In this document: positions 1-64,000 of the stretch, in pieces | How the letters are laid out: the number at the start of each line of letters is the position of its first letter | How positions within the stretch are numbered: the stretch's first letter is position 1 | From: Nitratifractor salsuginis DSM 16511 | Lineage (GTDB): Bacteria; Campylobacterota; Campylobacteria; Campylobacterales; Sulfurovaceae | DNA length: 64,000 bases | Direction: 5' to 3' | Assembly: GCF_000186245.1 (NCBI RefSeq) | Contig: NC_014935.1 | Span: forward strand, 1 to 64,000 | Notes under the pieces: model-generated | Told to the model about the DNA's origin: nothing | Seen by the model: only the letters and a program-made list of their open reading frames with translations | The model's database searches: none | Made by a program: the position numbers and the translations under genes

Positions 1-4
1 TTTA

Positions 5-71
5 ACCCATCTTGGGTAGAATCGCCTCAGTTATTCACATATTCACATCTGAACATTGTCAACTATTCACT
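5..71. other. oriC: Putative origin region: DnaA-box cluster upstream of dnaA
   Basis: TTATTCACA at 31-39 matches the DnaA-box pattern TTATNCACA. A partly overlapping ATATTCACA lies at 39-47 and CTATTCACT at 63-71, so three TATTCAC cores sit in 41 bp just before dnaA. A short inverted repeat (ACCCA-TCT-TGGGT) occupies 5-17. Clusters of DnaA boxes beside dnaA are typical of Campylobacterota origins, which can be bipartite around dnaA. The window starts here, so the left part of the origin may be missing. No AT-rich unwinding element was identified with confidence. Confidence 0.6.
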
Positions 72-110
72 ATTCTACACACCCCGTGTCCCAAGGAGAA
101 AAAGCCCTCT

Positions 111-1439
111 ATGAATCTCGGTGAAAAGATCATCCAAAAACTCCGCAAGGAAATCCCTCCCGAAGAGTATGAACGCTATCTGCGCCATCTCCATTACGAT
201 GACGAGGCTTCCCGCGTCGACCGTGTAGTCTTCCGGGCTCCCAATATCTTCGCCGCCCGCTGGATCCGCAGCAACTACCTCAATACCCTGGCCCACCTCT
301 TCGAGATCGAAAGCGGCATCCGCCCCGAAATCGAGATCCAGGTAGGAGGCACAAGCCGGGCCCCCAAAGCCACCCCCAGGAAATCCCCGGAGAACAAAAG
401 CACCGCAACCGCCCTGCTCAACCCCTCTTTCACCTTCGAGAGCTTCATCGTCGGCAGTTCCAACCAATTCGCCTATACCACGGCACTGAGCGTGGCGGAA
501 AAACCCGGGAAACTCTACAACCCCCTCTTTATCTACGGAGGGGTCGGCCTGGGTAAGACCCACTTGCTCCAAGCCATCGGCAACTACCGGCTCCAACAGG
601 GCGATCAGGTCATCTACACGACTCTCGAGCACTTTCTCAACAAGTTCCTCTCCCACCTCCAATCCCAGACGATGGAGAAATTCCGGGAACACTACCGCAA
701 CTGCGACCTGCTCCTGATCGACGACATCCAATTCCTCAGCCGCAAAGAGAAGACCCAGGACGAGCTCTTCCATACCTTCAACGAACTGCACAACGCCGGC
801 AAACAGATCGTCATGACCTCCGACCGCCCCCCGAAAAAGATCGCTTTTCTCGAAGAGCGGCTGCGCACCCGCTTCGAATGGGGGCTCCAGGCGGACATCC
901 AGCCCCCCGAGCTGGAGACCAAGATCGCCATCATCCAAAAGAAGTGCGAACTCGACGGAATCCGCCTGGATCAGGAGATCATCCATTACATCGCCACCCA
1001 TATGGGAGACAATATCCGGGAGATCGAAGGGACCCTCATCCGCCTCAACGCTATGAGCGCCATGCTCAACCAGCCCATCACCCTGGAGTTCGCCCGCAAC
1101 GCCATCAAAGACCAGCTCAAAGAGAAGCAGGAGAACATCAGCATCGACGATATCGTCAAGATCGTCTCCAAAGAGCTCAATGTCAAACCTTCCGATATCC
1201 GCTCCAAAAAACGGAACAAAAACGTCGTCAATGCACGACGCATCGTTATCTACCTCGCCCGGAACCTCACCCCCAACTCCATGCCGCAGATCGCCCTCTA
1301 TTTCGGGATGAAAGACCACTCCGCCGTCAGCCACGCATTACGCAAGATCAACGAGATCGCCGAGAGTGATGAAAACTTCAAAGTCCTCCTCGACGAGCTC
1401 TCCCATAAGGTCGGAACCGTCACAAAGAAAATTGAATAA
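111..1439 (+). CDS. dnaA: Chromosomal replication initiator DnaA
   Basis: DnaA binds DnaA boxes at the origin, oligomerises with ATP, opens the duplex and loads the replicative helicase. The 442-residue product has the expected layout: N-terminal helicase-interaction domain (about 1-75), a short variable linker, the AAA+ domain with Walker A GGVGLGKTH near residue 144 and Walker B LLIDDIQF near 201, and the C-terminal DNA-binding domain with the signature DHSAVSHALRKI near 402. The start at 111 is preferred over an upstream in-frame codon because an AAGGAGAA ribosome site lies at 93-100 and the protein then begins at the normal family N-terminus. It is followed by dnaN. Confidence 0.97.
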   Translation: MNLGEKIIQKLRKEIPPEEYERYLRHLHYDDEASRVDRVVFRAPNIFAARWIRSNYLNTLAHLFEIESGIRPEIEIQVGGTSRAPKATPRKSPENKSTATALLNPSFTFESFIVGSSNQFAYTTALSVAEKPGKLYNPLFIYGGVGLGKTHLLQAIGNYRLQQGDQVIYTTLEHFLNKFLSHLQSQTMEKFREHYRNCDLLLIDDIQFLSRKEKTQDELFHTFNELHNAGKQIVMTSDRPPKKIAFLEERLRTRFEWGLQADIQPPELETKIAIIQKKCELDGIRLDQEIIHYIATHMGDNIREIEGTLIRLNAMSAMLNQPITLEFARNAIKDQLKEKQENISIDDIVKIVSKELNVKPSDIRSKKRNKNVVNARRIVIYLARNLTPNSMPQIALYFGMKDHSAVSHALRKINEIAESDENFKVLLDELSHKVGTVTKKIE

Positions 1440-1595
1440 AAAAAAGATATAATTTTTCACGTGAAGAGATCGGAATAAGTCCCGAAAAAAAGAGGGAAGC
1501 GGAGATCCCGAAAAATGGGTTCCTGCTAAGGTTATTCACCTTTTCATCCCTTTAGACTGCTACTACGACTCTATTCAAATATAAAAGGGGAGCGC
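1440..1595 (+). promoter_or_regulatory. dnaA-dnaN intergenic: promoter and second DnaA-box site
   Basis: A TATAAT at 1448-1453 is a likely -10 element for dnaN, followed directly by the palindrome TTCACGTGAA (1456-1465). A DnaA-box-like TTATTCACC lies at 1532-1540. With the boxes at 31-71 this places candidate DnaA sites on both sides of dnaA, the arrangement expected for a bipartite origin. The GGGGAGC ahead of 1596 is the dnaN ribosome site. Confidence 0.5.
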
Positions 1596-2663
1596 ATGAA
1601 AATCAGGGCTCAAAAACAGGTCATCGAATCGATCCTCATCAATCTCCAACCCTTTCTGGAGAAGAAAGACGCCAGCCAGATCACTTCCCATGTCTATTTT
1701 GAAACCGGGCCGGACCGGTGTATCGTCCGGGGAACCGACAATGAGATCGGACTGCAGATCGTCACCCGGGAATTCGAAGTCGACCATCCCGGTTCCTTTA
1801 CCGCCAACGGGAAAAAGCTTCTCGATATCATCCGCATTCTCCGTGACGATGAGATCATTCTCGAACTTCTCGACAATGCGCTGATGATCAAACAGCAGCA
1901 TTCCAAATTCAAACTCCCCATTTTCGATGCCGAAGCTTTCCCCTCCTTTCCCGAGATCGACGGCAAACCCAAAATCTCTCTCGATTCGATGAATCTCATC
2001 CGAAATCTCAAAAAAATCACCCCCGCTATCGATACCAACAACCCCAAATATGAGCTCAACGGGGCCCTGATCAATATCAAAAACGACAAAACCGACCTGG
2101 TGGGGACCGATACCCGTCGGCTGGCCGTTGCCACCATCCCCAACAACTCGGAAGAGGAGTTGGCTCTGATCCTCCCCAAAAAAGCGATTTTGGAGATCCA
2201 GAAACTCTTCCTCGACCAGATTGAAATCCATTACGACGAAACGACCCTGATCATCACCAACGACGACTATTTCTTTTTCACCCGACTCATCAACGGTAAG
2301 TTCCCCGACTATGAGCGGATCATTCCCCGGAGCCTCAAATATCAGATCGAACTTCCCAAAAAAGAGATGCTCGAAGCGATCCGTCTGGTGACCACCATCG
2401 CCAACGATATCAAGATCACTTTCCTCAGTGACGCCATTCTCTTCAATGCCCTCTCCGACGACAACGTCGAAGCCAAAACCGAGATCGAACTCAATACCGG
2501 AATCCCCGATCGCTTCGAAATCTCTCTCAACAGCCGATATCTTCTCGATTTTCTCGCCCAGGTGGATCATGACCGATTCACCATCGGAATGAACGATTCG
2601 ACCCTCCCCTTCATGGTCCGGGATGAGAATTTCATTACGATCATCATGCCTATTATTGCCTAA
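1596..2663 (+). CDS. dnaN: DNA polymerase III beta sliding clamp
   Basis: The beta clamp is a ring-shaped dimer that tethers DNA polymerase III to DNA. The 355-residue product has normal family length and the three-fold clamp layout, beginning [20 protein letters not shown] and ending in the conserved [13 protein letters not shown] segment that closes the third domain. [10 protein letters not shown] near residues 169-178 matches the conserved second-domain motif. It follows dnaA, as in most bacteria. In many Campylobacterota gyrB comes next; here pyrG does, so gyrB must lie elsewhere. Confidence 0.96.
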
Positions 2664-2679
2664 GCGAAGGAAAAGATTT

Positions 2680-4311
2680 ATGCCCCAACAAGAGACGAAA
2701 TATATTTTCATTACCGGAGGTGTGCTCAGCTCCCTGGGTAAAGGGATTACCGCGGCCAGTATCGGAACCCTCCTCAAAGCTTCTGGGCTCCGTGTCGGTG
2801 TGCTCAAACTCGACCCCTACATCAACGTCGACCCCGGGACCATGTCCCCTCTGGAGCACGGAGAAGTCTTCGTCACGAAAGACGGTGCCGAGACCGACCT
2901 GGACCTGGGACACTACGAGCGCTTCCTCGATACCTCCCTGACCCGGGCCAACAACTTCACCACCGGGCAGATTTACAAGTCGGTCATCGAAAAAGAGCGC
3001 AAAGGGGAGTATCTGGGCAAGACGATCCAGGTGGTTCCCCACATCGTCGACGAGATCAAAGACGGTATCCGCCGCGCCGGTGAAGGGAAAGACATCCTCA
3101 TCGTGGAGCTGGGCGGTACCACCGGAGATATCGAAGGGCTCCCTTTCCTCGAGACTTTCCGCCAGATGAAGCATGAATTGGGCCGCAGCAATGTGATGAA
3201 TATTCATGTGACCCTCCTGCCCTATATCAAAGCGGCGGGTGAGCTCAAGACCAAACCGACCCAACACTCCGTCCAGGAGCTGCGGCGGATCGGGATTGCC
3301 CCCCATATGCTGATTTTGCGTGCCGAACAGCCTGTCCCCACGGACCTGAAGAAAAAGATCGCCTACAGCTGCGATGTCGATCTCGACAGTGTTATCGAAG
3401 CGATTGATGCCCCGACTATCTATCAGGTTCCCATCAATTTCCTGCGGCAGGACATCCTCACCCCCATTGCCGAGCAGCTGAAGCTGGGTGAGCTGACTCC
3501 CCGGATGGATGAGTGGAACTCCCTGGTGCAGCATATCCTCAACCCTTCCGACGAGGTGCGGATTGCCTTTGTAGGGAAATATCTCGATCTCAAAGAGTCT
3601 TACAAGTCCCTCACCGAAGCCTTGATCCATGCCGGGGCCCATCTCGACAGCCGGGTAAAAATCGACTGGGTCGACAGTGAAAAGATCGAAGAGGAAGGGG
3701 CCGAGAAATACCTGGAGAATGCCGACGGAATCCTCGTCGCCGGAGGGTTTGGCCAGCGGGGTGTCGAAGGGAAGATCGAAGCGATCCGCTACGCCAGAGA
3801 GCAGAAGATCCCCTTCCTGGGGATCTGCCTGGGGATGCAGTTGAGTATGATCGAATATGCCCGCAATGTGCTGGGCCTGGAAGATGCCAACTCCCTGGAG
3901 TTCGACGAGAGCACCAAACATCCCATCGTCTACCTCATCGATGAATTCATCGATGCCAGCGGTACCCGCCAGGTACGCACGACCACCTCGCCTCTCGGGG
4001 GGACGATGCGCCTGGGAGAGTACCGCTGTGACGTCAAGTCCGGCTCCAAGCTGGAGGAGGCCTATGGCAACAGTACCATCTATGAACGCCACCGCCATCG
4101 CTACGAAGCCAACCCCCTCTATCGGGAGCAGCTGGAAAAGGCCGGGATGGAAGTCACCGGTGAATCCCAGGGATTGATCGAAGCGGTCGAAGTGCGGGAG
4201 CACCCCTGGTTCCTCGGTGTCCAGTTCCACCCCGAGTTCACCTCCAGACTTCAGCATCCCAACCCCGCCATCCTCGCCTTTGTTGAGGCAGCTTCCAAGC
4301 AGCGGAGCTGA
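2680..4311 (+). CDS. pyrG: CTP synthase
   Basis: Converts UTP to CTP using ATP and ammonia taken from glutamine, the last step of de novo pyrimidine nucleotide synthesis. At 543 residues it has the normal length. The N-terminal amidoligase domain (about 1-270) opens with the typical [17 protein letters not shown] sequence. The C-terminal class I glutamine amidotransferase domain carries the nucleophile in LGICLGMQ (Cys near 382) and the catalytic His/Glu in GVQFHPEF (near 516). The start at 2680 follows an AAGGAAAAG ribosome site and gives the family N-terminus. Its TGA overlaps the recJ ATG by one base, indicating translational coupling. Confidence 0.97.
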
Positions 4312-5906
4312 TGGATTTCCCCTACCCCCGCCTCCATTCCCTTGCCCAGATCGAAGCGCTGCTGAGAGAGCGTTTCGACGATACGTTCCTTTCGCTAAAA
4401 GATCTTCCGGACCCCTATGCTTTCAAAGATATGGAGCGGGCGGTAGAGCGGATCGCCGAGGCGATCGAAAAGGGTGAAAAGATCGTCCTCGTAGGCGATT
4501 ACGATGTGGACGGGGTGAGCTCTACGGCGATTATGCGGCGTTTCTTCGAGGCGTTGGGAGTTCCCCTGGAGTGGGTCATCCCCAACCGTTTTCGGGACGG
4601 CTACGGGCTCTCGCCCACCCTCTTTCCCCGCCTGGAGCATGCCGATCTGATTCTCACCGTCGATAACGGGATCGCCGCGAATGAAGCGGCGAAGCTCTGC
4701 AAAGAGGCGGGGATCGATCTGATCATTACCGACCACCACATCGTTCCCGACACCCCGCCGCAAGCCTACGCCATTGTCGATCAGAAGCAGTCCGATTGCG
4801 GCTTCCCTCATCGGGAAGTCTGCGGGGCGCAGATCGCCTGGTACCTCTGTGCGGCCCTCAACCGCCGGCTGGGGGCGGGCATCGATATGAAAGCGCTTTT
4901 GGAGTTGACGGCCCTGGCGATCATCGCCGACATTATGCCTCTGCAGCATATCAACCGGGCGATGGTCCATCAGGGGTTGCGCCTCCTGGAGCGGAGCCAC
5001 AGCCCCTTTATCGTCGCCTGGAGGGAACGCAACGGCAAGGAGCGTTTGAGGGCTGAGGATATCGCTTTCGGTCTGGCACCGCTGATCAACAGCGCGGGCC
5101 GGATGGAGGATGCCTCCATTGCCTGTGATTTTCTCTGCGCCCCGACATCGCAGGAGGCTCATAAACTTTTGGAGCGCCTTCAGGGCTTCAACGAACGGCG
5201 CAAAGGGATGGAAGAGAATATCTTTCAGGAGGCGCAGGCTCAGATCGATCCGGAGGCTCCCCTGGCCATCGCTATAGGCGAAGAGTGGCACGAGGGGGTG
5301 TTGGGGATCGTCGCCGCGCGGATTGCCCGTCGCTTTGAAGTTCCGGCGCTGGTGCTCACCCGTTCCGGCGCCTCCTACAAAGGGAGCGGACGGAGTTTCG
5401 GCTCCTGCCATCTCTATGAACTTCTGGCGACCCAGCGATCTTTGATGGAGAAGTTCGGAGGGCACGCGGCCGCGGTCGGGCTTTCGGTGAGTGAAGAGAA
5501 GCTCGGGCATTGGAAGCAGCGTTTGCAGGAAGAGGCGCTGAGCCGATGTCCCAGGGAATCCTTCGCCGATCCGGAGATCCTGGGGGAGATCGGATTCGAT
5601 CTGCTCGGCTGGGAACTCTACCGGCTCCTGGAGCGTTTCGAACCCTATGGAGAGGGGAACCCCCGGCCCAAATTCATTACGCGTGGGGTTTCGGTCGAAT
5701 CGCTGAGGGTCCTGGGCAGTGAAGGGCAGCACTTCAAAGTCCTCTTGAGTGACGGAACCTTTCGTCAGGAGGCGATCCAGTTCCGGTGCTCCGCTCTCCC
5801 CGAGACCGGCGATCGGATCGATCTGGTCTATACCCTCAACGAAAACCGTTTCAACGGGCGCAGTACTCTGCAGCTATTGATCGACAAATTTCGCAACGTT
5901 ACCTGA
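4311..5906 (+). CDS. recJ: Single-stranded-DNA exonuclease RecJ
   Basis: A 5'-3' single-strand exonuclease of the DHH phosphoesterase family, used in recombinational and mismatch repair. The 531-residue product contains VGDYDVDGVSS near residue 61, TVDNG, ITDHH near 139 (the DHH motif), SAGRMEDA, and the DHHA1 glycine motif GGHAAAVGL near 383, followed by a C-terminal OB-like region. It starts within the pyrG stop codon (ATGA), so the two are probably one transcript. pyrG-recJ adjacency is also known to me from Helicobacter. Confidence 0.93.
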   Translation: MDFPYPRLHSLAQIEALLRERFDDTFLSLKDLPDPYAFKDMERAVERIAEAIEKGEKIVLVGDYDVDGVSSTAIMRRFFEALGVPLEWVIPNRFRDGYGLSPTLFPRLEHADLILTVDNGIAANEAAKLCKEAGIDLIITDHHIVPDTPPQAYAIVDQKQSDCGFPHREVCGAQIAWYLCAALNRRLGAGIDMKALLELTALAIIADIMPLQHINRAMVHQGLRLLERSHSPFIVAWRERNGKERLRAEDIAFGLAPLINSAGRMEDASIACDFLCAPTSQEAHKLLERLQGFNERRKGMEENIFQEAQAQIDPEAPLAIAIGEEWHEGVLGIVAARIARRFEVPALVLTRSGASYKGSGRSFGSCHLYELLATQRSLMEKFGGHAAAVGLSVSEEKLGHWKQRLQEEALSRCPRESFADPEILGEIGFDLLGWELYRLLERFEPYGEGNPRPKFITRGVSVESLRVLGSEGQHFKVLLSDGTFRQEAIQFRCSALPETGDRIDLVYTLNENRFNGRSTLQLLIDKFRNVT

Positions 5907-6019
5907 GGATTAGCTCCCGCTTCACTCATTGGGAGCCGGAAAGAAGTATTAAAATATTTAATAATCTTTTAATATCTTATATGATAATATTCAATTCCAT
6001 AAATTAAAAAGGAGTCGTA
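5907..6019 (+). promoter_or_regulatory. recJ-rhodanese spacer with stem-loop and AT-rich promoter
   Basis: A six-base-pair stem (GCTCCC at 5913-5918 with GGGAGC at 5931-5936) lies just after recJ. It has no T-tract, so it is not a clear terminator. The following 60 bases are very A+T-rich with several TATAAT-like steps, a likely promoter for the rhodanese gene, but no single -10 box stands out. AAAAGGAG precedes the ATG at 6020. Confidence 0.35.
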
Positions 6020-6631
6020 ATGACAAAAAAATTGATCTCATTCCTGATGGCCCTCGGTTTTGCCGGCTTGATGGTGACAGCAGCCAATGCAGCGGAAGAG
6101 CCTGCCAAAAAAGCCAAGCAGACCCCCCAGAAGCTCTACCTGACCCCCAAAGAGGCCTATGACATGATCCAGAAGGATCCCAAGCATGTCCTCTTTGTTG
6201 ATGTCCGCACGCCTGCGGAGCTGGTCTTCGTCGGTTATGCCAAGGGGATCGACAAAAACATTCCCTTCAAATATATCGACTACTCCAAGTTCGTGACGAC
6301 CAAGAAGGGCAAGAAGAAGTTCGCCAGCTGGAAAAACCCCAACCTGGTCGCCGAGTTTGATGAGCAGCTCAAGGCCAAAGGACTGACACGCAATGATCCC
6401 GTTATCGTCATCTGCCGCTCCGGTGACCGCAGCGGTATGACGGCAAGCAAGCTCTACAAAGCCGGCTTCAAAAAAGCCTATACGGTCGTCACCGGTGTCG
6501 AGGGTGATATGAGCAAGACCAAGCCCCATCGCCGCAATGTCAACGGATGGAAGAATGCTGGTCTGCCCTGGACCTACAAATTCAACGCCGATCTCTTCTA
6601 TCCCAAGCCCACTCCCCCTGCCGGGAAGTAA
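6020..6631 (+). CDS. Exported rhodanese-domain protein
   Basis: The 203-residue product begins with a Sec-type signal peptide (basic MTKK, hydrophobic core, likely cleavage after ANA near residue 24), so the mature protein is periplasmic. A single rhodanese domain follows, with the catalytic loop CRSGDRSG and active cysteine at residue 132. Rhodaneses transfer sulfane sulfur through a cysteine persulfide. The native substrate is not evident; sulfur-compound handling would suit a sulfur-oxidising Campylobacterota member, but that is inference. It stands alone, in the same orientation as recJ, with its own AT-rich upstream region. Confidence 0.85.
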   Translation: MTKKLISFLMALGFAGLMVTAANAAEEPAKKAKQTPQKLYLTPKEAYDMIQKDPKHVLFVDVRTPAELVFVGYAKGIDKNIPFKYIDYSKFVTTKKGKKKFASWKNPNLVAEFDEQLKAKGLTRNDPVIVICRSGDRSGMTASKLYKAGFKKAYTVVTGVEGDMSKTKPHRRNVNGWKNAGLPWTYKFNADLFYPKPTPPAGK

Positions 6632-6668
6632 GGCCCATTCCAAGCGGCCCTATCGGGCCATCTTGGAA

Positions 6669-6703
6669 GATTTTGGATTATGGATTTTTGATTTTGGATT
6701 GAA
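6669..6703. repeat. Heptamer array, GATTTTG type
   Basis: Five consecutive seven-base units: GATTTTG, GATTATG, GATTTTT, GATTTTG, GATTGAA. The unit is the reverse complement of the CAAAATC units at 6902-6929, so the two arrays bracket this spacer in opposite orientation. Confidence 0.8.
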
Positions 6704-6827
6704 AAAATCCGATAAATAACACAATTTTCTAACTCTCTCCTGTTCCTTCAACACTTTTATCATTTCTTATCATATCTTTCTTGAGTTCTTACAAAGATCA
6801 ATGTTGAAGTTATTGGTTATTGGGCAT

Positions 6828-6862
6828 GTTGAGCGTTGAGTACTGAGAGCTGAGCGTTGAGA
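6828..6862. repeat. Heptamer array, GTTGAGC type
   Basis: Five seven-base units in phase: GTTGAGC, GTTGAGT, ACTGAGA, GCTGAGC, GTTGAGA. The same family recurs at 17694-17721 and, in reverse complement, at 9504-9531 and 33184-33211. Nothing else was recognised in the 317-base gap between the rhodanese gene and nifU. Confidence 0.8.
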
Positions 6863-6901
6863 GAGTATACTATGTGCAGAGTGCTACGAATCTTTCCAAT
6901 T

Positions 6902-6929
6902 CAAAATCCAAAATCCATCATCCAAAATC
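6902..6929. repeat. Heptamer array, CAAAATC type
   Basis: Four units in exact seven-base phase: CAAAATC, CAAAATC, CATCATC, CAAAATC. It ends about 20 bases before the nifU stop codon. The same units recur at 15566-15593. Confidence 0.8.
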
Positions 6930-6948
6930 CTCTTTCCTCTCTTCCCGC

Positions 6949-7911
6949 TTAGAGGGGAAGGACGCGGATGTTGGGGTCGAGCTTCTGCTTGAGGATCCCT
7001 TCAATGGCGAAGAGGGTGCCGGTGCTCGCACTTGCGCAGCCGCTGCAGGCTCCCAGATAGCGGATGTAGAGATCGGTGTGTTCTCCGTTCTCCTTCACAT
7101 CCAGGATCTCCATATCGCCTCCGTCCATCACCAGCATCGCCCGGATATGCTCATCGATCACGGCATTGATGGCGGCTTTCTTCTCTTCGATGCTCATCTC
7201 TTTGAAGGGTTTGTCGGGCAGGGCGTTGCCGGAGGCCTTTTTCTCCTCTTCCATCTTTTGGCGGAGTTCTTTGAGCAGATCGACAAGGTAGAGGCTTCGG
7301 TCGCTCATCCCCCTACCCGGGGCGATGCAGCTTTTGCAGAAGGCCCCGGCACGGGTGTAGTCGGTGATCGCATCGACACTCTCGAGATCGAAATCCCGGA
7401 TTGCCTTTTCGATCTGAGCCTGGGTGACGCCGGCACATTCACAGACGATGGGAGAATCTTCAGGCGTTTCGCCTTTGGCGGCGGCTACCGCCGAAGCGAG
7501 TGAGTCGAGGACAAAGAGGATCTCGTACTGCTTCTCGGGAGGCAGGGCCGGATTGGAGGGATGGTCTCTTAGGAAATACTCCAGAGACTTGTAATTGATC
7601 TTCGCTACCTCGTCGAGGCTTTTGTTCCGGCAGAGCAGAGCCGCCATATCGGCGGAGGCTCTCAATTCGGGGGAGCCGAAGATTTCATAGCGGGCGGCGA
7701 TGATCCGCTCTTCGCCGTCGAGTACCCAATACCAGCGCAGCTGCATTCCGGTTTCGACACGGCCGAAGGTATGGGTAAAGAGCCGTCCTTGGAGTTTGGC
7801 GGCATCCTCTTCGCTGAGCCGGCCGTTGTTTTTTGGTTTTTCGGCGAGCATCTCGATCTTGAAGGGGTAGGATTCCCAGTGGCTCTTGGCCAAGACTTCC
7901 TGCTTGCTCAT
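6949..7911 (-). CDS. NifU-type Fe-S protein with a degenerate IscU domain
   Basis: The 320 residues follow the three-domain NifU plan of Campylobacterota. Domain 1 (about 8-145) aligns with IscU/NifU-N scaffolds, but the three cluster-ligand cysteines are absent: the usual SCGD position reads VETG (52-55), FGCGxAxASS reads FGSPELRASA (78-87), and HCSV reads QYEI (128-131). Domain 2 is a BFD-like [2Fe-2S] domain with C157-x-C159 and C192-x2-C195 intact. Domain 3 (about 240-320) is Nfu-like with C289-x2-C292 intact. So the permanent cluster and Nfu sites are kept while the scaffold site is lost. The ATG overlaps the nifS-like stop by four bases (ATGA). A functional NifU is presumably encoded elsewhere. 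Confidence 0.85.
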   Translation of the reverse strand: MSKQEVLAKSHWESYPFKIEMLAEKPKNNGRLSEEDAAKLQGRLFTHTFGRVETGMQLRWYWVLDGEERIIAARYEIFGSPELRASADMAALLCRNKSLDEVAKINYKSLEYFLRDHPSNPALPPEKQYEILFVLDSLASAVAAAKGETPEDSPIVCECAGVTQAQIEKAIRDFDLESVDAITDYTRAGAFCKSCIAPGRGMSDRSLYLVDLLKELRQKMEEEKKASGNALPDKPFKEMSIEEKKAAINAVIDEHIRAMLVMDGGDMEILDVKENGEHTDLYIRYLGACSGCASASTGTLFAIEGILKQKLDPNIRVLPL

Positions 7912-9086
7912 TTCTGCTCCTCAGTAGGGTTTAGGGTGGAAAATCCGCGCAGATACTCCAGCGACTTTTTGACGGTCTCGATGGTGTGCTCGATCTCCTC
8001 TTCAGTAGTGTTGCGGTTGAGGGCGAAGCCCACGGTGGAGTGGCGCAGCGCCGGATCGAGGCCCAGAGCGTCGGTCAGGGCCCGCTCTTTCCAGTCGCCG
8101 AAGGGGTGGACCGTCGCCGAGTAGGCGGCGACCTTCTCCCGGTTGAGCTCGTAGAGCATCGCTTCGCTCTCGACCCCTTTGAAAGCCGCCAGCACCGTAT
8201 TCGGGGTGCGCAGGGCCCAGGGGACGAGGATCTCCACGCCGGGCAGGGCGCGCAGGGCCTCTTCGAGCTTGTCTCGCAGGTCCCGCATATCCTCCACCTC
8301 AAAGCCCAGGGCATCGGAAGCGATCTCCATCGCCTTGCCCATGCCGATAATGCCGGGGATGTTCCAGGGGCCGCTGCGGTAGCGCTCGGCTTTCATCCGC
8401 CCTCCGGGGATGATGGGCTGGAGCTCGACTCCCTCTTTGAGGAAGAGGCCGCCCACCCCGGCGGGGGCGTGGAGGGTCTCGGAGGAGAAGCTCAAAAAGT
8501 CGGGTTCGATCCGCTCCCAATCGACGGGGATGCGCCCCAGGGCCTGGGTGGCGTCGGTATGGAAAGGAACATCGTATTTCCGGCAGATCTCGGCGATCTC
8601 CTCCACGGGGTTGATGGCGCCGCTTTCGGCATCGACCATGCTTACGCTCACCAGGGCGGTGCGGGGGGTGATGTAATCAGTCAGCGTTTCAGGATCGATA
8701 ACGCCGTCGCTGTTGACCGGCAGATAGTTGACCCGGCATCCCTGCTCTTCGAAAAAGCGGGCCAGTTCTAAGGTAGGCAGGGGTTCGCGTTCGGAGAGGA
8801 TAATGTTGTTCTTGCGCCCGGTGAGGATGAAGCGCAAAAAGGTGCTCATAAAGACGGTGCTGTTGGCTTCTGCGGCGCCGGAAGTAAAGACCAGGGTCGC
8901 TTTGTCGGGGGCGTGGACTCCGGCGTAGCACTTCTCTACCGCTTCGTTGTAGGCTTTGCGGGTAGATGCGCCGAAATCGTGCAGCGCCGCCAGATCGCCG
9001 TAGGGCTGATCCAAAAATGGTTCCATCACCGCCTTGACCAGGGGGTCGACGGGGGTGAGGCGGTTGTTGTCGAGATAGACGTTCAT
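7908..9086 (-). CDS. NifS-like class V aminotransferase fold lacking catalytic residues
   Basis: The 392 residues align along their whole length with NifS cysteine desulfurases (YLDNN near 4-8, TSGAAEAN 68-75, HTDATQALGRIPVD 176-189, IPGIIGMGKA near 243-252). However, the PLP-lysine motif SAHKxHGPKG reads SSETLHAPAG (201-210), putting Thr204 where the Schiff-base lysine belongs. The catalytic loop SSGSACAS is replaced by AYSATVHPFG (321-330) with no cysteine. NNAT, EHP and NNETG active-site segments are also changed (NNRL, REPLP, VDAESG). The remaining cysteines (53, 117, 168) are outside the site. Cysteine desulfurase activity is therefore unlikely. The frame is intact, with an AGGAGG ribosome site and promoter, so it looks maintained. 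Confidence 0.85.
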   Translation of the reverse strand: MNVYLDNNRLTPVDPLVKAVMEPFLDQPYGDLAALHDFGASTRKAYNEAVEKCYAGVHAPDKATLVFTSGAAEANSTVFMSTFLRFILTGRKNNIILSEREPLPTLELARFFEEQGCRVNYLPVNSDGVIDPETLTDYITPRTALVSVSMVDAESGAINPVEEIAEICRKYDVPFHTDATQALGRIPVDWERIEPDFLSFSSETLHAPAGVGGLFLKEGVELQPIIPGGRMKAERYRSGPWNIPGIIGMGKAMEIASDALGFEVEDMRDLRDKLEEALRALPGVEILVPWALRTPNTVLAAFKGVESEAMLYELNREKVAAYSATVHPFGDWKERALTDALGLDPALRHSTVGFALNRNTTEEEIEHTIETVKKSLEYLRGFSTLNPTEEQK

Positions 9087-9132
9087 AGGCTCGGGCCTCC
9101 TTAATGCTGAGTCATATTGTCAGGTTTCGACA

Positions 9133-9138
9133 ATTATA
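9133..9138 (-). promoter_or_regulatory. Extended -10 promoter for the nifS-nifU pair
   Basis: Read on the minus strand, TGCTATAAT lies about 47 bases before the ATG at 9086: a TATAAT box (9133-9138) with the upstream TG of an extended -10. No clear -35 is seen, which is common for sigma-70 promoters in this phylum. Confidence 0.55.
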
Positions 9139-9193
9139 GCAGAAAGAGAGACTTTCTTCTGAGATGGAAGATTGAAAATGGAAGATGGAGAAT

Positions 9194-9209
9194 GAGTAAC
9201 CGAGTAACC
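9194..9209. repeat. Octamer pair GAGTAACC
   Basis: Two adjacent perfect GAGTAACC units (9194-9201, 9202-9209) end exactly where the REP-like element starts at 9210. A further GAGTAACC follows the element at 9384-9391, as if the element were inserted in an array of this unit. Confidence 0.7.
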
Positions 9210-9380
9210 GATGTTATGTCATTGGTCATTAGTCATTTGTCATTGGGAGAAATTAAAGGGTATTGATCGGCAAGAGTGCTGGAGCAGCGACTTTAGTCGC
9301 TGAAATTAGCCTATGATCTTTAGAGCTATGCGACTAAAGTCGCTGCTCCTGTACCAATGATATTACTTTTGCATAACATC
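9210..9380. mobile_element. 171-bp REP/MITE-like element
   Basis: The element is bounded by a perfect 9-bp terminal inverted repeat, GATGTTATG at 9210-9218 and CATAACATC at 9372-9380. Inside are two hairpin units in opposite orientation: bases 9281-9300 are the exact reverse complement of 9330-9349 (20 bp), and each contains a stem GCGACT/AGTCGC with a two-base loop. The GGAGC-GCGACT-AGTCGC pattern resembles REP palindromes of Pseudomonas and Xanthomonas. It has no coding capacity. A related element lies at about 30090-30240 and ends with the same TAACATCAGT. Confidence 0.65.
9218..9245. repeat. Heptamer array, GTCATTG type
   Basis: Four exact seven-base units inside the left end of the REP-like element: GTCATTG, GTCATTA, GTCATTT, GTCATTG. 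The reverse complement of this array occurs at 9467-9501 and 30201-30228. Confidence 0.8.
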
Positions 9381-9428
9381 AGTGAGTAACCGAATAAGTG
9401 AGAAGTCGGCAACTGTCAAAAAATCGTA

Positions 9429-9456
9429 ACACTTAGCACGTAGCACTTAACACGAT
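9429..9456. repeat. Heptamer array, GCACTTA type
   Basis: Four units: ACACTTA, GCACGTA, GCACTTA, ACACGAT. The reverse-complement family (GTGTTAC/GTGCTAC) recurs at 15525-15552 and 17726-17739. Confidence 0.7.
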
Positions 9457-9466
9457 CTCAGCTGGC

Positions 9467-9501
9467 CCAATGACCAATGGCTAATGACTAGTGACCAATT
9501 T
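9467..9501. repeat. Heptamer array, CCAATGA type
   Basis: Five units: CCAATGA, CCAATGG, CTAATGA, CTAGTGA, CCAATTT. It is the inverted counterpart of 9218-9245 and of the same type as 30201-30228. Confidence 0.75.
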
Positions 9502-9503
9502 TT

Positions 9504-9531
9504 CAACGCTCAGCGCTCAGCGCTCAACGCT
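9504..9531. repeat. Heptamer array, CAACGCT type
   Basis: Four units: CAACGCT, CAGCGCT, CAGCGCT, CAACGCT. It stops four bases before the folE stop codon. Together with the other arrays and the REP-like element this fills most of the 449-base gap between the nifS-like gene and folE. Confidence 0.8.
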
Positions 9532-9535
9532 CCCC

Positions 9536-10117
9536 TCAGAAATTCGAAGGGACGTTGGCGTTGATGAGGTCGTAGAATTCGTTGCGGGTACGGATGTCTT
9601 TTTTGAAGAGGCCTCTGAGGGCGGAGGTGACGGTGGTGGAGTTGATCTTTTCGACGCCGCGCATCTCCATACACATATGGCGGGCGTGGATGACCACGGC
9701 GACCCCTTTGGGGTGGATGGTGTCGCTGATGGCGTCGGCGATCTGCTCAGTCAGCTGCTCCTGGATCTGCAAGCGCCGGGCGAAGAGGTTGACCACTCTG
9801 GGGATCTTGGAGAGGCCGACGACTTTGCCGTCGGGGATGTAGGCGACGTGGGCCCGGCCGATGATGGGGAGCATATGGTGCTCACACAGGGAGTAGAATT
9901 CGATATCCCGTACCAGGACCATCTCGTCGTTGCTGCTGGTGAAGAGGGCCTTTTTCAAAATCTCTTCGGGGTCTTTGTGGTATCCCTCGGTGAGGAATTC
10001 CAGAGCCTTTGCCACCCGGTGGGGGGTTTTGAGCAGCCCCTCACGATCGGGATCTTCACCCAGGTTCTCCAGAATGGTCCGAACGGCCGCTTCGATCTTC
10101 TTGCTCTTGTCACTCAT
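9536..10117 (-). CDS. folE: GTP cyclohydrolase I
   Basis: Converts GTP to 7,8-dihydroneopterin triphosphate, the first step of folate (and queuosine/pterin) synthesis. The 193-residue product has the standard length and the zinc and catalytic motifs: LCEHHMLP (Cys/His ligands) and the second cysteine in RHMCMEMRG, plus GLSKIPRVV. It is divergent from tig and shares a 112-base promoter region with it. The same folE/tig neighbourhood is known to me from Campylobacter jejuni. Confidence 0.96.
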
Positions 10118-10150
10118 CTTTTCTGCCTCGGGAGTGTGGAATTTGGAGCG

Positions 10151-10192
10151 ATTGTAGCACAGATGAGGCTTTTAGCTACTTTTTGGTAAAAT
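10151..10192. promoter_or_regulatory. Divergent promoters of folE and tig
   Basis: Minus strand: TGCTACAAT with the -10 TACAAT at 10151-10156 for folE. Plus strand: GGTAAAAT with a -10-like TAAAAT at 10187-10192 for tig. No clear -35 boxes are visible. Confidence 0.45.
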
Positions 10193-10229
10193 CGTTGCCA
10201 TTTATTATTACCGACAAAGGACCAATTCC

Positions 10230-11531
10230 GTGGAAATCAAAACCGAAAAGATCAATAACGCCAACGTGCTCATCAAGGGGGAGATCCCTACCAGCGAAGT
10301 GGAAGCCAAAGTGGACAAACTGGCCAAGGAGGCCGGCAAGCAGATGAAAGTGGACGGCTTCCGCAAGGGGAAGGTCCCCGCGCACATCGTCAAAAAGATG
10401 TACGGCGAGAAGCTGCAGGAGGATGCCGAGGGTGAAGCGATCCGTGATATGCTCAACCAGGCTTATGCCGAGGCGGGGATCGAGCCTGCCGAGATTATCG
10501 GGCAGCCCATCTTCAAAAAATACGAGAAGGGTGACGAGAAGATCGAGGCGGAGATTCAGATCTGCCTCCGTCCCCAGGTGGATGTGGAAGGGTATGAGAA
10601 GCTCGTTCCCTCCTATGAAGTCCCCGAAGTGAGCGAAGAGGAGATCGAAGAGCGCCTCAAGACTCTGGCCGAGCAGGTGGCTCCGCTGGTCAGCCTGGAA
10701 GAGGACCGCCCCCTGCAGGAGGGTGACACCGCCGTCTTCGACTTCACCGGCTATCTTGACGGAGAGCCTTTCGAGGGGGGAAGCGCCCAGGATTTCGAAC
10801 TGCAGATCGGTTCGGGACAGTTCATCCCCGGCTTCGAAGAGCAGATGATCGGGATGAAAAAGGGCGAGACCAAGCGCATCAAGGTTACTTTCCCCGAGGA
10901 TTACCAGGCGCCCAACCTGGCGGGCAAAGAGACCGAGTTCGAAATCACCCTCAAAGACATCAAGGTGAAAGCCGAGCCCAAGATCGACGACGAGCTGGCC
11001 AAAGCGATCACCAAAAAAGAGGATGCGACTCTCGAGAGCCTCAAAGAGCAGCTGGCTGAGCAGATCCGCACCGAGAAGCTCAACAAGCTCTACAACGAAG
11101 AGCTCAAGCCCAAGCTGCTTGATGCGCTGGTAGAGGCGTTCGAATTCGATCTGCCCGAGAACATCGTAGAGCAGGAGATCGACAACCTGGCCAACCAGAA
11201 GGCCCAGAGCCTCTCCAAAGAGGAGCTCGAAGCGATCCAGGGCAATGCCGAAAAGATCGAAGAGCTGCGCGAGTCGGTCCGTGACGACGCGACCCGCAGT
11301 GTCAAAGCGACCTTCATCGTCGATGCCCTGGCCAAGAAAGAGAATGTGGATGTGAGCGATCAGGAAGTCAGCCAGGTGCTCTACTACGAAGCGCTGATGG
11401 CGGGCCAGGATCCCGAAGCCCTTCTGAAGTATTATCAGAAGAACAACCTCATCCCCGCCATCAAGATGGGGATGATCGAAGACAAGCTCTTCGGCAAGCT
11501 GCTCGACCTTGACAACGCCGGAAAGAAATAG
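10230..11531 (+). CDS. tig: Trigger factor
   Basis: Ribosome-associated chaperone with peptidyl-prolyl isomerase activity that meets nascent chains at the exit tunnel. The 433 residues show the N-terminal ribosome-binding domain with the signature FRKGKVPAHIVKKMYG (near 45-60), a central FKBP-type domain (about 150-240, GDTAVFDFTGYLDGEPFEGG) and a long helical C-terminal chaperone domain. The start is GTG at 10230; there is no in-frame ATG close by that keeps the family N-terminus (VEIKTEKIN). It heads the group tig-clpP-def-comM. Confidence 0.95.
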   Translation: MEIKTEKINNANVLIKGEIPTSEVEAKVDKLAKEAGKQMKVDGFRKGKVPAHIVKKMYGEKLQEDAEGEAIRDMLNQAYAEAGIEPAEIIGQPIFKKYEKGDEKIEAEIQICLRPQVDVEGYEKLVPSYEVPEVSEEEIEERLKTLAEQVAPLVSLEEDRPLQEGDTAVFDFTGYLDGEPFEGGSAQDFELQIGSGQFIPGFEEQMIGMKKGETKRIKVTFPEDYQAPNLAGKETEFEITLKDIKVKAEPKIDDELAKAITKKEDATLESLKEQLAEQIRTEKLNKLYNEELKPKLLDALVEAFEFDLPENIVEQEIDNLANQKAQSLSKEELEAIQGNAEKIEELRESVRDDATRSVKATFIVDALAKKENVDVSDQEVSQVLYYEALMAGQDPEALLKYYQKNNLIPAIKMGMIEDKLFGKLLDLDNAGKK

Positions 11532-11547
11532 TATTCTCACTCCAATC

Positions 11548-11574
11548 GCCGTTGCTGTCTTCGCGGGCGACGGC
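11548..11574 (+). terminator. Possible tig terminator or attenuating stem-loop
   Basis: GCCGTTGC (11548-11555) can pair with GCGACGGC (11567-11574), eight pairs including one G-U, followed by the weak T-rich stretch CTCTTTCTC. The tail is poor, so read-through into clpP is likely. Confidence 0.4.
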
Positions 11575-11618
11575 CTCTTTCTCAAATCGTTCAATCTTCC
11601 TGAATCAAAGGTATTTCT

Positions 11619-12209
11619 ATGAGCTATATCCCCTATGTCATCGAACAGACCGGCCGCGGTGAACGCAGCTACGACATCTATTCCCGGCTCCTCAAAGACC
11701 GGATCATTATGCTCAGCGGCGAAGTCAACGACGCCGTGGCTTCGAGCATCGTAGCCCAGCTGCTCTTTCTCGAAGCCCAGGATCCCGACAAAGACATCTA
11801 CTTTTACATCAACTCCCCTGGCGGAGTGATCACCAGCGGCTTTTCCATCTACGATACGATGAACTACATCAAGCCCGATGTCAGCACCATCTGCATCGGC
11901 CAGGCGGCGAGTATGGGGGCCTTTTTGCTGGCGTGCGGAGCCGAAGGCAAGCGCTACGCCCTGCCCAGCTCCCGCATTATGATCCATCAGCCCCTCGGCG
12001 GTGCCCAGGGCCAGGCGACCGATATCGCCATCCAGGCCAAAGAGATCCTGCGGATGAAGACCTATCTCAACAAGATCCTGGCCGAGAAGACCGGCAAGAG
12101 CGTCAAAAAGATCGAAAAAGATACCGAGCGGGACTACTTTATGAGCGCTGAAGAGGCTCAGGAGTATGGCCTCATCGATAAGGTTTTGACAAAAAGTTTT
12201 GTGGAGTAA
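11619..12209 (+). CDS. clpP: ATP-dependent Clp protease proteolytic subunit
   Basis: The serine peptidase chamber of the Clp system, which degrades unfolded or tagged proteins delivered by ClpX/ClpA. The 196 residues carry the catalytic serine in GQAASMGAF (Ser near 98), the catalytic histidine in MIHQPLGG (near 123) and an aspartate near 172 in the ERDYFMS segment. The length is standard. It lies between tig and def; linkage to tig is common because both act on newly made or misfolded proteins. Confidence 0.97.
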
Positions 12210-12215
12210 TCGAGT

Positions 12216-12749
12216 ATGATTCGTGACATCGTCGTCTATCCCGACAAACGGCTCAAAGAGATCTCCCAGCCCGTGGAGCGTTTCGACGAGGAGCTTCATA
12301 CCCTGCTGGACGATATGTACGAAACGATGATCGCCAAAAACGGGGTGGGCCTCGCCGCTATCCAGGTGGCTGTGCCCGTGCGGGCTTTGATCATCAATGT
12401 CCCCGTGGACACCGATTCGGAGGACCCCAGGGTCCAGCAGCCCAAAGAGAATACCCTGGAGGTGATCAACCCGGTGATTTTGGATGCCGAAGGGAAGACC
12501 CGCTATCAGGAGGGGTGCCTCTCGGTCCCGGGCTATTTCGAAGAGGTGGAGCGCTACAAGGCGGTGCGCATCGAGTATCAGGACCGCTACGGAGAAAAAC
12601 ACATCCTCGAAGATGACGACTTCCTCGCTATCGCTGTGCAGCACGAGATGGATCATCTCGAAGGCAGGCTCTTTATCGAGAAACTCTCCCTCCTCAAACG
12701 CAAAAAGTTCGAAAAAGAGTGGAAAAAACGCCTACGTGGGAAAAAATAG
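12216..12749 (+). CDS. def: Peptide deformylase
   Basis: Removes the formyl group from the N-terminal methionine of new proteins. The 177-residue product has the three metalloenzyme motifs: GVGLAAIQV near residue 46, EGCLSVPG (metal-ligand Cys near 101) and QHEMDHLEG (two metal-ligand His near 143-147). The start is six bases after the clpP stop, so the genes are co-transcribed. The lysine-rich C-terminus is usual for the family. Confidence 0.96.
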   Translation: MIRDIVVYPDKRLKEISQPVERFDEELHTLLDDMYETMIAKNGVGLAAIQVAVPVRALIINVPVDTDSEDPRVQQPKENTLEVINPVILDAEGKTRYQEGCLSVPGYFEEVERYKAVRIEYQDRYGEKHILEDDDFLAIAVQHEMDHLEGRLFIEKLSLLKRKKFEKEWKKRLRGKK

Positions 12750-12752
12750 CCC

Positions 12753-12776
12753 GTTTGGGCCTCTTCTTTTTCTTAT
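12753..12776 (+). terminator. Weak terminator-like hairpin after def
   Basis: GCCC-GTTT-GGGC forms a short GC-only stem followed by CTCTTCTTTTTC. Four base pairs make this a weak candidate. The rest of the 108-base spacer holds an isolated perfect DnaA box on the minus strand (12823-12831) and the GAGGAAG ribosome site for the next gene. Confidence 0.3.
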
Positions 12777-12857
12777 AGAAAATCTTTCACTCTGCCATTT
12801 CTCAGTGCATCCTGATCAAATCTGTGGATAATAACGCAATACCAACGAGGAAGAAGT

Positions 12858-14420
12858 ATGAGTGAGAACCCCGTTCAAACGGAAGAGCTGATCGAAGAGC
12901 GTGTCGCCATCAATACCATCGCCAGTGCGACCCTCGAGGGAGTGACGGCGCGTCCCATTACCGTGGAAGCCACCTTCACCAAGGGTTTACCAGGCTTCAG
13001 CGTGGTCGGCCTTGCCGGAAACGATATTCAGGAGGCCAGGGAACGGGTCAAGGCGGCGCTCATCACCAATGGCTTCGTCTTCCCCCCGCTCAAGATAACC
13101 GTAAATCTTGCTCCGAGCGACTACCGCAAGTCCGGTACTCATTTTGATCTACCTATCGCTCTGCTGATCGCCCTCAACAAAGAGTCGATCGACCAGGAGG
13201 ATCTCTATGTCTTCGGGGAACTTGGCCTCGACGGCCGGGTCAAAAGCAGCTCGCAGCTTTTCCCATTGATCCTTTCCCTTCGTCAGCAGGGGGTGATCAG
13301 GCGGGCGGTTGTCCCCAGGGAGGCGATGGCGTATCTCTCCCATATCCCCGGGATCGAGTATTGGCCGGTGGAGACCCTCCAGGAGGCGATCGGCCTGATG
13401 AAAGGTACCGGGATGGAGGGGGAGAAGCCCGAGAGTGCCTATGAAGGGGAATCGCTCCAAATTGGGGGGAAGAGCTACTACTATCTGCGGGAGTACCCCG
13501 AGGATTTTTCCGAAGTCAAAGGGCAGGAGGTGGCCAAGCGGGCGGCGTTGGTCGCGGCGGCGGGGATGCACAACTTCCTGATGGAGGGGAGCCCCGGCTG
13601 CGGCAAGAGTATGATCGCCAAGCGTCTGCGTCATATCCTGCCTCCGGTGAGTGAAGAGGAGATCCTGGCCATCGCCAAGCATCAATTCCTCGACGGACAG
13701 ATCCCCGACTTCCAACCCAGGCGTCCCTACCGGGCCCCCCATCATACGGCGACGTCGGCTTCCATCTTCGGGGGAGGAAGCAATACGGCAAAGATCGGGG
13801 AAGTGGCTCTCGCCCACCACGGGCAGCTCTTTTTCGATGAATTGCCCCACTTTTCCAAAAATGTATTGGAGGCATTGCGAGAGCCTTTGCAGGATCGCCG
13901 GGTCCATATCGCCCGGGTCCACAGCAAAGTCAGCTATGAAGCCGATTTTATGTTCGTGGCAGCGATGAATCCCTGCCCCTGCGGCAATCTCCTGGCCCAG
14001 AGTCGGGTTTGCCGATGCAGCGAAGCGGAGATCAAACGCTACCGCAACCGCCTCTCGGATCCCTTCCTCGATCGGATCGATTTGTTTGTGACGATGCAGG
14101 AGGTGGAAGCCGGCGATAGAGGGAGTGTCGATTCGGCGACGATGCACCGCCAGGTGATCGAAGCTTTTCTCCGGCAGAAGGAGCGGGGGCAGGAGCGGCT
14201 CAACGGCAAACTCAACGAGGCGGAGGTGGAGCGCTACTGTGTCCTGGATGAGGAGGCGCAGAAAGTCCTGGAGCAGGCCATCACACGCTTCGCCCTCTCC
14301 CAACGTTCCATCGTCAGCCTCAAAAAGGTGGCTCGGACCCTTGCCGACCTGGTGGGGTTTGAAATGATCGGCCGCAAAGAGCTTCTGGAGGCTTTGAGTT
14401 ATCGGAGGAGGAGGAAGTAG
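12858..14420 (+). CDS. comM: YifB/ComM-family AAA+ ATPase
   Basis: ComM-type Mg-chelatase-like ATPase; in naturally competent bacteria ComM is a branch-migration helicase that helps integrate donor DNA. The 520 residues show the N-terminal ChlI/Lon-like S5 domain (about 15-170, PGFSVVGLAGNDIQEARERVKAA split over two motifs), Walker A GSPGCGKS near 244, the PYRAPHHTAT and FFDELPHF segments, the zinc-like cluster MNPCPCGN...CRC, and the C-terminal Mg-chelatase-like domain. An extra 15-residue acidic N-terminus precedes the family start. Gene order after def agrees with Helicobacter. Whether this strain is competent is not shown. Confidence 0.92.
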   Translation: MSENPVQTEELIEERVAINTIASATLEGVTARPITVEATFTKGLPGFSVVGLAGNDIQEARERVKAALITNGFVFPPLKITVNLAPSDYRKSGTHFDLPIALLIALNKESIDQEDLYVFGELGLDGRVKSSSQLFPLILSLRQQGVIRRAVVPREAMAYLSHIPGIEYWPVETLQEAIGLMKGTGMEGEKPESAYEGESLQIGGKSYYYLREYPEDFSEVKGQEVAKRAALVAAAGMHNFLMEGSPGCGKSMIAKRLRHILPPVSEEEILAIAKHQFLDGQIPDFQPRRPYRAPHHTATSASIFGGGSNTAKIGEVALAHHGQLFFDELPHFSKNVLEALREPLQDRRVHIARVHSKVSYEADFMFVAAMNPCPCGNLLAQSRVCRCSEAEIKRYRNRLSDPFLDRIDLFVTMQEVEAGDRGSVDSATMHRQVIEAFLRQKERGQERLNGKLNEAEVERYCVLDEEAQKVLEQAITRFALSQRSIVSLKKVARTLADLVGFEMIGRKELLEALSYRRRRK

Positions 14421-14449
14421 TCGCACGTCGCAAGTACGGGGCTTTGCCC

Positions 14450-14458
14450 CTCAAGTCG
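14450..14458. repeat. Left target-site duplication of the IS
   Basis: CTCAAGTCG at 14450-14458 is repeated exactly at 15504-15512 on the other side of the element. Nine bases fits the 8-9 bp duplications made by IS256-type elements. Confidence 0.7.
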
Positions 14459-14462
14459 GAGC

Positions 14463-14484
14463 TAAAGCGGTTTTTCGGGTTGCT
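14463..14484. repeat. Left terminal inverted repeat of the IS
   Basis: Begins TAAAGCGG and ends GGGTTGCT. It matches the reverse complement of 15479-15500 in 21 of 22 positions. Confidence 0.85.
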
Positions 14485-14537
14485 AAAAATCCTTTAAACC
14501 TTCGGTAATATGGTGCCTAAAAAGGACTTTTTTACAG

Positions 14538-15480
14538 ATGGCTTGTAAAAAAGTGCCCTATCTGTGGTTCAAAAGCGACGAAAAAGAATGGTAAAAGAGC
14601 AGGAATTCAGCGCTATTTTTGCCAAAGTTGCCGGCAGAGCTTCTCTTCTCGTAGACGTCCCTCCCGCCTCAGAAAACGACTCTTTACTGCCTACTTCTAT
14701 GAGCACCAAACCCTCAAAGCCTTATCCCGGACCTATCATAAGGATCGGGAGTGGATTCAACGTCAGATTCATAGCTATGAACCGCCAAAGACTTCACCAC
14801 ATCCCAGACCGGTCACTTTGGTTATCGATGCGACATTCTTCGGAAAACGGGGAGAGGGCTTTGGTGTTCTTGTAGCTAAAGATATCCTGAGTGGCCAACT
14901 GGTAGCGTATCGTTTCATTCAGACTGAGACGCTCAATGAATATGCGATGCTTCGGCAAAGCCTTCTGGATCAGGGCTTTATCATCCAGGCCGTCACCGTC
15001 GATGGCCGACGGGGATTGTTTGGGCTCTTTGCCGACCTTCCGGTTCAAATGTGCCATTTCCATCAACAAGCCATTCTCACTCGTTATCTGACGCGCAGAC
15101 CTACCTATCAAGCCTCTAGGGATCTCAAGCGTATCGCTTCCTATCTTGGACAGACAACCCCCTGCCGTTTCCGCTATATGCTGGAAGCCTGGCTCCAACG
15201 GCACAAAGATTTCTATGAAGAGAAAACCCCTGACGATTCTCCACGTGGATGGCATTACACCCATGATCGACCCCGCTCGGCCTATCGAAGTCTTGAACGC
15301 AATCTTCCTTATCTCTTCACGCATAAAACCCATCCTCATCTTGGCATAGCCAATACAACCAATACTTTGGATGGTGGACTCTTCTCTCCTATGAAAGCTT
15401 TATTGAAAATCCATCGGGGTATTGGAGACTCTATGAAGAAGAAACTCATCACTGATTTCCTAGAAAAAGCAATGAAATAG
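14538..15480 (+). pseudogene. IS transposase, frameshifted near the N-terminus
   Basis: The ATG at 14538 reads MACK and then, if one A is skipped in the A6 run at 14547-14552, continues as KCPICGSKATKKNG, a zinc ribbon with CPIC and a second C-x2-C (CQSC), followed by a basic region and the catalytic domain (LVIDATFFGKRGEGFGVLV, VDGRRGLF, VQMCHFHQQAI, LTRRP). Without the skip the ATG frame stops after about 17 codons. The long frame itself has no ATG, GTG or TTG until a TTG at 14818, inside the catalytic domain. So this copy is either inactivated by one inserted A or needs +1 frameshifting at the A run. The catalytic part to 15480 is otherwise intact. Confidence 0.75.
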
Positions 15481-15500
15481 CAACCCGAAAACCCGCTTTA
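15479..15500. repeat. Right terminal inverted repeat of the IS
   Basis: AGCAACCC...CCGCTTTA, the inverted partner of 14463-14484. It begins within the transposase stop codon. Confidence 0.85.
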
Positions 15501-15503
15501 AGT

Positions 15504-15512
15504 CTCAAGTCG
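15504..15512. repeat. Right target-site duplication of the IS
   Basis: CTCAAGTCG, identical to 14450-14458. Confidence 0.7.
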
Positions 15513-15524
15513 CAAGATTTTTTT

Positions 15525-15593
15525 GTGCTACGTGCTACGTGTTAAGTGTTACGAATTCTTCAATCCAAAATCCAAAATCTATAATCCAAAATC
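15525..15593. repeat. Two heptamer arrays, GTGCTAC and CAAAATC types
   Basis: 15525-15552 holds GTGCTAC, GTGCTAC, GTGTTAA, GTGTTAC. 15566-15593 holds CAAAATC, CAAAATC, TATAATC, CAAAATC. Both are in exact seven-base phase. They fill the space between the IS and the yeiH stop codon. Confidence 0.8.
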
Positions 15594-15608
15594 ATATTCC
15601 ATTAAAGA

Positions 15609-16670
15609 TCAAAAAATCGCCGTAACTGCCTTCACTACTACGAATCCCCCGATCACCAGCCAAACATACATCCCCAGGGCCGTATAAAGCGGAGCCAGGC
15701 CCAGGCCCTTGAATTTGGCGAAGCGGGTCCCCATTCCCAGCGCCGTCATCGCCATCGTCAGCAAAAAGGTGTCGACACTGTTGATCCAGCCGACGATCGC
15801 TACGGGCAGGAGCTGCAGGGAGTTGAAGGCGGCCATGCCCAGGAAGTAGACGGCGAACCAGGGGATGACCAGCTTGACTACGGCACCTTTTTCACCGCTT
15901 TTGGCCGATTTGCGGGAGAGGTAGAGCCCCAGGAGGATCAGCATCGGGGCGATGAGCAGCACCCGGGTCATTTTGACGATGACGGCGTTGTTGGCCATCT
16001 CCGTCCCGGGGCCGTTGATCCCCGCGGCGGCAACCACCTGGGCCACTTCGTGGACCGTGCCCCCCACATAGATGCCGTATTGGGAGGGGCTCAGGTGTAA
16101 AAAGCCTTGGGCGTGCTGAAAGAGTGCGGTATAGAACAGCGGATAGAGAAACATCGAGATGGTCCCGAAGAGGACCACCATCGAAACGGCGATGGCGGCT
16201 TTGTACTCCTCGGCTTTGAGGACCGGTTCGGTGGCCAGTACCGCCGCCGCCCCGCAGACCGAGGCGCCGCTGGCGGTGAGCATCGAAGTGTCCCGGTCCA
16301 GTCCGAAGCGCTTCATCCCCAGCCAGCTTCCCAGGATGAAGGTGCTCGTGAGCATAATCAGCGAAACCAGAAAGCCCTCCACCCCCACGTCAGTGATCTG
16401 CTGGAAGGTGATGCGAAAGCCGTAGAAGACGATGGCGAAGCGCAGAATCTTCTTGGCAGAGAAGGTGATGCCGCTCTCCCAGGCGGGGGGAAAACGGTTG
16501 TGCAGGGTGTTGGCATAGAAGATCCCGATGACGATCCCGACTACCAGGGGAGAGAGCCCCAGGGCTTTGACAGGGGCGAGGCCGGCGATCCAGGTGGCCG
16601 AGGCGGCTACCAGGGCGACGAAGATGATGCCGCTAAGAGTTCCTTTCCTTTTTTCGGGAGAGAAGGGCAT
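15609..16670 (-). CDS. yeiH: YeiH/UPF0324-family inner-membrane protein
   Basis: The 353-residue, very hydrophobic product has about ten predicted membrane segments and the family motifs LSPLVVGIVIGI, a GASVCGAAAVLA segment (near 137-148) and the YGIYVGGTVHEVAQVVAA segment (near 201-218). YeiH proteins are putative transporters. Their genes are often divergent from a LysR regulator (YeiE), as here, and a role in sulfite or sulfur-anion handling has been proposed for that pair. Substrate and direction cannot be told from sequence. A 112-base divergent control region separates the two genes. Confidence 0.85.
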   Translation of the reverse strand: MPFSPEKRKGTLSGIIFVALVAASATWIAGLAPVKALGLSPLVVGIVIGIFYANTLHNRFPPAWESGITFSAKKILRFAIVFYGFRITFQQITDVGVEGFLVSLIMLTSTFILGSWLGMKRFGLDRDTSMLTASGASVCGAAAVLATEPVLKAEEYKAAIAVSMVVLFGTISMFLYPLFYTALFQHAQGFLHLSPSQYGIYVGGTVHEVAQVVAAAGINGPGTEMANNAVIVKMTRVLLIAPMLILLGLYLSRKSAKSGEKGAVVKLVIPWFAVYFLGMAAFNSLQLLPVAIVGWINSVDTFLLTMAMTALGMGTRFAKFKGLGLAPLYTALGMYVWLVIGGFVVVKAVTAIF

Positions 16671-16709
16671 GAAATATCCTTAAGTAATTTTGATGAAATT
16701 TTCGAAAGT

Positions 16710-16730
16710 ATAATATTTTTCTGATATTAT
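16710..16730. promoter_or_regulatory. Candidate LysR operator between yeiH and its regulator
   Basis: ATAATAT (16710-16716), seven bases, then ATATTAT (16724-16730): perfect 7-bp inverted arms in the divergent yeiH/LysR spacer. The size and symmetry fit a LysR-type binding site. Location and pattern are the only evidence. Confidence 0.5.
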
Positions 16731-16782
16731 TAAAAATAAAAATAAGTGTTGATCTCCTTCAGCACGATGAAAGAGAATCCCA

Positions 16783-17691
16783 ATGAAAATGACCCTGAGA
16801 CAGATCGAAATTTTCCTCAATGTAGTGGAACTGGGCCACTTGACCAATGTGGCCAAACAGATGGGGCTGAGCCAGTCCGCGGTCTCGATGTCCATCAAAG
16901 AGTTGGAGAACATCATTGGCCGTCCCCTCTTCGACCGGCTCAACAAAAAGCTGATCCTCAACGAGGTTGGGCGCAATTTCCATCAAGCCGTCGAACCCCT
17001 CTATCGGAAGATGGAGGATATCGAGTATGAGTTCCAGAACACCGAGGACAAAGGGACCGTCCGGGTCGGGGCCAGCACGACTATTGTCGATTACCTCATC
17101 CCGCCCATCGCCTGCCGCTATATGGGGCAGTATCCCGAAGTGCGGGTCCAGCTCAAGGAGGGAAATACCCAGCAGATCGCCGAAATGGTCAAGCAGGGGG
17201 AGTTGGATATGGGCTTCGTGGAGGGGGAAGTGAGCGACCCCGACCTGATCCGGGAAGTGATCGGCGAGGATGAGCTGATCGTCGTCACCGCCAACAAAGA
17301 GATCGCCGGCCGGGAGTGGTTCATCGACGAGCTGGCCGAGGAGCGCTGGGTGCTCAGAGAAGAAGGGAGCGGCACCCGGGCGGTCTTCCTCGACTACATC
17401 AAAGAGAAGGTGCCGCGGCTCAATATCTTTATGGAGCTGGGCCACACCGAATCGATCAAGAGCCTTTTACAGAGCGGCAAAGCCCTCACCTGCGTTTCGG
17501 CCCTGGCGGTGAGCGAAGAGATCAAGGAAGGAACCCTCTATAGGGTTCCCATCAAGAATTTCGACTGCCGCCGCCACTTTTACGCCATTTACCACAAAGA
17601 CAAATACCGAAGCGATCTTTTCAACAAATTCCTCGATTTCTCCAAGGAGATGATCGGTGATTCTATGGAGTGCCGGAGCTGTGGGGAGTGA
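16783..17691 (+). CDS. LysR-family transcriptional regulator (YeiE-like)
   Basis: 302 residues with an N-terminal winged helix-turn-helix (about 5-65: LRQIEIFLNVVELGHLTNVA...LSQSAVSMSIKELE) and a C-terminal periplasmic-binding-like effector domain (about 92-295). Divergent from yeiH, which it most likely controls together with its own gene. The close pairing suggests the YeiE subgroup, reported to respond to sulfite in some bacteria; that link is from literature memory, not from this sequence. The C-terminus ends in an unusual cysteine pair (ECRSCGE). An in-frame ATG two codons downstream could also be the start. Confidence 0.88.
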   Translation: MKMTLRQIEIFLNVVELGHLTNVAKQMGLSQSAVSMSIKELENIIGRPLFDRLNKKLILNEVGRNFHQAVEPLYRKMEDIEYEFQNTEDKGTVRVGASTTIVDYLIPPIACRYMGQYPEVRVQLKEGNTQQIAEMVKQGELDMGFVEGEVSDPDLIREVIGEDELIVVTANKEIAGREWFIDELAEERWVLREEGSGTRAVFLDYIKEKVPRLNIFMELGHTESIKSLLQSGKALTCVSALAVSEEIKEGTLYRVPIKNFDCRRHFYAIYHKDKYRSDLFNKFLDFSKEMIGDSMECRSCGE

Positions 17692-17693
17692 GG

Positions 17694-17739
17694 GTTGAGC
17701 GTTGAGTGTTGAGAGCTGAGAGATTGTGTTACGTGTTAC
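17694..17739. repeat. Heptamer arrays, GTTGAGC and GTGTTAC types
   Basis: GTTGAGC, GTTGAGT, GTTGAGA, GCTGAGA at 17694-17721, then GTGTTAC twice at 17726-17739. They start two bases after the LysR gene's stop codon. Confidence 0.75.
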
Positions 17740-17771
17740 GAATTTTTTATAATTGTCGACTCCTCATCTAT

Positions 17772-17816
17772 TCGGTTACTCGGTTACTCATTACTCGGTT
17801 GCTCGGTTACTCATTC
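17772..17816. repeat. TCGGTTAC-type array running into mobA
   Basis: Units in order: TCGGTTAC, TCGGTTAC, TCATTAC, TCGGTTGC, TCGGTTAC, TCATTC. The same order recurs at 20099-20136 and, reversed, at 33103-33140. The array overlaps the end of mobA: the TAA stop (17807-17809) and the last codons are array sequence. Confidence 0.8.
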
Positions 17817-18394
17817 TCATCTTCCATCAGCGCAAGAGCGCGTTTGTAGTCTTCGGGCCGGTTGAGATTCAAAAAGGGCTCTTCACTTTCAAAAGGCACT
17901 TCAATGACCCCTTCCGAGGCCAAAAGCTCCTGAAGTTTATGGTTCTGTGCGGCCAGATGGGCTTCGATGCGGGGCAGCAGGGCGGTGGTGTAGATCCCGC
18001 AGAGGGGTTCAACGCCCCTCGGGCTGCGGGGGATGACGGCTTCGGCTTTTGGATGGCGGTTGTATTGCGCTTTGAGGGTTTCGATCACCCGTTCATCGAC
18101 AAAAGGCAGGTCTACGCCCAGGATGAAGGCCGCTTCGGCGGGGATCCGGCTCAGCAGGCTCCGCAGAGCCACCAGGGGGGAGTGGACGGACCCCCTGTCT
18201 TCGATGATCGGGGCTTGGAAGGGGAATTTGTCCTCTTTGCTGCTCAGCCAAACCCTGGGGAAAAGAGCCTGAAGCCGGCGATACTGATACTCCGCCAAAG
18301 TGGAACACTCTCCGAAGGGGAGCAGCGCTTTGTCCTCCCCCATCCGGCTGCTGCGGCCGCCGGCGAGGATCACGGCATCATCGGGCAGGGGCAT
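17807..18394 (-). CDS. mobA: Molybdenum cofactor guanylyltransferase
   Basis: Adds GMP to molybdopterin to form the guanine-dinucleotide cofactor used by DMSO-reductase-family enzymes (nitrate and formate-type oxidoreductases). The 195 residues carry the nucleotidyltransferase signature VILAGGRSSRMGEDKALLPFG split at 8-28, the metal-binding LGVDLPFV segment (near 103) and the RGVEPLCGIY motif. The last residues DENE and the stop codon are provided by the repeat array, so the native C-terminus may have been altered. It overlaps the upstream MFS gene by 17 bases. Confidence 0.9.
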   Translation of the reverse strand: MPLPDDAVILAGGRSSRMGEDKALLPFGECSTLAEYQYRRLQALFPRVWLSSKEDKFPFQAPIIEDRGSVHSPLVALRSLLSRIPAEAAFILGVDLPFVDERVIETLKAQYNRHPKAEAVIPRSPRGVEPLCGIYTTALLPRIEAHLAAQNHKLQELLASEGVIEVPFESEEPFLNLNRPEDYKRALALMEDENE

Positions 18395-19529
18395 TGTGTT
18401 CCTTTCGTCGGCGGTGGATCCGGATCGCTCCCCAGGCGGCCAGGGCTACCAGGGCTTCGAAGAGGAAGAGCTGGTCGGGGTCCCACTCGTAGATCCATCC
18501 GGCCAAAACCGCTCCTATTGAGCCCCCCAGCCCGAAGGTCATCCCCAAAAAGAACTGCTGGGCCAGCTTCTTCTGGGTGTAGAGCTCGAAGACGTAGGCG
18601 ATGGCGGCGGTGTAGTAGAGGGCGAAGTTAAACGCGTGCAGTGACTGGGCAGCGAAGGCGGCGGCCAGGGAGTCGGGCCAGAGCCAGAGGATCATCCAGC
18701 GCAGCACGGTGGTGGCGACGGCAAATTCGATGAGGCTCAGCAGCTCCCGGTTTTTGAGCAGGGGCCCCTGCCAGAAGAGCATAGCGATCTCACAGAGCAC
18801 CCCGAAGCTCCAGAGCCAGCTGGTCATCTCCAGGGAGATCCCGTGGGCAGTCTCGTAGATGGTGAAAAAGTTATAAAAGCCCCCGAAGCTCACCTGCAGG
18901 AGAAAAGCGCTGAGCCAAAAGGCCCAGTAGCGCCGCAGGGAGAAGGAGGCGGCATTTCCGGGATGAGAGGTTCCCGCTTTATGTTCGCTCCGGTCGTAGC
19001 GGGCCAGGAGCCAGCCGGTGAGCAGAGTCGCCAGGGCCAGAACGGCCAGGTAGACGAGGCTCTGCAGCGGCGTTTCCAGCACCCGGCCCAGCCAGAGGGC
19101 GATGGCCATAAAGCCTATCGAACCCCAGAGCCGTACTCGGCCGTAGCGCTCTTTGCTGATGATCTGCAGGGCGATGGTGTCGACATAGGGTAGGACGATC
19201 CCCATTGCGGCACCGTAGAGGAGGTTGGCCAGGAAAAAGGCGGTGAAACTGTGGAGGGTGGCGAAAAAGAGGAGTGCCGAGAGGAAGGCAAGGATCAGCG
19301 CTCCGAGATAGTGGAGGCGCTCGACGCTCCCGAGGCGCCGAAAGAGGAAGGGGAGGAGGAAGCGCATCAGGGGTGACGCGGCGAAGATCATCCCTACCTG
19401 GGAAGCGCTGTAGCCGCTTTGGACCAGCATCTTGGGCAGGAAGATTACATAGACTCCCAGCAGGGCGAAATAGGCCAGATAGAAGAGCCCTAGGAGCCAG
19501 CCGGCCCGTTTGCGATCGGAGAGGGTCAA
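18378..19529 (-). CDS. MFS transporter (LacY/HcaT-like)
   Basis: 383 residues with about twelve hydrophobic segments and a central basic loop near 190-200 (RYDRSEHKAG), typical of the major facilitator superfamily. LWGSIGFMAIALWLG near 135-150 resembles the MFS_1-like/nucleoside-phenylpropionate subgroup. Substrate unknown. It lies between an RDD membrane gene and mobA with overlaps on both sides (four and 17 bases), so the three form one transcript. Linkage to mobA may be accidental. Confidence 0.8.
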   Translation of the reverse strand: MTLSDRKRAGWLLGLFYLAYFALLGVYVIFLPKMLVQSGYSASQVGMIFAASPLMRFLLPFLFRRLGSVERLHYLGALILAFLSALLFFATLHSFTAFFLANLLYGAAMGIVLPYVDTIALQIISKERYGRVRLWGSIGFMAIALWLGRVLETPLQSLVYLAVLALATLLTGWLLARYDRSEHKAGTSHPGNAASFSLRRYWAFWLSAFLLQVSFGGFYNFFTIYETAHGISLEMTSWLWSFGVLCEIAMLFWQGPLLKNRELLSLIEFAVATTVLRWMILWLWPDSLAAAFAAQSLHAFNFALYYTAAIAYVFELYTQKKLAQQFFLGMTFGLGGSIGAVLAGWIYEWDPDQLFLFEALVALAAWGAIRIHRRRKEHNAPAR

Positions 19530-20038
19530 TGCGCAGACCTCGGGGGGACGGGATCGTGGATCAGGCAGGTACCGCTGAGGATCTCGTGGAGGGTGCGGTG
19601 GTCTTTGCGGAAAAACTGCAAGATCCAGGTAAAGAGGAAAAAGTCCCAGACCGCCAGGAGCTGCCGCAGGAGTGCGACGGCGAAGGAGGGATTTTCGCCG
19701 CTGTGGCAGAGAACGACCCGCAACTCATAGGCCCGCATCCCGGGGGTCCGGCCGCTTCGGGCGATAAAGAGGGCGCTGATGAAGATATAGGGGACCAGGA
19801 TCAGAATCCAGCCCAGGAGTTTGTGCTGGGCGAAGCCCTCCCGCCCCCCGAAGACGAGGTAGAAAACCAAATACATCAGGGGCATCAGGATCATAAAGCT
19901 GTCGGTGATAAAGGCTTTGAAACGCTCTCGGAGGGTTGCCGGTCGATGGGCAGATTCTTCCGTACCCTTGCGCTTTTTCTTCTCGGCGGGGGCTTGGATC
20001 CGTCCCTGTTTCACATCACGAAATCGCTGTTTGGCCAT
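19526..20038 (-). CDS. RDD-family membrane protein
   Basis: 170 residues: a lysine-rich cytoplasmic N-terminus (about 1-40), then the RDD domain with three membrane segments. The Arg/Asp pattern is seen in LRERFKAFITDSFMI (near 36-50) and RSGRTPGMRAYELRVV (near 94-109). The family's role is not settled; some members have been linked to Na+/H+ exchange. First gene of the RDD-MFS-mobA operon. Confidence 0.8.
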   Translation of the reverse strand: MAKQRFRDVKQGRIQAPAEKKKRKGTEESAHRPATLRERFKAFITDSFMILMPLMYLVFYLVFGGREGFAQHKLLGWILILVPYIFISALFIARSGRTPGMRAYELRVVLCHSGENPSFAVALLRQLLAVWDFFLFTWILQFFRKDHRTLHEILSGTCLIHDPVPPRSAH

Positions 20039-20098
20039 AAAATTCCTTTGTGTTAGTCATTGGTCATCGGGAGTAATTTGAGGTCATCATCCGCTCCC

Positions 20099-20136
20099 TC
20101 GGTTACTCATTACTCGGTTGCTCGGTTATTCATTAT
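20099..20136. repeat. TCGGTTAC-type array
   Basis: TCGGTTAC, TCATTAC, TCGGTTGC, TCGGTTAT, TCATTAT, the same unit order as 17772-17816. It lies four bases beyond the stop codon of the next minus-strand gene. A short GTCATTG-like piece precedes it near 20055. Confidence 0.75.
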
Positions 20137-20140
20137 TATA

Positions 20141-20629
20141 TTATCCGCCCCAGCCGTGCATTTTTCGGGCGGAGACGATGCAGCGCTGCGGGCTGAGCTC
20201 GATGAGGCTTCCGGCGACATAGTTGGCCGCTTCCAGCGCCTCCTGCCATCCGGGAGCCTCTGCCGGGGAGCAGAAAAGATAGAAGCTCCCGGCATTGACC
20301 AGGCCGGTGTAAACCTTCCTGGCGAAGGCTATGGGCTCTTCGGGGGGAATGGCGGTGATGAAAGCGTGGTTGTAGAGACGGCCCTGGAGGTTGTAGCGGG
20401 GCTGATCTACGCGGTAGGGGCGGAGACGGATCTCCGGTGCTTCGGGAGCCCTTTGTGCCAGATCCCCCAGAGCGTAGAGTTGGATCGAGTGCCCTTCTTG
20501 CCGGCAAAAGTCGAGCAGTTCCTCTTCCGGAGCGCCCCACTTCTCGGCGAAGAGGAGGAATTGCATCTGGGGATAGGGCTGCAGGGACTCCAGCAGGCGG
20601 CGGAAGGTTTCGATCTCGTCAGAAGCCAT
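20141..20629 (-). CDS. Conserved-looking protein of unknown function
   Basis: 162 residues, soluble, no signal peptide or membrane segment. Visible features are an aromatic/proline-rich middle (YRVDQPRYNLQGRLYNHAFI, near 92-111) followed by FARKVYTGLVNAGSFYLF, which looks like a Rossmann-type strand-helix pattern near 122-139, and a C-terminal CIVSARKMHGWGG. The overall pattern is compatible with a small alpha/beta enzyme, perhaps methyltransferase-like, but no catalytic motif is clear. It is divergent from the nitrilase-family gene, with an 82-base spacer. I do not recognise it. Confidence 0.65.
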   Translation of the reverse strand: MASDEIETFRRLLESLQPYPQMQFLLFAEKWGAPEEELLDFCRQEGHSIQLYALGDLAQRAPEAPEIRLRPYRVDQPRYNLQGRLYNHAFITAIPPEEPIAFARKVYTGLVNAGSFYLFCSPAEAPGWQEALEAANYVAGSLIELSPQRCIVSARKMHGWGG

Positions 20630-20711
20630 CGATTCACTCCGGGATGAGGAAATTTACAGGAGATAGTATAATCTTTTCCCATTAATCCCAAGCGATACGG
20701 AAAGTGCCTCG

Positions 20712-21431
20712 ATGAAAAAAACTCTTGACGTGACCCTCCTGCAATTGGACAATCTGCGCCCCTATCGGCGTAATCTGGAAAAGATCCTCGCTGCGCTCGA
20801 GGAGGAGACTTCGGATCTGATTCTCGCCCCGGAGGTCTGTCTGACCGATTATGACTACGAGCATTTGGAGGAAGCGGTCGCCTTTGGAGAAGAGGCGGAG
20901 GCGCTATTGCTCGAAGCGGTGGGAGAGAAGATCCTCGCCTTTACCCGGCTGGTGAAGCGGGATGCCGGTTATGTCAACGAAGCGATCGTTCTACATAGTC
21001 ACCGGGTCGTCCATCGGCAGGCGAAGCATCGGCTCTTTCCCCTGGGAGAGGAGGAGCGCTACCTGATCCCCGGTGCCCTGGAAGAGATCCGCCCTTTCGA
21101 GATCGGAGGAGTGCGCTACGGCTTGTTGATCTGCTTCGAGCTGCGTTTCAAAGAGCTCTGGCGGCGACTGGAGGGGTGCGATGTGATTTTGGTGCCGGCT
21201 CAGTGGGGCTTGCCCCGCAAACGCCATCTGGAGATTTTGGCCCGGGCATTGGGGGTGATGAATCAGTGCTATGTCCTGGTGGCCAACAGCGCCCGGGAAG
21301 ATATGGCCCGATCGAGTCTGGTCGCTTCTCCTGACGGGGGTTTGATATTGGAAGATATGGCCGAGCGGATCCGGGGGGATCTTGATCTGAGAAATGTGCG
21401 GCTGCTTCGCCGGTATCTGAAGGTCTATTGA
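20712..21431 (+). CDS. Carbon-nitrogen hydrolase (nitrilase superfamily)
   Basis: 239 residues with the Glu-Lys-Cys catalytic triad of the superfamily: Glu in LILAPEVCLTDYD (near 40), Lys in HRQAKHRLF (near 102) and Cys in LLICFELRF (near 143). Such enzymes hydrolyse amides or nitriles. The short length and isolated context suggest an omega-amidase or predicted-amidohydrolase type rather than a true nitrilase; the substrate is unknown. It is followed by pcm after a 136-base gap, which has no clear terminator. Confidence 0.85.
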   Translation: MKKTLDVTLLQLDNLRPYRRNLEKILAALEEETSDLILAPEVCLTDYDYEHLEEAVAFGEEAEALLLEAVGEKILAFTRLVKRDAGYVNEAIVLHSHRVVHRQAKHRLFPLGEEERYLIPGALEEIRPFEIGGVRYGLLICFELRFKELWRRLEGCDVILVPAQWGLPRKRHLEILARALGVMNQCYVLVANSAREDMARSSLVASPDGGLILEDMAERIRGDLDLRNVRLLRRYLKVY

Positions 21432-21567
21432 AACTCCGCTTTGGTGTGAACATTTGTTCATATACTTCGATTGTGCCCCATATAGCGGGCTTTTAAGCAC
21501 CTTTTCAAAAAAGAGGGCTAAAATTATTATTAAAAAATATGGGAACACTCCCATCTGAAGATTGCCT

Positions 21568-22200
21568 ATGGTCAATGCGTTGCACTTGAAAAAAATGGTC
21601 GAGGATATCGACGCCAAATTCCCCCTGGAGCCCTGGGTGCGTGAGGCGCTCCTGAAGGTGGACCGGGAAGCCTTCGTCCCTCTGGGATTTCGGCATCTCT
21701 CCTATACCCTGGATGCCCTCCCGATGCAGGAGGCGCAGTGGATCTCCTCACCCCTGACGGTGGCCAAGATGACCCAGCACCTGGAGCTCGAAGGGGTCGA
21801 CAGTGTGCTGGAGATCGGTTGCGGGAGCGGCTACCAGGCGGCGGTGCTTGCCCAGATCGTTCGGCGGGTCTTCACCATCGAACGGATCGAACCGTTGCTG
21901 CGGGAGGCGAGAGAGCGTTTCCGAGCCCTGGGAATGAGCAATATCTTTACCCGCTACGACGACGGGCAGCGGGGATGGAAAGAGTACGCTCCCTATGAGC
22001 GGATCCTCTTCTCCGCCACCGCCGACAGGGTGCCCCAGGTCCTCTTCGACCAGCTGGCCGAAGGGGGGATCCTCCTGGCCCCGGTCAACGAGGGGGGCCT
22101 GCAGATCATTACCCGTTACTACAAACGCAACGGCCGTATCAGCTCCGAAGCGATCGAACCCTGCCTCTTCGTCCCGGTCCTGGACGGGACACAAAAATAG
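21568..22200 (+). CDS. pcm: Protein-L-isoaspartate O-methyltransferase
   Basis: Methylates isoaspartyl residues in aged proteins with S-adenosylmethionine so they can revert to aspartate. The 210 residues include the family start region VDREAFVP, the SSPLTVAKMTQHLEL segment (near 58-72), and the SAM-binding motif VLEIGCGSGYQAAVLAQ (near 79-95). I chose ATG 21568; an in-frame TTG two codons upstream is possible. There is no strong ribosome site. Normal length for the short bacterial form. Confidence 0.92.
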   Translation: MVNALHLKKMVEDIDAKFPLEPWVREALLKVDREAFVPLGFRHLSYTLDALPMQEAQWISSPLTVAKMTQHLELEGVDSVLEIGCGSGYQAAVLAQIVRRVFTIERIEPLLREARERFRALGMSNIFTRYDDGQRGWKEYAPYERILFSATADRVPQVLFDQLAEGGILLAPVNEGGLQIITRYYKRNGRISSEAIEPCLFVPVLDGTQK

Positions 22201-22277
22201 AACGCTACTTGACACCCTCCGAGATTCCAAAAGGGGAGAATGCCCATACAAAGCGGCCTGTCACCCTCCCTATGTTA

Positions 22278-22299
22278 TGATTGACAAAGAAGTCAATCA
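22278..22299. promoter_or_regulatory. Inverted repeat before the HTH/coiled-coil gene
   Basis: TGATTGAC (22278-22285), six bases, GTCAATCA (22292-22299): a perfect 8-bp inverted repeat ending 13 bases before the ATG and touching the AAGGAG ribosome site. It could be an autoregulatory operator or an RNA hairpin that blocks translation. Confidence 0.5.
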
Positions 22300-22312
22300 A
22301 GGAGCCTCTTTT

Positions 22313-22924
22313 ATGGAAAAATTGATCAAGCCCGCCGATTACGCTAAACAAAAGGGAATTTCCCGGCAGGCTGTCTATGCCCAGATCAAAAAGGGATTGC
22401 TCCCCTCCAAAAGCGTGGAGGGAAAGATCTATATCGTCCAGGAGGCAGACTCCCCGGCCGCCGGGCAGAAGACCCGGGAACCGGCGGGAGATGCAGCGGC
22501 ACTCCTCGCCGCCAAGGATGAGACCATCTCCGTCCTCAAAGAGACCATCCGGGACCTCAAAGAGACCAACCAGATGATCACCTCGACCCTGCGCAGCGAA
22601 GTGGAGCTGCTCAAAGAGGCTTTCAGTGAGATGAAAACCCTCTACGCCGCCCGGATCGAGCATATAAGCCGGGAGGAGGCTCCGGAATTGCTCGAAGAGA
22701 TCTTGGAACCCGAAGAGGCGGAGGAGGAGTTGCCCGGCTGGATCAGCCTCGAGGAGTTCCTCTCTACCCAGGGGATCGACAAAAAGAAAAAGCGTAAAGC
22801 CTTTGTCAAAAGAGTCAAGAGGCTTTACAAAAACGGCGACACCGCCATTGACAAAGAGGAGAAGGCTTTTCTCCTCCGTGCCGACAAGGCTGTGGAGATC
22901 CTTAGGGAGATCGAGCCCACCTGA
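22313..22924 (+). CDS. Putative HTH/coiled-coil protein (DUF3972-like)
   Basis: 203 residues. The N-terminus (MEKLIKPADYAKQKGISRQAVYAQIKKG) is a helix-turn-helix resembling excisionase/MerR heads. It is followed by a charged heptad-rich helix (about 65-120) that should form a coiled coil, an acidic stretch (EEILEPEEAEEELPGW) and a basic C-terminal part (DKKKKRKAFVKRVKRL). The layout matches a Campylobacterota-specific uncharacterised family I recall as DUF3972, unverified. ATG 22313 is chosen because AAGGAG lies at 22299-22304 and longer frames only extend into pcm. An 8-bp palindrome just upstream suggests self-regulation. Confidence 0.75.
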   Translation: MEKLIKPADYAKQKGISRQAVYAQIKKGLLPSKSVEGKIYIVQEADSPAAGQKTREPAGDAAALLAAKDETISVLKETIRDLKETNQMITSTLRSEVELLKEAFSEMKTLYAARIEHISREEAPELLEEILEPEEAEEELPGWISLEEFLSTQGIDKKKKRKAFVKRVKRLYKNGDTAIDKEEKAFLLRADKAVEILREIEPT

Positions 22925-23113
22925 CCCCTTTCCCTCATCTCGAGTAAGATCAATTTGTCAAGCCAATAGAGGGGGAATCCGGTTTACTCTCCTTCGGCTC
23001 GGCTTCTCTTCTACTCACAATAGAGAACGTTCTGATGTTGAGATTTGAAAGCGTAGGACTTTCCACTCCCTGGCAAATGGTGAAAACTTAAGATTTTTTT
23101 TAGAGAAAGCTTG

Positions 23114-23147
23114 TAAAATACGGCACATAAAATGATAGTGAATATCA
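23114..23147 (+). promoter_or_regulatory. feoB promoter with Fur-box-like operator
   Basis: A -10-like TAAAAT lies at 23114-23119. TGATAGTGAATATCA at 23133-23147 matches the 7-1-7 Fur consensus TGATAATNATTATCA at all but two informative positions. The site would overlap the start of transcription. Iron repression of feoB is therefore likely. The rest of the 253-base gap (22925-23113) shows nothing else I recognise. Confidence 0.6.
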
Positions 23148-23177
23148 AAACAAATTCTTAAATAGGAAATTTTCAAA

Positions 23178-25298
23178 ATGGTGAAAGAGAAGATCAAAGT
23201 CGTTTTGGTGGGACAGCCCAATGTGGGCAAGAGTTCCCTGATCAACGCCATCGCCCACGCCAAGCTCCACGTGGGCAACTTCGCCGGGGTGACGGTGGAT
23301 GTCTCGGAGGTGAAGACGACCTTTTGTGATGCCCAAGGGTGTGCCGAGTACGAGATCGACATCATCGACCTGCCCGGGACCTACTCCCTCAACGACTATT
23401 CGATGGAGGAGAAGGTCACCAAGGATTATCTCCTCAAAGAGAAGTACGACCTCATCGTCAATGTGGTCGATGCGACCCATTTGCAGCGCAACCTGCTCCT
23501 GACGGCGGAGCTGCTGGAACTGGGCAAAAAGATGGTGGTGGCCCTCAATATGATCGACGAAGCCCGTCAAGAGGGGATCCAGATCGATCATCAACAGCTC
23601 TCGACCATCCTCGGTGTGCCAGTCGTCCCGGTCAGTGCCAAGACCAAGGAGGGGATCGAAGAGCTGAAGAAGACGATCGTCGAAGTCTACAAAAAGCCTG
23701 AAACGGAAGCGAAGATCGTCTACAGTGACTTCATCGAAGAGGAGATCGACCGACTGGTGAAATTCTTCGAAGAGAAGCATTATCAGAGCGATATCCCTTA
23801 CCGTCATTTGGCGATCCGCCTGCTCAAGGAGGATACGGAGATCTACAAAAAGATGCACGACGAGCCGATCTGGATCGAGCTTCTGCCTCTGCTGAGGGAA
23901 GCGCTGGATCATATCTATCTCCACGCCGGTAAAAAGGATATCCGGGAGATCTTCGCCGACGAACACTTCGCCTTTGCCAAAGGGGCGAAGATGGAGGTCA
24001 TCAGCACCCAGACAATGCGGGCGAAGAACCTCACCCAGAAGATCGACAACCTCCTGATCAACAAATATCTGGGGATTCCCATCTTCCTCTTTTTTATGTG
24101 GGGGCTCTTTCAGCTCACCTTCACCCTCGGTTCGATCCCGATGGATTGGATCCAGGCGGGATTTGACTGGATGGCGGCCGAGACCCACGCACTTCTGGGT
24201 GAAGGCGAATTGGCTTCGGTGATCGCCGACGGGGTCATCGGAGGGGTCGGGGCCGTGGTGAGCTTCCTGCCCAATATCATCATCCTCTTCTTCGGGATTG
24301 CCCTGCTGGAGACTACCGGCTATATGGCGAGGGTCTCCTTTCTGCTCGACGGCTTTTTCCACAAATTCGGCCTGCACGGCAAGAGTTTCGTCCCTCTGGT
24401 GACGGGTTTCGGCTGTACCGTGCCCGCCTATATGGCTGCGCGGACCCTCAAAAGCCGCACCGACCGGCTCATCACCCTCTTTATCCTGGGCTTTTTCAGC
24501 TGTAGCGCCCGGATCCCGGTCTATGTCCTCTTCGCCGGAGCCTTTTTCGGAGCCGAGCACGCAGGCAATATCCTCTTTTTGATCTACATCACCGGAGCCC
24601 TTTTCGGCTTGATGGCGGCGAAGTTTCTGCGGGTCTTCGTCTTCAAAGGGGAGGATGACCCTTTCGTTATGGAGATGCCCAAATACCGCTGGCCTTCTCT
24701 CAAGCTGATCTACCATGTCGTAGCGGGGCAGTCGATGGACTATCTCCGCAAGGCGGGGACGTTTATCCTGGCGGCTTCGGTGTTGATCTGGTTCGCCAGC
24801 AACTATCCCAAAAACCCTGAGCTGGAGAAACAGTTCCAGGCCAAGATCGAAAAAGCGGCCCCGGAGCAAAAGGCCGCTTTGCAGGGCAAACTCCAGGAAG
24901 AGCTCCTCGCTCAGAGCTACCTGGGAAAGATCGGCAAGGCGACCCAGCCCTTTTTCGCGCCCTTGGGCTTCGACTGGAAGCTCAGTGTCGCTCTGGAGGC
25001 GGGGCTGGCGGCCAAAGAGGTGGTGGTTTCGACCCTGGGAGTCCTTTACTCCCTGGGCGACAATGCCGCTACAGGAGCCAAGGCGCTCCAGGAACAGCTC
25101 CGTAAGCACGTGACCCTGCCTGTGGCCCTGGCCTTTATCGTCTTTGTGATGCTCTATGTCCCCTGTTTTGCCGCGATGGCGGTCTTCAAGCAGGAGACCG
25201 GCAGCTGGCTCTATCTCTTCTATCTCTTCGTGGGGACGACGGGTGTGGCCTGGATCTTTAGCTTTTTGACCTATAATCTCGTCAAACTTATGGTCTGA
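23178..25298 (+). CDS. feoB: Ferrous iron transporter FeoB
   Basis: Inner-membrane Fe2+ importer with a cytoplasmic GTPase domain. The 706 residues show G1 GQPNVGKSSL (near 13-22), G3 DLPGTYSL (near 69), G4 LNMIDE (near 119), then the helical guanine-dissociation-inhibitor domain, and a C-terminal membrane part with two Gate motifs (the first including GFGCTVPAYMAARTLKSRTDR, near 413-433). Length is normal for Campylobacterota FeoB. A Fur-box-like site precedes the gene and feoA follows by eight bases. Confidence 0.96.
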   Translation: MVKEKIKVVLVGQPNVGKSSLINAIAHAKLHVGNFAGVTVDVSEVKTTFCDAQGCAEYEIDIIDLPGTYSLNDYSMEEKVTKDYLLKEKYDLIVNVVDATHLQRNLLLTAELLELGKKMVVALNMIDEARQEGIQIDHQQLSTILGVPVVPVSAKTKEGIEELKKTIVEVYKKPETEAKIVYSDFIEEEIDRLVKFFEEKHYQSDIPYRHLAIRLLKEDTEIYKKMHDEPIWIELLPLLREALDHIYLHAGKKDIREIFADEHFAFAKGAKMEVISTQTMRAKNLTQKIDNLLINKYLGIPIFLFFMWGLFQLTFTLGSIPMDWIQAGFDWMAAETHALLGEGELASVIADGVIGGVGAVVSFLPNIIILFFGIALLETTGYMARVSFLLDGFFHKFGLHGKSFVPLVTGFGCTVPAYMAARTLKSRTDRLITLFILGFFSCSARIPVYVLFAGAFFGAEHAGNILFLIYITGALFGLMAAKFLRVFVFKGEDDPFVMEMPKYRWPSLKLIYHVVAGQSMDYLRKAGTFILAASVLIWFASNYPKNPELEKQFQAKIEKAAPEQKAALQGKLQEELLAQSYLGKIGKATQPFFAPLGFDWKLSVALEAGLAAKEVVVSTLGVLYSLGDNAATGAKALQEQLRKHVTLPVALAFIVFVMLYVPCFAAMAVFKQETGSWLYLFYLFVGTTGVAWIFSFLTYNLVKLMV

Positions 25299-25306
25299 AA
25301 GGATCG

Positions 25307-25537
25307 ATGACTATGCTGCTTACCGAACTGCACAAAGGAGACCGGGCCGTGATCAAACGGATCAACGCCGATCCCGAATTGAAAAACCGCCTCCACTCTT
25401 TCGGCATCATCCCCGGAGAGGCTCTGGAGGTCAAGGGGTGCTCCCTGGCCCGGCAAACGATGGAGATCGATGTGGACGGAACCCTGATCGCCCTGCGCAA
25501 AGAGGAGGCGGAGAAGATCGAGGTGGAGAAGGAGTAA
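25307..25537 (+). CDS. feoA: Ferrous iron transport accessory protein FeoA
   Basis: 76-residue SH3-like protein with the typical start LLTELHKGDRAVIKRI and the loop LHSFGIIPGEALEV, normal size. FeoA assists FeoB at the membrane. It lies eight bases downstream of feoB, so the order is feoB-feoA, opposite to the common feoA-feoB. The first codon could be the ATG at 25307 or the one at 25313. Confidence 0.92.
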   Translation: MTMLLTELHKGDRAVIKRINADPELKNRLHSFGIIPGEALEVKGCSLARQTMEIDVDGTLIALRKEEAEKIEVEKE

Positions 25538-25628
25538 CCCCTCTCCCAGCTCTGAATTCTGCTCCGGATCCTGAGCAAAGTTCCTGTATACTATATCTTA
25601 TCAAATTCGCTGGAACGGTTAGATTCTT

Positions 25629-27356
25629 ATGAAAAAATATCTCTTGATCTTCACTATATTCCTGGGAGCTTCTCTGCTGAATGCCGGACCTCTCGATTTC
25701 GGCCAGACGTCACGGGAGGGCGCCTTCGTCGATCAGGCGACCGCGGCGTTGCAAAAACGGGTCAAACACTACCCCGGAGCCGACAAGCTCTACCGAGAAC
25801 TCTTCTACACTCCGGTCTGGATCGGCCCCAAAGGCCCCACCGGCTTTGCCAAGACCCTTCTCGATCGGGTGGAGCAGGACCGGACCGTTCCTCCGGTTCT
25901 GGGTTTGCGAAAAGATGCCCGAAAACTCCGCCGGGAGCTTCAGGATCTCTACGCCCGCCCTTCGAGCCTCGAGCAAAAGATCGATATGGAGCTGGCGCTG
26001 AGCCGTCTCTATCTCAACTATATGCACTATCTGCTTTACGGGGGGATCGATTGGAAAGCCTTCGACGCCAAGCGGGCGGAGCTGACCAAGAAGTACAAGA
26101 TCAAAGTGGGCTGGGAGTATTACCGGCCCAAAATGACCCCCGCTTCGCTGCTGGTAGAGGCGACGATGTCAGGAGACCTGCGCAGCGCCTTCGCCAAGGC
26201 GGAGCCCAAACGCTTCAAATATGCCAAGCTCAAAAAGGCTCTGGAGCGTTACCTGGAGATCGCCGACCGAGGCGGGTGGAAACCCCTGCCCGCTTTCAAG
26301 GCGATCAAGCCCGGGCAGAGCCATCCGGCGATCCCTCTGATCCGTCAACATCTGCGCATCGAAGGAGATCTGCCCGCTTCGGCTTCTCTCGATTCGGACA
26401 TTTACGACGAGACACTCCAAAAAGCGATGCGTCGTTACAAACTCCGCCACGGTTTGCCCGGCACGCCGGTGATCGATGCCCAGACCCGGCGCTGGCTCAA
26501 TACCAGTGTGCAGTATAAAATCGCAATGCTGCGGCTCAATCTGGACCGGATCAAATGGATCTGGCGCCAGGAGGCTCCCGTGCGGATCGAGCTCAACATC
26601 CCCGCCTTCCGCCTCTACGTCTACGAAGGTCAGCATCTGGTCGATACGATGCGGGTGGTCACCGGCAAACCCGATCACCCCACCCCCGTTTTTCACAATA
26701 CGATGAAATACATCGTGGTCAATCCCTACTGGAAGATCCCCGAGAGTATCGTCCGCTCCGAAATGCTCAAACACCTGGTCAAAGATCCCTACTACTATGA
26801 ACGGCGGGGCAAGGTACTGCACGCCGGCTGGGACGAGGATTCCCCCCGGATCGATCCCGGCACGATCAACTGGTCACAATACGTCGGCAACAACAAGACC
26901 ATCCCCTACCGCTTTATGCAGGTGCCCGGCACTCGCAATGCCCTGGGGAAGATCAAATTTCTCTTCCCCAACAAATACTCGGTCTATATCCACGACACCC
27001 CTTCCAAGAAGCTCTTTTTCCGCAGCACCCGGGCCTTCAGCCACGGCTGTATGCGGATCCAGAAGCCTCGCGAACTCTTGAAAGTCCTGGCGCTCTACAA
27101 CAGCAATATCGATGTGGAAGGGATTATGGAGCAGCTGGGGACCCGGGAAAAAGAGACCATCAGCCTCCTCCACGAAATTCCCGTAGATATCGTCTATCTC
27201 ACCGCTTTTGTCGACGATTACGGCAACCTAAACTTCCGGAAAGATATCTATCACTACGATAAATATCAGATGGATCACTACGCCTACAATCCCAAGCGGA
27301 AAACGCCGAACACCCCGGCCGCTCAGGCCAAAGCTTCCCAGCCCGCCGGCAAATAA
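25629..27356 (+). CDS. YcbB-type L,D-transpeptidase
   Basis: 575 residues with a signal peptide (MKKYLLIFTIFLGASLLNA, cleavage near 19), a scaffold/helical region, a peptidoglycan-binding domain (about 220-290) and a YkuD catalytic domain (about 315-495) with the active-site motif SHGCMRIQ (His/Cys near 472-474). Such enzymes make 3-3 cross-links in peptidoglycan or attach proteins to it, in the periplasm. The C-terminal tail (about 540-575) is basic and Pro/Ala-rich. It converges with lutC four bases away with no visible terminator. Confidence 0.9.
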   Translation: MKKYLLIFTIFLGASLLNAGPLDFGQTSREGAFVDQATAALQKRVKHYPGADKLYRELFYTPVWIGPKGPTGFAKTLLDRVEQDRTVPPVLGLRKDARKLRRELQDLYARPSSLEQKIDMELALSRLYLNYMHYLLYGGIDWKAFDAKRAELTKKYKIKVGWEYYRPKMTPASLLVEATMSGDLRSAFAKAEPKRFKYAKLKKALERYLEIADRGGWKPLPAFKAIKPGQSHPAIPLIRQHLRIEGDLPASASLDSDIYDETLQKAMRRYKLRHGLPGTPVIDAQTRRWLNTSVQYKIAMLRLNLDRIKWIWRQEAPVRIELNIPAFRLYVYEGQHLVDTMRVVTGKPDHPTPVFHNTMKYIVVNPYWKIPESIVRSEMLKHLVKDPYYYERRGKVLHAGWDEDSPRIDPGTINWSQYVGNNKTIPYRFMQVPGTRNALGKIKFLFPNKYSVYIHDTPSKKLFFRSTRAFSHGCMRIQKPRELLKVLALYNSNIDVEGIMEQLGTREKETISLLHEIPVDIVYLTAFVDDYGNLNFRKDIYHYDKYQMDHYAYNPKRKTPNTPAAQAKASQPAGK

Positions 27357-27360
27357 CTCC

Positions 27361-27915
27361 TCACACCAGAAAAACCCGCAATTCCATCGCCCCGTGGGCC
27401 CCGATGACCAGGGCCTGTTCGATATCGGCGGTCTTGGAAGGGCCCGAGAGAAAGATCCCGTAGGAGACTCGGCCAAGCTCCAGAGCGGCGTAAGCCTCCT
27501 GCATCGTAGCTACAAGCTTTTTGCGGGGCAGGATCAGCGCCAGCGTCGTCGAGAGGGTCAGAAGGGAGCGAGGATAGGCTTCGGGCCATTCCACCCAGAC
27601 GGCTCCGTTCTCCGCTACCCCCAGTTTTCCCTGCAGGATCGTTAAGTCCCTCGCCTTTCGGGGGTCGATCGGCCCGGAAGGTGCTTGGCGGGTATCGAGG
27701 AATTCTTTGGCATCGGGATAGGCGGATCGGATCGCCTCTTCGAGCTTTCCGGGATCTTCCACCCTTGTCAGATGCCCTCCGGCAGCCAGGAGGTTTTTCT
27801 CGAAAGCTTCGTCGAGATTTTCAGGTTCGGTGACAGGGACATTCCACTCCGGTCCTTTGACGGGAGGCTGTCGGCGCTTGGCCAATCGTTGGAGGATTTT
27901 TTCCCGGCTTGTCAT
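27361..27915 (-). CDS. lutC: L-lactate utilisation protein LutC
   Basis: 184-residue LUD-domain protein; the central ENGAVWVEWPEAYPRSLLTLSTTLALILP (split near 102-130) and the C-terminal LSGPSKTADIEQALVIGAHGA are characteristic. LutC is one of three subunits of the iron-sulfur lactate dehydrogenase LutABC, which oxidises L-lactate to pyruvate. It overlaps lutB by four bases. Confidence 0.92.
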   Translation of the reverse strand: MTSREKILQRLAKRRQPPVKGPEWNVPVTEPENLDEAFEKNLLAAGGHLTRVEDPGKLEEAIRSAYPDAKEFLDTRQAPSGPIDPRKARDLTILQGKLGVAENGAVWVEWPEAYPRSLLTLSTTLALILPRKKLVATMQEAYAALELGRVSYGIFLSGPSKTADIEQALVIGAHGAMELRVFLV

Positions 27916-29270
27916 CTCTGTCGCTCCTCATAGAGTTCCCGGAAGGATTTGGGAGCCGGACGCGGCAGCTCCCGATCCAGGCCCCAGGTGTTGAATCGGT
28001 TGTAGATGAGTCTTCTCGGCAGATACTTCAGGGCCCGGCCCAGTCCCCTCACCGCGGCCCGGCGCCATTTGGGGCGGGCGAGGAAAAAGGCGGCGATCCG
28101 CAGTCCCCGGCGCTTGGGGGCGAAGGCGGGGACCTGCACACACGCTTCTCTCTCCTCGTAGAGCCGGTCGTGTAGATCGATTCGGACCGGGCAGACCGCG
28201 TCGCAGGAGGCGCAGAGGGTGCAGGCGAAGGGCAGCGTGGCGTATTCGCCCGGGTCTCTCTCCCCGGCCAGGGCCGAGCCGATGGGGCCGGGGACGACGC
28301 TTTGGTAACTGTGCCCCCCGCTGCGCCGATAGACGGGGCACGTGTTCATACAGGCGCCGCAGCGGATGCAGGAGAGCAGAGCTTCCGCTTTTTTATCCAG
28401 GAGCGCGCTGCGCCCGTTGTCCACGATGACGACGCAGAGCCTGCCGCCTTCTTTGGGGCGGAGGAAATGAGACGTGTAGGCGGTAACAGCCTGCCCCGTG
28501 GCGCTGCGGGCCAGGAGGCGGGTGAAGACCCCCAGCTCCCGGGCGGAGGGGATCACCTTCTCCAGCCCCATACAGGCGATGTGCAGATCGGGCAGGGCCG
28601 TTCCCAGGTCGGCGTTGCCCTCGTTGGTGCAGACTACGATGCCCCCCTCTTCGGCGAGGGCGAAATTGACCCCGGTGATCGCGGCGTCGGCTTTCAGGAA
28701 CTTTTGGCGCAGATGGGTTCTGGCGGCCCGGGTCAGGCGCTCGGGATCGGTCTCGGAGGGGTCGGTGCCCAGATGCTCGGCGAAGATTCGGCCCACCTCC
28801 TCCTTGCGTAGGTGGATGGCCGGGAGGACGATGTGGCTGGGGGGCTGCTTCGCCAGCTGGACGATCCGCTCTCCCAGGTCGGTGTCGGTCACTTCGATCC
28901 CTTTGGCTTCCAGGTGGGGGTTGAGCCCGCACTCTTCGGTGAGCATCGACTTGCTCTTGACGACTCGCTTTGCCCCCTGCTCCTTCAGAAGCCGGGTGAC
29001 GATTTCACGCATTTCGGCGGCGTCTTCGGCCCAGTAGACTTCGATCCCGTTGGTTTGGGCCTGGGATTCGAAACGCTCCAGGTAGTGGCCCAGGTGCTCC
29101 AGGGTATGGGCTTTGATTTGCTCCGCAGCTTGGCGCAGCTCTTCCCACTCGGGGACGCTGTGCATCGCCCGGTCCCGTTTCTGGCGCACGAACCAGAGGG
29201 CTTGGTCGTGCCAGCGGGCCCGCTCGGCATTGGCGAGGAAGGCTTCGGCGTTGCGGGGATGATCAACCAT
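27912..29270 (-). CDS. lutB: L-lactate utilisation iron-sulfur protein LutB
   Basis: 452 residues: an N-terminal LUD domain (about 60-290) and a 4Fe-4S dicluster with CIRCGACMNTCPVY (near 297-310) and CTLCASCDAVCPV (near 351-363), then a C-terminal DUF3390-like tail. LutB passes electrons within the LutABC lactate dehydrogenase. It overlaps lutA by eight bases and lutC by four, so all three are co-translated. Confidence 0.93.
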   Translation of the reverse strand: MVDHPRNAEAFLANAERARWHDQALWFVRQKRDRAMHSVPEWEELRQAAEQIKAHTLEHLGHYLERFESQAQTNGIEVYWAEDAAEMREIVTRLLKEQGAKRVVKSKSMLTEECGLNPHLEAKGIEVTDTDLGERIVQLAKQPPSHIVLPAIHLRKEEVGRIFAEHLGTDPSETDPERLTRAARTHLRQKFLKADAAITGVNFALAEEGGIVVCTNEGNADLGTALPDLHIACMGLEKVIPSARELGVFTRLLARSATGQAVTAYTSHFLRPKEGGRLCVVIVDNGRSALLDKKAEALLSCIRCGACMNTCPVYRRSGGHSYQSVVPGPIGSALAGERDPGEYATLPFACTLCASCDAVCPVRIDLHDRLYEEREACVQVPAFAPKRRGLRIAAFFLARPKWRRAAVRGLGRALKYLPRRLIYNRFNTWGLDRELPRPAPKSFRELYEERQR

Positions 29271-30033
29271 CGCTCACCTCCGTCCGTCCCGCCAAAATCT
29301 CCGCGACGTGAACGAAGCGCATCGGCGTTTTGTCCCGCCGGGCCAAGCCCTCCATATGCATCAGGCAGGAGCGGTCCACGCCGGTCATAATGCTCACCCC
29401 CTTGCCGCGATGATCGGCGATGCGGTCCCTTCCCATCGCCGCGGAGACCGCGTGTTCCTGGAGACTGAAGGTCCCGCCGAATCCGCAGCACTCGTCCCGG
29501 TCGGGGCGGACAATTTCGATCCCCTCAACCTGGCTGAGCACCGCTTCGATCTTGGAAAAGTGGGGAATGTTGCGTTCGCTGGGAGAGGCGAGCTGAAGCT
29601 CCCGCAGGGCGTGGCAACTGTTGTGCAGGCCTACTCTATGGGGAAAGGAATGTTTGAGCTTTAGATTTTCTACGCCTACCACATCGTGGAGAAATTCGCA
29701 CAGTTCGAAGAGTTTGGGGGTGAAGGCGGCCAACCTTTGCGCTTTGATCAAGCCCTCGTAACGGAATTTGGCGGTGGAAATGCAGCTGCCGGCGGGGGAG
29801 ACCACATAGTCGTACTCTTCAAAAAGGTCCACGAAATGTTGGGCGAAATCTTTCGCCTCTTCCTTCAAGCCGTTGTTGAGCAGGGGTTGGCCGCAGCAGT
29901 GCTGGGGCCTTGGATACTCTACGGCAAAGCCGTGCTCCTCCAGCACTTCGAGTGTGGAGAGGGCCACGTTGGGGTAGAAGTCGTCGATATAGCAGGGGAC
30001 AAAGAGCCCCACGCGCTTGCCGTCGGCTGACAT
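29263..30033 (-). CDS. lutA: L-lactate utilisation protein LutA
   Basis: 256 residues with two cysteine-rich CCG-type motifs: HCCGQPLLNNG (near 43-53) and DECCGFGGTFSLQEH (near 179-193). This is the heterodisulfide-reductase-D-like fold that binds an unusual iron-sulfur centre. First gene of lutABC, with an AGGAGG ribosome site just before the ATG. The upstream spacer carries the second REP-like element. Confidence 0.93.
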   Translation of the reverse strand: MSADGKRVGLFVPCYIDDFYPNVALSTLEVLEEHGFAVEYPRPQHCCGQPLLNNGLKEEAKDFAQHFVDLFEEYDYVVSPAGSCISTAKFRYEGLIKAQRLAAFTPKLFELCEFLHDVVGVENLKLKHSFPHRVGLHNSCHALRELQLASPSERNIPHFSKIEAVLSQVEGIEIVRPDRDECCGFGGTFSLQEHAVSAAMGRDRIADHRGKGVSIMTGVDRSCLMHMEGLARRDKTPMRFVHVAEILAGRTEVSDG

Positions 30034-30089
30034 TCCGCTCCTCCTTTTTGACTGATATCAAAAGTCATACCATTTTTTTCTCGTTCATT

Positions 30090-30240
30090 GATGCAGGAGA
30101 TGCGACTTCAGTCGCATAGTTCTAGAAATCTTGGGCTGATTTCAGCGACTAAAGTCGCTGCCCCCAGCTCTTCACTTCGATAGATAAGCTTTGCTTTTTC
30201 CCATTGACCAATGACTAATGACCAATTGCGTAACATCAGT
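30090..30240. mobile_element. Second REP-like element with heptamer array
   Basis: Two hairpin units: ATGCGACT-TC-AGTCGCAT at 30100-30117 and CAGCGACT-AA-AGTCGCTG at 30143-30160. A heptamer array (CCATTGA, CCAATGA, CTAATGA, CCAATTG) follows at 30201-30228, then GCGTAACATCAGT. The end matches the right end of the element at 9210-9380 (TAACATCAGT), and the array matches that element's left array in reverse complement. No clean left terminal repeat is seen, so this copy is rearranged or truncated. Confidence 0.55.
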
Positions 30241-30287
30241 TTTTGAAAAAGTATAGCGCCTCCTCTCTGAGGAAAACGGCACCGGGA

Positions 30288-30905
30288 TCAAAGAAAGGTG
30301 ACGACCTCTTCGAAGGGGCGGCGCTTCTTCTCACGCGGCTCCTGGAGGCGATACCCCAGGGGCAGGAGGAGGACGCTGCGCTCTTTTTTGCGGTCCAGGC
30401 CCAGGATCTTGTCGACTTTTCTCGGCTCAAATCCCTCGATGGGACAGCTGTCCACCCCGATGAGGGAGGCGTAGACCATCATATGGTCCGCGGCGATGTA
30501 GCACTGTTTGGCCACCCAGCCCTGTATGGAGTGGAGTTTGCCGATATATTCTTCGTAGCGTCGGATATAGGCCCGGGTCGCCTCTTCGCTCAGCCCCCGG
30601 CGCCGGAACATCGCACTGTAATATTCGGGATCGGCCACCGAAGCGATCTGCCCCAGGATCACCACCAGGTCGCTGCATTCGGTGATCTGGGGCTGGTCCC
30701 AGCAGACAGGGCGCAGCGTGGCTTTGAGCTCCGGGTCCCGGATGACCAGAAAACGCCAGGCCTCCATTCCAAAGGCTGAGGGGGCCAGCCGGGCGGCTTC
30801 GAGGATGAAGCGGAGGTCTGCTTCGGGGAGTTTGCGCTCCGGGTCGAAGCGTTTGCAGGCGTGGCGGAAATAAAGCGATCGGGTCAGGGTTTCGCGGTCA
30901 CACAT
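30288..30905 (-). CDS. Nitroreductase-family FMN oxidoreductase
   Basis: 205 residues; the family pattern is clear in the RHACKRFDPERKLPEADLRFILEAARLAPSAFGMEAWRF region (split near 14-51) and the C-terminal glycine-containing PLGYRLQEPREKKRRPFEEVV. Such enzymes reduce nitro compounds, quinones or flavins with NAD(P)H; the substrate cannot be assigned. It is divergent from the speE-coaE pair. Confidence 0.88.
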   Translation of the reverse strand: MCDRETLTRSLYFRHACKRFDPERKLPEADLRFILEAARLAPSAFGMEAWRFLVIRDPELKATLRPVCWDQPQITECSDLVVILGQIASVADPEYYSAMFRRRGLSEEATRAYIRRYEEYIGKLHSIQGWVAKQCYIAADHMMVYASLIGVDSCPIEGFEPRKVDKILGLDRKKERSVLLLPLGYRLQEPREKKRRPFEEVVTFL

Positions 30906-31019
30906 CGAGGCTCCTTGGTAACAAATAGGATAAATTCTATCATCTTTTCTCCGTTTTAATGGGGCTGGGAACTCTTTGTGTTAAAATCGCCCAAACTTCC
31001 AGAGCAGAAAGGCAGAGCT

Positions 31020-31616
31020 ATGAAAGAGTTTCACTTTATTCGGGACGAGATGCTGGTGCACGTCCCTGTCTGTACCCACGCCGACCCCCGCCGTATCCTG
31101 GTCGTGGGCGGTTGCGACAATATCCGCACGGAATTGGGGAAATATTCGATCTTCGAAGAGATCATCCATATCGACGCCCACGGGGCGGCCGAAGCGCTCC
31201 GGGGACTGGGGGCCAAGAAATTCGATGTGGCCATCGTGGCTGATGACCGTTTCGGCGCCGACCGGGAGTTTTGGATCGAACTGACCAAGCTTTTGGATGA
31301 GAAGGGGCTCGCCAGCGCGATGATGAGCGACATCATCACCCAGCCGGAGCGCTCCAAAGAGGAGCTCAAGACCCTGGGGGCGATCTACCGGATCGTGATG
31401 CCCTACCGCTACGAGGGGGAGCTGCAGAGCGACGGGATCCTCCCCAACCGCTACCTGGTCCTGGCCAGCCGCTTCTACCACCCCACGGCCGATATCAACC
31501 TCCAGCGGGCGGACCTGACCGACGGGTTCCGCTACTACAACAGCGACATCGCCGTCGCCGCCTTTCAGACCCCGACCTTCGTCAATCGGGAATATCTGGG
31601 GATTATCAAGCGCTGA
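31020..31616 (+). CDS. speE: Spermidine-synthase-like protein, short form
   Basis: 198 residues that align with the Rossmann part of spermidine synthase: RRILVVGGCDNIRTELGKY (near 24-42) as the nucleotide-binding strand and loop, IIHIDAHG as the acidic strand end, VAIVADD, and the C-terminal LASRFYHPTADINLQRADL. The N-terminal beta-domain of normal enzymes (about 260-290 residues) is missing, and the usual GGGDGG loop is VGGCDN. Decarboxy-SAM aminopropyl transfer is thus uncertain. ATG 31020 follows an AAAGGCAGAG ribosome site. The TGA overlaps the coaE start by one base. Confidence 0.7.
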   Translation: MKEFHFIRDEMLVHVPVCTHADPRRILVVGGCDNIRTELGKYSIFEEIIHIDAHGAAEALRGLGAKKFDVAIVADDRFGADREFWIELTKLLDEKGLASAMMSDIITQPERSKEELKTLGAIYRIVMPYRYEGELQSDGILPNRYLVLASRFYHPTADINLQRADLTDGFRYYNSDIAVAAFQTPTFVNREYLGIIKR

Positions 31617-32212
31617 TGGCTTACGAGCACGCCGTCATCCTCACCGGAGGGATTGCTACGGGTAAGAGCACCGCGACCGCCCTGCTCCAGCTCTACGGTT
31701 TCCGGGTCATCGATGCCGACGCCATCGCCCACGAAATGCTCGACCGCCATGCCGATGAGGTGGTGAAGCGCTTCGGGGCCGAATTCCTCACCGAGGGGGG
31801 CAAAATAGACCGCAAAGCGCTGGGAGCCCATATCTTCGCCCATCCCGAAGAGCGCAAAGCCCTGGAAGCGATCCTGCACCCTCCCATCCGCGAAGAGATT
31901 CTGCGCCGGAGTGAAGAGCAGGAGCGTCTGGGCAAACCTTACCTTATCGACATTCCCCTCTTTTTCGAGAGCGGGGAGTATCCCATCGAAAAGAGCGTTG
32001 TCGTCTATACTCCAAAGGAGATTCAGTTGCGACGGCTGATGGAGCGGGACGGCTTCAGTGAAGAGGAGGCGAAGCGGCGCATTGACGCCCAGCTCGACAT
32101 CGAAGAGAAGCGTAAACGGGCCACCTGGGTGATCGACAACAGCGGGGACCTGAAGCAGCTCTCCAGAGAGTGTGAGCGGGTCAAAGAGGGAATTCTCAAA
32201 ACGTTTGAATGA
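31616..32212 (+). CDS. coaE: Dephospho-CoA kinase
   Basis: Phosphorylates the ribose 3'-OH of dephospho-CoA, the last step of coenzyme A synthesis. 198 residues with the P-loop LTGGIATGKST (near 9-19), the VIDADAIAHEML substrate segment (near 32-43) and the LIDIPLFFE motif (near 110). Its ATG lies in the speE stop codon (ATGA). Confidence 0.95.
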   Translation: MAYEHAVILTGGIATGKSTATALLQLYGFRVIDADAIAHEMLDRHADEVVKRFGAEFLTEGGKIDRKALGAHIFAHPEERKALEAILHPPIREEILRRSEEQERLGKPYLIDIPLFFESGEYPIEKSVVVYTPKEIQLRRLMERDGFSEEEAKRRIDAQLDIEEKRKRATWVIDNSGDLKQLSRECERVKEGILKTFE

Positions 32213-32218
32213 AACGTT

Positions 32219-32328
32219 TTGGTATATTGGTGTATTGGTACATTTATCTATTGGTGTTGCGTTGCACTGAAATACCAATAACCAATACACAAATATACCA
32301 ATAACAAAACCAACAAAACCGAAGGTTT
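32219..32328. repeat. Inverted TATTGGT array between coaE and dapF
   Basis: On the left, repeated (T)ATTGGT units (GGTATATTGGTGTATTGGTAC...CTATTGGTG); on the right their inverse (ATACCAATAACCAATACAC...TATACCAATAAC). The two halves can fold into an imperfect hairpin around 32260-32270. The unit spacing is 7-8 bases, like the other arrays, and no terminator or coding capacity is seen. Confidence 0.7.
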
Positions 32329-32331
32329 GCA

Positions 32332-33099
32332 ATGTTCGTCACCAAATATAACGCCAACGGCAACGATTTCGTCATCTTTCACGACAATCAGAAGCGGGAC
32401 CGCCACGAGTTGGCCAAGCTGCTCTGTGACCGCCACAAAGGGGTGGGTGCCGACGGGATGGTCGTGCTGATCCCTCACGCCGAATATGACTTCGAGTGGG
32501 AGTTTTACAACAGCGACGGCAGTGAAGCGACGATGTGCGGCAACGCTACCCGGGCGGTGGCCCACTATGCCGTCGAAAAAGGAATCAGCGTCAATGACCG
32601 TGCGGAGTTTCTCACTGGCGCGGGGGTGATCACCGCAGAGGTCAACGGCCTCTATGTGGTCACCGATATGCTCGAGCCCAAGATTCTCCGACGGGATATC
32701 GAAGAGGAGGGGCTGCAGTGGTGGCTCATCGATACCGGGGTTCCCCATCTGGTCGCCGAGGTGGAGGATCTGGAGAACTTCGACCTGGAGATGGCCCGCC
32801 GCCTCCGGGAGAAGTACGACGCCAACGTCAACATCTACACCGTCGCCGAGGATGAGCTGCGTCTGCGCACCTACGAGCGGGGAGTCGAGGGTGAAACCCT
32901 CGCCTGCGGTACCGGGATGACCGCCTGCTACGTTCGCGCCAGAGAAGAAGGCAAGGCTCGGGACCTCTGTATCGTCTTCCCCCGCAGTGGCGACGAACTC
33001 TATCTGGAGTACAAAGAGGGGCGCTACCGCTTTGGCGGCAAGGTGGACAAAACCTTCGTCGCGGAGCTGACCCTCGATATTCCCCACTATATGCTTTGA
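32332..33099 (+). CDS. dapF: Diaminopimelate epimerase
   Basis: Interconverts LL- and meso-diaminopimelate for lysine and peptidoglycan synthesis. 255 residues with both catalytic cysteines in context: MCGNATRAVAHYA (Cys near 68) and LACGTGMTACY (Cys near 196), plus the N-terminal KYNANGNDFVIF. Slightly shorter than E. coli DapF (274), as is usual in this phylum. The ATG follows the array-derived spacer; no strong Shine-Dalgarno is seen. Confidence 0.94.
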   Translation: MFVTKYNANGNDFVIFHDNQKRDRHELAKLLCDRHKGVGADGMVVLIPHAEYDFEWEFYNSDGSEATMCGNATRAVAHYAVEKGISVNDRAEFLTGAGVITAEVNGLYVVTDMLEPKILRRDIEEEGLQWWLIDTGVPHLVAEVEDLENFDLEMARRLREKYDANVNIYTVAEDELRLRTYERGVEGETLACGTGMTACYVRAREEGKARDLCIVFPRSGDELYLEYKEGRYRFGGKVDKTFVAELTLDIPHYML

Positions 33100-33102
33100 C
33101 AA

Positions 33103-33140
33103 GTAATGAGCAACCGAGCAACCGAGTAATGAGTAACTGA
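33103..33140. repeat. GCAACCGA/GTAATGA-type array after dapF
   Basis: GTAATGA, GCAACCGA, GCAACCGA, GTAATGA, GTAACTGA, the reverse complement of the unit order at 17772-17816 and 20099-20136. It starts three bases after the dapF stop. Confidence 0.8.
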
Positions 33141-33183
33141 TTGAGTGAGGAATCAATTACTTGGTGCGGTAATAATACACTCT

Positions 33184-33211
33184 CTCAACGCTCAGCGCTC
33201 AACACTTGACG
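33184..33211. repeat. Heptamer array, CTCAACG type
   Basis: CTCAACG, CTCAGCG, CTCAACA, CTTGACG, then looser CTCAT-GACG units up to about 33229. Same family as 9504-9531. Confidence 0.7.
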
Positions 33212-33254
33212 CTCATCTGACGCTCATCACCCCTTGCCCGATAAAGGATCGCCT

Positions 33255-34877
33255 ATGGACAATCTGCTGACGATCATCCTCACCACCATCATCATCGCGA
33301 CCTTGCTCAATGTCCTTTTTAAGCGTTACGAGATCCCCACCGTCATCGGCTACATCATCTCCGGGGCCATCATCAGCCAAATCTTCGGCCTCACCCACGC
33401 CAGGCACGACGAGGGGCTCCACCAATTGGCGGAGTTTGGGATTGTCTTTTTGATGTTTACCATCGGCCTGGAGTTCTCCGTGCGCCATCTCAAAGCGATG
33501 CGCAAAGAGGTCTTCCTCTACGGCGGATTGCAAATGATCGTTACGGGCAACCTCTTTGGCGCTTTTTGCCATGAGATCCTGGGCCTGGACCTCAAAGCCT
33601 CCATCATCATCGGCTTCTCCCTGGCCCTCTCCTCCACCGCCATCGTGCTCAAGATGCTCACCGAGCGCAACGAGCTCCACAGCGGCTACGGGCGGGTGGT
33701 GCTGGGGATTTTGTTGATGCAGGATATTGCGGTGATCCCCCTGCTCCTGATGCTCTCCCTCTTTACCGCCACGGGGCGTTCCGTCGCCGATCTGCTGCTC
33801 TGGACGACGATCGATGCGGCGGTGCTGCTGCTGATCATCTTCGTGTTGGGGCGTTTCGTGCTGGAGCGTTTTTTGGCCTGGACCCTCTCGACCGATTCGG
33901 AAGAGATCTTCCTTGTCGCCGCGTTGATGATCGTGGTGGGGGTCTCCTATCTGGCCCATATCCTGGGCTTCAGCTACTCTCTGGGGGCCTTCCTGGCGGG
34001 GATGACCCTGGCGGAGACCCGCTTCAAATACCGGATCGAAGCGGACCTGATGAGCTTTCGGGATATCTTCCTGGGGATCTTCTTCGTCACCATCGGGATG
34101 CAGATCGAGCCGGAGACGATCCTGAGTCACTGGCTCCTCATCCCGGGGATCCTCGCGGGGGTAATGCTGGCGAAGGCCCTGGTGATCTATCTCCTGCTGG
34201 GCCGATTCCTGCAACCCCGCACGGCGCTCAAGAGCGCATTGGCCCTGATGCAGGTGGGGGAGTTCGCCCTGGCGATCTTCGCCATTGCTGCCCAAAACCG
34301 GCTCATCGAGCCGGAACTTGATCAGATCCTGATCGTGACGGTGGTGCTGAGTATGATCGTCACCCCCTTCGTGATCAATCATCTGCGGAGCATCGCCGAT
34401 TGGTTTTTCTCCCGGGAGCCGGAGGAGGATATTCCTATCAGCTCTGCGGGCTATCGCGACCACGTCCTGATCCTGGGCTACGGCCCTCTGGGGCGTAAGG
34501 TCGCCGCAGAGCTCAAAGAACGCTCCATCCCCTACCTCATCATAGAGCACGACTACCGGCTGGTTCAGGAGGCGAGAGAGCGGGAAGAACCCATCCTTCT
34601 GGCCAACGCCGCTTCCGACCGCATCCTCAAAGAGGCGGGGGCTCCCCGTGCCCGGGCGATCGTCGTGGCGATCGAGAACGCCGAAAAGACCCGTCTGGTG
34701 GTCGATGCCCTGCGCCGGGTCGCCCCCGAAGTCCATACGGTGGTGGCGGTGCGCAACCGCAGTCAGGAGGAGATTATCCGCAGTTTCGGGGTCGACTGCA
34801 TCGTCAATGCCTCCGAGCTGGTGGCCCGTCAGATTCTCGATGAGGTTCTTCACTGCCGGGTCATTGGGAAGGGTTAG
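33255..34877 (+). CDS. CPA2-family cation:proton antiporter with TrkA-N domain
   Basis: 540 residues: about twelve membrane segments (1-385) of the KefB/KefC-type Na+/H+ exchanger fold, including EFGIVFLMFTIGLEFS, ALSSTAIVLKML and GAFLAGMTLAET, then a cytoplasmic Rossmann TrkA-N domain starting at VLILGYGPLGRKVAAEL (near 406-422). Such proteins export K+ or Na+ in exchange for H+, gated by nucleotides or thiols. ATG 33255, preceded by AAAGGATC, is preferred to an in-frame TTG seven codons upstream. A terminator hairpin overlaps the stop codon. Confidence 0.9.
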   Translation: MDNLLTIILTTIIIATLLNVLFKRYEIPTVIGYIISGAIISQIFGLTHARHDEGLHQLAEFGIVFLMFTIGLEFSVRHLKAMRKEVFLYGGLQMIVTGNLFGAFCHEILGLDLKASIIIGFSLALSSTAIVLKMLTERNELHSGYGRVVLGILLMQDIAVIPLLLMLSLFTATGRSVADLLLWTTIDAAVLLLIIFVLGRFVLERFLAWTLSTDSEEIFLVAALMIVVGVSYLAHILGFSYSLGAFLAGMTLAETRFKYRIEADLMSFRDIFLGIFFVTIGMQIEPETILSHWLLIPGILAGVMLAKALVIYLLLGRFLQPRTALKSALALMQVGEFALAIFAIAAQNRLIEPELDQILIVTVVLSMIVTPFVINHLRSIADWFFSREPEEDIPISSAGYRDHVLILGYGPLGRKVAAELKERSIPYLIIEHDYRLVQEAREREEPILLANAASDRILKEAGAPRARAIVVAIENAEKTRLVVDALRRVAPEVHTVVAVRNRSQEEIIRSFGVDCIVNASELVARQILDEVLHCRVIGKG

Positions 34878-34896
34878 AGATCTTTTATCTCTTTTT
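34876..34896 (+). terminator. Rho-independent terminator after the antiporter gene
   Basis: AGAGAT (34876-34881), loop CTTTT, ATCTCT (34887-34892), then TTTT. It begins inside the stop codon. The stem is short and A+T-rich, so moderate strength at best. Confidence 0.5.
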
Positions 34897-34910
34897 AAGG
34901 AATCAGACTC

Positions 34911-34916
34911 TATAAT
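34911..34916 (+). promoter_or_regulatory. -10 box of the tRNA-Val gene
   Basis: TATAAT at 34911-34916, 17 bases before the mature tRNA 5' end. No clear -35. Confidence 0.55.
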
Positions 34917-34933
34917 TCCAACCCTTCACCAAC

Positions 34934-35009
34934 GGTCCCATAGCTCAGTTGGTAGAGCACCACCTTGACATGGTGGTGGTCAGAGGTTCAAGTCCTCTTG
35001 GGGCCACCA
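34934..35009 (+). tRNA. tRNA-Val (anticodon GAC)
   Basis: A 76-base cloverleaf: acceptor GGTCCCA/TGGGGCC, D-arm AGCTCAGTTGGTAGAGC, anticodon stem CCACC/GGTGG with loop TTGACAT (anticodon GAC), T-arm GGTTCAAGTCC, and an encoded CCA end. It stands alone, downstream of the antiporter gene. Confidence 0.95.
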
Positions 35010-35167
35010 TTAGCTTTCATCTCCGCAATCTTTCAAAATCTGATTTCTTTTTTATTTATCTGATCAATTATTGTCACCTTTATCCCTGCATTTCTGTCTA
35101 CCTATAAGGATTTAAACAGAGCAAACAAAGCCCTGCCGAGATTCTTACTTGACAAATCGGCGATGCT

Positions 35168-35401
35168 TTATTGATTTTTCTGTTCATCAACGCATTTTCT
35201 AATGACGGTACTGCCGTCAGTCCCGGTTGAGGTAGCCGCTTCCATGCTTTTTGAGTTGCCGAGCATTGCGCCGGCCACGTCGCCTATGGACGCATCGGAT
35301 ATTACTCCGGTCGGAGTTTTAGAGGCGCATCCACTCAGCCCCAACATGATGAGACTCAGAACCAATATCATCCTCCATCGAGAATTTTGCTCAAGCATCA
35401 T
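35168..35401 (-). CDS. Small predicted lipoprotein
   Basis: About 77 residues with a signal peptide and lipobox LSGC (acylated cysteine near 24), followed by a short polar, Thr/Ser/Gly-rich mature part ending CVDEQKNQ. The start is one of two adjacent ATGs (35401 or 35398) behind a GGGAGGAG ribosome site. A TATAAT on the minus strand at 35430-35435 is a likely promoter. Codon use is more A+T-rich than in the housekeeping genes. Function unknown. The 158 bases between tRNA-Val and this gene show only a weak hairpin. Confidence 0.65.
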   Translation of the reverse strand: MMLEQNSRWRMILVLSLIMLGLSGCASKTPTGVISDASIGDVAGAMLGNSKSMEAATSTGTDGSTVIRKCVDEQKNQ

Positions 35402-35508
35402 CGCTCCTCCCATATTTTAAATCATTCCAATTATAACCCAAGAGTCTATGTCGGATAAAAAAAGAGGAAAGGAACCTATATTGCCCATATTTAGGGGTAA
35501 AGGCGTGT

Positions 35509-35514
35509 TATAAT
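35509..35514 (+). promoter_or_regulatory. -10 box of the host-attachment-like gene
   Basis: TATAAT at 35509-35514 within GTGTTATAATC, 26 bases before the ATG at 35541, with AGAAGGAG as ribosome site. Confidence 0.5.
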
Positions 35515-35540
35515 CAAAAAAATAAAAGAAGGAGAATGAA

Positions 35541-36047
35541 ATGAAAAAAGAAGAGTTGCTTGAAAGTTTGATCGTCGTGGGAGATTTGGGAGAAGTGAAG
35601 GTTTATCGGGTCTATGAAGAGACCGTCATCGATCCCAAAGACGATGCCCACACCAGCCACAAGCATAACAAGGGGACCCTGATTGAGGCCCTGCGCACAG
35701 AGTTGGTTCGGGCAGCGGATTTTGTGGATGCCCACAGGAAGATTTCGGAGGAGGTCACGGATAAAGAAGGACGATACAAGGCTCCTCACGGATCGGGTGT
35801 CAGCGGAGAACCCCACAATCTGCAACTCGAGATCGAGCACCGGGTGCTCAAGGAGATCGCCGACTTCATTATGAAGACGATCCGCGAACTCGAGCCCAAG
35901 CGCTGGCACCTCGCCTTTCCCGCCGAACACAACAAAGAGCTGCTGGATCGGATCGATCCCGATGTCAAGACGAAGCTGGATGTCAACATCCCCGAGGATT
36001 TGACCAAGCTCAAGCCCGAGAAACTCTTGGAGCGCTTCGGCGCCTAA
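35541..36047 (+). CDS. Host-attachment/baeRF-like protein
   Basis: 168 residues. The pattern of an N-terminal strand pair (LIVVGDLGEVKVYRV), a central GEPHNLQLEIEHRVLKEIADFIMKTI helix (split near 94-120), then WHLAFPAEHNKELLDRI and VNIPEDLTKLKPEKLLERF resembles the family called host attachment proteins, related to archaeo-eukaryotic release-factor domains. Its role in a free-living bacterium is unclear. It is followed closely by a zinc-ribbon membrane gene, probably on the same transcript. Confidence 0.6.
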   Translation: MKKEELLESLIVVGDLGEVKVYRVYEETVIDPKDDAHTSHKHNKGTLIEALRTELVRAADFVDAHRKISEEVTDKEGRYKAPHGSGVSGEPHNLQLEIEHRVLKEIADFIMKTIRELEPKRWHLAFPAEHNKELLDRIDPDVKTKLDVNIPEDLTKLKPEKLLERFGA

Positions 36048-36059
36048 AAAGGATCGTCT

Positions 36060-36311
36060 ATCGATATCTATCTGCTCCTTTTTCTCATCATCGTAGGGCT
36101 GGGCAGTGTCCTGGCCTACGCCCTTTACCTGCGTGAAAAAAACTCCGAGCTGAAAAAGATCGAGCGGGGATTCTGCCCGCGCTGCCACCAAAGAAGCATC
36201 GTTTTGAGCGATCAAAGGGGAGGAGGCTGCGGCCCCAGGCTCGTGACCTACACCTGTCCCGAGTGCGGTTATCAAAACAGTTTCAGTGTCGAGGGTAGCT
36301 GCGGGGTTTAA
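36060..36311 (+). CDS. Zinc-ribbon membrane protein with apparent ATC start
   Basis: An open frame of 83 codons reading IDIYLLLFLIIVGLGSVLAY (membrane segment, residues 3-24), then a short charged stretch and a zinc ribbon with C39-x2-C42 and C66-x2-C69, ending in a GSCGV tail. There is no ATG, GTG or TTG ahead of the membrane segment. AAAAAGGA at 36046-36053 lies six bases before ATC at 36060, the spacing expected of a start codon, so ATC is the likely initiator (or an ATG-to-ATC change or read error). It follows the host-attachment-like gene by 12 bases and precedes a terminator. Confidence 0.6.
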   Translation: MDIYLLLFLIIVGLGSVLAYALYLREKNSELKKIERGFCPRCHQRSIVLSDQRGGGCGPRLVTYTCPECGYQNSFSVEGSCGV

Positions 36312-36424
36312 ACAGGGCTGTTATTCTCCTGTGCGGTGTGAATGGGCCTTGAAAATCTCCTAATCAAACCTTTTCCCTTAGTTGATCAAGTTGACATCTA
36401 TGCAATAAATTTTTTAGTTTCTAG

Positions 36425-36466
36425 AAAAGGCTCTAGACTAGCACAATGCCAGAATAGAGCCTTTTT
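36425..36466. terminator. Bidirectional terminator
   Basis: AAAAGGCTCTA (36425-36435) and TAGAGCCTTTT (36455-36465): an 11-bp perfect stem with A's on one side and T's on the other, between the convergent zinc-ribbon gene and the surface-protein gene. It would stop both transcripts. Confidence 0.85.
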
Positions 36467-36467
36467 G

Positions 36468-39400
36468 TTAAGTATCCTTTTGATTGATGAGAGTATCTTC
36501 TTCATGTTTGAGGAACAACCATCCTACAGATAGGGTCATTAGGATCATCATCATTGCAGTCAAGAGATTCATGGCATCACCGCTGTCGGACGCAACCTTG
36601 GTACAGCCGCAATTGATCCCCGCATCTACGGTCAAGATCAATTCCCCTGCTTGCGGTATTACCGGTACAGTAAAGCCTTTGTAATCTGCTTTATTGCTAT
36701 TGTTTCCTCCTTTTATAGGACTGTACACATATCCGTCTAACTCCGAAACATTTGAATAATCAAAATGTACCTGATATGCTTTTCCGGGCCTCAATCCTTC
36801 GAAGAGATAATATCCCGGCTTTCCATCCGGGCCGTTACGTGTTGTTTGGGTTTCCAGTACGTTACCGTCGGCATCCAATAAGGTGACAATAACACCATTG
36901 TATCCCTGTTCTCCATCATCGACAATACCGTTTGCATTCTCATCGATCCAGAAAAGATCCCCGATGGATGCTGTTGTGCTAAACCCAAAGTCCACCGCCA
37001 GATTGTCGGTGATGCCCACAGTGACGGTGGTACCGGCGCCATTATGAGATTTGTTGTTCTCAGAATTGTCATTAGGTACATTATTATCATCGGATCCTGC
37101 TGTCGGCATAGTATTCTCCGGTGTTCCTACGGAAACAATGTAGGTGTCGTTTGCGGGTACTTCTATATCGTAATGGCCATTGGCATCGGTGGCTCCGGTA
37201 TAGGTACTTCCATCTAAAGCTGTCGCGGTAACTACTGTTCCTTCAGGAGGATAGGTGATGGTACCGGTGGTCGCATCTCCATCATAGTCGTCTTCGATCC
37301 AGACTAAGTCTCCGATGTGGACATTAGGTATATAAAATCCGAAGTCGACGGTGGCATTACTGCTCTTGTCTCCTACGGGACAACCACACCCAGTATCGCT
37401 GCCGTCTATCGGGGAAGTCTCATTCTCCGGTTCTCCTTTAAATCGGAGCTCTACGGTACCAGAGGTATAACTTCCATCCCCATTATCTGTCGCGATATTG
37501 GAGTCATCATCTGTATCGGTATTGGCATCGGCCTGCTGGGTAGTAGAGGGTGTGTAGCCTGCCGGAGGGGTTACCTTGATCGTATAATCGCCTTCAAGAA
37601 GATTACAAAAGCAGTATTTACCGTCGGAATCTGTTGTGACGGGCGTGATCGCCTCGCCATTGCCGTCGACGGTTACCGGATTGCCGTTGGCATCCAGGAG
37701 CTCTACTGTGGCACCTTTGATGCCCGATTCTCCGGCATCTTGTTTCCCATTGTTATTGGCATCATACCACACCAGTGAGCCTACACTTACGAAGGGGACA
37801 AATCCAAAGTCCAGGGTCATATTGCCGTTATTGTCCGCCGTATCATCTATGGGGGTGGCGGCATCATCGGCATCATCCCCATTGTTTGGGAGAGCGCTTA
37901 CTTCGGCTGCACCTTCAGGCTCGCTATTGTTCGTCAACTCTATCACACCGGATGTGTAGGAACCGTCTGAATTGCGGGTGGCAATATTGGAATCACCGGC
38001 TACATCATTGTTAGGATCGGCAACCTGGGTTGTTGAGGGCCTGAATCCTGCCGGCGGTGTTACCTTCACCGTATAGTTGCCTTCCGGGAGGTTTCCAAAA
38101 TAGTAATTACCGCTTGCGGCCGTTGTGATTGTGGCAATGGCATTGCCGTTGGCATCGGTGGTTACCGGATTGCCGTCTTGATCCAGCAACTGAACGGTTG
38201 CCCCCTCTACTCCTGTCTCATCGGCATCTTGGATACCGTTATCGTTGGTATCTACCCACACGACCGAACCGAGTGAGACCTGTGGTATATAAAATCCGAA
38301 GTCGACGGTGGCATTACTGCTCTTGTCTCCTACGGGACAACCACACCCAGTATCGCTGCCGTCTATCGGGGAAGTCTCATTCTCCGGTTCTCCTTTAAAT
38401 CGGAGCTCTACGGTACCAGAGGTATAACTTCCATCCCCATTATCTGTCGCGATATTGGAGTCATCATCTGTATCGGTATTGGCATCGGCCTGCTGGGTAG
38501 TAGAGGGTGTGTAGCCTGCCGGAGGGGTTACCTTGATCGTATAATCGCCTTCAAGAAGATTACAAAAGCAGTATTTACCGTCGGAATCTGTTGTGACGGG
38601 CGTGATCGCCTCGCCATTGCCGTCGACGGTTACCGGATTGCCGTTGGCATCCAGGAGCTCTACTGTGGCACCTTTAATGCCCGATTCTCCGGCATCTTGT
38701 TTCCCATTGTTATTGGCATCATACCACACCAGTGAGCCTACACTTACGAAGGGGACAAATCCAAAGTCTACGGTCATATCCCCGTTGGCATCCGGCCCGG
38801 TCTCTTGATCTCCACCCTGTGCGGGTTCATTCACTGGCTCATCCCCTGCCCGCAACTCTATAGAAGGAGAGAATGTCTCCTCTCCGGGAGCCCCCTGTAT
38901 ACCATTGTCATCTCCATCCTTTTGGTCATCGTGTGTGTCGGTAACCGCCGGGCTACTTGAGGTTGGCGCATCTGCCGGGGGTACAATACCTACTACATAA
39001 TGACCGGGCTCAAGGTTGTCGAAGAAATAATTTCCTTCATCATCTGTTTGCATTGTTTTGATAGCGGCACCGTCAGGATGACCATCCGCATCCGCATCGC
39101 GATAGAGATTTACCGTTACTCCAGGTATAGCAGCTTCGCCTGCATCTTGTAAGCCATTGTTGTTATTGTCATAAAAGACTGTTGAACCGATACTGACTAC
39201 AGGCACAAACCCGAAGTCTATGGTCATATTTCCATTTGAGTCATCACTGTTATCGGCATCATCTCCCGGCATATTACCTGCTTCTATGACTTCCGCGCTT
39301 TCTGTCAGTGTAAACATCCCGGAAGTGTATGTATGTGTAGTCTCATTACGCTCTTTGATATTAGAATCATTGGCCGTATCATCATTGTCAGCTGTGTTTT

Positions 39401-41915
39401 GGATAGGACTAGGTACCAGTCCTGACGGTGGAGCGACCTGTACTTTATAATTGCCTTCCGGTAGTCCTCCAAAATAGTAGAGTCCATCCGAGCCCGTTGT
39501 TACGGTTCTGCCGGGAACCGCTGTAAAGTTACCATTACCATCATCGGCAAGCAGCGTCACAACGGCTCCCTCTAGAGGGGGCTCATCTGCTTGGGAACCC
39601 TGCAGACCATCTCTGTTTGTATCTGTCCATACATAGGAGCCGATACTCATCTTATATGAAAAACCGAAATCAAAACTATGATTATTGGCCCCTGATATCG
39701 GGATATCTGCCGGAAGAACCTGAGCGTCAGCATTGTCGCCATTTGCTACACTGTCACTGTCATTTAAATTTGTATTTGTCCCTTCTCCCGTATTTGCTTT
39801 TGTCAAAGAATAATCTCCAAGCGCAGTCTGCTTGTTTCCCCCACTTACATTAGGGATACGAATGGTATAGGTTTTGTTCGGGTGAAGATCTGTTACGTTA
39901 TATTTATGACTCTCTGTACTGCTTCCGGCAAGGTCATTTGAAAAGATATAGCTACCATTTTCGTCCGTTGTCGCTGTGGCGATAACATTTCCATTTTCAT
40001 CTAAAAGCTCTACGGTCACATCCTTGATACCAGCTTCGCCGGCATCCTGCACACCGTCGGCATCGGTGTCTAACCATACACGATTTCCGATTTCTATAGG
40101 AGCAGGGGGGCACAACAGCTCAATATCACCAAGCCCTGCACCTTTGGCCCAACCTACTTGATTGTAATCTCGATGCCTAAACAGATGGTATCCACGTGTC
40201 TTTTTCCCGACATCCGGACCGGAGTTGTTAAACCATGCGGGACCTCCGGCACGAAAATAGTCTTGATCAGATCCACTTCCGTCCCAATCAACTGGATCCA
40301 TGGAATTAAGCACCAACTGTCCACTACCTGCTAATATAGCGACGGCACCGTTTGAGGTTTCACTGTGTCCGTTTGTATCGCTGTTTTTGCTAAACCTGTC
40401 ATCATAAAATTCACCGTAATCACCACCGTCAGCAGGCCCGCTATTACGACCTGCGCCCGCACCGGTGACACCGCCACAGACACCATTGCTCTCCAGAACA
40501 TAGGTTCCATTATCAAGACAAGCTCTAAGTACATCACCGCCTGCAACAGCTTCAGATAAAGTATCATCGCTATCAACCCAATAGTTTTTATGCCCTATCT
40601 GATGTCCAAATCTATCTGAAAAAGCCAAGATCATCGAGCCATCTATATCAAATTCAATATCAGACAATAAAGGTTCTGTATGATTGGTCGTACTACTTGC
40701 CGGCTTTACCCATGGATGCCAATAAGAGGCAGGGTTGTTTTCATCTACTGTTTCATCCCAAAGAGATACTTTATGGTAATTAAGAGGAAAATCTAGTACA
40801 GAGGAAAAATTTGTGCCGTCATAACGATAAACGACTGCCCTAAGATCAGAAGAGTATTGAACATCTCCTCCAGAGCTCGCATCACAAATACCGCCTATAT
40901 AAAGTTCATTGTGATAAGACCTTAATCCGAAAGGTCTCCACTCTCCATTAGTACATCCAGGATCCGGAATTGCGACAGAACTAACATCGGAAGAGCTTGG
41001 ATTAGTTGTAGGATCATTGTCTGAGTCTATCTCAATAGTGTATAATTTTTTGTCATTCAGGTTGACAACATAAAGATACTTCTCATCAGGAGAAATATCA
41101 ATCCCGCCCAAACCTTTTTTCCCTACATCGGAAAAAACATCATTATCGTGGCTTGGATCACCGTCACCTACATTAACCCCTCTTTCATCATTGCTAGGAA
41201 TATCTCCCGCATTGGGTATAGTATAAAAGAGTGATGTGGTATTGGAGTCGAGATCCGTAATACGTATATCTCCTAAATTACCTTTGAGTGCAACATGGCG
41301 CTTAAGAAAAGTAGCCGAATACAATTTATTAGTAGTGCGCGAATAGGCTAATCCCCAGACAGAACCCACATCTACGTTGGTTGCCCTTTGTGTTCCGTTA
41401 TATGTCGTACCGCTTCCGGTTAAAATGCCCTCACTATCATAAGGGAAAGTAACAATACTTTTTTTATTGCTTCCGAGACCGCCGTTGATTATCAATACGG
41501 AAGCCAAGTCTGGATTGACCGTACAATATTCCGCCTGATCATGTAGTGCAAAATTGACAGTATCACCATCCCTGGCAAAACGAACGGAAGAATTTTGTAC
41601 AGTAGATGAAGGAGACTCTTCTAAATAATCTGGCCAAGCACTAAATTCTATCCGAACATCGCCTGTTGTCGGCAATGACCACGTCCCATCTGCGGCGGTT
41701 GTCGTACTTTGCCCTCCAGGATAAGCCGTCACCGTCACACCGGCAACGCCCAATTCGTTGGCTTCTTTCACACCATAAACATTTGTCGTAGATCCGTTAA
41801 GCGGCAAATCCCGCCATACGGTACCGCTAACACCTGCATAAGCTGTTATGGACAACATTATAAATAAGATATGTACAGAGAAGAATCTTATTAACCCAGT
41901 TCCTATGTTTTTCAC
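36468..41915 (-). CDS. Giant SdrD_B-repeat surface protein
   Basis: 1,815 residues. Signal peptide (cleavage near 27, AYA^GVSG), one B-type domain (about 28-110), a large beta-rich region (about 130-600, propeller-like by its repeated strand pattern), then about eight SdrD_B/Cna-B-like domains, each opening with a VWxDxNxNGxQDxGE-type calcium-binding motif (first near 605). The C-terminus has a Cys pair (NCGCTK), SDSGDAMN, a hydrophobic segment and a short charged tail, a membrane anchor or sorting signal. Strongly acidic (Asp/Asn-rich). Bases 37327-37811 and 38284-38768 are almost identical. Likely a surface adhesin or stalk. Lower G+C than the neighbours suggests transfer. Confidence 0.85.
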   Translation of the reverse strand: MKNIGTGLIRFFSVHILFIMLSITAYAGVSGTVWRDLPLNGSTTNVYGVKEANELGVAGVTVTAYPGGQSTTTAADGTWSLPTTGDVRIEFSAWPDYLEESPSSTVQNSSVRFARDGDTVNFALHDQAEYCTVNPDLASVLIINGGLGSNKKSIVTFPYDSEGILTGSGTTYNGTQRATNVDVGSVWGLAYSRTTNKLYSATFLKRHVALKGNLGDIRITDLDSNTTSLFYTIPNAGDIPSNDERGVNVGDGDPSHDNDVFSDVGKKGLGGIDISPDEKYLYVVNLNDKKLYTIEIDSDNDPTTNPSSSDVSSVAIPDPGCTNGEWRPFGLRSYHNELYIGGICDASSGGDVQYSSDLRAVVYRYDGTNFSSVLDFPLNYHKVSLWDETVDENNPASYWHPWVKPASSTTNHTEPLLSDIEFDIDGSMILAFSDRFGHQIGHKNYWVDSDDTLSEAVAGGDVLRACLDNGTYVLESNGVCGGVTGAGAGRNSGPADGGDYGEFYDDRFSKNSDTNGHSETSNGAVAILAGSGQLVLNSMDPVDWDGSGSDQDYFRAGGPAWFNNSGPDVGKKTRGYHLFRHRDYNQVGWAKGAGLGDIELLCPPAPIEIGNRVWLDTDADGVQDAGEAGIKDVTVELLDENGNVIATATTDENGSYIFSNDLAGSSTESHKYNVTDLHPNKTYTIRIPNVSGGNKQTALGDYSLTKANTGEGTNTNLNDSDSVANGDNADAQVLPADIPISGANNHSFDFGFSYKMSIGSYVWTDTNRDGLQGSQADEPPLEGAVVTLLADDGNGNFTAVPGRTVTTGSDGLYYFGGLPEGNYKVQVAPPSGLVPSPIQNTADNDDTANDSNIKERNETTHTYTSGMFTLTESAEVIEAGNMPGDDADNSDDSNGNMTIDFGFVPVVSIGSTVFYDNNNNGLQDAGEAAIPGVTVNLYRDADADGHPDGAAIKTMQTDDEGNYFFDNLEPGHYVVGIVPPADAPTSSSPAVTDTHDDQKDGDDNGIQGAPGEETFSPSIELRAGDEPVNEPAQGGDQETGPDANGDMTVDFGFVPFVSVGSLVWYDANNNGKQDAGESGIKGATVELLDANGNPVTVDGNGEAITPVTTDSDGKYCFCNLLEGDYTIKVTPPAGYTPSTTQQADANTDTDDDSNIATDNGDGSYTSGTVELRFKGEPENETSPIDGSDTGCGCPVGDKSSNATVDFGFYIPQVSLGSVVWVDTNDNGIQDADETGVEGATVQLLDQDGNPVTTDANGNAIATITTAASGNYYFGNLPEGNYTVKVTPPAGFRPSTTQVADPNNDVAGDSNIATRNSDGSYTSGVIELTNNSEPEGAAEVSALPNNGDDADDAATPIDDTADNNGNMTLDFGFVPFVSVGSLVWYDANNNGKQDAGESGIKGATVELLDANGNPVTVDGNGEAITPVTTDSDGKYCFCNLLEGDYTIKVTPPAGYTPSTTQQADANTDTDDDSNIATDNGDGSYTSGTVELRFKGEPENETSPIDGSDTGCGCPVGDKSSNATVDFGFYIPNVHIGDLVWIEDDYDGDATTGTITYPPEGTVVTATALDGSTYTGATDANGHYDIEVPANDTYIVSVGTPENTMPTAGSDDNNVPNDNSENNKSHNGAGTTVTVGITDNLAVDFGFSTTASIGDLFWIDENANGIVDDGEQGYNGVIVTLLDADGNVLETQTTRNGPDGKPGYYLFEGLRPGKAYQVHFDYSNVSELDGYVYSPIKGGNNSNKADYKGFTVPVIPQAGELILTVDAGINCGCTKVASDSGDAMNLLTAMMMILMTLSVGWLFLKHEEDTLINQKDT
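37327..37811. repeat. 485-bp direct repeat, copy 1
   Basis: Almost identical to 38284-38768 (constant offset of 957 bases; one difference noticed, G versus A near 37710). It encodes one complete SdrD_B domain with the sequence SGIKGATVELLDANGNPVTV and the cysteine-rich loop GCGCPVGD. Confidence 0.9.
38284..38768. repeat. 485-bp direct repeat, copy 2
   Basis: Second copy of the repeat at 37327-37811. The flanking domains are diverged, so this pair is a recent duplication or gene-conversion product within the gene. Confidence 0.9.
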
Positions 41916-42225
41916 CCTTATTCTCCTATATTAATTTTTTACAATAAATAATATATAAAATACAATTAAGCTTAGTTTATTATAAGAAAAAGTCTGTATT
42001 TATTCCAATTTATATGGATGTTCCAACGACTATAATATGGCACTTTTCGTCAAGTCAGCCTATGAGTGCAATTTTCTAGAATACAGGAGTAAGCAAGAGA
42101 TAACCGGGTTTTTGGATATCCCTTTCTTCAACAAAAAAATACGAGATTGCAGTTTAATCCTGCAGAAACAATATTATATATTTAAGATTTCCTTGAGAAT
42201 TATTATATAAAGAGAATTATTATAT
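41916..42225. other. A+T-rich spacer upstream of the surface-protein gene
   Basis: About 310 bases, clearly more A+T-rich than the rest of the window. The first 80 bases upstream of the ATG probably hold the surface-protein promoter, but several TATA-like stretches compete. A perfect 17-bp tandem duplication (GAGAATTATTATATAAA twice) lies at 42195-42228. No coding region was recognised. Confidence 0.5.
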
Positions 42226-42350
42226 AAAGAGATTGCCGAAGAGTTGGAGCCGGTTTCTATTTCGCCAACCTTTACCATTCTTTGGAAAGGTGACTCACTG
42301 AACACACCAATGGCCTAATCCGACAGTATCTTATCAAAGAAAGAAAAATC
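42226..42350 (+). pseudogene. IS30-family transposase C-terminal remnant
   Basis: Bases 42226-42249 read KEIAEELE. After a frame change, 42252-42350 read GFYFANLYHSLER, a TGA stop, then LTEHTNGLIRQYLIKERK. This is the catalytic end of IS30 transposases (FYFAxPYHSWERGxNENTNGLIRQY). The frameshift and stop show it is dead. The rest of the element is not recognisable. Confidence 0.75.
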
Positions 42351-42425
42351 CTGACGGTAACAAAAAAGGGAATGGACCATGAAATACTATTAAATGAGGA
42401 GTTTTGTAGAATAATGGTGAAGCTA

Positions 42426-42513
42426 TGGCCGGGAGAGTGGGATTCGAACCCACGGTAGGTTTCCCTACGCTGGTTTTCAAGACCAGTGCCTTCAACCACT
42501 CGGCCATCTCCCG
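42426..42513 (-). tRNA. tRNA-Ser (anticodon TGA)
   Basis: 88 bases on the minus strand with acceptor CGGGAGA/TCTCCCG, discriminator G, encoded CCA, anticodon loop CTTGAAA (anticodon TGA) and the long variable arm typical of serine tRNAs. Last of four tRNAs transcribed Gly-Leu-Cys-Ser. Confidence 0.95.
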
Positions 42514-42547
42514 TATCGGCTTAAAAGGGATAATGAGGGAATGTGTT

Positions 42548-42621
42548 TGGAGGCGCCACCCGGATTCGAACCGGGGATCAGGGCTTTGCAGGCCCGTGCC
42601 TTACCACTTGGCTATGGCGCC
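42548..42621 (-). tRNA. tRNA-Cys (anticodon GCA)
   Basis: 74 bases, minus strand; acceptor GGCGCC/GGCGCC, loop CTGCAAA giving anticodon GCA, encoded CCA end. Confidence 0.95.
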
Positions 42622-42633
42622 GTCAAAAGAGCG

Positions 42634-42721
42634 TGGTGCCCGGAGCCGGACTTGAACCGGCACAGCCGCAATGGCCGGGGGATTTTAAGTCCCCTGTGTC
42701 TACCAATTCCACCATCCGGGC
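42634..42721 (-). tRNA. tRNA-Leu (anticodon TAA)
   Basis: 88 bases, minus strand; acceptor GCCCGGA/TCCGGGC, anticodon loop CTTAAAA (anticodon TAA), long variable arm as expected for leucine tRNAs, encoded CCA. Confidence 0.95.
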
Positions 42722-42776
42722 TCCGGGGTTCCTATAAAAAGTCCGATTTTTATTATGAAAGATCGTTGTCAGATTA

Positions 42777-42851
42777 TGGAGCGGGAGACGGGATTCGAAC
42801 CCGCGACCCCAACCTTGGCAAGGTTGTGCTCTACCCCTGAGCTACTCCCGC
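42777..42851 (-). tRNA. tRNA-Gly (anticodon GCC)
   Basis: 75 bases, minus strand; acceptor GCGGGAG/CTCCCGC, anticodon loop TTGCCAA (anticodon GCC), encoded CCA. First of the cluster. Confidence 0.95.
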
Positions 42852-42870
42852 GCTCAAAAATCGGACTGCA

Positions 42871-42898
42871 ATTATAACAGAGATTCCTGAAATGTCAA
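42871..42898 (-). promoter_or_regulatory. Strong sigma-70 promoter of the tRNA cluster
   Basis: On the minus strand, TTGACA (42893-42898) and TATAAT (42871-42876) with a 16-base spacer: a perfect -35/-10 pair, the best in the window, just before tRNA-Gly. Confidence 0.85.
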
Positions 42899-42910
42899 AG
42901 CTATACTGAG

Positions 42911-42916
42911 TATAAT
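42911..42916 (+). promoter_or_regulatory. -10 box of ilvD
   Basis: TATAAT at 42911-42916, 35 bases before the chosen ilvD start, divergent from the tRNA promoter. Confidence 0.55.
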
Positions 42917-42950
42917 CAACAACGATTATTTTATGCCAAAGGACGTGCTT

Positions 42951-44639
42951 ATGCGTAGTGACGAAATCAAAAAAGGTTATGACCGAGCCCCCCACCGGAG
43001 TCTGCTCCGGGCGATCGGGCTCAAAGACGAGGATTTCGACAAACCCTTTATCGGGGTTGCCAACTCCTATACCGATATGGTCCCCGGGCACTTCTTTCTC
43101 AACAAGGTCGCCCAGATCATCAAAGAGGAGATCCGCGCCCAGGGGTGTGTCCCCTTCGAATTCAATACCATTGGCGTGGACGACGGGATCGCTATGGGGC
43201 ATGACGGAATGCTCTACTCCCTACCCAGCCGGGAGATCATCGCCAATGCTGTGGAGACGATGATGAACGCCCACAAGCTCGACGCGATGATTGCCATCCC
43301 CAACTGTGACAAGATCGTTCCCGGGATGATCATGGGAGCCCTGCGGGTCAATGTCCCCACCGTCTTCGTCAGTGGGGGCCCTATGGCAGCGGGCCATTTG
43401 AAAGATGGAACTCCCATCGACCTGGCGACAGTCTTCGAAGGGGTCGGACAGTATGAGGCCGGAGAGATCGACGAGCAGACGCTGATCGAGATGGAGTGCA
43501 ACGCCTGCCCCGGCGGCGGCAGCTGCTCGGGAATGTTTACCGCCAACAGTATGAATACCCTGATGGAGGCGATGGGGATCGCCCTGCCCGGCAACGGAAC
43601 CATCCCGGCCCTCACTCCCGAGCGGGAAGAGCTCTACCGCAAAGCGGCCCGGCGTATCTGCGAAATCGCCAAAGCCGAGCAGAGCGAATATGAGCGTTTC
43701 AAGATCCGCAACATCCTCAACGAAAAAGCGGTGCGCAACGCCTTTGCCGTGGATATGGCTATGGGTGGAAGCTCCAACACCGTGTTGCATATGCTGGCCA
43801 TCGCCGATGAAGCCGGGGTGGACTTCAACATCGGCGATATCAACGAGATCAGCAAACACGTCGCCCATATCGCCAAAATCTCCCCCTCACTGACGACGGT
43901 GCATATGGAGGATATCAACAAGGCCGGGGGTGTTTCGGCCGTGATGCACGAGATGAAACGACGTCGAGACAGCGTACTGCAAGACAATTTGACCGTCACG
44001 GGAGAGACCCTCTTCGAGCGGATTGCCGATGCGAAGATCCTCGACAGCGAAATCATCCACAGCATCGAAAACCCCTACTCCGAGGTAGGCGGCCTGGCGA
44101 TCCTCTTCGGCAATCTGGCGGAGCAGGGAGCCGTGATCAAGACAGCCGGCATCGTCGGGGAGCGGAGCTTCACCGGCAAGGCGATCTGTTTCGACAGTCA
44201 GCAGGAGGCGATCGAGGGGATCACCTCGGGCAAGGTCAAACCGGGACACGTCGTAGTCATCCGCTACGAAGGGCCCAAGGGCGGCCCCGGTATGCAGGAG
44301 ATGCTCGCTCCGACAAGTCTCATTATGGGAATGGGATTGGGAGACAAAGTGGCGCTGATCACCGACGGACGCTTCAGTGGAGCGACCCGGGGAGCCAGTA
44401 TCGGCCACGTCTCTCCCGAAGCGGCCGAAGGAGGAATGATCGGCCTGCTCAAGGATGGTGATGAGATCCATCTGGATGTGGATAAATATATCCTGGAAGT
44501 CCGCCTGAGCGACGAGGAGATCGAAAAGAGACGCAAGGAGTTCACACCCAAAGTCAAGCCCCTCTCCAGCCGCTGGCTGCGCCAGTATCGCGCCTTGGTT
44601 ACCAATGCCAGCCGCGGAGCGGTCCTCGTAGCGGAGTAG
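42951..44639 (+). CDS. ilvD: Dihydroxyacid dehydratase
   Basis: Dehydrates 2,3-dihydroxy-isovalerate and -methylvalerate in valine and isoleucine synthesis; an iron-sulfur enzyme. 562 residues with the motifs [13 protein letters not shown] (cluster cysteine near 117), [19 protein letters not shown] (cysteine near 190) and the C-terminal [10 protein letters not shown]...GHVSPEA. The start at 42951 ([19 protein letters not shown]) is chosen over ATG 42933 because AAAGGA lies eight bases before it and it gives the family N-terminus. No other ilv gene is nearby. Confidence 0.95.
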
Positions 44640-44813
44640 ATCCGCACTCCCCTCCCCTATTCTTCCTTCCCTACATTTTTATTTCAACGCTTACTTATTA
44701 CCTAGTGGGGTAATAGTATCTCTTGAGAGAATACCGTGGAAAGAGTCTCGGCTCTTCGATTATATTATAGAAGAGATGAGAAGTGGATTGAGTCGTTTTC
44801 TTTTAGAGCCGAA

Positions 44814-46484
44814 TCAGTCGACCCGGCGTCCCCACTTGAAGCGGTTCCGATAAAAGGGGTGGTTGAGGAAACTGGTGATGACGACGCGATGCCGCGCGCT
44901 GCTGGCGTGAATGAACTTGTGGTTGCCTATATAGATCCCTACATGGTTGACATAACCCCGCCGCCGGTGTGATGTATCGAAGAAGATGAGATCCCCGGGT
45001 TTGAGATTGCGATAGGTGACATACTTTCCGTAATAGGCCTGTTTTCTTGAAACCCGAGGAAGGCGAACCCCTTTTGATTTTCTCATAACATATTGGGTGA
45101 AGCCGGAGCAGTCGAAGGTATTGGGCCCCTCGGCTCCCCAGACGTAGCGACGGCCGAGGTAGCGCTTGGCGATACGGATGACATTGTAGTCACCGCCTTT
45201 AGAGCCTCCCCCGCTTCCGTTGAGTGCTGCTAGGGCATTATGGATTCTTCGATCGGCGCTCTTCCTTTTTAAACGGCTTTTCTTTGCCAAGTGTGTTTTT
45301 TTAACCTTTTTCTTTTTGACAGCTACTTTTGTCTTTTTTTTGCTCGAAGGATGCTTTGTCGCGATGTGGACAGTGGAGACTTCCCGGCTCCCTACGGCGA
45401 GTTTCATTCCGCTGCGAAGCGGAGTTCCCTTCCCGAGATGGTTGAGTTTGCGCAATTCAGCGATGGAGATTTTGTGTTTTTTGGCGATTTTCCAGAGGCT
45501 GTCTCCGTGTTTGACCGTGTAATAGACGGTCTCTTTTTTGACGGTCGGTGCGGGAGCCGGAGCGGCTTTGATGACGAGCTTCATCCCGCTGCGCAGCGGA
45601 GTCCCCTTTTTCAAGTGATTGAGTTTGCGCAGTTCAGCGATGGAGATTTTGTGTTTTTTGGCGATTTTCCAGAGGTTGTCTCCGTGTTTGACCGTATAGG
45701 TCAGGAGTTGGGCTTTGGGCTGCGCCTTCGGCTTTTTCTCTGCGAGGCTCGCTTTTTTCTCTTTTTGGTGAGGCCGGTAGGAGACTCCGGGGATCTTGAG
45801 CTCTTGGCCGGGATGGATAATATCCGTCGGAGTGATGCCATTGAGGCTCATAAGGTCTTCGAGCGGGGTATGGTATTTGCGGGCAATGGAGAATAAGGTA
45901 TCACCGGATTGGACGGTATAGCGGACCGTTTGTCTTTTTTGCTTCTCTTTTTTGGCAACGGTGCTTTTGGGAGCGTTCTTCTTATTCTTCTCACTCTTGT
46001 ATGCCTTGGGGATTTTAAGCGTCTGGCCTATGCGGATCAGGGCTCCTCGCTTCAGTCCGTTTGCTTCCATAAGTTCCCGGGTCGTAAGACCGTGCTCCTG
46101 AGCAATGGTTGAGAGGGTGTCTCCTCCCTGGACTTTGTACGTCTCCTCGCTCTTGACCGTTTTCCGTGGAGCTTTGTGTTTTGGTTTTTGTATTTTTTCT
46201 TTTTTGGCGACTTTTTTGACGGATTTTTGGGTGGAGTCCTGCGGCTCTGTCGCGGGGATGAGGAGTTTTTGCCCCGGACGAATCAGGCTGTCGGCCTCCA
46301 GGTTGTTGGCATCGAGCAAGCTGCGCAGAGGCAGATGGAAACGATGGGCTATCCCCGATAGAGAGTCACCGCTTTGGATCGTATAGTGTCTGCCTTCCAA
46401 GGGCAGAGAAGTGGGGGTCCGGCTGGCATTGACCCAGGCGGGAAGGGCTCCCATCAAGAGAAGAGAAACGATTATCCTATTCAT
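44814..46484 (-). CDS. Five-LysM NlpC/P60 peptidoglycan hydrolase
   Basis: 556 residues: signal peptide (cleavage near 20), five LysM domains (33-77, 115-159, 188-232, 262-305, 321-364) separated by Lys/Ala/Pro-rich linkers, a very basic stretch (375-415), then an NlpC/P60 domain with Cys459 in DCSGFTQY, His514 in NHVGIYIG and His526. Such enzymes bind and cut peptidoglycan stem peptides. LysM 4 and 5 are nearly identical. ATG 46484 is chosen over a start 30 codons upstream because it gives a signal peptide and follows AAAGGA. The spacer before ilvD (44640-44813) has several small hairpins but no convincing terminator. Confidence 0.9.
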   Translation of the reverse strand: MNRIIVSLLLMGALPAWVNASRTPTSLPLEGRHYTIQSGDSLSGIAHRFHLPLRSLLDANNLEADSLIRPGQKLLIPATEPQDSTQKSVKKVAKKEKIQKPKHKAPRKTVKSEETYKVQGGDTLSTIAQEHGLTTRELMEANGLKRGALIRIGQTLKIPKAYKSEKNKKNAPKSTVAKKEKQKRQTVRYTVQSGDTLFSIARKYHTPLEDLMSLNGITPTDIIHPGQELKIPGVSYRPHQKEKKASLAEKKPKAQPKAQLLTYTVKHGDNLWKIAKKHKISIAELRKLNHLKKGTPLRSGMKLVIKAAPAPAPTVKKETVYYTVKHGDSLWKIAKKHKISIAELRKLNHLGKGTPLRSGMKLAVGSREVSTVHIATKHPSSKKKTKVAVKKKKVKKTHLAKKSRLKRKSADRRIHNALAALNGSGGGSKGGDYNVIRIAKRYLGRRYVWGAEGPNTFDCSGFTQYVMRKSKGVRLPRVSRKQAYYGKYVTYRNLKPGDLIFFDTSHRRRGYVNHVGIYIGNHKFIHASSARHRVVITSFLNHPFYRNRFKWGRRVD

Positions 46485-46550
46485 CAGTGAATCCTTTTTT
46501 ATCTTGCGTCCCCTTGATTTTGAATAAATACTAAAAAATATTACTTCCCA

Positions 46551-46556
46551 AGTATA
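46551..46556 (-). promoter_or_regulatory. Extended -10 promoter of the LysM hydrolase gene
   Basis: TGCTATACT on the minus strand (-10 TATACT at 46551-46556), about 65 bases before the chosen start. This supports the downstream ATG. The spacer to the next gene (46557-46770) also carries a TATAAT at 46734-46739 for the plus-strand lipoprotein; nothing else is recognised. Confidence 0.55.
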
Positions 46557-46770
46557 GCACAGATAATCCTTCAAACAGGATAGGAACTCTGTTTTAATCC
46601 GCTAGACTGGTGGGACGGGACTGAACGGTTGAGTATTTGCATAATACGAATAGAATGATAGCGGCGAAAAAACAACGATTGGGCAACGATAGATTAATTA
46701 TTGATAAAAGGGACGATCGATGAAAGGTCAGGATATAATTGAAGAGTGATCGACAAAGGAGGTGGCAAAG

Positions 46771-47274
46771 ATGGTGATGAGACCCTGGATCGGAATTTTG
46801 CTTTTATCTCTATTGACGGGATGTGGTGTGAATAGTTCGTCGGAAAAGGAGAGGGCCAAAAGCGCTCAGCCATCGGAGAGTGGAGTGAAAAAGGAAGGGG
46901 CCGTTCTGATGCCCAGGGCTTCCTACCCTGCCGCACCTCCCCCCTCCTCTGTGACAAAGAGCACCCCTTACTCCGGAACGGCCCATCGGCTGGAAAGTTT
47001 GGGGATTGAGGTGGAGCCGGGCCGCATTGTCATCAATACAGGTAAAGCCCGTGAAGTTTTGAACAAGCTGAGCTGCCAGCTCCGCCAGGAGATCGCTCCT
47101 CATCCTGATTCCGGAAATGCTTCGAGTGTCTCTATTCCCGATCTAGGGATAGCCGTTTCCCACGATAAAGTGGAGATCGATTTGAACAAAACGAAAAATT
47201 TTATGGAGAAATGGTTCGGAATTATGGAAGATTTGACGGAAGAGGTGAACCGTTCACTCGCCCCTCTTCATTGA
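46771..47274 (+). CDS. Predicted lipoprotein of unknown function
   Basis: 167 residues with a short signal peptide and lipobox LLTGC (acylated Cys near 18), a polar linker rich in Ser/Pro (about 25-75), and a small C-terminal domain (about 75-165) without known motif. The chosen ATG lies eight bases after a strong AAAGGAGG (46756-46762); an in-frame GTG at 46762 overlaps that site and is unlikely. It converges with rplT. Not recognised. Confidence 0.7.
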   Translation: MVMRPWIGILLLSLLTGCGVNSSSEKERAKSAQPSESGVKKEGAVLMPRASYPAAPPPSSVTKSTPYSGTAHRLESLGIEVEPGRIVINTGKAREVLNKLSCQLRQEIAPHPDSGNASSVSIPDLGIAVSHDKVEIDLNKTKNFMEKWFGIMEDLTEEVNRSLAPLH

Positions 47275-47301
47275 GGAGCCGGGTGATGGTTCGTCGAAGG
47301 G

Positions 47302-47658
47302 TTACTTCGCCAGGGCTGCTTTGGAAGCTTCGGCAACCTTGCTAAATGCCGCAGGGTTGTTCATCGCCATATCGGCAAGTACTTTGCGGTCCAGCTCGAT
47401 GCCGGCCAGTTTCAAGCCGTGCATAAAGCGGGAGTAGTTCATGTCGTTCAGACGTGCGGCCGCATTGATCCGGATGATCCAGAGTTTGCGGAAGTCACGT
47501 TTTTTCTGTCTTCTGTCTCTATAGGCATAGACCAGAGAGCGCTCGAGCTGCTCCTTGGCCTTTCTGAAATGCTTGCGGCGTCCGCTGTAGAATCCGCGGG
47601 CCTGCTTCAGCAGTTTTTTATGCCGTCGATGGCGGGTCATTCCGTTCTTTACTCTCAT
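47302..47658 (-). CDS. rplT: 50S ribosomal protein L20
   Basis: 118 residues, very basic, with the L20 pattern [22 protein letters not shown] and the C-terminal [21 protein letters not shown]. It binds 23S rRNA early in large-subunit assembly. It follows rpmI by 98 bases; infC is not present upstream here. Confidence 0.97.
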
Positions 47659-47756
47659 TGTTGCTTTCCTTTACCGTAAATTTTTCTTTAAATTTCGGTG
47701 TCGGGCATTCTCTCTGCCCGAACTTGCCCCTGATCGGGGGAGCTTGCGGGATCGTC

Positions 47757-47951
47757 TTAGCCGACGATCATCTCTTTGATGTTTTTGGCATCGGCCTGGT
47801 CGACATATTTGGGCTTGCGCATCTGACGATGGTGCTTGCCGTCTACTTTGGTCAAGATGTGGCTGCGATAAGCGGTTCCGCGCTTGATCTTGCCGCTCTT
47901 CTTGATCTTGAAGCGTTTGACGGCGCCCTTGACGCTCTTCATCTTAGGCAT
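47757..47951 (-). CDS. rpmI: 50S ribosomal protein L35
   Basis: 64 residues beginning MPKMKSVKGAVKRFKIKKSG with the conserved RSHILTKVDGKHHRQMRKP segment; normal length. Transcribed ahead of rplT. Confidence 0.97.
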   Translation of the reverse strand: MPKMKSVKGAVKRFKIKKSGKIKRGTAYRSHILTKVDGKHHRQMRKPKYVDQADAKNIKEMIVG

Positions 47952-48045
47952 GATGGTCCTTTCTGAAATGTTTATTTCCTACAGAGATAGAAAATGGGAC
48001 GATATTATACCCGCTCTCGCTGAGAGAGTGCTGAGGCGACCGCTC

Positions 48046-50394
48046 CTACAGCTCGGGCCGCCAGACGAGAGCGATGGTTTCGATGTGGATGTCGCTCTTT
48101 TTGGGGCGGAGGCTGAACTCCTCGACGGGGTAGTTCTCCAGGGAATACTCCTCGTCGATGGCGTCGATCTTCTCTTCGAGTTCTGCTTCCAGATCCTCGA
48201 GTTTGTTCTGCAGCTCTTGGAAACGCTGCTGGGCCCGGCTCAGATCACCCCCCTCTTTGAGGACCCGTCCGCTGCGGTTGATGGCGGTGCCGATCTTGCT
48301 GGCCGAGGGTCCCCTGCCCCCAAAGAGCGCCCCCAGGATCGACGCGCCCACACTGATCAGGGAGCTGGTGCGGTCGGCTTTTTCCTTCTCGATCTGCTCC
48401 TGGGTACGCCGGAGGCGATCTTTGAGCCGCTCCTCCTTGGCGGCGTAGCGCTCTTTGAGCTTCTCCAACGCTTCCTCTTTGAGTTCGTCGAGCCGGTCGC
48501 GGACCCGGACCAGGAAATCGGAACGGCTCTCTCCCGGTTTGGATTCCATTTTGAGCCGGCGGTTGCGGTAGAGGGTCAGGCGGAGAGTCTGATAGAGCTC
48601 ATTTTGGAGGGCTCTGGCGCTCTTTTTGAGGCCGGGGTCCTGGCTGATGAATCCCGGCAGAGGGGCGAAGCGTCCCTGGGCGGGTGCCTTGACGGGCCAG
48701 CGCTCGAAGGGGAGCTCTTCGCTCTCCTTCTCCTCCCAGTTCGGGGCGCTCATCTCCGGTTCCAGTCGGAGCCAGTCGGTTTCGGCGAGGGTGTGATCGA
48801 AGCCCCGGCTTTGGTCGTGGAACTCCACCCGGCAATGGGCCGCCAACCAGGGGGAAAAGCGGAGCGTGCCTGAAGGGTCCGGCTCGAAGTGCTGGGGGGT
48901 CGAAGTGGGGAGCACTGGAGCGGGCCCGTAACCGTCGGTGGAGGGAGCGGCTGCAGTCGGTTTGACCGAAGTTTCACTCTCTTCTTTGTATGCCTGCATC
49001 AGTGCGGAGATCTCCTTGCGAGTCAAGGGGCCCTTGAGATAGCTCATCGCCCAGCGGGTCGTGAAGAGGCGGATCCCTTCGAGGTGGGCGCTTTTGAGGA
49101 AGAAGGTCCGTTTGGGGAGGTTGGCCAGGTATTTGGCGATCGCTTCGCGGCTCATCTGTTCGTCGGCCTTGCCTCCCAGCCCGTCGATGACCCGGTCGAT
49201 GTCCTGGCGGGTCTGGAGTCGCCCGATGAACCAGGTGCCGATATTGGCCAGGCCTTTGTAGTCGAGGTCCACGGGGTTCTGGGTGCTCAGGACGATGCCG
49301 ACACCGTAGGCCCTGGCCTGCTTGAGCAGGGTGATCATCGGCTCTTTGGAGGGCGGGTTCTTCACCGGCGGGAAAAAGCCGTAGATCTCATCCATATAGA
49401 GCAGGGTCCGCAGACGGGTCGAGCCGCTTTGGCGCCGCATCCAGGCGATGTATTTATTCAGTAGCAGCGTGACGAAGAACATCCGCTCGTCGTCGCTGAG
49501 ATGGGAAATGGTGAAGATGGCGATCTTCGCCCTCCCCTCCCCGTCGTAGAGGAGCTTTTGCATATCGAGGGCTTCGCCGCTGAGCCAATTGACGAAGCCG
49601 GGAGAGGCGATGACGGCATTGAAGCGTGTGGCGAAGGCGAAACGCTCCTTTTCGGGGTAGAAACTCTCCAGAGGGAGGACGCCGATCTTTTTGAAGGAAG
49701 GGTTGATGATGCGTCCGATCAGCCCTTCGAGGTTGAGGCTCTCTCCGGTGCCCCAGGCGTGCATAATGACCTGGGAGAGGAGGATATACTCCTTGGACTC
49801 CAGCGGGTCGGCTTCGATTCCCAAGAGGGCCAGCAGGCCGCTGACGGTGCTTTTGATATAGGCCGAGAGGCTGTCGGCATCCTCGAGGATCTCCGCCGGA
49901 GGGGCTTCGAGGGAGCTGACAATGTTGACGGGGATCCCGGCCTGGCTCCCAGGAGTATAGATGTGCTTGGGGACCGCCTGGAATCGGGCGACCCTCTCGC
50001 TGTCCTGCCCCCAGCTCTCGATCCCTTCTTTCCACGTCTTGGCAGTCTCTTGTGCCAGGGTTTCGGGGGCTTCACCCTTGCTTTTGGCCTCCTCCTCGAC
50101 CCAGGGTAGGAAACTTTCGGGACGGAACTGGGGGTCGGTGAGGCAGAGATCCCCCATATCCCCTTTGGGGTCGATGACGATGGAGGGGATGTTATCGATG
50201 GCGGCCTCTTCGAGCAGGTCGATCCCCAGGCCGGTCTTCCCGCTGCCGGTCATCCCGATGATGGCGGCGTGGGTGGTGAAGTTTTTGTTCTTGAGCAGGG
50301 TCAAGATGTCGGTAGGTTCCATAGAGTCGGGGTCGACATCCTTGCCCAGATAGAAGAGCCCTGCCTTTTCGTAGATACTTTTGAGATTGTTCAT
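48046..50394 (-). CDS. HerA/FtsK-like ATPase of unknown function
   Basis: 782 residues: Walker A GMTGSGKTG at 47-55, a Walker B-like LLYMDEIYGFFPP near 335, STQNPVDLDYKGLANIGTWFIGRL (sensor/arginine region) near 373-396, and a C-terminal coiled coil (about 640-700) followed by a glycine-containing membrane-like stretch (LISVGASILGALFGG). The core resembles the helicase HerA-like (DUF853-related) family of DNA-pumping ATPases; the role is unknown. The ATG at 50394 is chosen over one 40 codons upstream because AAAAGGA precedes it and the upstream extension is a shadow of the next gene's end. Confidence 0.8.
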   Translation of the reverse strand: MNNLKSIYEKAGLFYLGKDVDPDSMEPTDILTLLKNKNFTTHAAIIGMTGSGKTGLGIDLLEEAAIDNIPSIVIDPKGDMGDLCLTDPQFRPESFLPWVEEEAKSKGEAPETLAQETAKTWKEGIESWGQDSERVARFQAVPKHIYTPGSQAGIPVNIVSSLEAPPAEILEDADSLSAYIKSTVSGLLALLGIEADPLESKEYILLSQVIMHAWGTGESLNLEGLIGRIINPSFKKIGVLPLESFYPEKERFAFATRFNAVIASPGFVNWLSGEALDMQKLLYDGEGRAKIAIFTISHLSDDERMFFVTLLLNKYIAWMRRQSGSTRLRTLLYMDEIYGFFPPVKNPPSKEPMITLLKQARAYGVGIVLSTQNPVDLDYKGLANIGTWFIGRLQTRQDIDRVIDGLGGKADEQMSREAIAKYLANLPKRTFFLKSAHLEGIRLFTTRWAMSYLKGPLTRKEISALMQAYKEESETSVKPTAAAPSTDGYGPAPVLPTSTPQHFEPDPSGTLRFSPWLAAHCRVEFHDQSRGFDHTLAETDWLRLEPEMSAPNWEEKESEELPFERWPVKAPAQGRFAPLPGFISQDPGLKKSARALQNELYQTLRLTLYRNRRLKMESKPGESRSDFLVRVRDRLDELKEEALEKLKERYAAKEERLKDRLRRTQEQIEKEKADRTSSLISVGASILGALFGGRGPSASKIGTAINRSGRVLKEGGDLSRAQQRFQELQNKLEDLEAELEEKIDAIDEEYSLENYPVEEFSLRPKKSDIHIETIALVWRPEL

Positions 50395-50419
50395 CCTTTT
50401 CCTCCTTCTGATCTTTGGC

Positions 50420-50983
50420 TTAACGGTTTGGGGTTTGCCTCTTCCCGTTTTTGGGTGCTGGTTTCTTCTTCGGCGGCTTTTTGGGGGCGACAAGGCCCTG
50501 GAGCAAAAAGGCATAGGGCTCTTTCCCCTCTTCCTGCATAGCTACCAGGACCTCTCCTTTGCGCCGGGTAATGTCAAAGAGACGCATCGGGCCCATCACC
50601 CTGTCGATCGCCACGTGATCACCGCTTCGAAGAGGCAGGCGGTAGTCTCCCCCTTCCACACGGATCAGTTCCCTTCCCTCCTTGAGAACGAGCCAGCAGA
50701 CCCGGGGGTTGGGAAGGTCGTAGAGGGTATGGGCGGTCCGGTTGATGCAGAGACGGTCGTACTCTCCTTTGACCAGCGTGAGGTTGCCGTCACTGGAGAG
50801 GAGGTCCCGGTAGAGGGCCATGACGACCCGATCCCGGTTCATCGCTTTGACGAGGTGCTCGTGGAGATTGCGGTTGGAGCTGCGTTGGACATCCAGGCTT
50901 TGATAGAGCCCCAGCAGGACCAGAGAGATCAGAAGAATGGAGATCAGCACCTCGATGAGGGTGAAGGCGCCGCGTCGGGTCAT
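50420..50983 (-). CDS. Type II secretion minor pseudopilin (GspJ-like)
   Basis: 187 residues with a type IV prepilin leader: MTRRGA^FTLIEVLISILLISLVLLGLY split at residue 6, the hydrophobic helix, then a beta-rich domain. The last 20 residues are Lys/Pro-rich. The size and position after gspE suggest GspJ, but minor pseudopilins are hard to separate by sequence. Ala, not Gly, precedes the cleavage site. One base separates it from gspE. Confidence 0.7.
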   Translation of the reverse strand: MTRRGAFTLIEVLISILLISLVLLGLYQSLDVQRSSNRNLHEHLVKAMNRDRVVMALYRDLLSSDGNLTLVKGEYDRLCINRTAHTLYDLPNPRVCWLVLKEGRELIRVEGGDYRLPLRSGDHVAIDRVMGPMRLFDITRRKGEVLVAMQEEGKEPYAFLLQGLVAPKKPPKKKPAPKNGKRQTPNR

Positions 50984-50984
50984 T

Positions 50985-52508
50985 TCACCCGTCCATCAGC
51001 CCTACCCGCAGGGCCTCTTCATAGCTGGTGCTCCCCTCGATGACCATCTCCCGGAGCCGGTCGGAGATGGTCCGCATGCCGGTCGCTTTCATCCGCTCAC
51101 GGATCTCGTGGTCGTTGAGCCCTTTGTCCATCATGTTTTTGACCTCATCGTCGATGAGGAAGAGTTCTCCGACGGCTTGGCGTCCCCGGTATCCGGTGTA
51201 GTCGCATTGGCTGCAGCCTACCGCCCGGTAATACCGGCCTTCGGGATCGAGCCCCGCTTCGAGGGCCTGGGCCGGATCGAGTCGTGTCGGAGCTTTGCAG
51301 TGGGGGCAGAGGCGTCGGGCCAGGCGCTGGGCCAGGACCCCCAGGAGGGTCGAAGCCAGGAGATAACTCTCGATTCCCATATCCATAAGCCGGGTGATGG
51401 CGGAGGTGGCGTCGTTGGTATGGAGTGTCGAGAGCATCAGGTGCCCGGTCAGAGAAGCCTGCACGGCGATCTGGGCGGTTTCCCGGTCCCGGATCTCCCC
51501 TACCATCACCACATCGGGGTCCTGGCGCAAAATGGAGCGCAGCCCCGAGGCGAAAGTCAGCCCCACCTTTTCGTTGACCTGGATCTGGTTGATGTTTTCA
51601 GCGTTATACTCGACGGGATCTTCGATGGTGATGAGGTTTTTATCGGGGGAGTTAATGGTTTGCAAAAAAGAGTGTAGGGTCGTCGATTTTCCCGAACCGG
51701 TGGGGCCGGTGACGAGGATCATCCCGTGGGAGTGGGTCAGGAGCCGATTGAAGGCTTCGGTGAGCTCCGGATCAAAGCCGAGCTCTTCGAGACCGGGGAT
51801 ATGCTCGCTCTGCATCAAGATCCGCATAACCACCCGTTCGCCATGATAGGTGGGAAGCACCGAGACCCGCACATCCAGTGTATTGCCGGAGATGCTCACC
51901 TGGGTGCGTCCATCCTGGGGGGTCCGCTTTTCGGAGATGTCGAGGCTGGAGATGACCTTGATCCGGTTGATCACGAGCTGGGTGATCCGCCGATCTAGGT
52001 CCAAGTGTTTTTTGAGAGCCCCGTCGATTCGGAGGCGAACTTCCCCCTTGCGCTCATGGGATTCGATATGGATGTCGCTGGCTCCTTTCTTGATTGCTTG
52101 GAAAAAGAGGGAGTTGACCAGCTTGATGACCGGCGCTGAGGCTTCGCTGGAGAGGAGATCCTGGGCGTTCTGGATAAACTCCAGTAGCTCCGACTCCGCT
52201 TCGATCAGTTCCTCTGAACCCGTTTCCATCTCCTCGAAGTCATTACTGGTTTGAAGTTCGAGAAATTTGTTTTTGAGGCGGTCAAAACTCTCTTTATCGG
52301 TCTGATAGGCCGGAATCTTCAGTCCCAGACGTGCCAATTGGTTGAGTCCCTCGGCCATATGCTCCGGGTGGAGGATTGCCACGGGTTTCTCATCGATCAG
52401 TGCAAAGAGGAGATGATGCTTCAGGGCGGTTTTATGATCGATCTCTTCGCTCCACCAAGGTTCGAAGTCTCGGTCTTTTAGCTGGGGAATCCGCATTGTC
52501 TCTTCCAT
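50985..52508 (-). CDS. gspE: Type II secretion ATPase GspE
   Basis: 507 residues: an N-terminal T2SSE-N domain, the ATPase core with Walker A GPTGSGKSTT (near 267-276), the Asp box (TIEDPVEY), the His box (MLSTLHTNDA), and the zinc-binding Cys tetrad CPHC...CSQC (near 399-430). It powers pseudopilus assembly at the cytoplasmic face. The ATG shares a base with the gspD stop; a second Met four codons on may be used. Confidence 0.93.
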   Translation of the reverse strand: MEETMRIPQLKDRDFEPWWSEEIDHKTALKHHLLFALIDEKPVAILHPEHMAEGLNQLARLGLKIPAYQTDKESFDRLKNKFLELQTSNDFEEMETGSEELIEAESELLEFIQNAQDLLSSEASAPVIKLVNSLFFQAIKKGASDIHIESHERKGEVRLRIDGALKKHLDLDRRITQLVINRIKVISSLDISEKRTPQDGRTQVSISGNTLDVRVSVLPTYHGERVVMRILMQSEHIPGLEELGFDPELTEAFNRLLTHSHGMILVTGPTGSGKSTTLHSFLQTINSPDKNLITIEDPVEYNAENINQIQVNEKVGLTFASGLRSILRQDPDVVMVGEIRDRETAQIAVQASLTGHLMLSTLHTNDATSAITRLMDMGIESYLLASTLLGVLAQRLARRLCPHCKAPTRLDPAQALEAGLDPEGRYYRAVGCSQCDYTGYRGRQAVGELFLIDDEVKNMMDKGLNDHEIRERMKATGMRTISDRLREMVIEGSTSYEEALRVGLMDG

Positions 52509-54502
52509 CAGGGTCTGGAGTTGAGAATGCTTAGAGGGTTTTGGGAACCGGTGCCCGCCTGAGGATGAGGGACAGCACTTCCCGGATGCATATTTTGCTG
52601 CTGCGCCGCGTTTTTGTCGAACATTTGATTGTATCCTGTGTTCCCCCGATGACGCATCCGTTCCCTAATGAAGCGGCTATAGCGATGTTGGATCGACTCC
52701 AGGTTACTTAGGAAGTGGCGCAAGCGGGTAAGATCAGAACTTCTCCTCACAACATAGGGGGTGAGGTAAATGACCAGATCGACTTTGCGCTGAGCGGTCC
52801 CCTCATCCCGGAAAAGACGCCCGATAATGGGGATATCACCGAAGAAGGGGACTTTGTTGTGGGCTGCTCCTGTAAGATTCTTTATCAGGCCTCCGAGAAT
52901 GACCGTCTGTCCGTTGCGCACGGTGGCGTTGGTGGTGATGGTCCGTTTGGTTGTCGTGGGGGTGGGGCTGTTGTACCCGCTGCTGTCATCCACATCTTCG
53001 ATGATGGCATCGACTTTGAGGGCCACTTTGTTGTTGCTGGAAAGTCTCGGTTTGACTTTGAGGGTCAGACCGATATCTTCCCGTTCATAATTGTTGCGGG
53101 AGAGGTCATTTTTGTTGTCACCGGCGGTGGAACTGGTGAGGATGGACCGGGTCTCTCCGACAAAGAGTTCCGATTCCATATTATTGGTACAGAGGATGGA
53201 GGGTTCACTCAAAACGTGGGCTGCACCGTCTTGCTGAAGAAGGTCGATATTGATTCCGAGGGCAAAGAGGGATTTGACATCGCTCAATGAAAAGGCATTG
53301 TCATCGCTTTGTTGGACGAGGGACATAAGTCTTTGGGATATATTGACCGCTTCACCGCCCATATTGCCTCCGACGGAAATGAGCCCGTGAGAAGTGAGCC
53401 ATCCTCCCGTGATCCCGTATTTGGCTCCAATGGCTCTTGCTTTTTTACTGTTGATCTCCACGACACGGGCTTTAATAAAGACTTGGGGTTTTTCCACATC
53501 GATGCGGTGGATGACCTGCATAATGTTTTGATACTGTTCTCCCGTGGCGAGGACGATGAGGGCGTTACGCTCGACATCGGCGACTACCATCGCTTTTTGG
53601 GGGGCTCCTTTGCCTCTGTGTGCGTTTTTGGTACTCATGTTGTTCATCTGGGCCACCAGTTTGCCCAGGATCTTCTCCATATCTTCCACATTGGAGTTTT
53701 TGAGGGGGATCACGTACATCTTTTGGGTGACACTCTGGCCTTCCCGATCCAATTGATGGATATATTCGGCCATTTTTTTTACATTGCGTTCATTACCCAC
53801 GAGGATGATGGAGTTGCTGGCCTCATCTTTGAAAACTCCGACCTTCTCACTGGGAATAGTCTGAGGGAAGAGCTGTTTGGCCATACTCGCGGCGTTGGCG
53901 TAAACGTCTTTAACGCCAGCATGTTTGAGCTTGACGACCATGGAACCTTTCTGGCCAGCCGTTTCAATCGAGTCGATAAGCATCTTGATTGATTTAAGTG
54001 TCTTGGGATAGGCGGTGATGGCCAGGACGTTGTTCTCTTTGAAGGAGACCGCTTTGGCATTTCGACCGAGCAGCGGCCTGATCTTGGCCCGGATCACAGC
54101 GGCATTACTACTTTTGAGGGGGAAAAGGACTGTTTTCATCGTCTCTCCCTGAACGCTTTTGTCCACCTTGAGCCCCATACTTGCTGCTTCGCTGGCTTTG
54201 ACGACCTCCATGAAATCCCCATGGTCGATCAGAGCGTAACCTTTACTCGCCAGGATCGAGTTGGCCAGGGAGAAGAGGGAATCCTTTTTGATAGGATGAT
54301 TGGCGATGAAGTTGATCTTTCCCTTGAGGGATCCGTTGATGAGAATGTTCTTCCCGGTGATTTTGCCGATCATTTCAACAAATTGCTGAACGCCCATGTT
54401 GCGAATATTGAGTTTAATTCCCCCATTGCTGGTTTCTACCTGTCCCCAGAGAAGAGAGAAGCTGATCAGGGTGGTGATCAAAAGTTGTTTATTGAATTTC
54501 AT
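52508..54502 (-). CDS. gspD: Type II secretion secretin GspD
   Basis: 664 residues: signal peptide (to about 20), N0 domain (KLNIRNMGVQQFVEMIGKITG), three N-type ring-building domains, and the C-terminal secretin barrel with the VPFFGDIPIIGRLF motif (near 570) and LVIYLTPYVV. It forms the outer-membrane channel. The last about 50 residues (Gln/Pro/Gly-rich) may be the outer-membrane or pilotin-binding tail. It overlaps gspC by 14 bases. Confidence 0.93.
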   Translation of the reverse strand: MKFNKQLLITTLISFSLLWGQVETSNGGIKLNIRNMGVQQFVEMIGKITGKNILINGSLKGKINFIANHPIKKDSLFSLANSILASKGYALIDHGDFMEVVKASEAASMGLKVDKSVQGETMKTVLFPLKSSNAAVIRAKIRPLLGRNAKAVSFKENNVLAITAYPKTLKSIKMLIDSIETAGQKGSMVVKLKHAGVKDVYANAASMAKQLFPQTIPSEKVGVFKDEASNSIILVGNERNVKKMAEYIHQLDREGQSVTQKMYVIPLKNSNVEDMEKILGKLVAQMNNMSTKNAHRGKGAPQKAMVVADVERNALIVLATGEQYQNIMQVIHRIDVEKPQVFIKARVVEINSKKARAIGAKYGITGGWLTSHGLISVGGNMGGEAVNISQRLMSLVQQSDDNAFSLSDVKSLFALGINIDLLQQDGAAHVLSEPSILCTNNMESELFVGETRSILTSSTAGDNKNDLSRNNYEREDIGLTLKVKPRLSSNNKVALKVDAIIEDVDDSSGYNSPTPTTTKRTITTNATVRNGQTVILGGLIKNLTGAAHNKVPFFGDIPIIGRLFRDEGTAQRKVDLVIYLTPYVVRRSSDLTRLRHFLSNLESIQHRYSRFIRERMRHRGNTGYNQMFDKNAAQQQNMHPGSAVPHPQAGTGSQNPLSILNSRP

Positions 54503-55319
54503 AGTTAAGTTCTACCTCGCTGTTTTTTCGTTTGACAGTGATACTGAGTTCATCGAGAGAGTCGGAAGAGCGATAGAGTTCCATGACGGTTCCCAAATCC
54601 TGGATCGGCTCTCCGTTGATGGCGGTGATGATATCCCCGCGCTGCAGGCCCAACTTTTCGAAAACGCTTCCTCTCTTGACAAAGCGGACACGAAATCCTG
54701 CGATATTGTTCCCTCTCTTTTGCGGGACGATCCCAATGTTTTTCCATATTTTATCGACATTTTTGGTGTAATCGTGAATGAGGGTTTTGGGTACGATGGT
54801 CACATCCCCGTCCCGACGTATCTCTTTTGCCGAGGATGTCGCTTCCGCTTGGGCATCCGGGCCGGGAACCGAGACCGTGGCTTTTCCCAGGGGCGTCTCT
54901 TTGATCACCAGCCGATACGTATGTCCATTTTTTTCTAAAACGGCATAGCGATCTCCCACCTCTTTGAGTCGATAACCGAGGAGCTCTTCTCCCAGTCGGA
55001 CCACGTAGGATTTGTTCCCCTTTGCAATGACGGCGACGCTGCGCTGCGGTCCTTTGTAGACAGCTTGGAGCGTCAGGCTGCCGATCGATTCCCTCGGCTG
55101 GGGTCTGGGGTGGACGACGGGTTTGCGCAGTGCTTTGTCAGAAGCGATCCGGTAAGAGCGGGGAAGGGGTTTGACGAGCCTGCGACGTTCTTTTTCTACC
55201 CCCGAGAGGGGCAGAAAGAGAGTGCTGACGACGGTCCAGAGCAATGTGACAGCGGCGAGGATCAGCAGGAGGATCGCCCCCATCCTGATTAGGGGGGTAA
55301 ACTTAGAATGTCCGTTCAT
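54489..55319 (-). CDS. gspC: Type II secretion protein GspC (PDZ type)
   Basis: 276 residues: an N-terminal membrane anchor (about 10-35), a homology region with the strand pair LTLQAVYKGPQRSVAVIAKG (near 82-101), and a C-terminal PDZ-like domain with RVRFVKRGSVFEKLGLQRGDIITAINGE (split near 212-240). GspC links the inner-membrane platform to GspD. It overlaps gspN and gspD. Confidence 0.85.
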   Translation of the reverse strand: MNGHSKFTPLIRMGAILLLILAAVTLLWTVVSTLFLPLSGVEKERRRLVKPLPRSYRIASDKALRKPVVHPRPQPRESIGSLTLQAVYKGPQRSVAVIAKGNKSYVVRLGEELLGYRLKEVGDRYAVLEKNGHTYRLVIKETPLGKATVSVPGPDAQAEATSSAKEIRRDGDVTIVPKTLIHDYTKNVDKIWKNIGIVPQKRGNNIAGFRVRFVKRGSVFEKLGLQRGDIITAINGEPIQDLGTVMELYRSSDSLDELSITVKRKNSEVELNYEIQ

Positions 55320-55824
55320 AGTACCACCCCTTTTTGTCTTTCCGGAAGTATCGTTTGAGAACTCCCGGTTCCCCGGGCGCTGTCAGACGAAGAGAAATCT
55401 TACGGCTTTGCAGATCGATGCGCCCACTGATGTGTCCGAAATTGCCTTCCGCTTCGATGAAAACGGTTTCAGGGTGCCACAGCTTATGGACCAGTCTGGC
55501 TTTGCTCAGTTTGAGATCGAGGATCTTTTGAATATCGGGGGAGAGGAGAAAGGGGCCGGTATCCAGTTCGCTATAGAAGAGCAGGGTCCAGAAATCGGCC
55601 TCAGGGAGCTTCCCTATTCTGATACCCTGGGCGTAGAGCTCGGCATCGGTGATCTTGAGCCCGAAGGGTTTCCAGTGAAGTTTCTCTCCACTCAGGACGA
55701 TCCCCCACTGGGAGAGCCGATGTTCGAGTAGATAGTAGATCCGCTCTTTCGGGGCCAGGATAATCAGCATGAGCCAAACAGCGATGATAAGGAGGAAAAT
55801 ACGCTTTACCATTTGCATCGGCAC
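55303..55824 (-). CDS. Type II secretion GspN-like protein
   Basis: 173 residues with one N-terminal membrane segment (about 8-25) and a beta-rich domain containing WKPFGLKITDAELYAQGIRIG (near 51-71), the pattern of GspN. Position between M- and C-like genes supports this. Three possible ATGs lie within five codons of the start. It overlaps the M-like gene by up to 19 bases. Confidence 0.65.
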   Translation of the reverse strand: MPMQMVKRIFLLIIAVWLMLIILAPKERIYYLLEHRLSQWGIVLSGEKLHWKPFGLKITDAELYAQGIRIGKLPEADFWTLLFYSELDTGPFLLSPDIQKILDLKLSKARLVHKLWHPETVFIEAEGNFGHISGRIDLQSRKISLRLTAPGEPGVLKRYFRKDKKGWYYERTF

Positions 55825-56213
55825 TCCATTGTGTACTGCTCACCCCGTCGTTGGACTTTCAGGGAGAGAATTTCTACGGGCAGACTCCCGATCCGGCTTA
55901 TCAGCCTGTTGAGGTGGGGGCCGTCGAGCTTCTCGGCTTTGAGATGGGCTTTGTGCCGATCGACGGAGAAGAGGGTGAACGAGGAGGCCGGTACCACGCT
56001 TTTGAGCCGATTGAGCTTGGCGCGTATCCCTTTGCTGCTCCAGAGATGTTTGAGGTCCGAAACTTCCCGAATCTCAGCCAGGGTTGTCTTCGTTTCCGTC
56101 TGGAGGGCGCGGTAGTCGCGGGCCGCGCTCTGCCGATAGAAAAAGGCCGCCAGGGCCAGGAGCAGGGCACCCCCAAGCAGGAGTTCACGGGTTTGGAAGC
56201 GCATCATTTCCAT
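55806..56213 (-). CDS. Type II secretion GspM-like protein
   Basis: 135 residues: one N-terminal membrane helix (about 10-27), a coiled-coil stretch, then a small alpha/beta domain (VVPASSFTLFSVDRHKAHLKAEKLDG), as in GspM. The assignment rests mainly on size, topology and gene order. It overlaps the L-like gene by ten bases. Confidence 0.65.
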   Translation of the reverse strand: MEMMRFQTRELLLGGALLLALAAFFYRQSAARDYRALQTETKTTLAEIREVSDLKHLWSSKGIRAKLNRLKSVVPASSFTLFSVDRHKAHLKAEKLDGPHLNRLISRIGSLPVEILSLKVQRRGEQYTMECRCKW

Positions 56214-57139
56214 TCTCCTTTTACCAGGAGGGTCTTCCCGTTGACCGTAGTGGAAAGCCCCGCCTCTTTCGCTAGCTTGACGAGGGTGGGAAGCTTGCGG
56301 GCCGATGTGTCGATCCTGGCTTCATACCCCTGGGGGGTGATCTCCAGAGAGGAGAGTCGGGAGTCTTTGCTTGTCAGGGAGCCGATGCTATGCAAGGCTT
56401 CCCGGAGTCTGCGTTGGGGACGGTCTAAGTCCCGATAACGTTGAAGAATATTGCGTCGGGTGATTCCGCTGGCGAGGGTGGGATGCTCGGCGAGGCTCTG
56501 CTCGAGAGGTTTCTGCAGCGCTTGTGCGGCACGATGATACTGCCACCCCTCCAGGGTCCAGGCGATCGCCAAAAGCAGCAGGGCGGTAGCGAGGATCCCT
56601 GTCTCTACCGGGCCCAGAAGAGTGTGGCGGCCTCCAAGGGGTAGGCCGAAGCCTTTGTTCGGACGTCTGAGTTGTTCTACGCTGATGCTCTGTTCTGGGC
56701 GATGTCCCGGAGAGAGCGGCAGGAGGGTTACGGTCCCTCCCAGATCGGCCAGGGCGAGTTCCTCGTTCAGCGGGAGCGGGGCCGTGAGCTGATCGCTGAA
56801 CTGCTGGGCGAAATAGAGTTTCCCTATCTTCTCGGCATTCAACCCGGCTTTTTGGGCAGTCTCCAGGAGCTGACGGGGGTCATAGGCAAAGATTTGCCAC
56901 CCCTCCTCACCTTTGAGCACTTCGTAGACCCACCCGAGCCCGGCTCCCAGATCCTCCATCAGAGAAGGGGCGATCTTTTTGGCCTGATAAGCGAAGCGCA
57001 CGGGAAGAGGCTCCGACTTCAGCAGATAGAGGTCCGGGGCGATGATCAGATCGACCCGGGAGACGCTCTCGGTAAGGGAAAGGGGCGGCATCCCGCGATA
57101 GAGGGGGATCAGCGGCCGCTCACTACTTTGCCAACTCAA
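56204..57139 (-). CDS. Type II secretion GspL-like protein, TTG start
   Basis: 311 residues from a TTG at 57139: an N-terminal cytoplasmic actin-like part (ALADLGGTVTLLP near 133-145), one membrane helix near 180-200 (TGILATALLLLAIAWTLEG), and a C-terminal ferredoxin-like domain (RLSSLEITPQGYEARIDTS). The TTG start is preferred because AAAGGA precedes it by nine bases and the overlap with gspK is then only 17 bases; an ATG at 57214 would overlap by 92. GspL anchors GspE to the membrane. Confidence 0.65.
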   Translation of the reverse strand: MSWQSSERPLIPLYRGMPPLSLTESVSRVDLIIAPDLYLLKSEPLPVRFAYQAKKIAPSLMEDLGAGLGWVYEVLKGEEGWQIFAYDPRQLLETAQKAGLNAEKIGKLYFAQQFSDQLTAPLPLNEELALADLGGTVTLLPLSPGHRPEQSISVEQLRRPNKGFGLPLGGRHTLLGPVETGILATALLLLAIAWTLEGWQYHRAAQALQKPLEQSLAEHPTLASGITRRNILQRYRDLDRPQRRLREALHSIGSLTSKDSRLSSLEITPQGYEARIDTSARKLPTLVKLAKEAGLSTTVNGKTLLVKGEWK

Positions 57140-58022
57140 AATTGAGGATCCTTTGTTTGGAGTAATCAAAAGAGATATTATAGCGTCCCTCTCTAAAACT
57201 GTAGAGGAGTTCACAATGAACGTTGGCTTGGGGCAGCTTTCCCATCAACCAATCATAACGCTTGCTCTCTTCACCGATGGAGCGTAGAAACTTGTCCAGG
57301 TCCCCGAGGCGATAATCCTCTTTGACGATGGCCGGATCGATATTGAAAAGGTAGGCGACGGTTTGGGGATTGAGAAAATCTTTGTCCAGCTTTTGGGGTA
57401 CCTTGCCCGGGGTTTGGATCAGGAAATAGTTGGACCACTCGATTCGATAGACATGCGGATCGTCGGCCAAAAACCGATAGTCGTCCAGCAGATTATGAAA
57501 GAGAGCGGGGGTCATACTGAAAGGGCGGGCATCCAGGTCGTCGGAAACTCCCAAGGAGAGATGACGACCCCTCAATTCCGCCTCCAGCATTGCCAGGAGC
57601 CGTTCCGGCTCTTTGAGCTCCGCCTGCTCGGCGAGCCGCTCGAAAAGTCCAAGCGCCAGATGATAGTACCGTTGATACTTGCCGTCTTCGTTCCTTCCTA
57701 GCCAGACGAGGGGGATACGATCCAAAAGAGGGGTGCATTGGGCTGTGAGGTTGTAATTGCCCTCTTTTTCCATAATGACGACCGGACTGGCATACAGGTT
57801 TCGCATCGCGCTTTTCGTGGGGTGGCCTTTCAGGTATTTCTCCAGGAAGTTTTGCACATCGGCACGGATCAGGTCGGACTGGATCAGGGCTGCCTGGGAG
57901 TCGGCTTTGTCCCGTGCCTCCTGGAGGTAGCCGAAGAGGACGGCGATCAGTGCCAGCATGGCGGCGATAACGGAAAGGGTAATGAGAAGGGTCACCCCCT
58001 TCCTCTGCCGTGCTTCTTTCAT
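57123..58022 (-). CDS. Type II secretion GspK-like pseudopilin
   Basis: 299 residues with a prepilin-like N-terminus (RQRKG^VTLLITLSVIAAMLALIAVL) and a large soluble domain, which marks GspK among pseudopilins. It is the only one of the five with Gly before the cleavage site. It lacks the Glu+5 of major pilins, as GspK does. First gene of the minus-strand secretion operon. Confidence 0.7.
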   Translation of the reverse strand: MKEARQRKGVTLLITLSVIAAMLALIAVLFGYLQEARDKADSQAALIQSDLIRADVQNFLEKYLKGHPTKSAMRNLYASPVVIMEKEGNYNLTAQCTPLLDRIPLVWLGRNEDGKYQRYYHLALGLFERLAEQAELKEPERLLAMLEAELRGRHLSLGVSDDLDARPFSMTPALFHNLLDDYRFLADDPHVYRIEWSNYFLIQTPGKVPQKLDKDFLNPQTVAYLFNIDPAIVKEDYRLGDLDKFLRSIGEESKRYDWLMGKLPQANVHCELLYSFREGRYNISFDYSKQRILNFELAK

Positions 58023-58078
58023 CTGTTTCGGACTTCCTTTGCGTATAGAGGCTTGGATTTTTTTAATTTTGCGATAAT

Positions 58079-58084
58079 ATTATA
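58079..58084 (-). promoter_or_regulatory. -10 box of the gspK-J operon
   Basis: TATAAT on the minus strand (58079-58084) within CACTATAAT, 57 bases before the gspK start. The 200-base divergent spacer (58023-58222) must also drive gspG; a TAATAA near 58195 is possible but weak. Confidence 0.5.
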
Positions 58085-58222
58085 GTGCATCATTACCGAA
58101 CCAAGTAAGTATCTCAATCTTTGATGTGATGATTTTGTTCATAATCAAGGCAGATTTTTGTAGGACTCGTCAAAGCGAATTCAAGAAAATCTAGGTAATA
58201 AAGAAACAAAGGATTTTTTGTA

Positions 58223-58636
58223 ATGAAAAAAGCGTTCAGTCTCTTGGAACTGTTGGTGGTCATTCTGATTCTCGGTATTTTGGCGGCGTTCGTGGCTCCC
58301 AACCTCATCGGAGCGGGTGAAAAGGCGAAGCGAGATCTGGTCTGTACCCAGATGAGCAGTGTGGCGCAGGCGCTCAAAATGTTTAAGCTCGACAACGGCA
58401 CCTATCCCGATACCGAAGAGGGGTTGCAGGCTCTGATGAAAAACCCCGATGCGAGCAAATACCCCAACTACTCCTCCAAGCCCTACCTCGAAAAACTCCC
58501 CAAGGACTCCTGGCGTCAACCTTTCGTCTATGTCAAGCAGGGAGAGAAATTCGATCTGATAAGCCTTGGGGCCGATCGCAAAGAGGGCGGCGAAGGTGAA
58601 GGGGCCGACATCTACTACAGTCAATGCCAAAAGTGA
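58223..58636 (+). CDS. gspG: Type II secretion major pseudopilin GspG
   Basis: 137 residues: leader MKKA^FSLLELLVVILILGILAAF split at residue 4 with Glu+5, then the GspG domain containing YPDTEEGLQALMKNP (near 72-86) and the calcium-loop/C-terminal WRQPFVYV...FDLISLGAD pattern. It is the main building block of the pseudopilus. ATG follows AAAGGA. It overlaps the next gene by 13 bases. Confidence 0.93.
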   Translation: MKKAFSLLELLVVILILGILAAFVAPNLIGAGEKAKRDLVCTQMSSVAQALKMFKLDNGTYPDTEEGLQALMKNPDASKYPNYSSKPYLEKLPKDSWRQPFVYVKQGEKFDLISLGADRKEGGEGEGADIYYSQCQK

Positions 58637-59160
58637 CCCTTCCCGATCGACAACATCAAAGGGCGTTTACCCTCCTGGAACTCCTGATCGTCATTCTGCT
58701 GATGGGTGTGATGGCGATGCTGCTCGTCGGCGTTTTCAAGCGGGCCGGTTCCAGGGAAGGACCGCCGAAAATCACCCAACTCAGAGAAAAGGTCCTCAAA
58801 GGGGTGAAGGGGAGCAGAGAGCTTTTCTGCATCGACAACTGTACCCGCTGCTTCTATTTGGAAGGAGGAGAGGTTACGGAAGCGGGCTTTGCGCTCCCGC
58901 CGTTGAGTGCCTACATCGTCGATGCCGAGGGGCAGCCGCACCGGTTGGAGTATGGGCGCTATCAGGATCACCCCGTCTGCCTGCGTTTTCGGAGTGCTGA
59001 AGATGGCCATACCTCACGCCTCATCATCGGATCGGAGGGGGCTTTTTATTACATCCCGAGCTATTTTGGGGAGGTCGAGCGCTACGCTTCTCTGGAGGAT
59101 GCGGTAGCCCGATGGACCCGGGACCGTGATTTGCTGCACAACCGCTGGGATTACTATTGA
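58624..59160 (+). CDS. Type II secretion minor pseudopilin (GspH-like)
   Basis: 178 residues with a longer 14-residue leader ending RA^FTLLELLIVILLMG and a soluble domain with two cysteine pairs (FCIDNCTRC). Position after gspG suggests GspH. The start codon lies inside gspG and its stop overlaps the next start by one base. Confidence 0.65.
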   Translation: MPKVTLPDRQHQRAFTLLELLIVILLMGVMAMLLVGVFKRAGSREGPPKITQLREKVLKGVKGSRELFCIDNCTRCFYLEGGEVTEAGFALPPLSAYIVDAEGQPHRLEYGRYQDHPVCLRFRSAEDGHTSRLIIGSEGAFYYIPSYFGEVERYASLEDAVARWTRDRDLLHNRWDYY

Positions 59161-59543
59161 TGGAGAAAAAAGCCTTTACTCTGATCGAAGTCCTCGTCTC
59201 CGTGGTACTCATAAGCATTGTAGTCCTGGGCATCATGCGCATCCGCCAGCAGAACATCGCGGCGGTTGAATATCTCGAAGGGCGGATGAAGAGTGAACTC
59301 GCCAATACGCTTTTTCTGGATAGGGGATCACTGAAATATCGGGGAGAGAAGAAGGACGCTTTGACGCTCCTGAATCACCTGGGAATCAAAAAGTCAAAGA
59401 CCCGGGAGATCCTCCGAAAAGAGGAGCGCACCATCTGGGCCGGTGACCCTCTACCGATCGAGGAGGTTCCCCTCCCAATCACGCTGCGGGCCATTTCACT
59501 CAAAAACAGATACTCCGCTCGCTATTATCGAATTCTCTACTAG
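59160..59543 (+). CDS. Type II secretion minor pseudopilin (GspI-like)
   Basis: 127 residues; leader MEKKA^FTLIEVLVSVVLISIVVLG split at residue 5, short soluble domain rich in Arg/Lys. ATG overlaps the previous TGA (TGATG). Small size and order G-H-I suggest GspI. It ends the plus-strand secretion operon. Confidence 0.65.
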   Translation: MEKKAFTLIEVLVSVVLISIVVLGIMRIRQQNIAAVEYLEGRMKSELANTLFLDRGSLKYRGEKKDALTLLNHLGIKKSKTREILRKEERTIWAGDPLPIEEVPLPITLRAISLKNRYSARYYRILY

Positions 59544-59565
59544 TGCTTAGATGTTTACCCAACTC

Positions 59566-59574
59566 TGCTATACT
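59566..59574 (+). promoter_or_regulatory. Extended -10 promoter of the next membrane-protein gene
   Basis: TGCTATACT at 59566-59574, 67 bases before the ATG at 59642; GAAGGAG is its ribosome site. Confidence 0.55.
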
Positions 59575-59641
59575 CTTTACATTGAGATTTTGGTTTGACA
59601 ATAAATCAAAGGAAATAAAACAAAAGAAGGAGATATAGCGG

Positions 59642-60055
59642 ATGGGGAAGGGCCTGATTATACTCTTTTTGGTAGGCATGGCATTTGCTTATTTCGTTTT
59701 TCATTTCGTTTCGGGAATTGAAGGAGATGATCCTACGACCCAACTCAGCCAGGATGCCCGAAAGGCGAAAGAGTTGGCCAAGTATTATAAAAAAGATGCG
59801 CTGGGTGATTGGATCCTGGCGGTAGGGAAGGTCCCGACATCCAAAGCGAAGGAAATTTGGCGGGAGAGCCCGGTGATGAAGCAGACTTTGGCCCTTTTCC
59901 CAAAGTTCAATCTGATGAAAGAGACGATTATGACCCAGGTGGAGGAGGGGGAGTTCCGCCGACAACTCCTCAAGCGTCTTGATGATGTGGCGAATCGATA
60001 TCTCTCAGGAGAGATCGATGCCGAAAAAGCCAAAGAGTTGATCCGAAACCTTTGA
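59642..60055 (+). CDS. Small membrane-anchored protein of unknown function
   Basis: 137 residues: one N-terminal membrane helix (about 4-22), then a helical, charged domain (SQDARKAKELAKYYKKDALGDWILAVGKV and a C-terminal DAEKAKELIRNL). No known motif. It has its own promoter and lies between the secretion operon and rarA (converging), so a link to secretion is only positional. Confidence 0.65.
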   Translation: MGKGLIILFLVGMAFAYFVFHFVSGIEGDDPTTQLSQDARKAKELAKYYKKDALGDWILAVGKVPTSKAKEIWRESPVMKQTLALFPKFNLMKETIMTQVEEGEFRRQLLKRLDDVANRYLSGEIDAEKAKELIRNL

Positions 60056-60068
60056 GAGGCCCCCCGTC

Positions 60069-61259
60069 TCACTCTCTCTTCTTTCCTTTGATCTTGGCTC
60101 GCCACTCCTTCAAAGTCCGTTCAAATCCGATCCCGTCACTTTTATAGAAGCTTCTCGGTTCCGGGAGATACTCCTGCTCCACCCATCCACCGTAATCGTG
60201 GGGATAGCGGTAGCGTTTGCTGTGGGTTTTGATCGTTTCCGGTACTGGAAAGAGGTCGCCGCTGCGGATGGCCTTTTGGGCATCGTTGATCGCTGCGTAG
60301 GCGCGGTTGGACTTGGGGCTGGAGGTGAGGTAGATCACCAGTTGGGCCAGGGGAATTCGAGCTTCGGGATAGCCGATATGCTCCACAATCGTCAGGGTGG
60401 AGGCGGCGAGATTGAGGGCGTTGGGGTTGGCGTTGCCGATGTCTTCCGCCGCCAGGATCGCCAGGCGCCGGGCCAGGAATTCCGGCGGTTCGCCCCCTTC
60501 GATGAGGCGGGCGAGCCAATAGAGCCCCGCATCCACGTCGCTGCCGCGGATGCTTTTGATCATGGCGGAGGTCAGATCGTAATGGCTGTCGGCTTCGGCG
60601 GAACCGGCGCGGATCGCCTGGGGACGCAGGGAACGCAGGGTCTCCAGGGTCACGGGAGATTCGATCGCGGCCCCGCTCTCCAAGAGCCCCAGCATCGCCC
60701 GCAGATCCCCGCTGCTGGAGTGGATGAGGTAGGTTTCGGCTTCGGGGGTTACTTCGATATCTTCCCGCTCGAGCACGCGCCGCAGCATCGTTCTCATCGC
60801 GGATTCATCGAGGCTTTTGAGCTCGAAGAGATGACTCCGTGAGCGGATGGCGGCGGTGAGGGCGTAGTAGGGGTTCTGGGTGGAGGCCCCGACGATCAGC
60901 GCCCGCTGCTCTTCCATATAGGGCAGCAGGACCTCCTGCTGGGTCTTGCTGAGGCGATGGACTTCGTCGATAAAAACCAGGGGCTTTTGCAGGGCGTTGG
61001 CATATTTTTTGAAGAGTTGGCGCAGTTCGTCGATTTTGAGGGTGGTGGCGTTGAATTCGTGAAAAGGACGGTCGAGTTTTTTAGCAAGGATTCTCGTCAA
61101 GGTGGTTTTGCCGCAACCAGGAGGACCGAAAAAGAGGGAGTGGGGGAGAGCATCTTTTTCGACTAGCTTTCTAAAGGGGGCCTCGGGAGCGAGCAGATGT
61201 TCCTGGCCGACCATTTCATCGAGCGTCTGGGGCCGGTATTTCAGCGCAAGGGAAAGCAC
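60069..61259 (-). CDS. rarA: Replication-associated recombination ATPase RarA
   Basis: 396-residue AAA+ clamp-loader-like ATPase (MgsA/RarA) that acts at stalled forks. Walker A FGPPGCGKTT (near 44-53), Walker B PLVFIDEVHRL (near 93), the ASTQNPYYAL sensor, and the C-terminal RarA tetramerisation domain with GNANPNALNLA and the HDYGGWVEQEYLP tail. Length is normal for the phylum. Confidence 0.92.
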   Translation of the reverse strand: MLSLALKYRPQTLDEMVGQEHLLAPEAPFRKLVEKDALPHSLFFGPPGCGKTTLTRILAKKLDRPFHEFNATTLKIDELRQLFKKYANALQKPLVFIDEVHRLSKTQQEVLLPYMEEQRALIVGASTQNPYYALTAAIRSRSHLFELKSLDESAMRTMLRRVLEREDIEVTPEAETYLIHSSSGDLRAMLGLLESGAAIESPVTLETLRSLRPQAIRAGSAEADSHYDLTSAMIKSIRGSDVDAGLYWLARLIEGGEPPEFLARRLAILAAEDIGNANPNALNLAASTLTIVEHIGYPEARIPLAQLVIYLTSSPKSNRAYAAINDAQKAIRSGDLFPVPETIKTHSKRYRYPHDYGGWVEQEYLPEPRSFYKSDGIGFERTLKEWRAKIKGKKRE

Positions 61260-61332
61260 CGTATCGCCCTTTCACCTGATGTCGTGAAACGCTTTCCCCA
61301 TAACCAATGACCGGTGACTAAAGACATAAGGT

Positions 61333-61725
61333 TTATTGAATCACCTGGACGACATATTCCCGATTCTCTCTGGGGCCGTCGAATTCGCAGAAGAAGATCG
61401 CCTGCCAGGGGCCCAGATAGAGCTGGGCATCTTTGACGGGGACGACGATTCTCGGGCCGCAGAGGGTTGCTTTGATATGCGCGGGGGTATTGTCGTCGCT
61501 CTCATAGTTCATATCCGCCGGAGCGATCCGACTCAACGAGGAGAGAAAATCCCGTCTCAGTTTGGGGTCGGTCTTTTCAAACAGGACAATGGAGGCCGTG
61601 GTATGGGGGGTGAAGACGGTGCAGAGTCCGTCACGGATCCCCAAACGCATCACCTCATGGGCCACCGCCTCCGTGATATCGATCATTTCGGTTTTGTAGC
61701 TGGTTTCCAGGGTGATTTTAGTCAT
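61333..61725 (-). CDS. yjbQ: YjbQ/UPF0047-family protein
   Basis: 130 residues with the family pattern: TVFTPHTTASIVLFE (near 36-50), YESDDNTPAHIKATLCG (near 74-90) and the LGPWQAIFFCEFDGPR end. Weak thiamine-phosphate-synthase activity has been reported for relatives; the true role is unknown. It overlaps the pseudouridine synthase gene by eight bases. Upstream of it on the map (61260-61332) only a few CCAATGA-like units are seen. Confidence 0.88.
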   Translation of the reverse strand: MTKITLETSYKTEMIDITEAVAHEVMRLGIRDGLCTVFTPHTTASIVLFEKTDPKLRRDFLSSLSRIAPADMNYESDDNTPAHIKATLCGPRIVVPVKDAQLYLGPWQAIFFCEFDGPRENREYVVQVIQ

Positions 61726-62509
61726 TCTTTCTCGCCTCCTTCAGAAATTGATGCAGTGTATCGTACTCCTGTCTCGTGAAATAACGGGTCTTGTTCTCGG
61801 GGAGATTGTTGAGCTCCACCCAGCCGAATCCCACTCGCTTCAGATCCAGTACTTTCGCGCCGAAGTGCCCGAAAAACCGTCGGAGCTCCCGGTTCTTCCC
61901 CTCGGCGATCGTGACGCGGAGTTTGGTGTTTTTGCCGCTCTGCCCCCGGTATTGTACCTCGAGAAACGGGGCGAACTCCATCCGGGTGATTTCACTCTCT
62001 TTGTGTCCCCCTTCCCGGGCATCCTCGAGGATAAGCCCCTCCTTCATCGCCTTTTCCATTTCGGGGGTAAGGGGCTTGTCGATTTTGAGATTGTAGGTCC
62101 GGGGCAGTTTGCTCCCCATCAGGACATCGGCCACTTCGGGATTGTCCGTCAAGAGCAGCAAACCTTCACTGGCATAGTCGAGCCGGCCTACGGGGATGAA
62201 GTGGCGGAACTTCCCCGGGAGTTTGTGGTAGATGGTGGTGCGCCCCCGGTCGTCCCTTTTGGTGACCAGGACCCCCCGCGGCTTGTTGTAGACTACCATC
62301 GTCACTTCGCCCCGTTTCCTGGGATGGATCAGCTTGCCTCGGACGGCCACTTTGTCCTCGGGCCGGACTTTGTATCCGAAATCCTTGACCGGAAGGCGGT
62401 TGACGGTGACAAGCCCCTCCTCGATTAGTTTGTCGGCATCCCGCCGGGAATAGGGGGTATTGTGGGATATATATTTATTGAGGCGCATGCCTTCTTCATT
62501 TTGTTTCAT
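61718..62509 (-). CDS. Pseudouridine synthase (RluB/RsuA family)
   Basis: 263 residues: an N-terminal S4 RNA-binding domain (MRLNKYISHNTPYSRRDADKLI near 8-29) and the RsuA-type catalytic domain with the motif VGRLDYASEGLLLLT (catalytic Asp near 110) and GKNRELRRFFGHFGAKVLDL. It modifies uridine in ribosomal RNA; the site is not predictable here. It overlaps kdsD by four bases. Confidence 0.88.
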   Translation of the reverse strand: MKQNEEGMRLNKYISHNTPYSRRDADKLIEEGLVTVNRLPVKDFGYKVRPEDKVAVRGKLIHPRKRGEVTMVVYNKPRGVLVTKRDDRGRTTIYHKLPGKFRHFIPVGRLDYASEGLLLLTDNPEVADVLMGSKLPRTYNLKIDKPLTPEMEKAMKEGLILEDAREGGHKESEITRMEFAPFLEVQYRGQSGKNTKLRVTIAEGKNRELRRFFGHFGAKVLDLKRVGFGWVELNNLPENKTRYFTRQEYDTLHQFLKEARKND

Positions 62510-63501
62510 ACTTTCTCCGATTTGATGCCGGCACTGACCAGGTCGTGCAGGTGGATGACCCCATGGATACGATCTTCCTCGTCCAGGACCGGCAAGAGTT
62601 GGACTTTGGCCGCTTCGATGAGGGCCAGAGCGTCGCTGGCGAGCAGGGAAGTGTCCCGGATCGCTTTGGGGCCGGGGGTGGCGTAGTCGATAACGGGACG
62701 TTCCATATCGAAATCCGTGCGCATCAATGCCCGTCTCAGGTCTCCATCGCTCATAATCGCCTCCAGGCGCCCCTCACGGGTGATGAGCACGTTGCCCAGC
62801 TTCCCCTCGCTCATGGTGACGATCGCCTCTTTAAGCGGGGTTTGGGCTTCGACAATGGGCAAATCCTCCCGGCGCATCAGATCGGCCACCTTGACAAAGA
62901 GGCGTCTTCCCAGGGAACCGCCGGGGTGAAAGGAAGCGAAATCCTCTTTTTTGAAGTTGCGTTTTTTCATCAGGGCGACGGCCAGCGCATCCCCCAAAGC
63001 CATCGTGAGGGTGGTGCTGGCGGTAGGAGCCGCCCCCAGGGGGCAGGCTTCCCGCTCGACCGAGATATCCAGGACCGTATCGGCATAGCGGGCCAGGGTG
63101 GAGCTTTTGCCGGCGGTCATCGCCAGCAGGGGGATCCCGAAGCGCCGGATATGGGGCAGAATATTGGAGAGTTCTTCACTTTCTCCGCTGTAGCTGATGG
63201 CAAGCACCCCGTCTTCGGGTCCGATCATCCCCAGATCGCCGTGGAGAGCTTCACTGGGATGGAGAAAAAAGCTCGAGGTCCCTGTACTGGCGAGGGTGGC
63301 GGCTATTTTGGCTCCTACGAGCCCCGATTTTCCGATGCCGGTGACGATCAGTTTCCCTTTGAGGGCATAAATGCTCTCCACCGCTTCGACAAAGGCGGTA
63401 TCGATCCGATCCGTCGCAGAGAGAAGGGCTTGGGCCTCTATCTGCAAAGTTTCACGGGCACTCTCGACAAGGGATTGGGTATCGGGACGGTTTGAATTCA
63501 T
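62506..63501 (-). CDS. kdsD: Arabinose-5-phosphate isomerase KdsD/KpsF
   Basis: 331 residues: a SIS sugar-isomerase domain (about 30-190, VTGIGKSGLVGAKIAATLASTGT, SYSGESEEL, ASTTLTMALGDALAVALM) followed by two CBS domains. It makes arabinose 5-phosphate for KDO and lipopolysaccharide. The ATG at 63501 is chosen over one ten codons upstream because an extended -10 (TGCTATAAT, 63509-63517) lies between them; there is no Shine-Dalgarno, so the transcript may be leaderless. Confidence 0.92.
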   Translation of the reverse strand: MNSNRPDTQSLVESARETLQIEAQALLSATDRIDTAFVEAVESIYALKGKLIVTGIGKSGLVGAKIAATLASTGTSSFFLHPSEALHGDLGMIGPEDGVLAISYSGESEELSNILPHIRRFGIPLLAMTAGKSSTLARYADTVLDISVEREACPLGAAPTASTTLTMALGDALAVALMKKRNFKKEDFASFHPGGSLGRRLFVKVADLMRREDLPIVEAQTPLKEAIVTMSEGKLGNVLITREGRLEAIMSDGDLRRALMRTDFDMERPVIDYATPGPKAIRDTSLLASDALALIEAAKVQLLPVLDEEDRIHGVIHLHDLVSAGIKSEKV

Positions 63502-63508
63502 AGGGGAG

Positions 63509-63517
63509 ATTATAGCA
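63509..63517 (-). promoter_or_regulatory. Extended -10 box seven bases before the kdsD ATG
   Basis: TGCTATAAT on the minus strand. Only seven bases separate the -10 from the ATG, so transcription would begin at or near the start codon. Confidence 0.5.
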
Positions 63518-63545
63518 CAGGAAGGGCCCACGGCCCCGGCCCTTT

Positions 63546-64000
63546 TTAGACCAGGAAGACCGCAGGAATGATGATGGGGTATTTTTTGTAGCGCTTGAGG
63601 ATGTGTTTGCGCACGACCCCGCGCAGGTCGTCTTCGATCACTTTGTTGCTCACAGTCGGATCGACTTTGTTGTTGACGAGGTAGCTTTCGATGAGCTGTT
63701 CGATCTCTTTGGCGAACTGCTTGTCCTCCCGGTCGGGGACCAGCCCGTAGGAGGTGACGATGGGGTGATCGACCATCCGGCCGGTCTGGGTAGAGATCTT
63801 GGCCACGATGTTGACGACCCCTTCGGTGGAGAGTTTCTGGCGGTCATCGACGACATCGGCGTAGATCTCTTTGTTGTTCTGGTTGTCGATGTAGCGTTTG
63901 CCTGTTTTGACGGTTTTGACCTTTTTGATATATTTGGTCGTGATTTCGATCTGGTCTCCGTCGCTCATCAGCAGCATATTGCGCTCGTCGACGCCGCAGC
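63546..64000 (-). CDS. rnj: Ribonuclease J, C-terminal part (cut by window end)
   Basis: About 150 C-terminal residues, open to the window edge. The sequence VDERNMLLMSDGDQIEI...GKRYIDNQNNKEIYADVV and the helical C-terminal domain (FAKEIEQLIESYLVNNKVD...RGVVRKHILKRYKKYP) match the end of metallo-beta-lactamase RNase J of this phylum. The catalytic part lies beyond the window. It precedes kdsD, as in Helicobacter and Campylobacter. Confidence 0.85.
   Translation of the reverse strand, partial: CGVDERNMLLMSDGDQIEITTKYIKKVKTVKTGKRYIDNQNNKEIYADVVDDRQKLSTEGVVNIVAKISTQTGRMVDHPIVTSYGLVPDREDKQFAKEIEQLIESYLVNNKVDPTVSNKVIEDDLRGVVRKHILKRYKKYPIIIPAVFLV

Follow-up and report, generated by a model that had tools for sequence, protein, structure and literature searches.

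Every Fe-S biogenesis system except SMS has been stated, in 2024, to include a cysteine desulfurase (PMC11559095). A. fulgidus IscS-IscU and M. acetivorans IscS1 combine a NifS fold that lacks the PLP lysine and desulfurase activity with an IscU-type partner (PMC7585200), and in A. fulgidus Cys321 of IscS and three cysteines of IscU together hold the cluster (PMC9769115). NfuA of E. coli and A. vinelandii is a carrier in which a client-binding, cysteine-less scaffold-like domain is joined to an Nfu domain that binds a [4Fe-4S] cluster (PMC11327457). The methanogen SufBC/SMS systems are free of a cysteine desulfurase and have sulfide as their sulfur source (PMC7585200, PMC12192291): sulfide can replace the desulfurase in M. 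maripaludis (PMC7585200), and in E. coli devoid of ISC and SUF, SMS functions when supplied with Na2S (PMC12192291). In E. coli itself, H2S rescues an iscS mutant through IscU (PMC13015791).

Nitratifractor is a vent bacterium, and the locus considered here lies in the window, that is positions 1 to 64,000 of contig NC_014935.1 of Nitratifractor salsuginis DSM 16511, a closed genome of one contig and 2,101,285 bp. The window contains a nifS-nifU pair (Table 1; the proteins and their dead relatives are written NifS* and NifU*) that lies at the locus orthologous to that of the Campylobacterota NifS-NifU of H. pylori, Hydrogenimonas and Sulfurovum (TIGR03403/TIGR02000) and shares their fold and the order of their domains and genes, but in which both catalytic centres are lost and the genes overlap. 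By analogy, NifS*-NifU* probably belongs with the pseudo-desulfurases paired with a scaffold homologue, as a variant. The four cysteines that are kept in A. fulgidus are all lost here, so that the A. fulgidus mechanism cannot apply unchanged; moreover, the partner of NifS* is a three-domain NifU retaining its Nfu centre. NifU* resembles NfuA in architecture only, a cysteine-less scaffold-like domain followed by an Nfu CxxC, whereas the dead domain of NfuA is A-type and that of NifU* is IscU-type. NfuA has, to our knowledge, no pseudo-desulfurase partner, and no prior paper on a dead NifS-NifU pair was found among the open-access papers searched.

Table 1. Features of the nifU*-nifS* locus (positions in the window).
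Feature	Position	Strand	Remarks
Rhodanese-domain protein, apparent signal peptide	6020..6631	plus	recJ/nifU* neighbour conserved in clade A; membership of the system uncertain
nifU*	6949..7911	minus	Three-domain NifU-like protein, 320 aa; ATGA overlap with nifS*; open ORF
Nfu domain of nifU*	6961..7170	minus	CxxC invariant in dead and intact relatives alike
[2Fe-2S] (BFD-like) domain of nifU*	7321..7449	minus	All four Cys retained; clade B lacks them, g4 paralogue lacks the domain
Pseudo-scaffold (IscU-fold) domain, NifU* residues 1-140	7492..7911	minus	Three ligand Cys and HCS all lost
nifS*	7908..9086	minus	NifS-fold pseudo-desulfurase, 392 aa; ORF open at these coordinates
Former catalytic-cysteine loop, residues 321-330 (AYSATVHPFG), without Cys	8097..8126	minus	Alignment with relatives
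Thr204 codon, replacing the PLP-binding lysine	8475..8477	minus	Alignment with relatives
Extended -10 TGCTATAAT (9141-9133) and AAGGAGG ribosome-binding site (9102-9096) before nifS*	9096..9141	minus	Read by eye; putative promoter

Active sites and folds of the two proteins

The lysine motif, SFSAHKFHGPKG in intact NifS of the same order, aligns with SFSSETLHAP in NifS*, in which the PLP lysine has become Thr204 and the preceding His205 is replaced by Glu. The loop ASTGSACAS of the intact enzyme corresponds to AAYSATVHPFG, with zero cysteines. The initial annotation, made from the letters of the DNA, had proposed both of these losses, and the alignment with intact NifS confirms them; it also noticed that other PLP-contact segments are altered, and the alignment shows replacements at His104, Asn155, Thr243 and the Thr of CATE. 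The substrate arginine is also gone (RFSL to GFAL, Arg to Gly), while Asp180 and, in the window protein, Gln183 are retained. NifS* scores 364.9 bits against nifS_epsilon (TIGR03403, NCBIfam), far below the curated cut-off of 587.7. Its AlphaFold model (pLDDT 89.5) has NifS of Hydrogenimonas and H. pylori as best Foldseek matches and a TM of about 0.9 to 5zsp and 5wt6, so that the NifS fold is predicted to persist.

In NifU*, the scaffold motifs ESCGDA, FGCGTAIASS and MHCSV are replaced by VETGMQ, FGSPELRASA and QYEIL, and none of the IscU-type ligands (three Cys and Asp) remains. The four [2Fe-2S] cysteines are retained in clade A (see below), and in the window as VCEC..CKSC; the Nfu centre is retained as ACSGC (PF01106, 65.7 bits). 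This is the pattern that had been described from the sequence, namely loss of the three scaffold cysteines and HCS with survival of the four [2Fe-2S] cysteines and the Nfu CxxC. The score against NCBIfam NifU (TIGR02000) is 104.2 bits, with a curated cut-off of 273.3, and a phmmer search of PDB sequences with NifU* gave zero matches. In the predicted model (pLDDT 85) the N-terminal domain keeps the IscU fold without its ligands.

These replacements bear on the idea that NifS* still assists cluster assembly from free sulfide on NifU*, as the A. fulgidus proteins might. It would fit the use of inorganic sulfur, there is the precedent of a lysine-less, desulfurase-inactive IscS (PMC7585200), and the A. 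fulgidus IscS structures 4hvk and 4r5f (D199K) are among the Foldseek matches of the NifS* model; however, the NifS cysteine and the three IscU-type cysteines, four cluster ligands in all, are missing here, and such assembly is very unlikely.

The residues of the former PLP pocket are conserved at 0.67 in the dead set vs 0.63 overall (P 0.25), whereas in the intact NifS set the same pocket stands at 0.98 vs 0.83 overall (P<0.0001). New pocket chemistry in NifS* was therefore rejected as a candidate, and the lack of special conservation argues for a structural role over a new catalytic one. Several class-specific residues (Arg100, Asp152, Ser155, Tyr322, Ser323 and Gly353) hardly vary across the two dead clades, so that a new ligand site is conceivable.

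Relatives, selection and gene coupling

Relatives were collected from 299 genomes of the order and then from 84,980 species genomes, the scan of which added further loci; most are metagenome assemblies. All five genus members in the first sample carry a dead NifS*/NifU* (60-84% identity), and the outgroup loci read there are intact pairs. Clade A, the Nitratifractor type (loci L137-L147 and L157), and clade B (L152-L156 and L158-L163), about 40% identical to the window, are dead throughout; L148-L151 hold intact pairs. The PLP lysine is missing in every NifS* examined of both clades, which group together in the NifS tree (support 100/99). In clade B the [2Fe-2S] cysteines of NifU* are missing as well. 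An MnmA tree gave only weak resolution on whether the genera holding the two clades are sisters.

A third dead pair is found in g4, another genus of the family; one of its genomes (G068) carries two pairs, one intact and one a dead paralogue. The dead NifS is shortened, with the cysteine loop deleted and SFRANTFHGPQG as lysine motif, and the dead NifU has lost its [2Fe-2S] domain and retained the Nfu CSGC. The different replacement residues and the separate branch, in an unrooted tree, suggest an independent event. A second genome (G242) has the same dead pair and the end of an intact-type NifU running off a contig edge; it most likely has an intact pair for that reason, and it was dropped as an example of a dead pair alone without SUF and taken off the desulfurase-free list. 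In all dead pairs the Nfu CxxC is the one centre that persists, including those in which the [2Fe-2S] cysteines or domain are gone.

Pairwise Nei-Gojobori dN/dS (own script; a simple method, at moderate dS) is 0.05-0.26 for NifS* and 0.02-0.08 for intact NifS; within NifU*, the pseudo-scaffold domain gives 0.03-0.19 and the Nfu domain 0.02-0.22. Selection is relaxed relative to the intact enzyme, yet clearly purifying. An artefact or neutral decay would have nothing but the unusual residues in its favour and is practically negligible: the reference genome is closed, the same changes occur in independent genomes, the dead genes contain no stops or frameshifts, and dN/dS is well below 1.

The distance from the NifS stop to the NifU start is -14 to +2 bp in all 31 rows of dead pairs, which represent about 25 distinct loci, as some loci are included twice. 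The 27 rows of intact pairs all fall between +9 and +166, and the two ranges do not overlap. Loss of chemistry was accompanied by tighter gene coupling, as would be expected for a complex of fixed ratio. The gene order pyrG-recJ-nifU-nifS-folE-tig-clpP-def-comM and its orientation are shared with Sulfurovum-type genomes carrying intact nifUS, which makes vertical descent in place, not import, the most likely origin of the dead pair.

The view of the initial annotation that the pair was repurposed rather than decaying is upheld by purifying selection, by conservation over two such divergent clades, by descent in place and by the tighter coupling. The comparisons that it had proposed point the same way: relatives of the genus share the losses instead of carrying the lysine and cysteines, and the paired losses recur in every one examined, more than chance would give. 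Among the roles it offered, that of cluster carrier fits best. Because clade B has lost the [2Fe-2S] centre and the third pair lacks the whole domain, redox chemistry cannot be the role that the dead pairs have in common.

The remaining role, a regulator or sensor, would have the complex respond to sulfide, iron or cluster status and control another protein, with a new ligand in the former active site. PLP-fold pseudoenzymes such as LCB1 and antizyme inhibitor act as partners of other proteins, and the near-invariant residues lie in or around the former pocket. The clade B pair, at a different genomic site, is flanked by a divergent LysR-type regulator gene in the loci examined (e.g. L154:6848-7762). 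However, the homologue of this gene in the window (16783-17682) is some 8 kb away from nifS*, overall conservation of the pocket does not exceed background, and no DNA-binding domain was found among the family and domain matches of NifS* or NifU*. Regulation is rather unlikely.

SUF, sulfur source and cluster carriage

Three PF00266 proteins are present in the closed N. salsuginis genome: NifS* and two that are MetY-like and PglE-like by sequence. Targeted searches of this genome found no other PF00266 cysteine desulfurase and no second, intact nifS, for which the initial annotation had proposed to look, and six near-complete genomes (G005, G041, G163, G251, G025 and G106) agree in this absence. 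The searches did reveal a SUF operon in N. salsuginis, sufB-sufC-sufD-sufE-sufT, without sufS; SufBCD thus occurs in a genome from which a PF00266 desulfurase is absent. The SufE cysteine is retained in dead and intact lineages alike. A stand-alone IscU-like protein (genome 754,261-754,740; L004:1486-1965) has two of the three ligand cysteines, the equivalents of Cys63 and Cys106 being kept and Cys37/Asp39 not; proteins of this type occur across Sulfurovaceae and in f18 g25, in dead, intact and NifS-free genomes. A further stand-alone Nfu protein is encoded at 1,524,402.

In f18 g25, a genus of another family, four closed or near-closed genomes (G018, G036, G051 and G064) contain no PF00266 desulfurase, NifS or NifU and only the small IscU-like protein; SufE is present, and SUF is shown for three of them. 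With these genomes included, loss of the desulfurase in the presence of SUF seems to be a repeated event. They also lend some weight to the proposal that only the Nfu domain matters (with the [2Fe-2S] domain in clade A), NifS* and the pseudo-scaffold being kept for expression or folding and heading to loss, as NifS and NifU have disappeared entirely there and the Nfu domain is the most conserved part of the pair. This is quite unlikely, given the low dN/dS of NifS*, its conservation over the full length wherever a locus of the two old clades is complete, and the fact that zero loci with NifU* alone were seen.

The best explanation, to which we give a probability of roughly one half, is that the non-catalytic NifS*-NifU* complex is an Nfu-type cluster carrier, with SUF building clusters from inorganic sulfur. 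NifS* and NifU* would form an obligate, translationally coupled complex with neither desulfurase nor IscU-type scaffold activity, in which the NifS* dimer and the cysteine-free IscU-fold domain of NifU* may serve as docking platform. Clusters would be built by SufBCD with SufE, perhaps joined by the stand-alone IscU-like protein encoded at 754 kb; inorganic sulfide or sulfane sulfur would take the place of cysteine as the source, and NifU* would carry the clusters on its Nfu CxxC, assisted by the [2Fe-2S] domain in clade A. This explanation is favoured by the survival of the Nfu CxxC alone across dead pairs, by the architectural parallel with NfuA, and by the losses throughout both clades with low dN/dS, a fixed gap, synteny and SUF without sufS. 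The donor is consistent with the sulfide precedents in archaea and E. coli mutants and with the use of S0 as sulfur source by N. salsuginis (PMC3156401), but differs in setting from the methanogen systems: N. salsuginis has the bacterial SufBCD with SufE and SufT, and its use of sulfide there is what we infer.

Several observations sit less well with a carrier. The stand-alone Nfu protein means that NifU* is not the sole Nfu, selection across the entire NifS* exceeds the obvious needs of a simple docking partner, and the near-invariant class-specific residues point to a conceivable new ligand site. The link with SUF is not general either, since the g4 dead pair stands beside an intact one without SUF.

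Tentatively, the history may be one in which Nitratifractor and its sister clade, with a complete SUF and no cysteine desulfurase, came to make clusters from inorganic sulfide or sulfane sulfur while NifS-NifU turned into a dead, obligate carrier, and in which paired death recurred in a paralogue of another genus. A cultured bacterium with a closed genome and SUF without a recognisable desulfurase would be an exception to the rule quoted at the outset, and with N. salsuginis it can be tested whether SUF uses inorganic sulfur directly. Chemistry was lost from enzyme and scaffold together, yet selection and the coupling of the genes endured, which makes the pair a natural experiment on the non-catalytic roles of NifS and NifU.

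Minor features of the genome and locus

Two candidate markers of desulfurase loss were rejected. The C-terminal CX3CX2C tail of SufD (CMETCHGC; L041:8305-9555, genome about 1,324,304-1,325,554) is found in every dead-pair genome with SUF and is absent from Sulfurovum and f18 g25 SufD, but it is also present in four genomes of three other families with strong NifS matches (G003, G080, G034 and G223), and therefore does not track the loss. It is possibly an extra cluster or thiol site and recalls the C-terminal site of SmsC. MnmA shows the identical three-cysteine pattern TPNPCxxC...C in all genomes read (loci L170-L192), with or without a desulfurase. Four metagenome-assembled genomes rated 96-99% complete (G081, G206, G012 and G125) have neither SufBD nor a strong NifS, and all except G206 lack NifU_N proteins as well; these gaps reflect either the assemblies or another route of Fe-S assembly.

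Of the expression signals that had been pointed out for the pair, the ATGA overlap and AAGGAGG are present; the extended -10 can be read by eye and is not among the promoters listed by a consensus scan. The rhodanese-domain gene between recJ and nifU was not seen at that place in Sulfurovum. Upstream of nifS*, at window positions 9276-9354, there is a 25-bp inverted repeat (GAGCAGCGACTTTAGTCGC) that resembles a small repeat element, and a third near-copy lies at 30145-30163.
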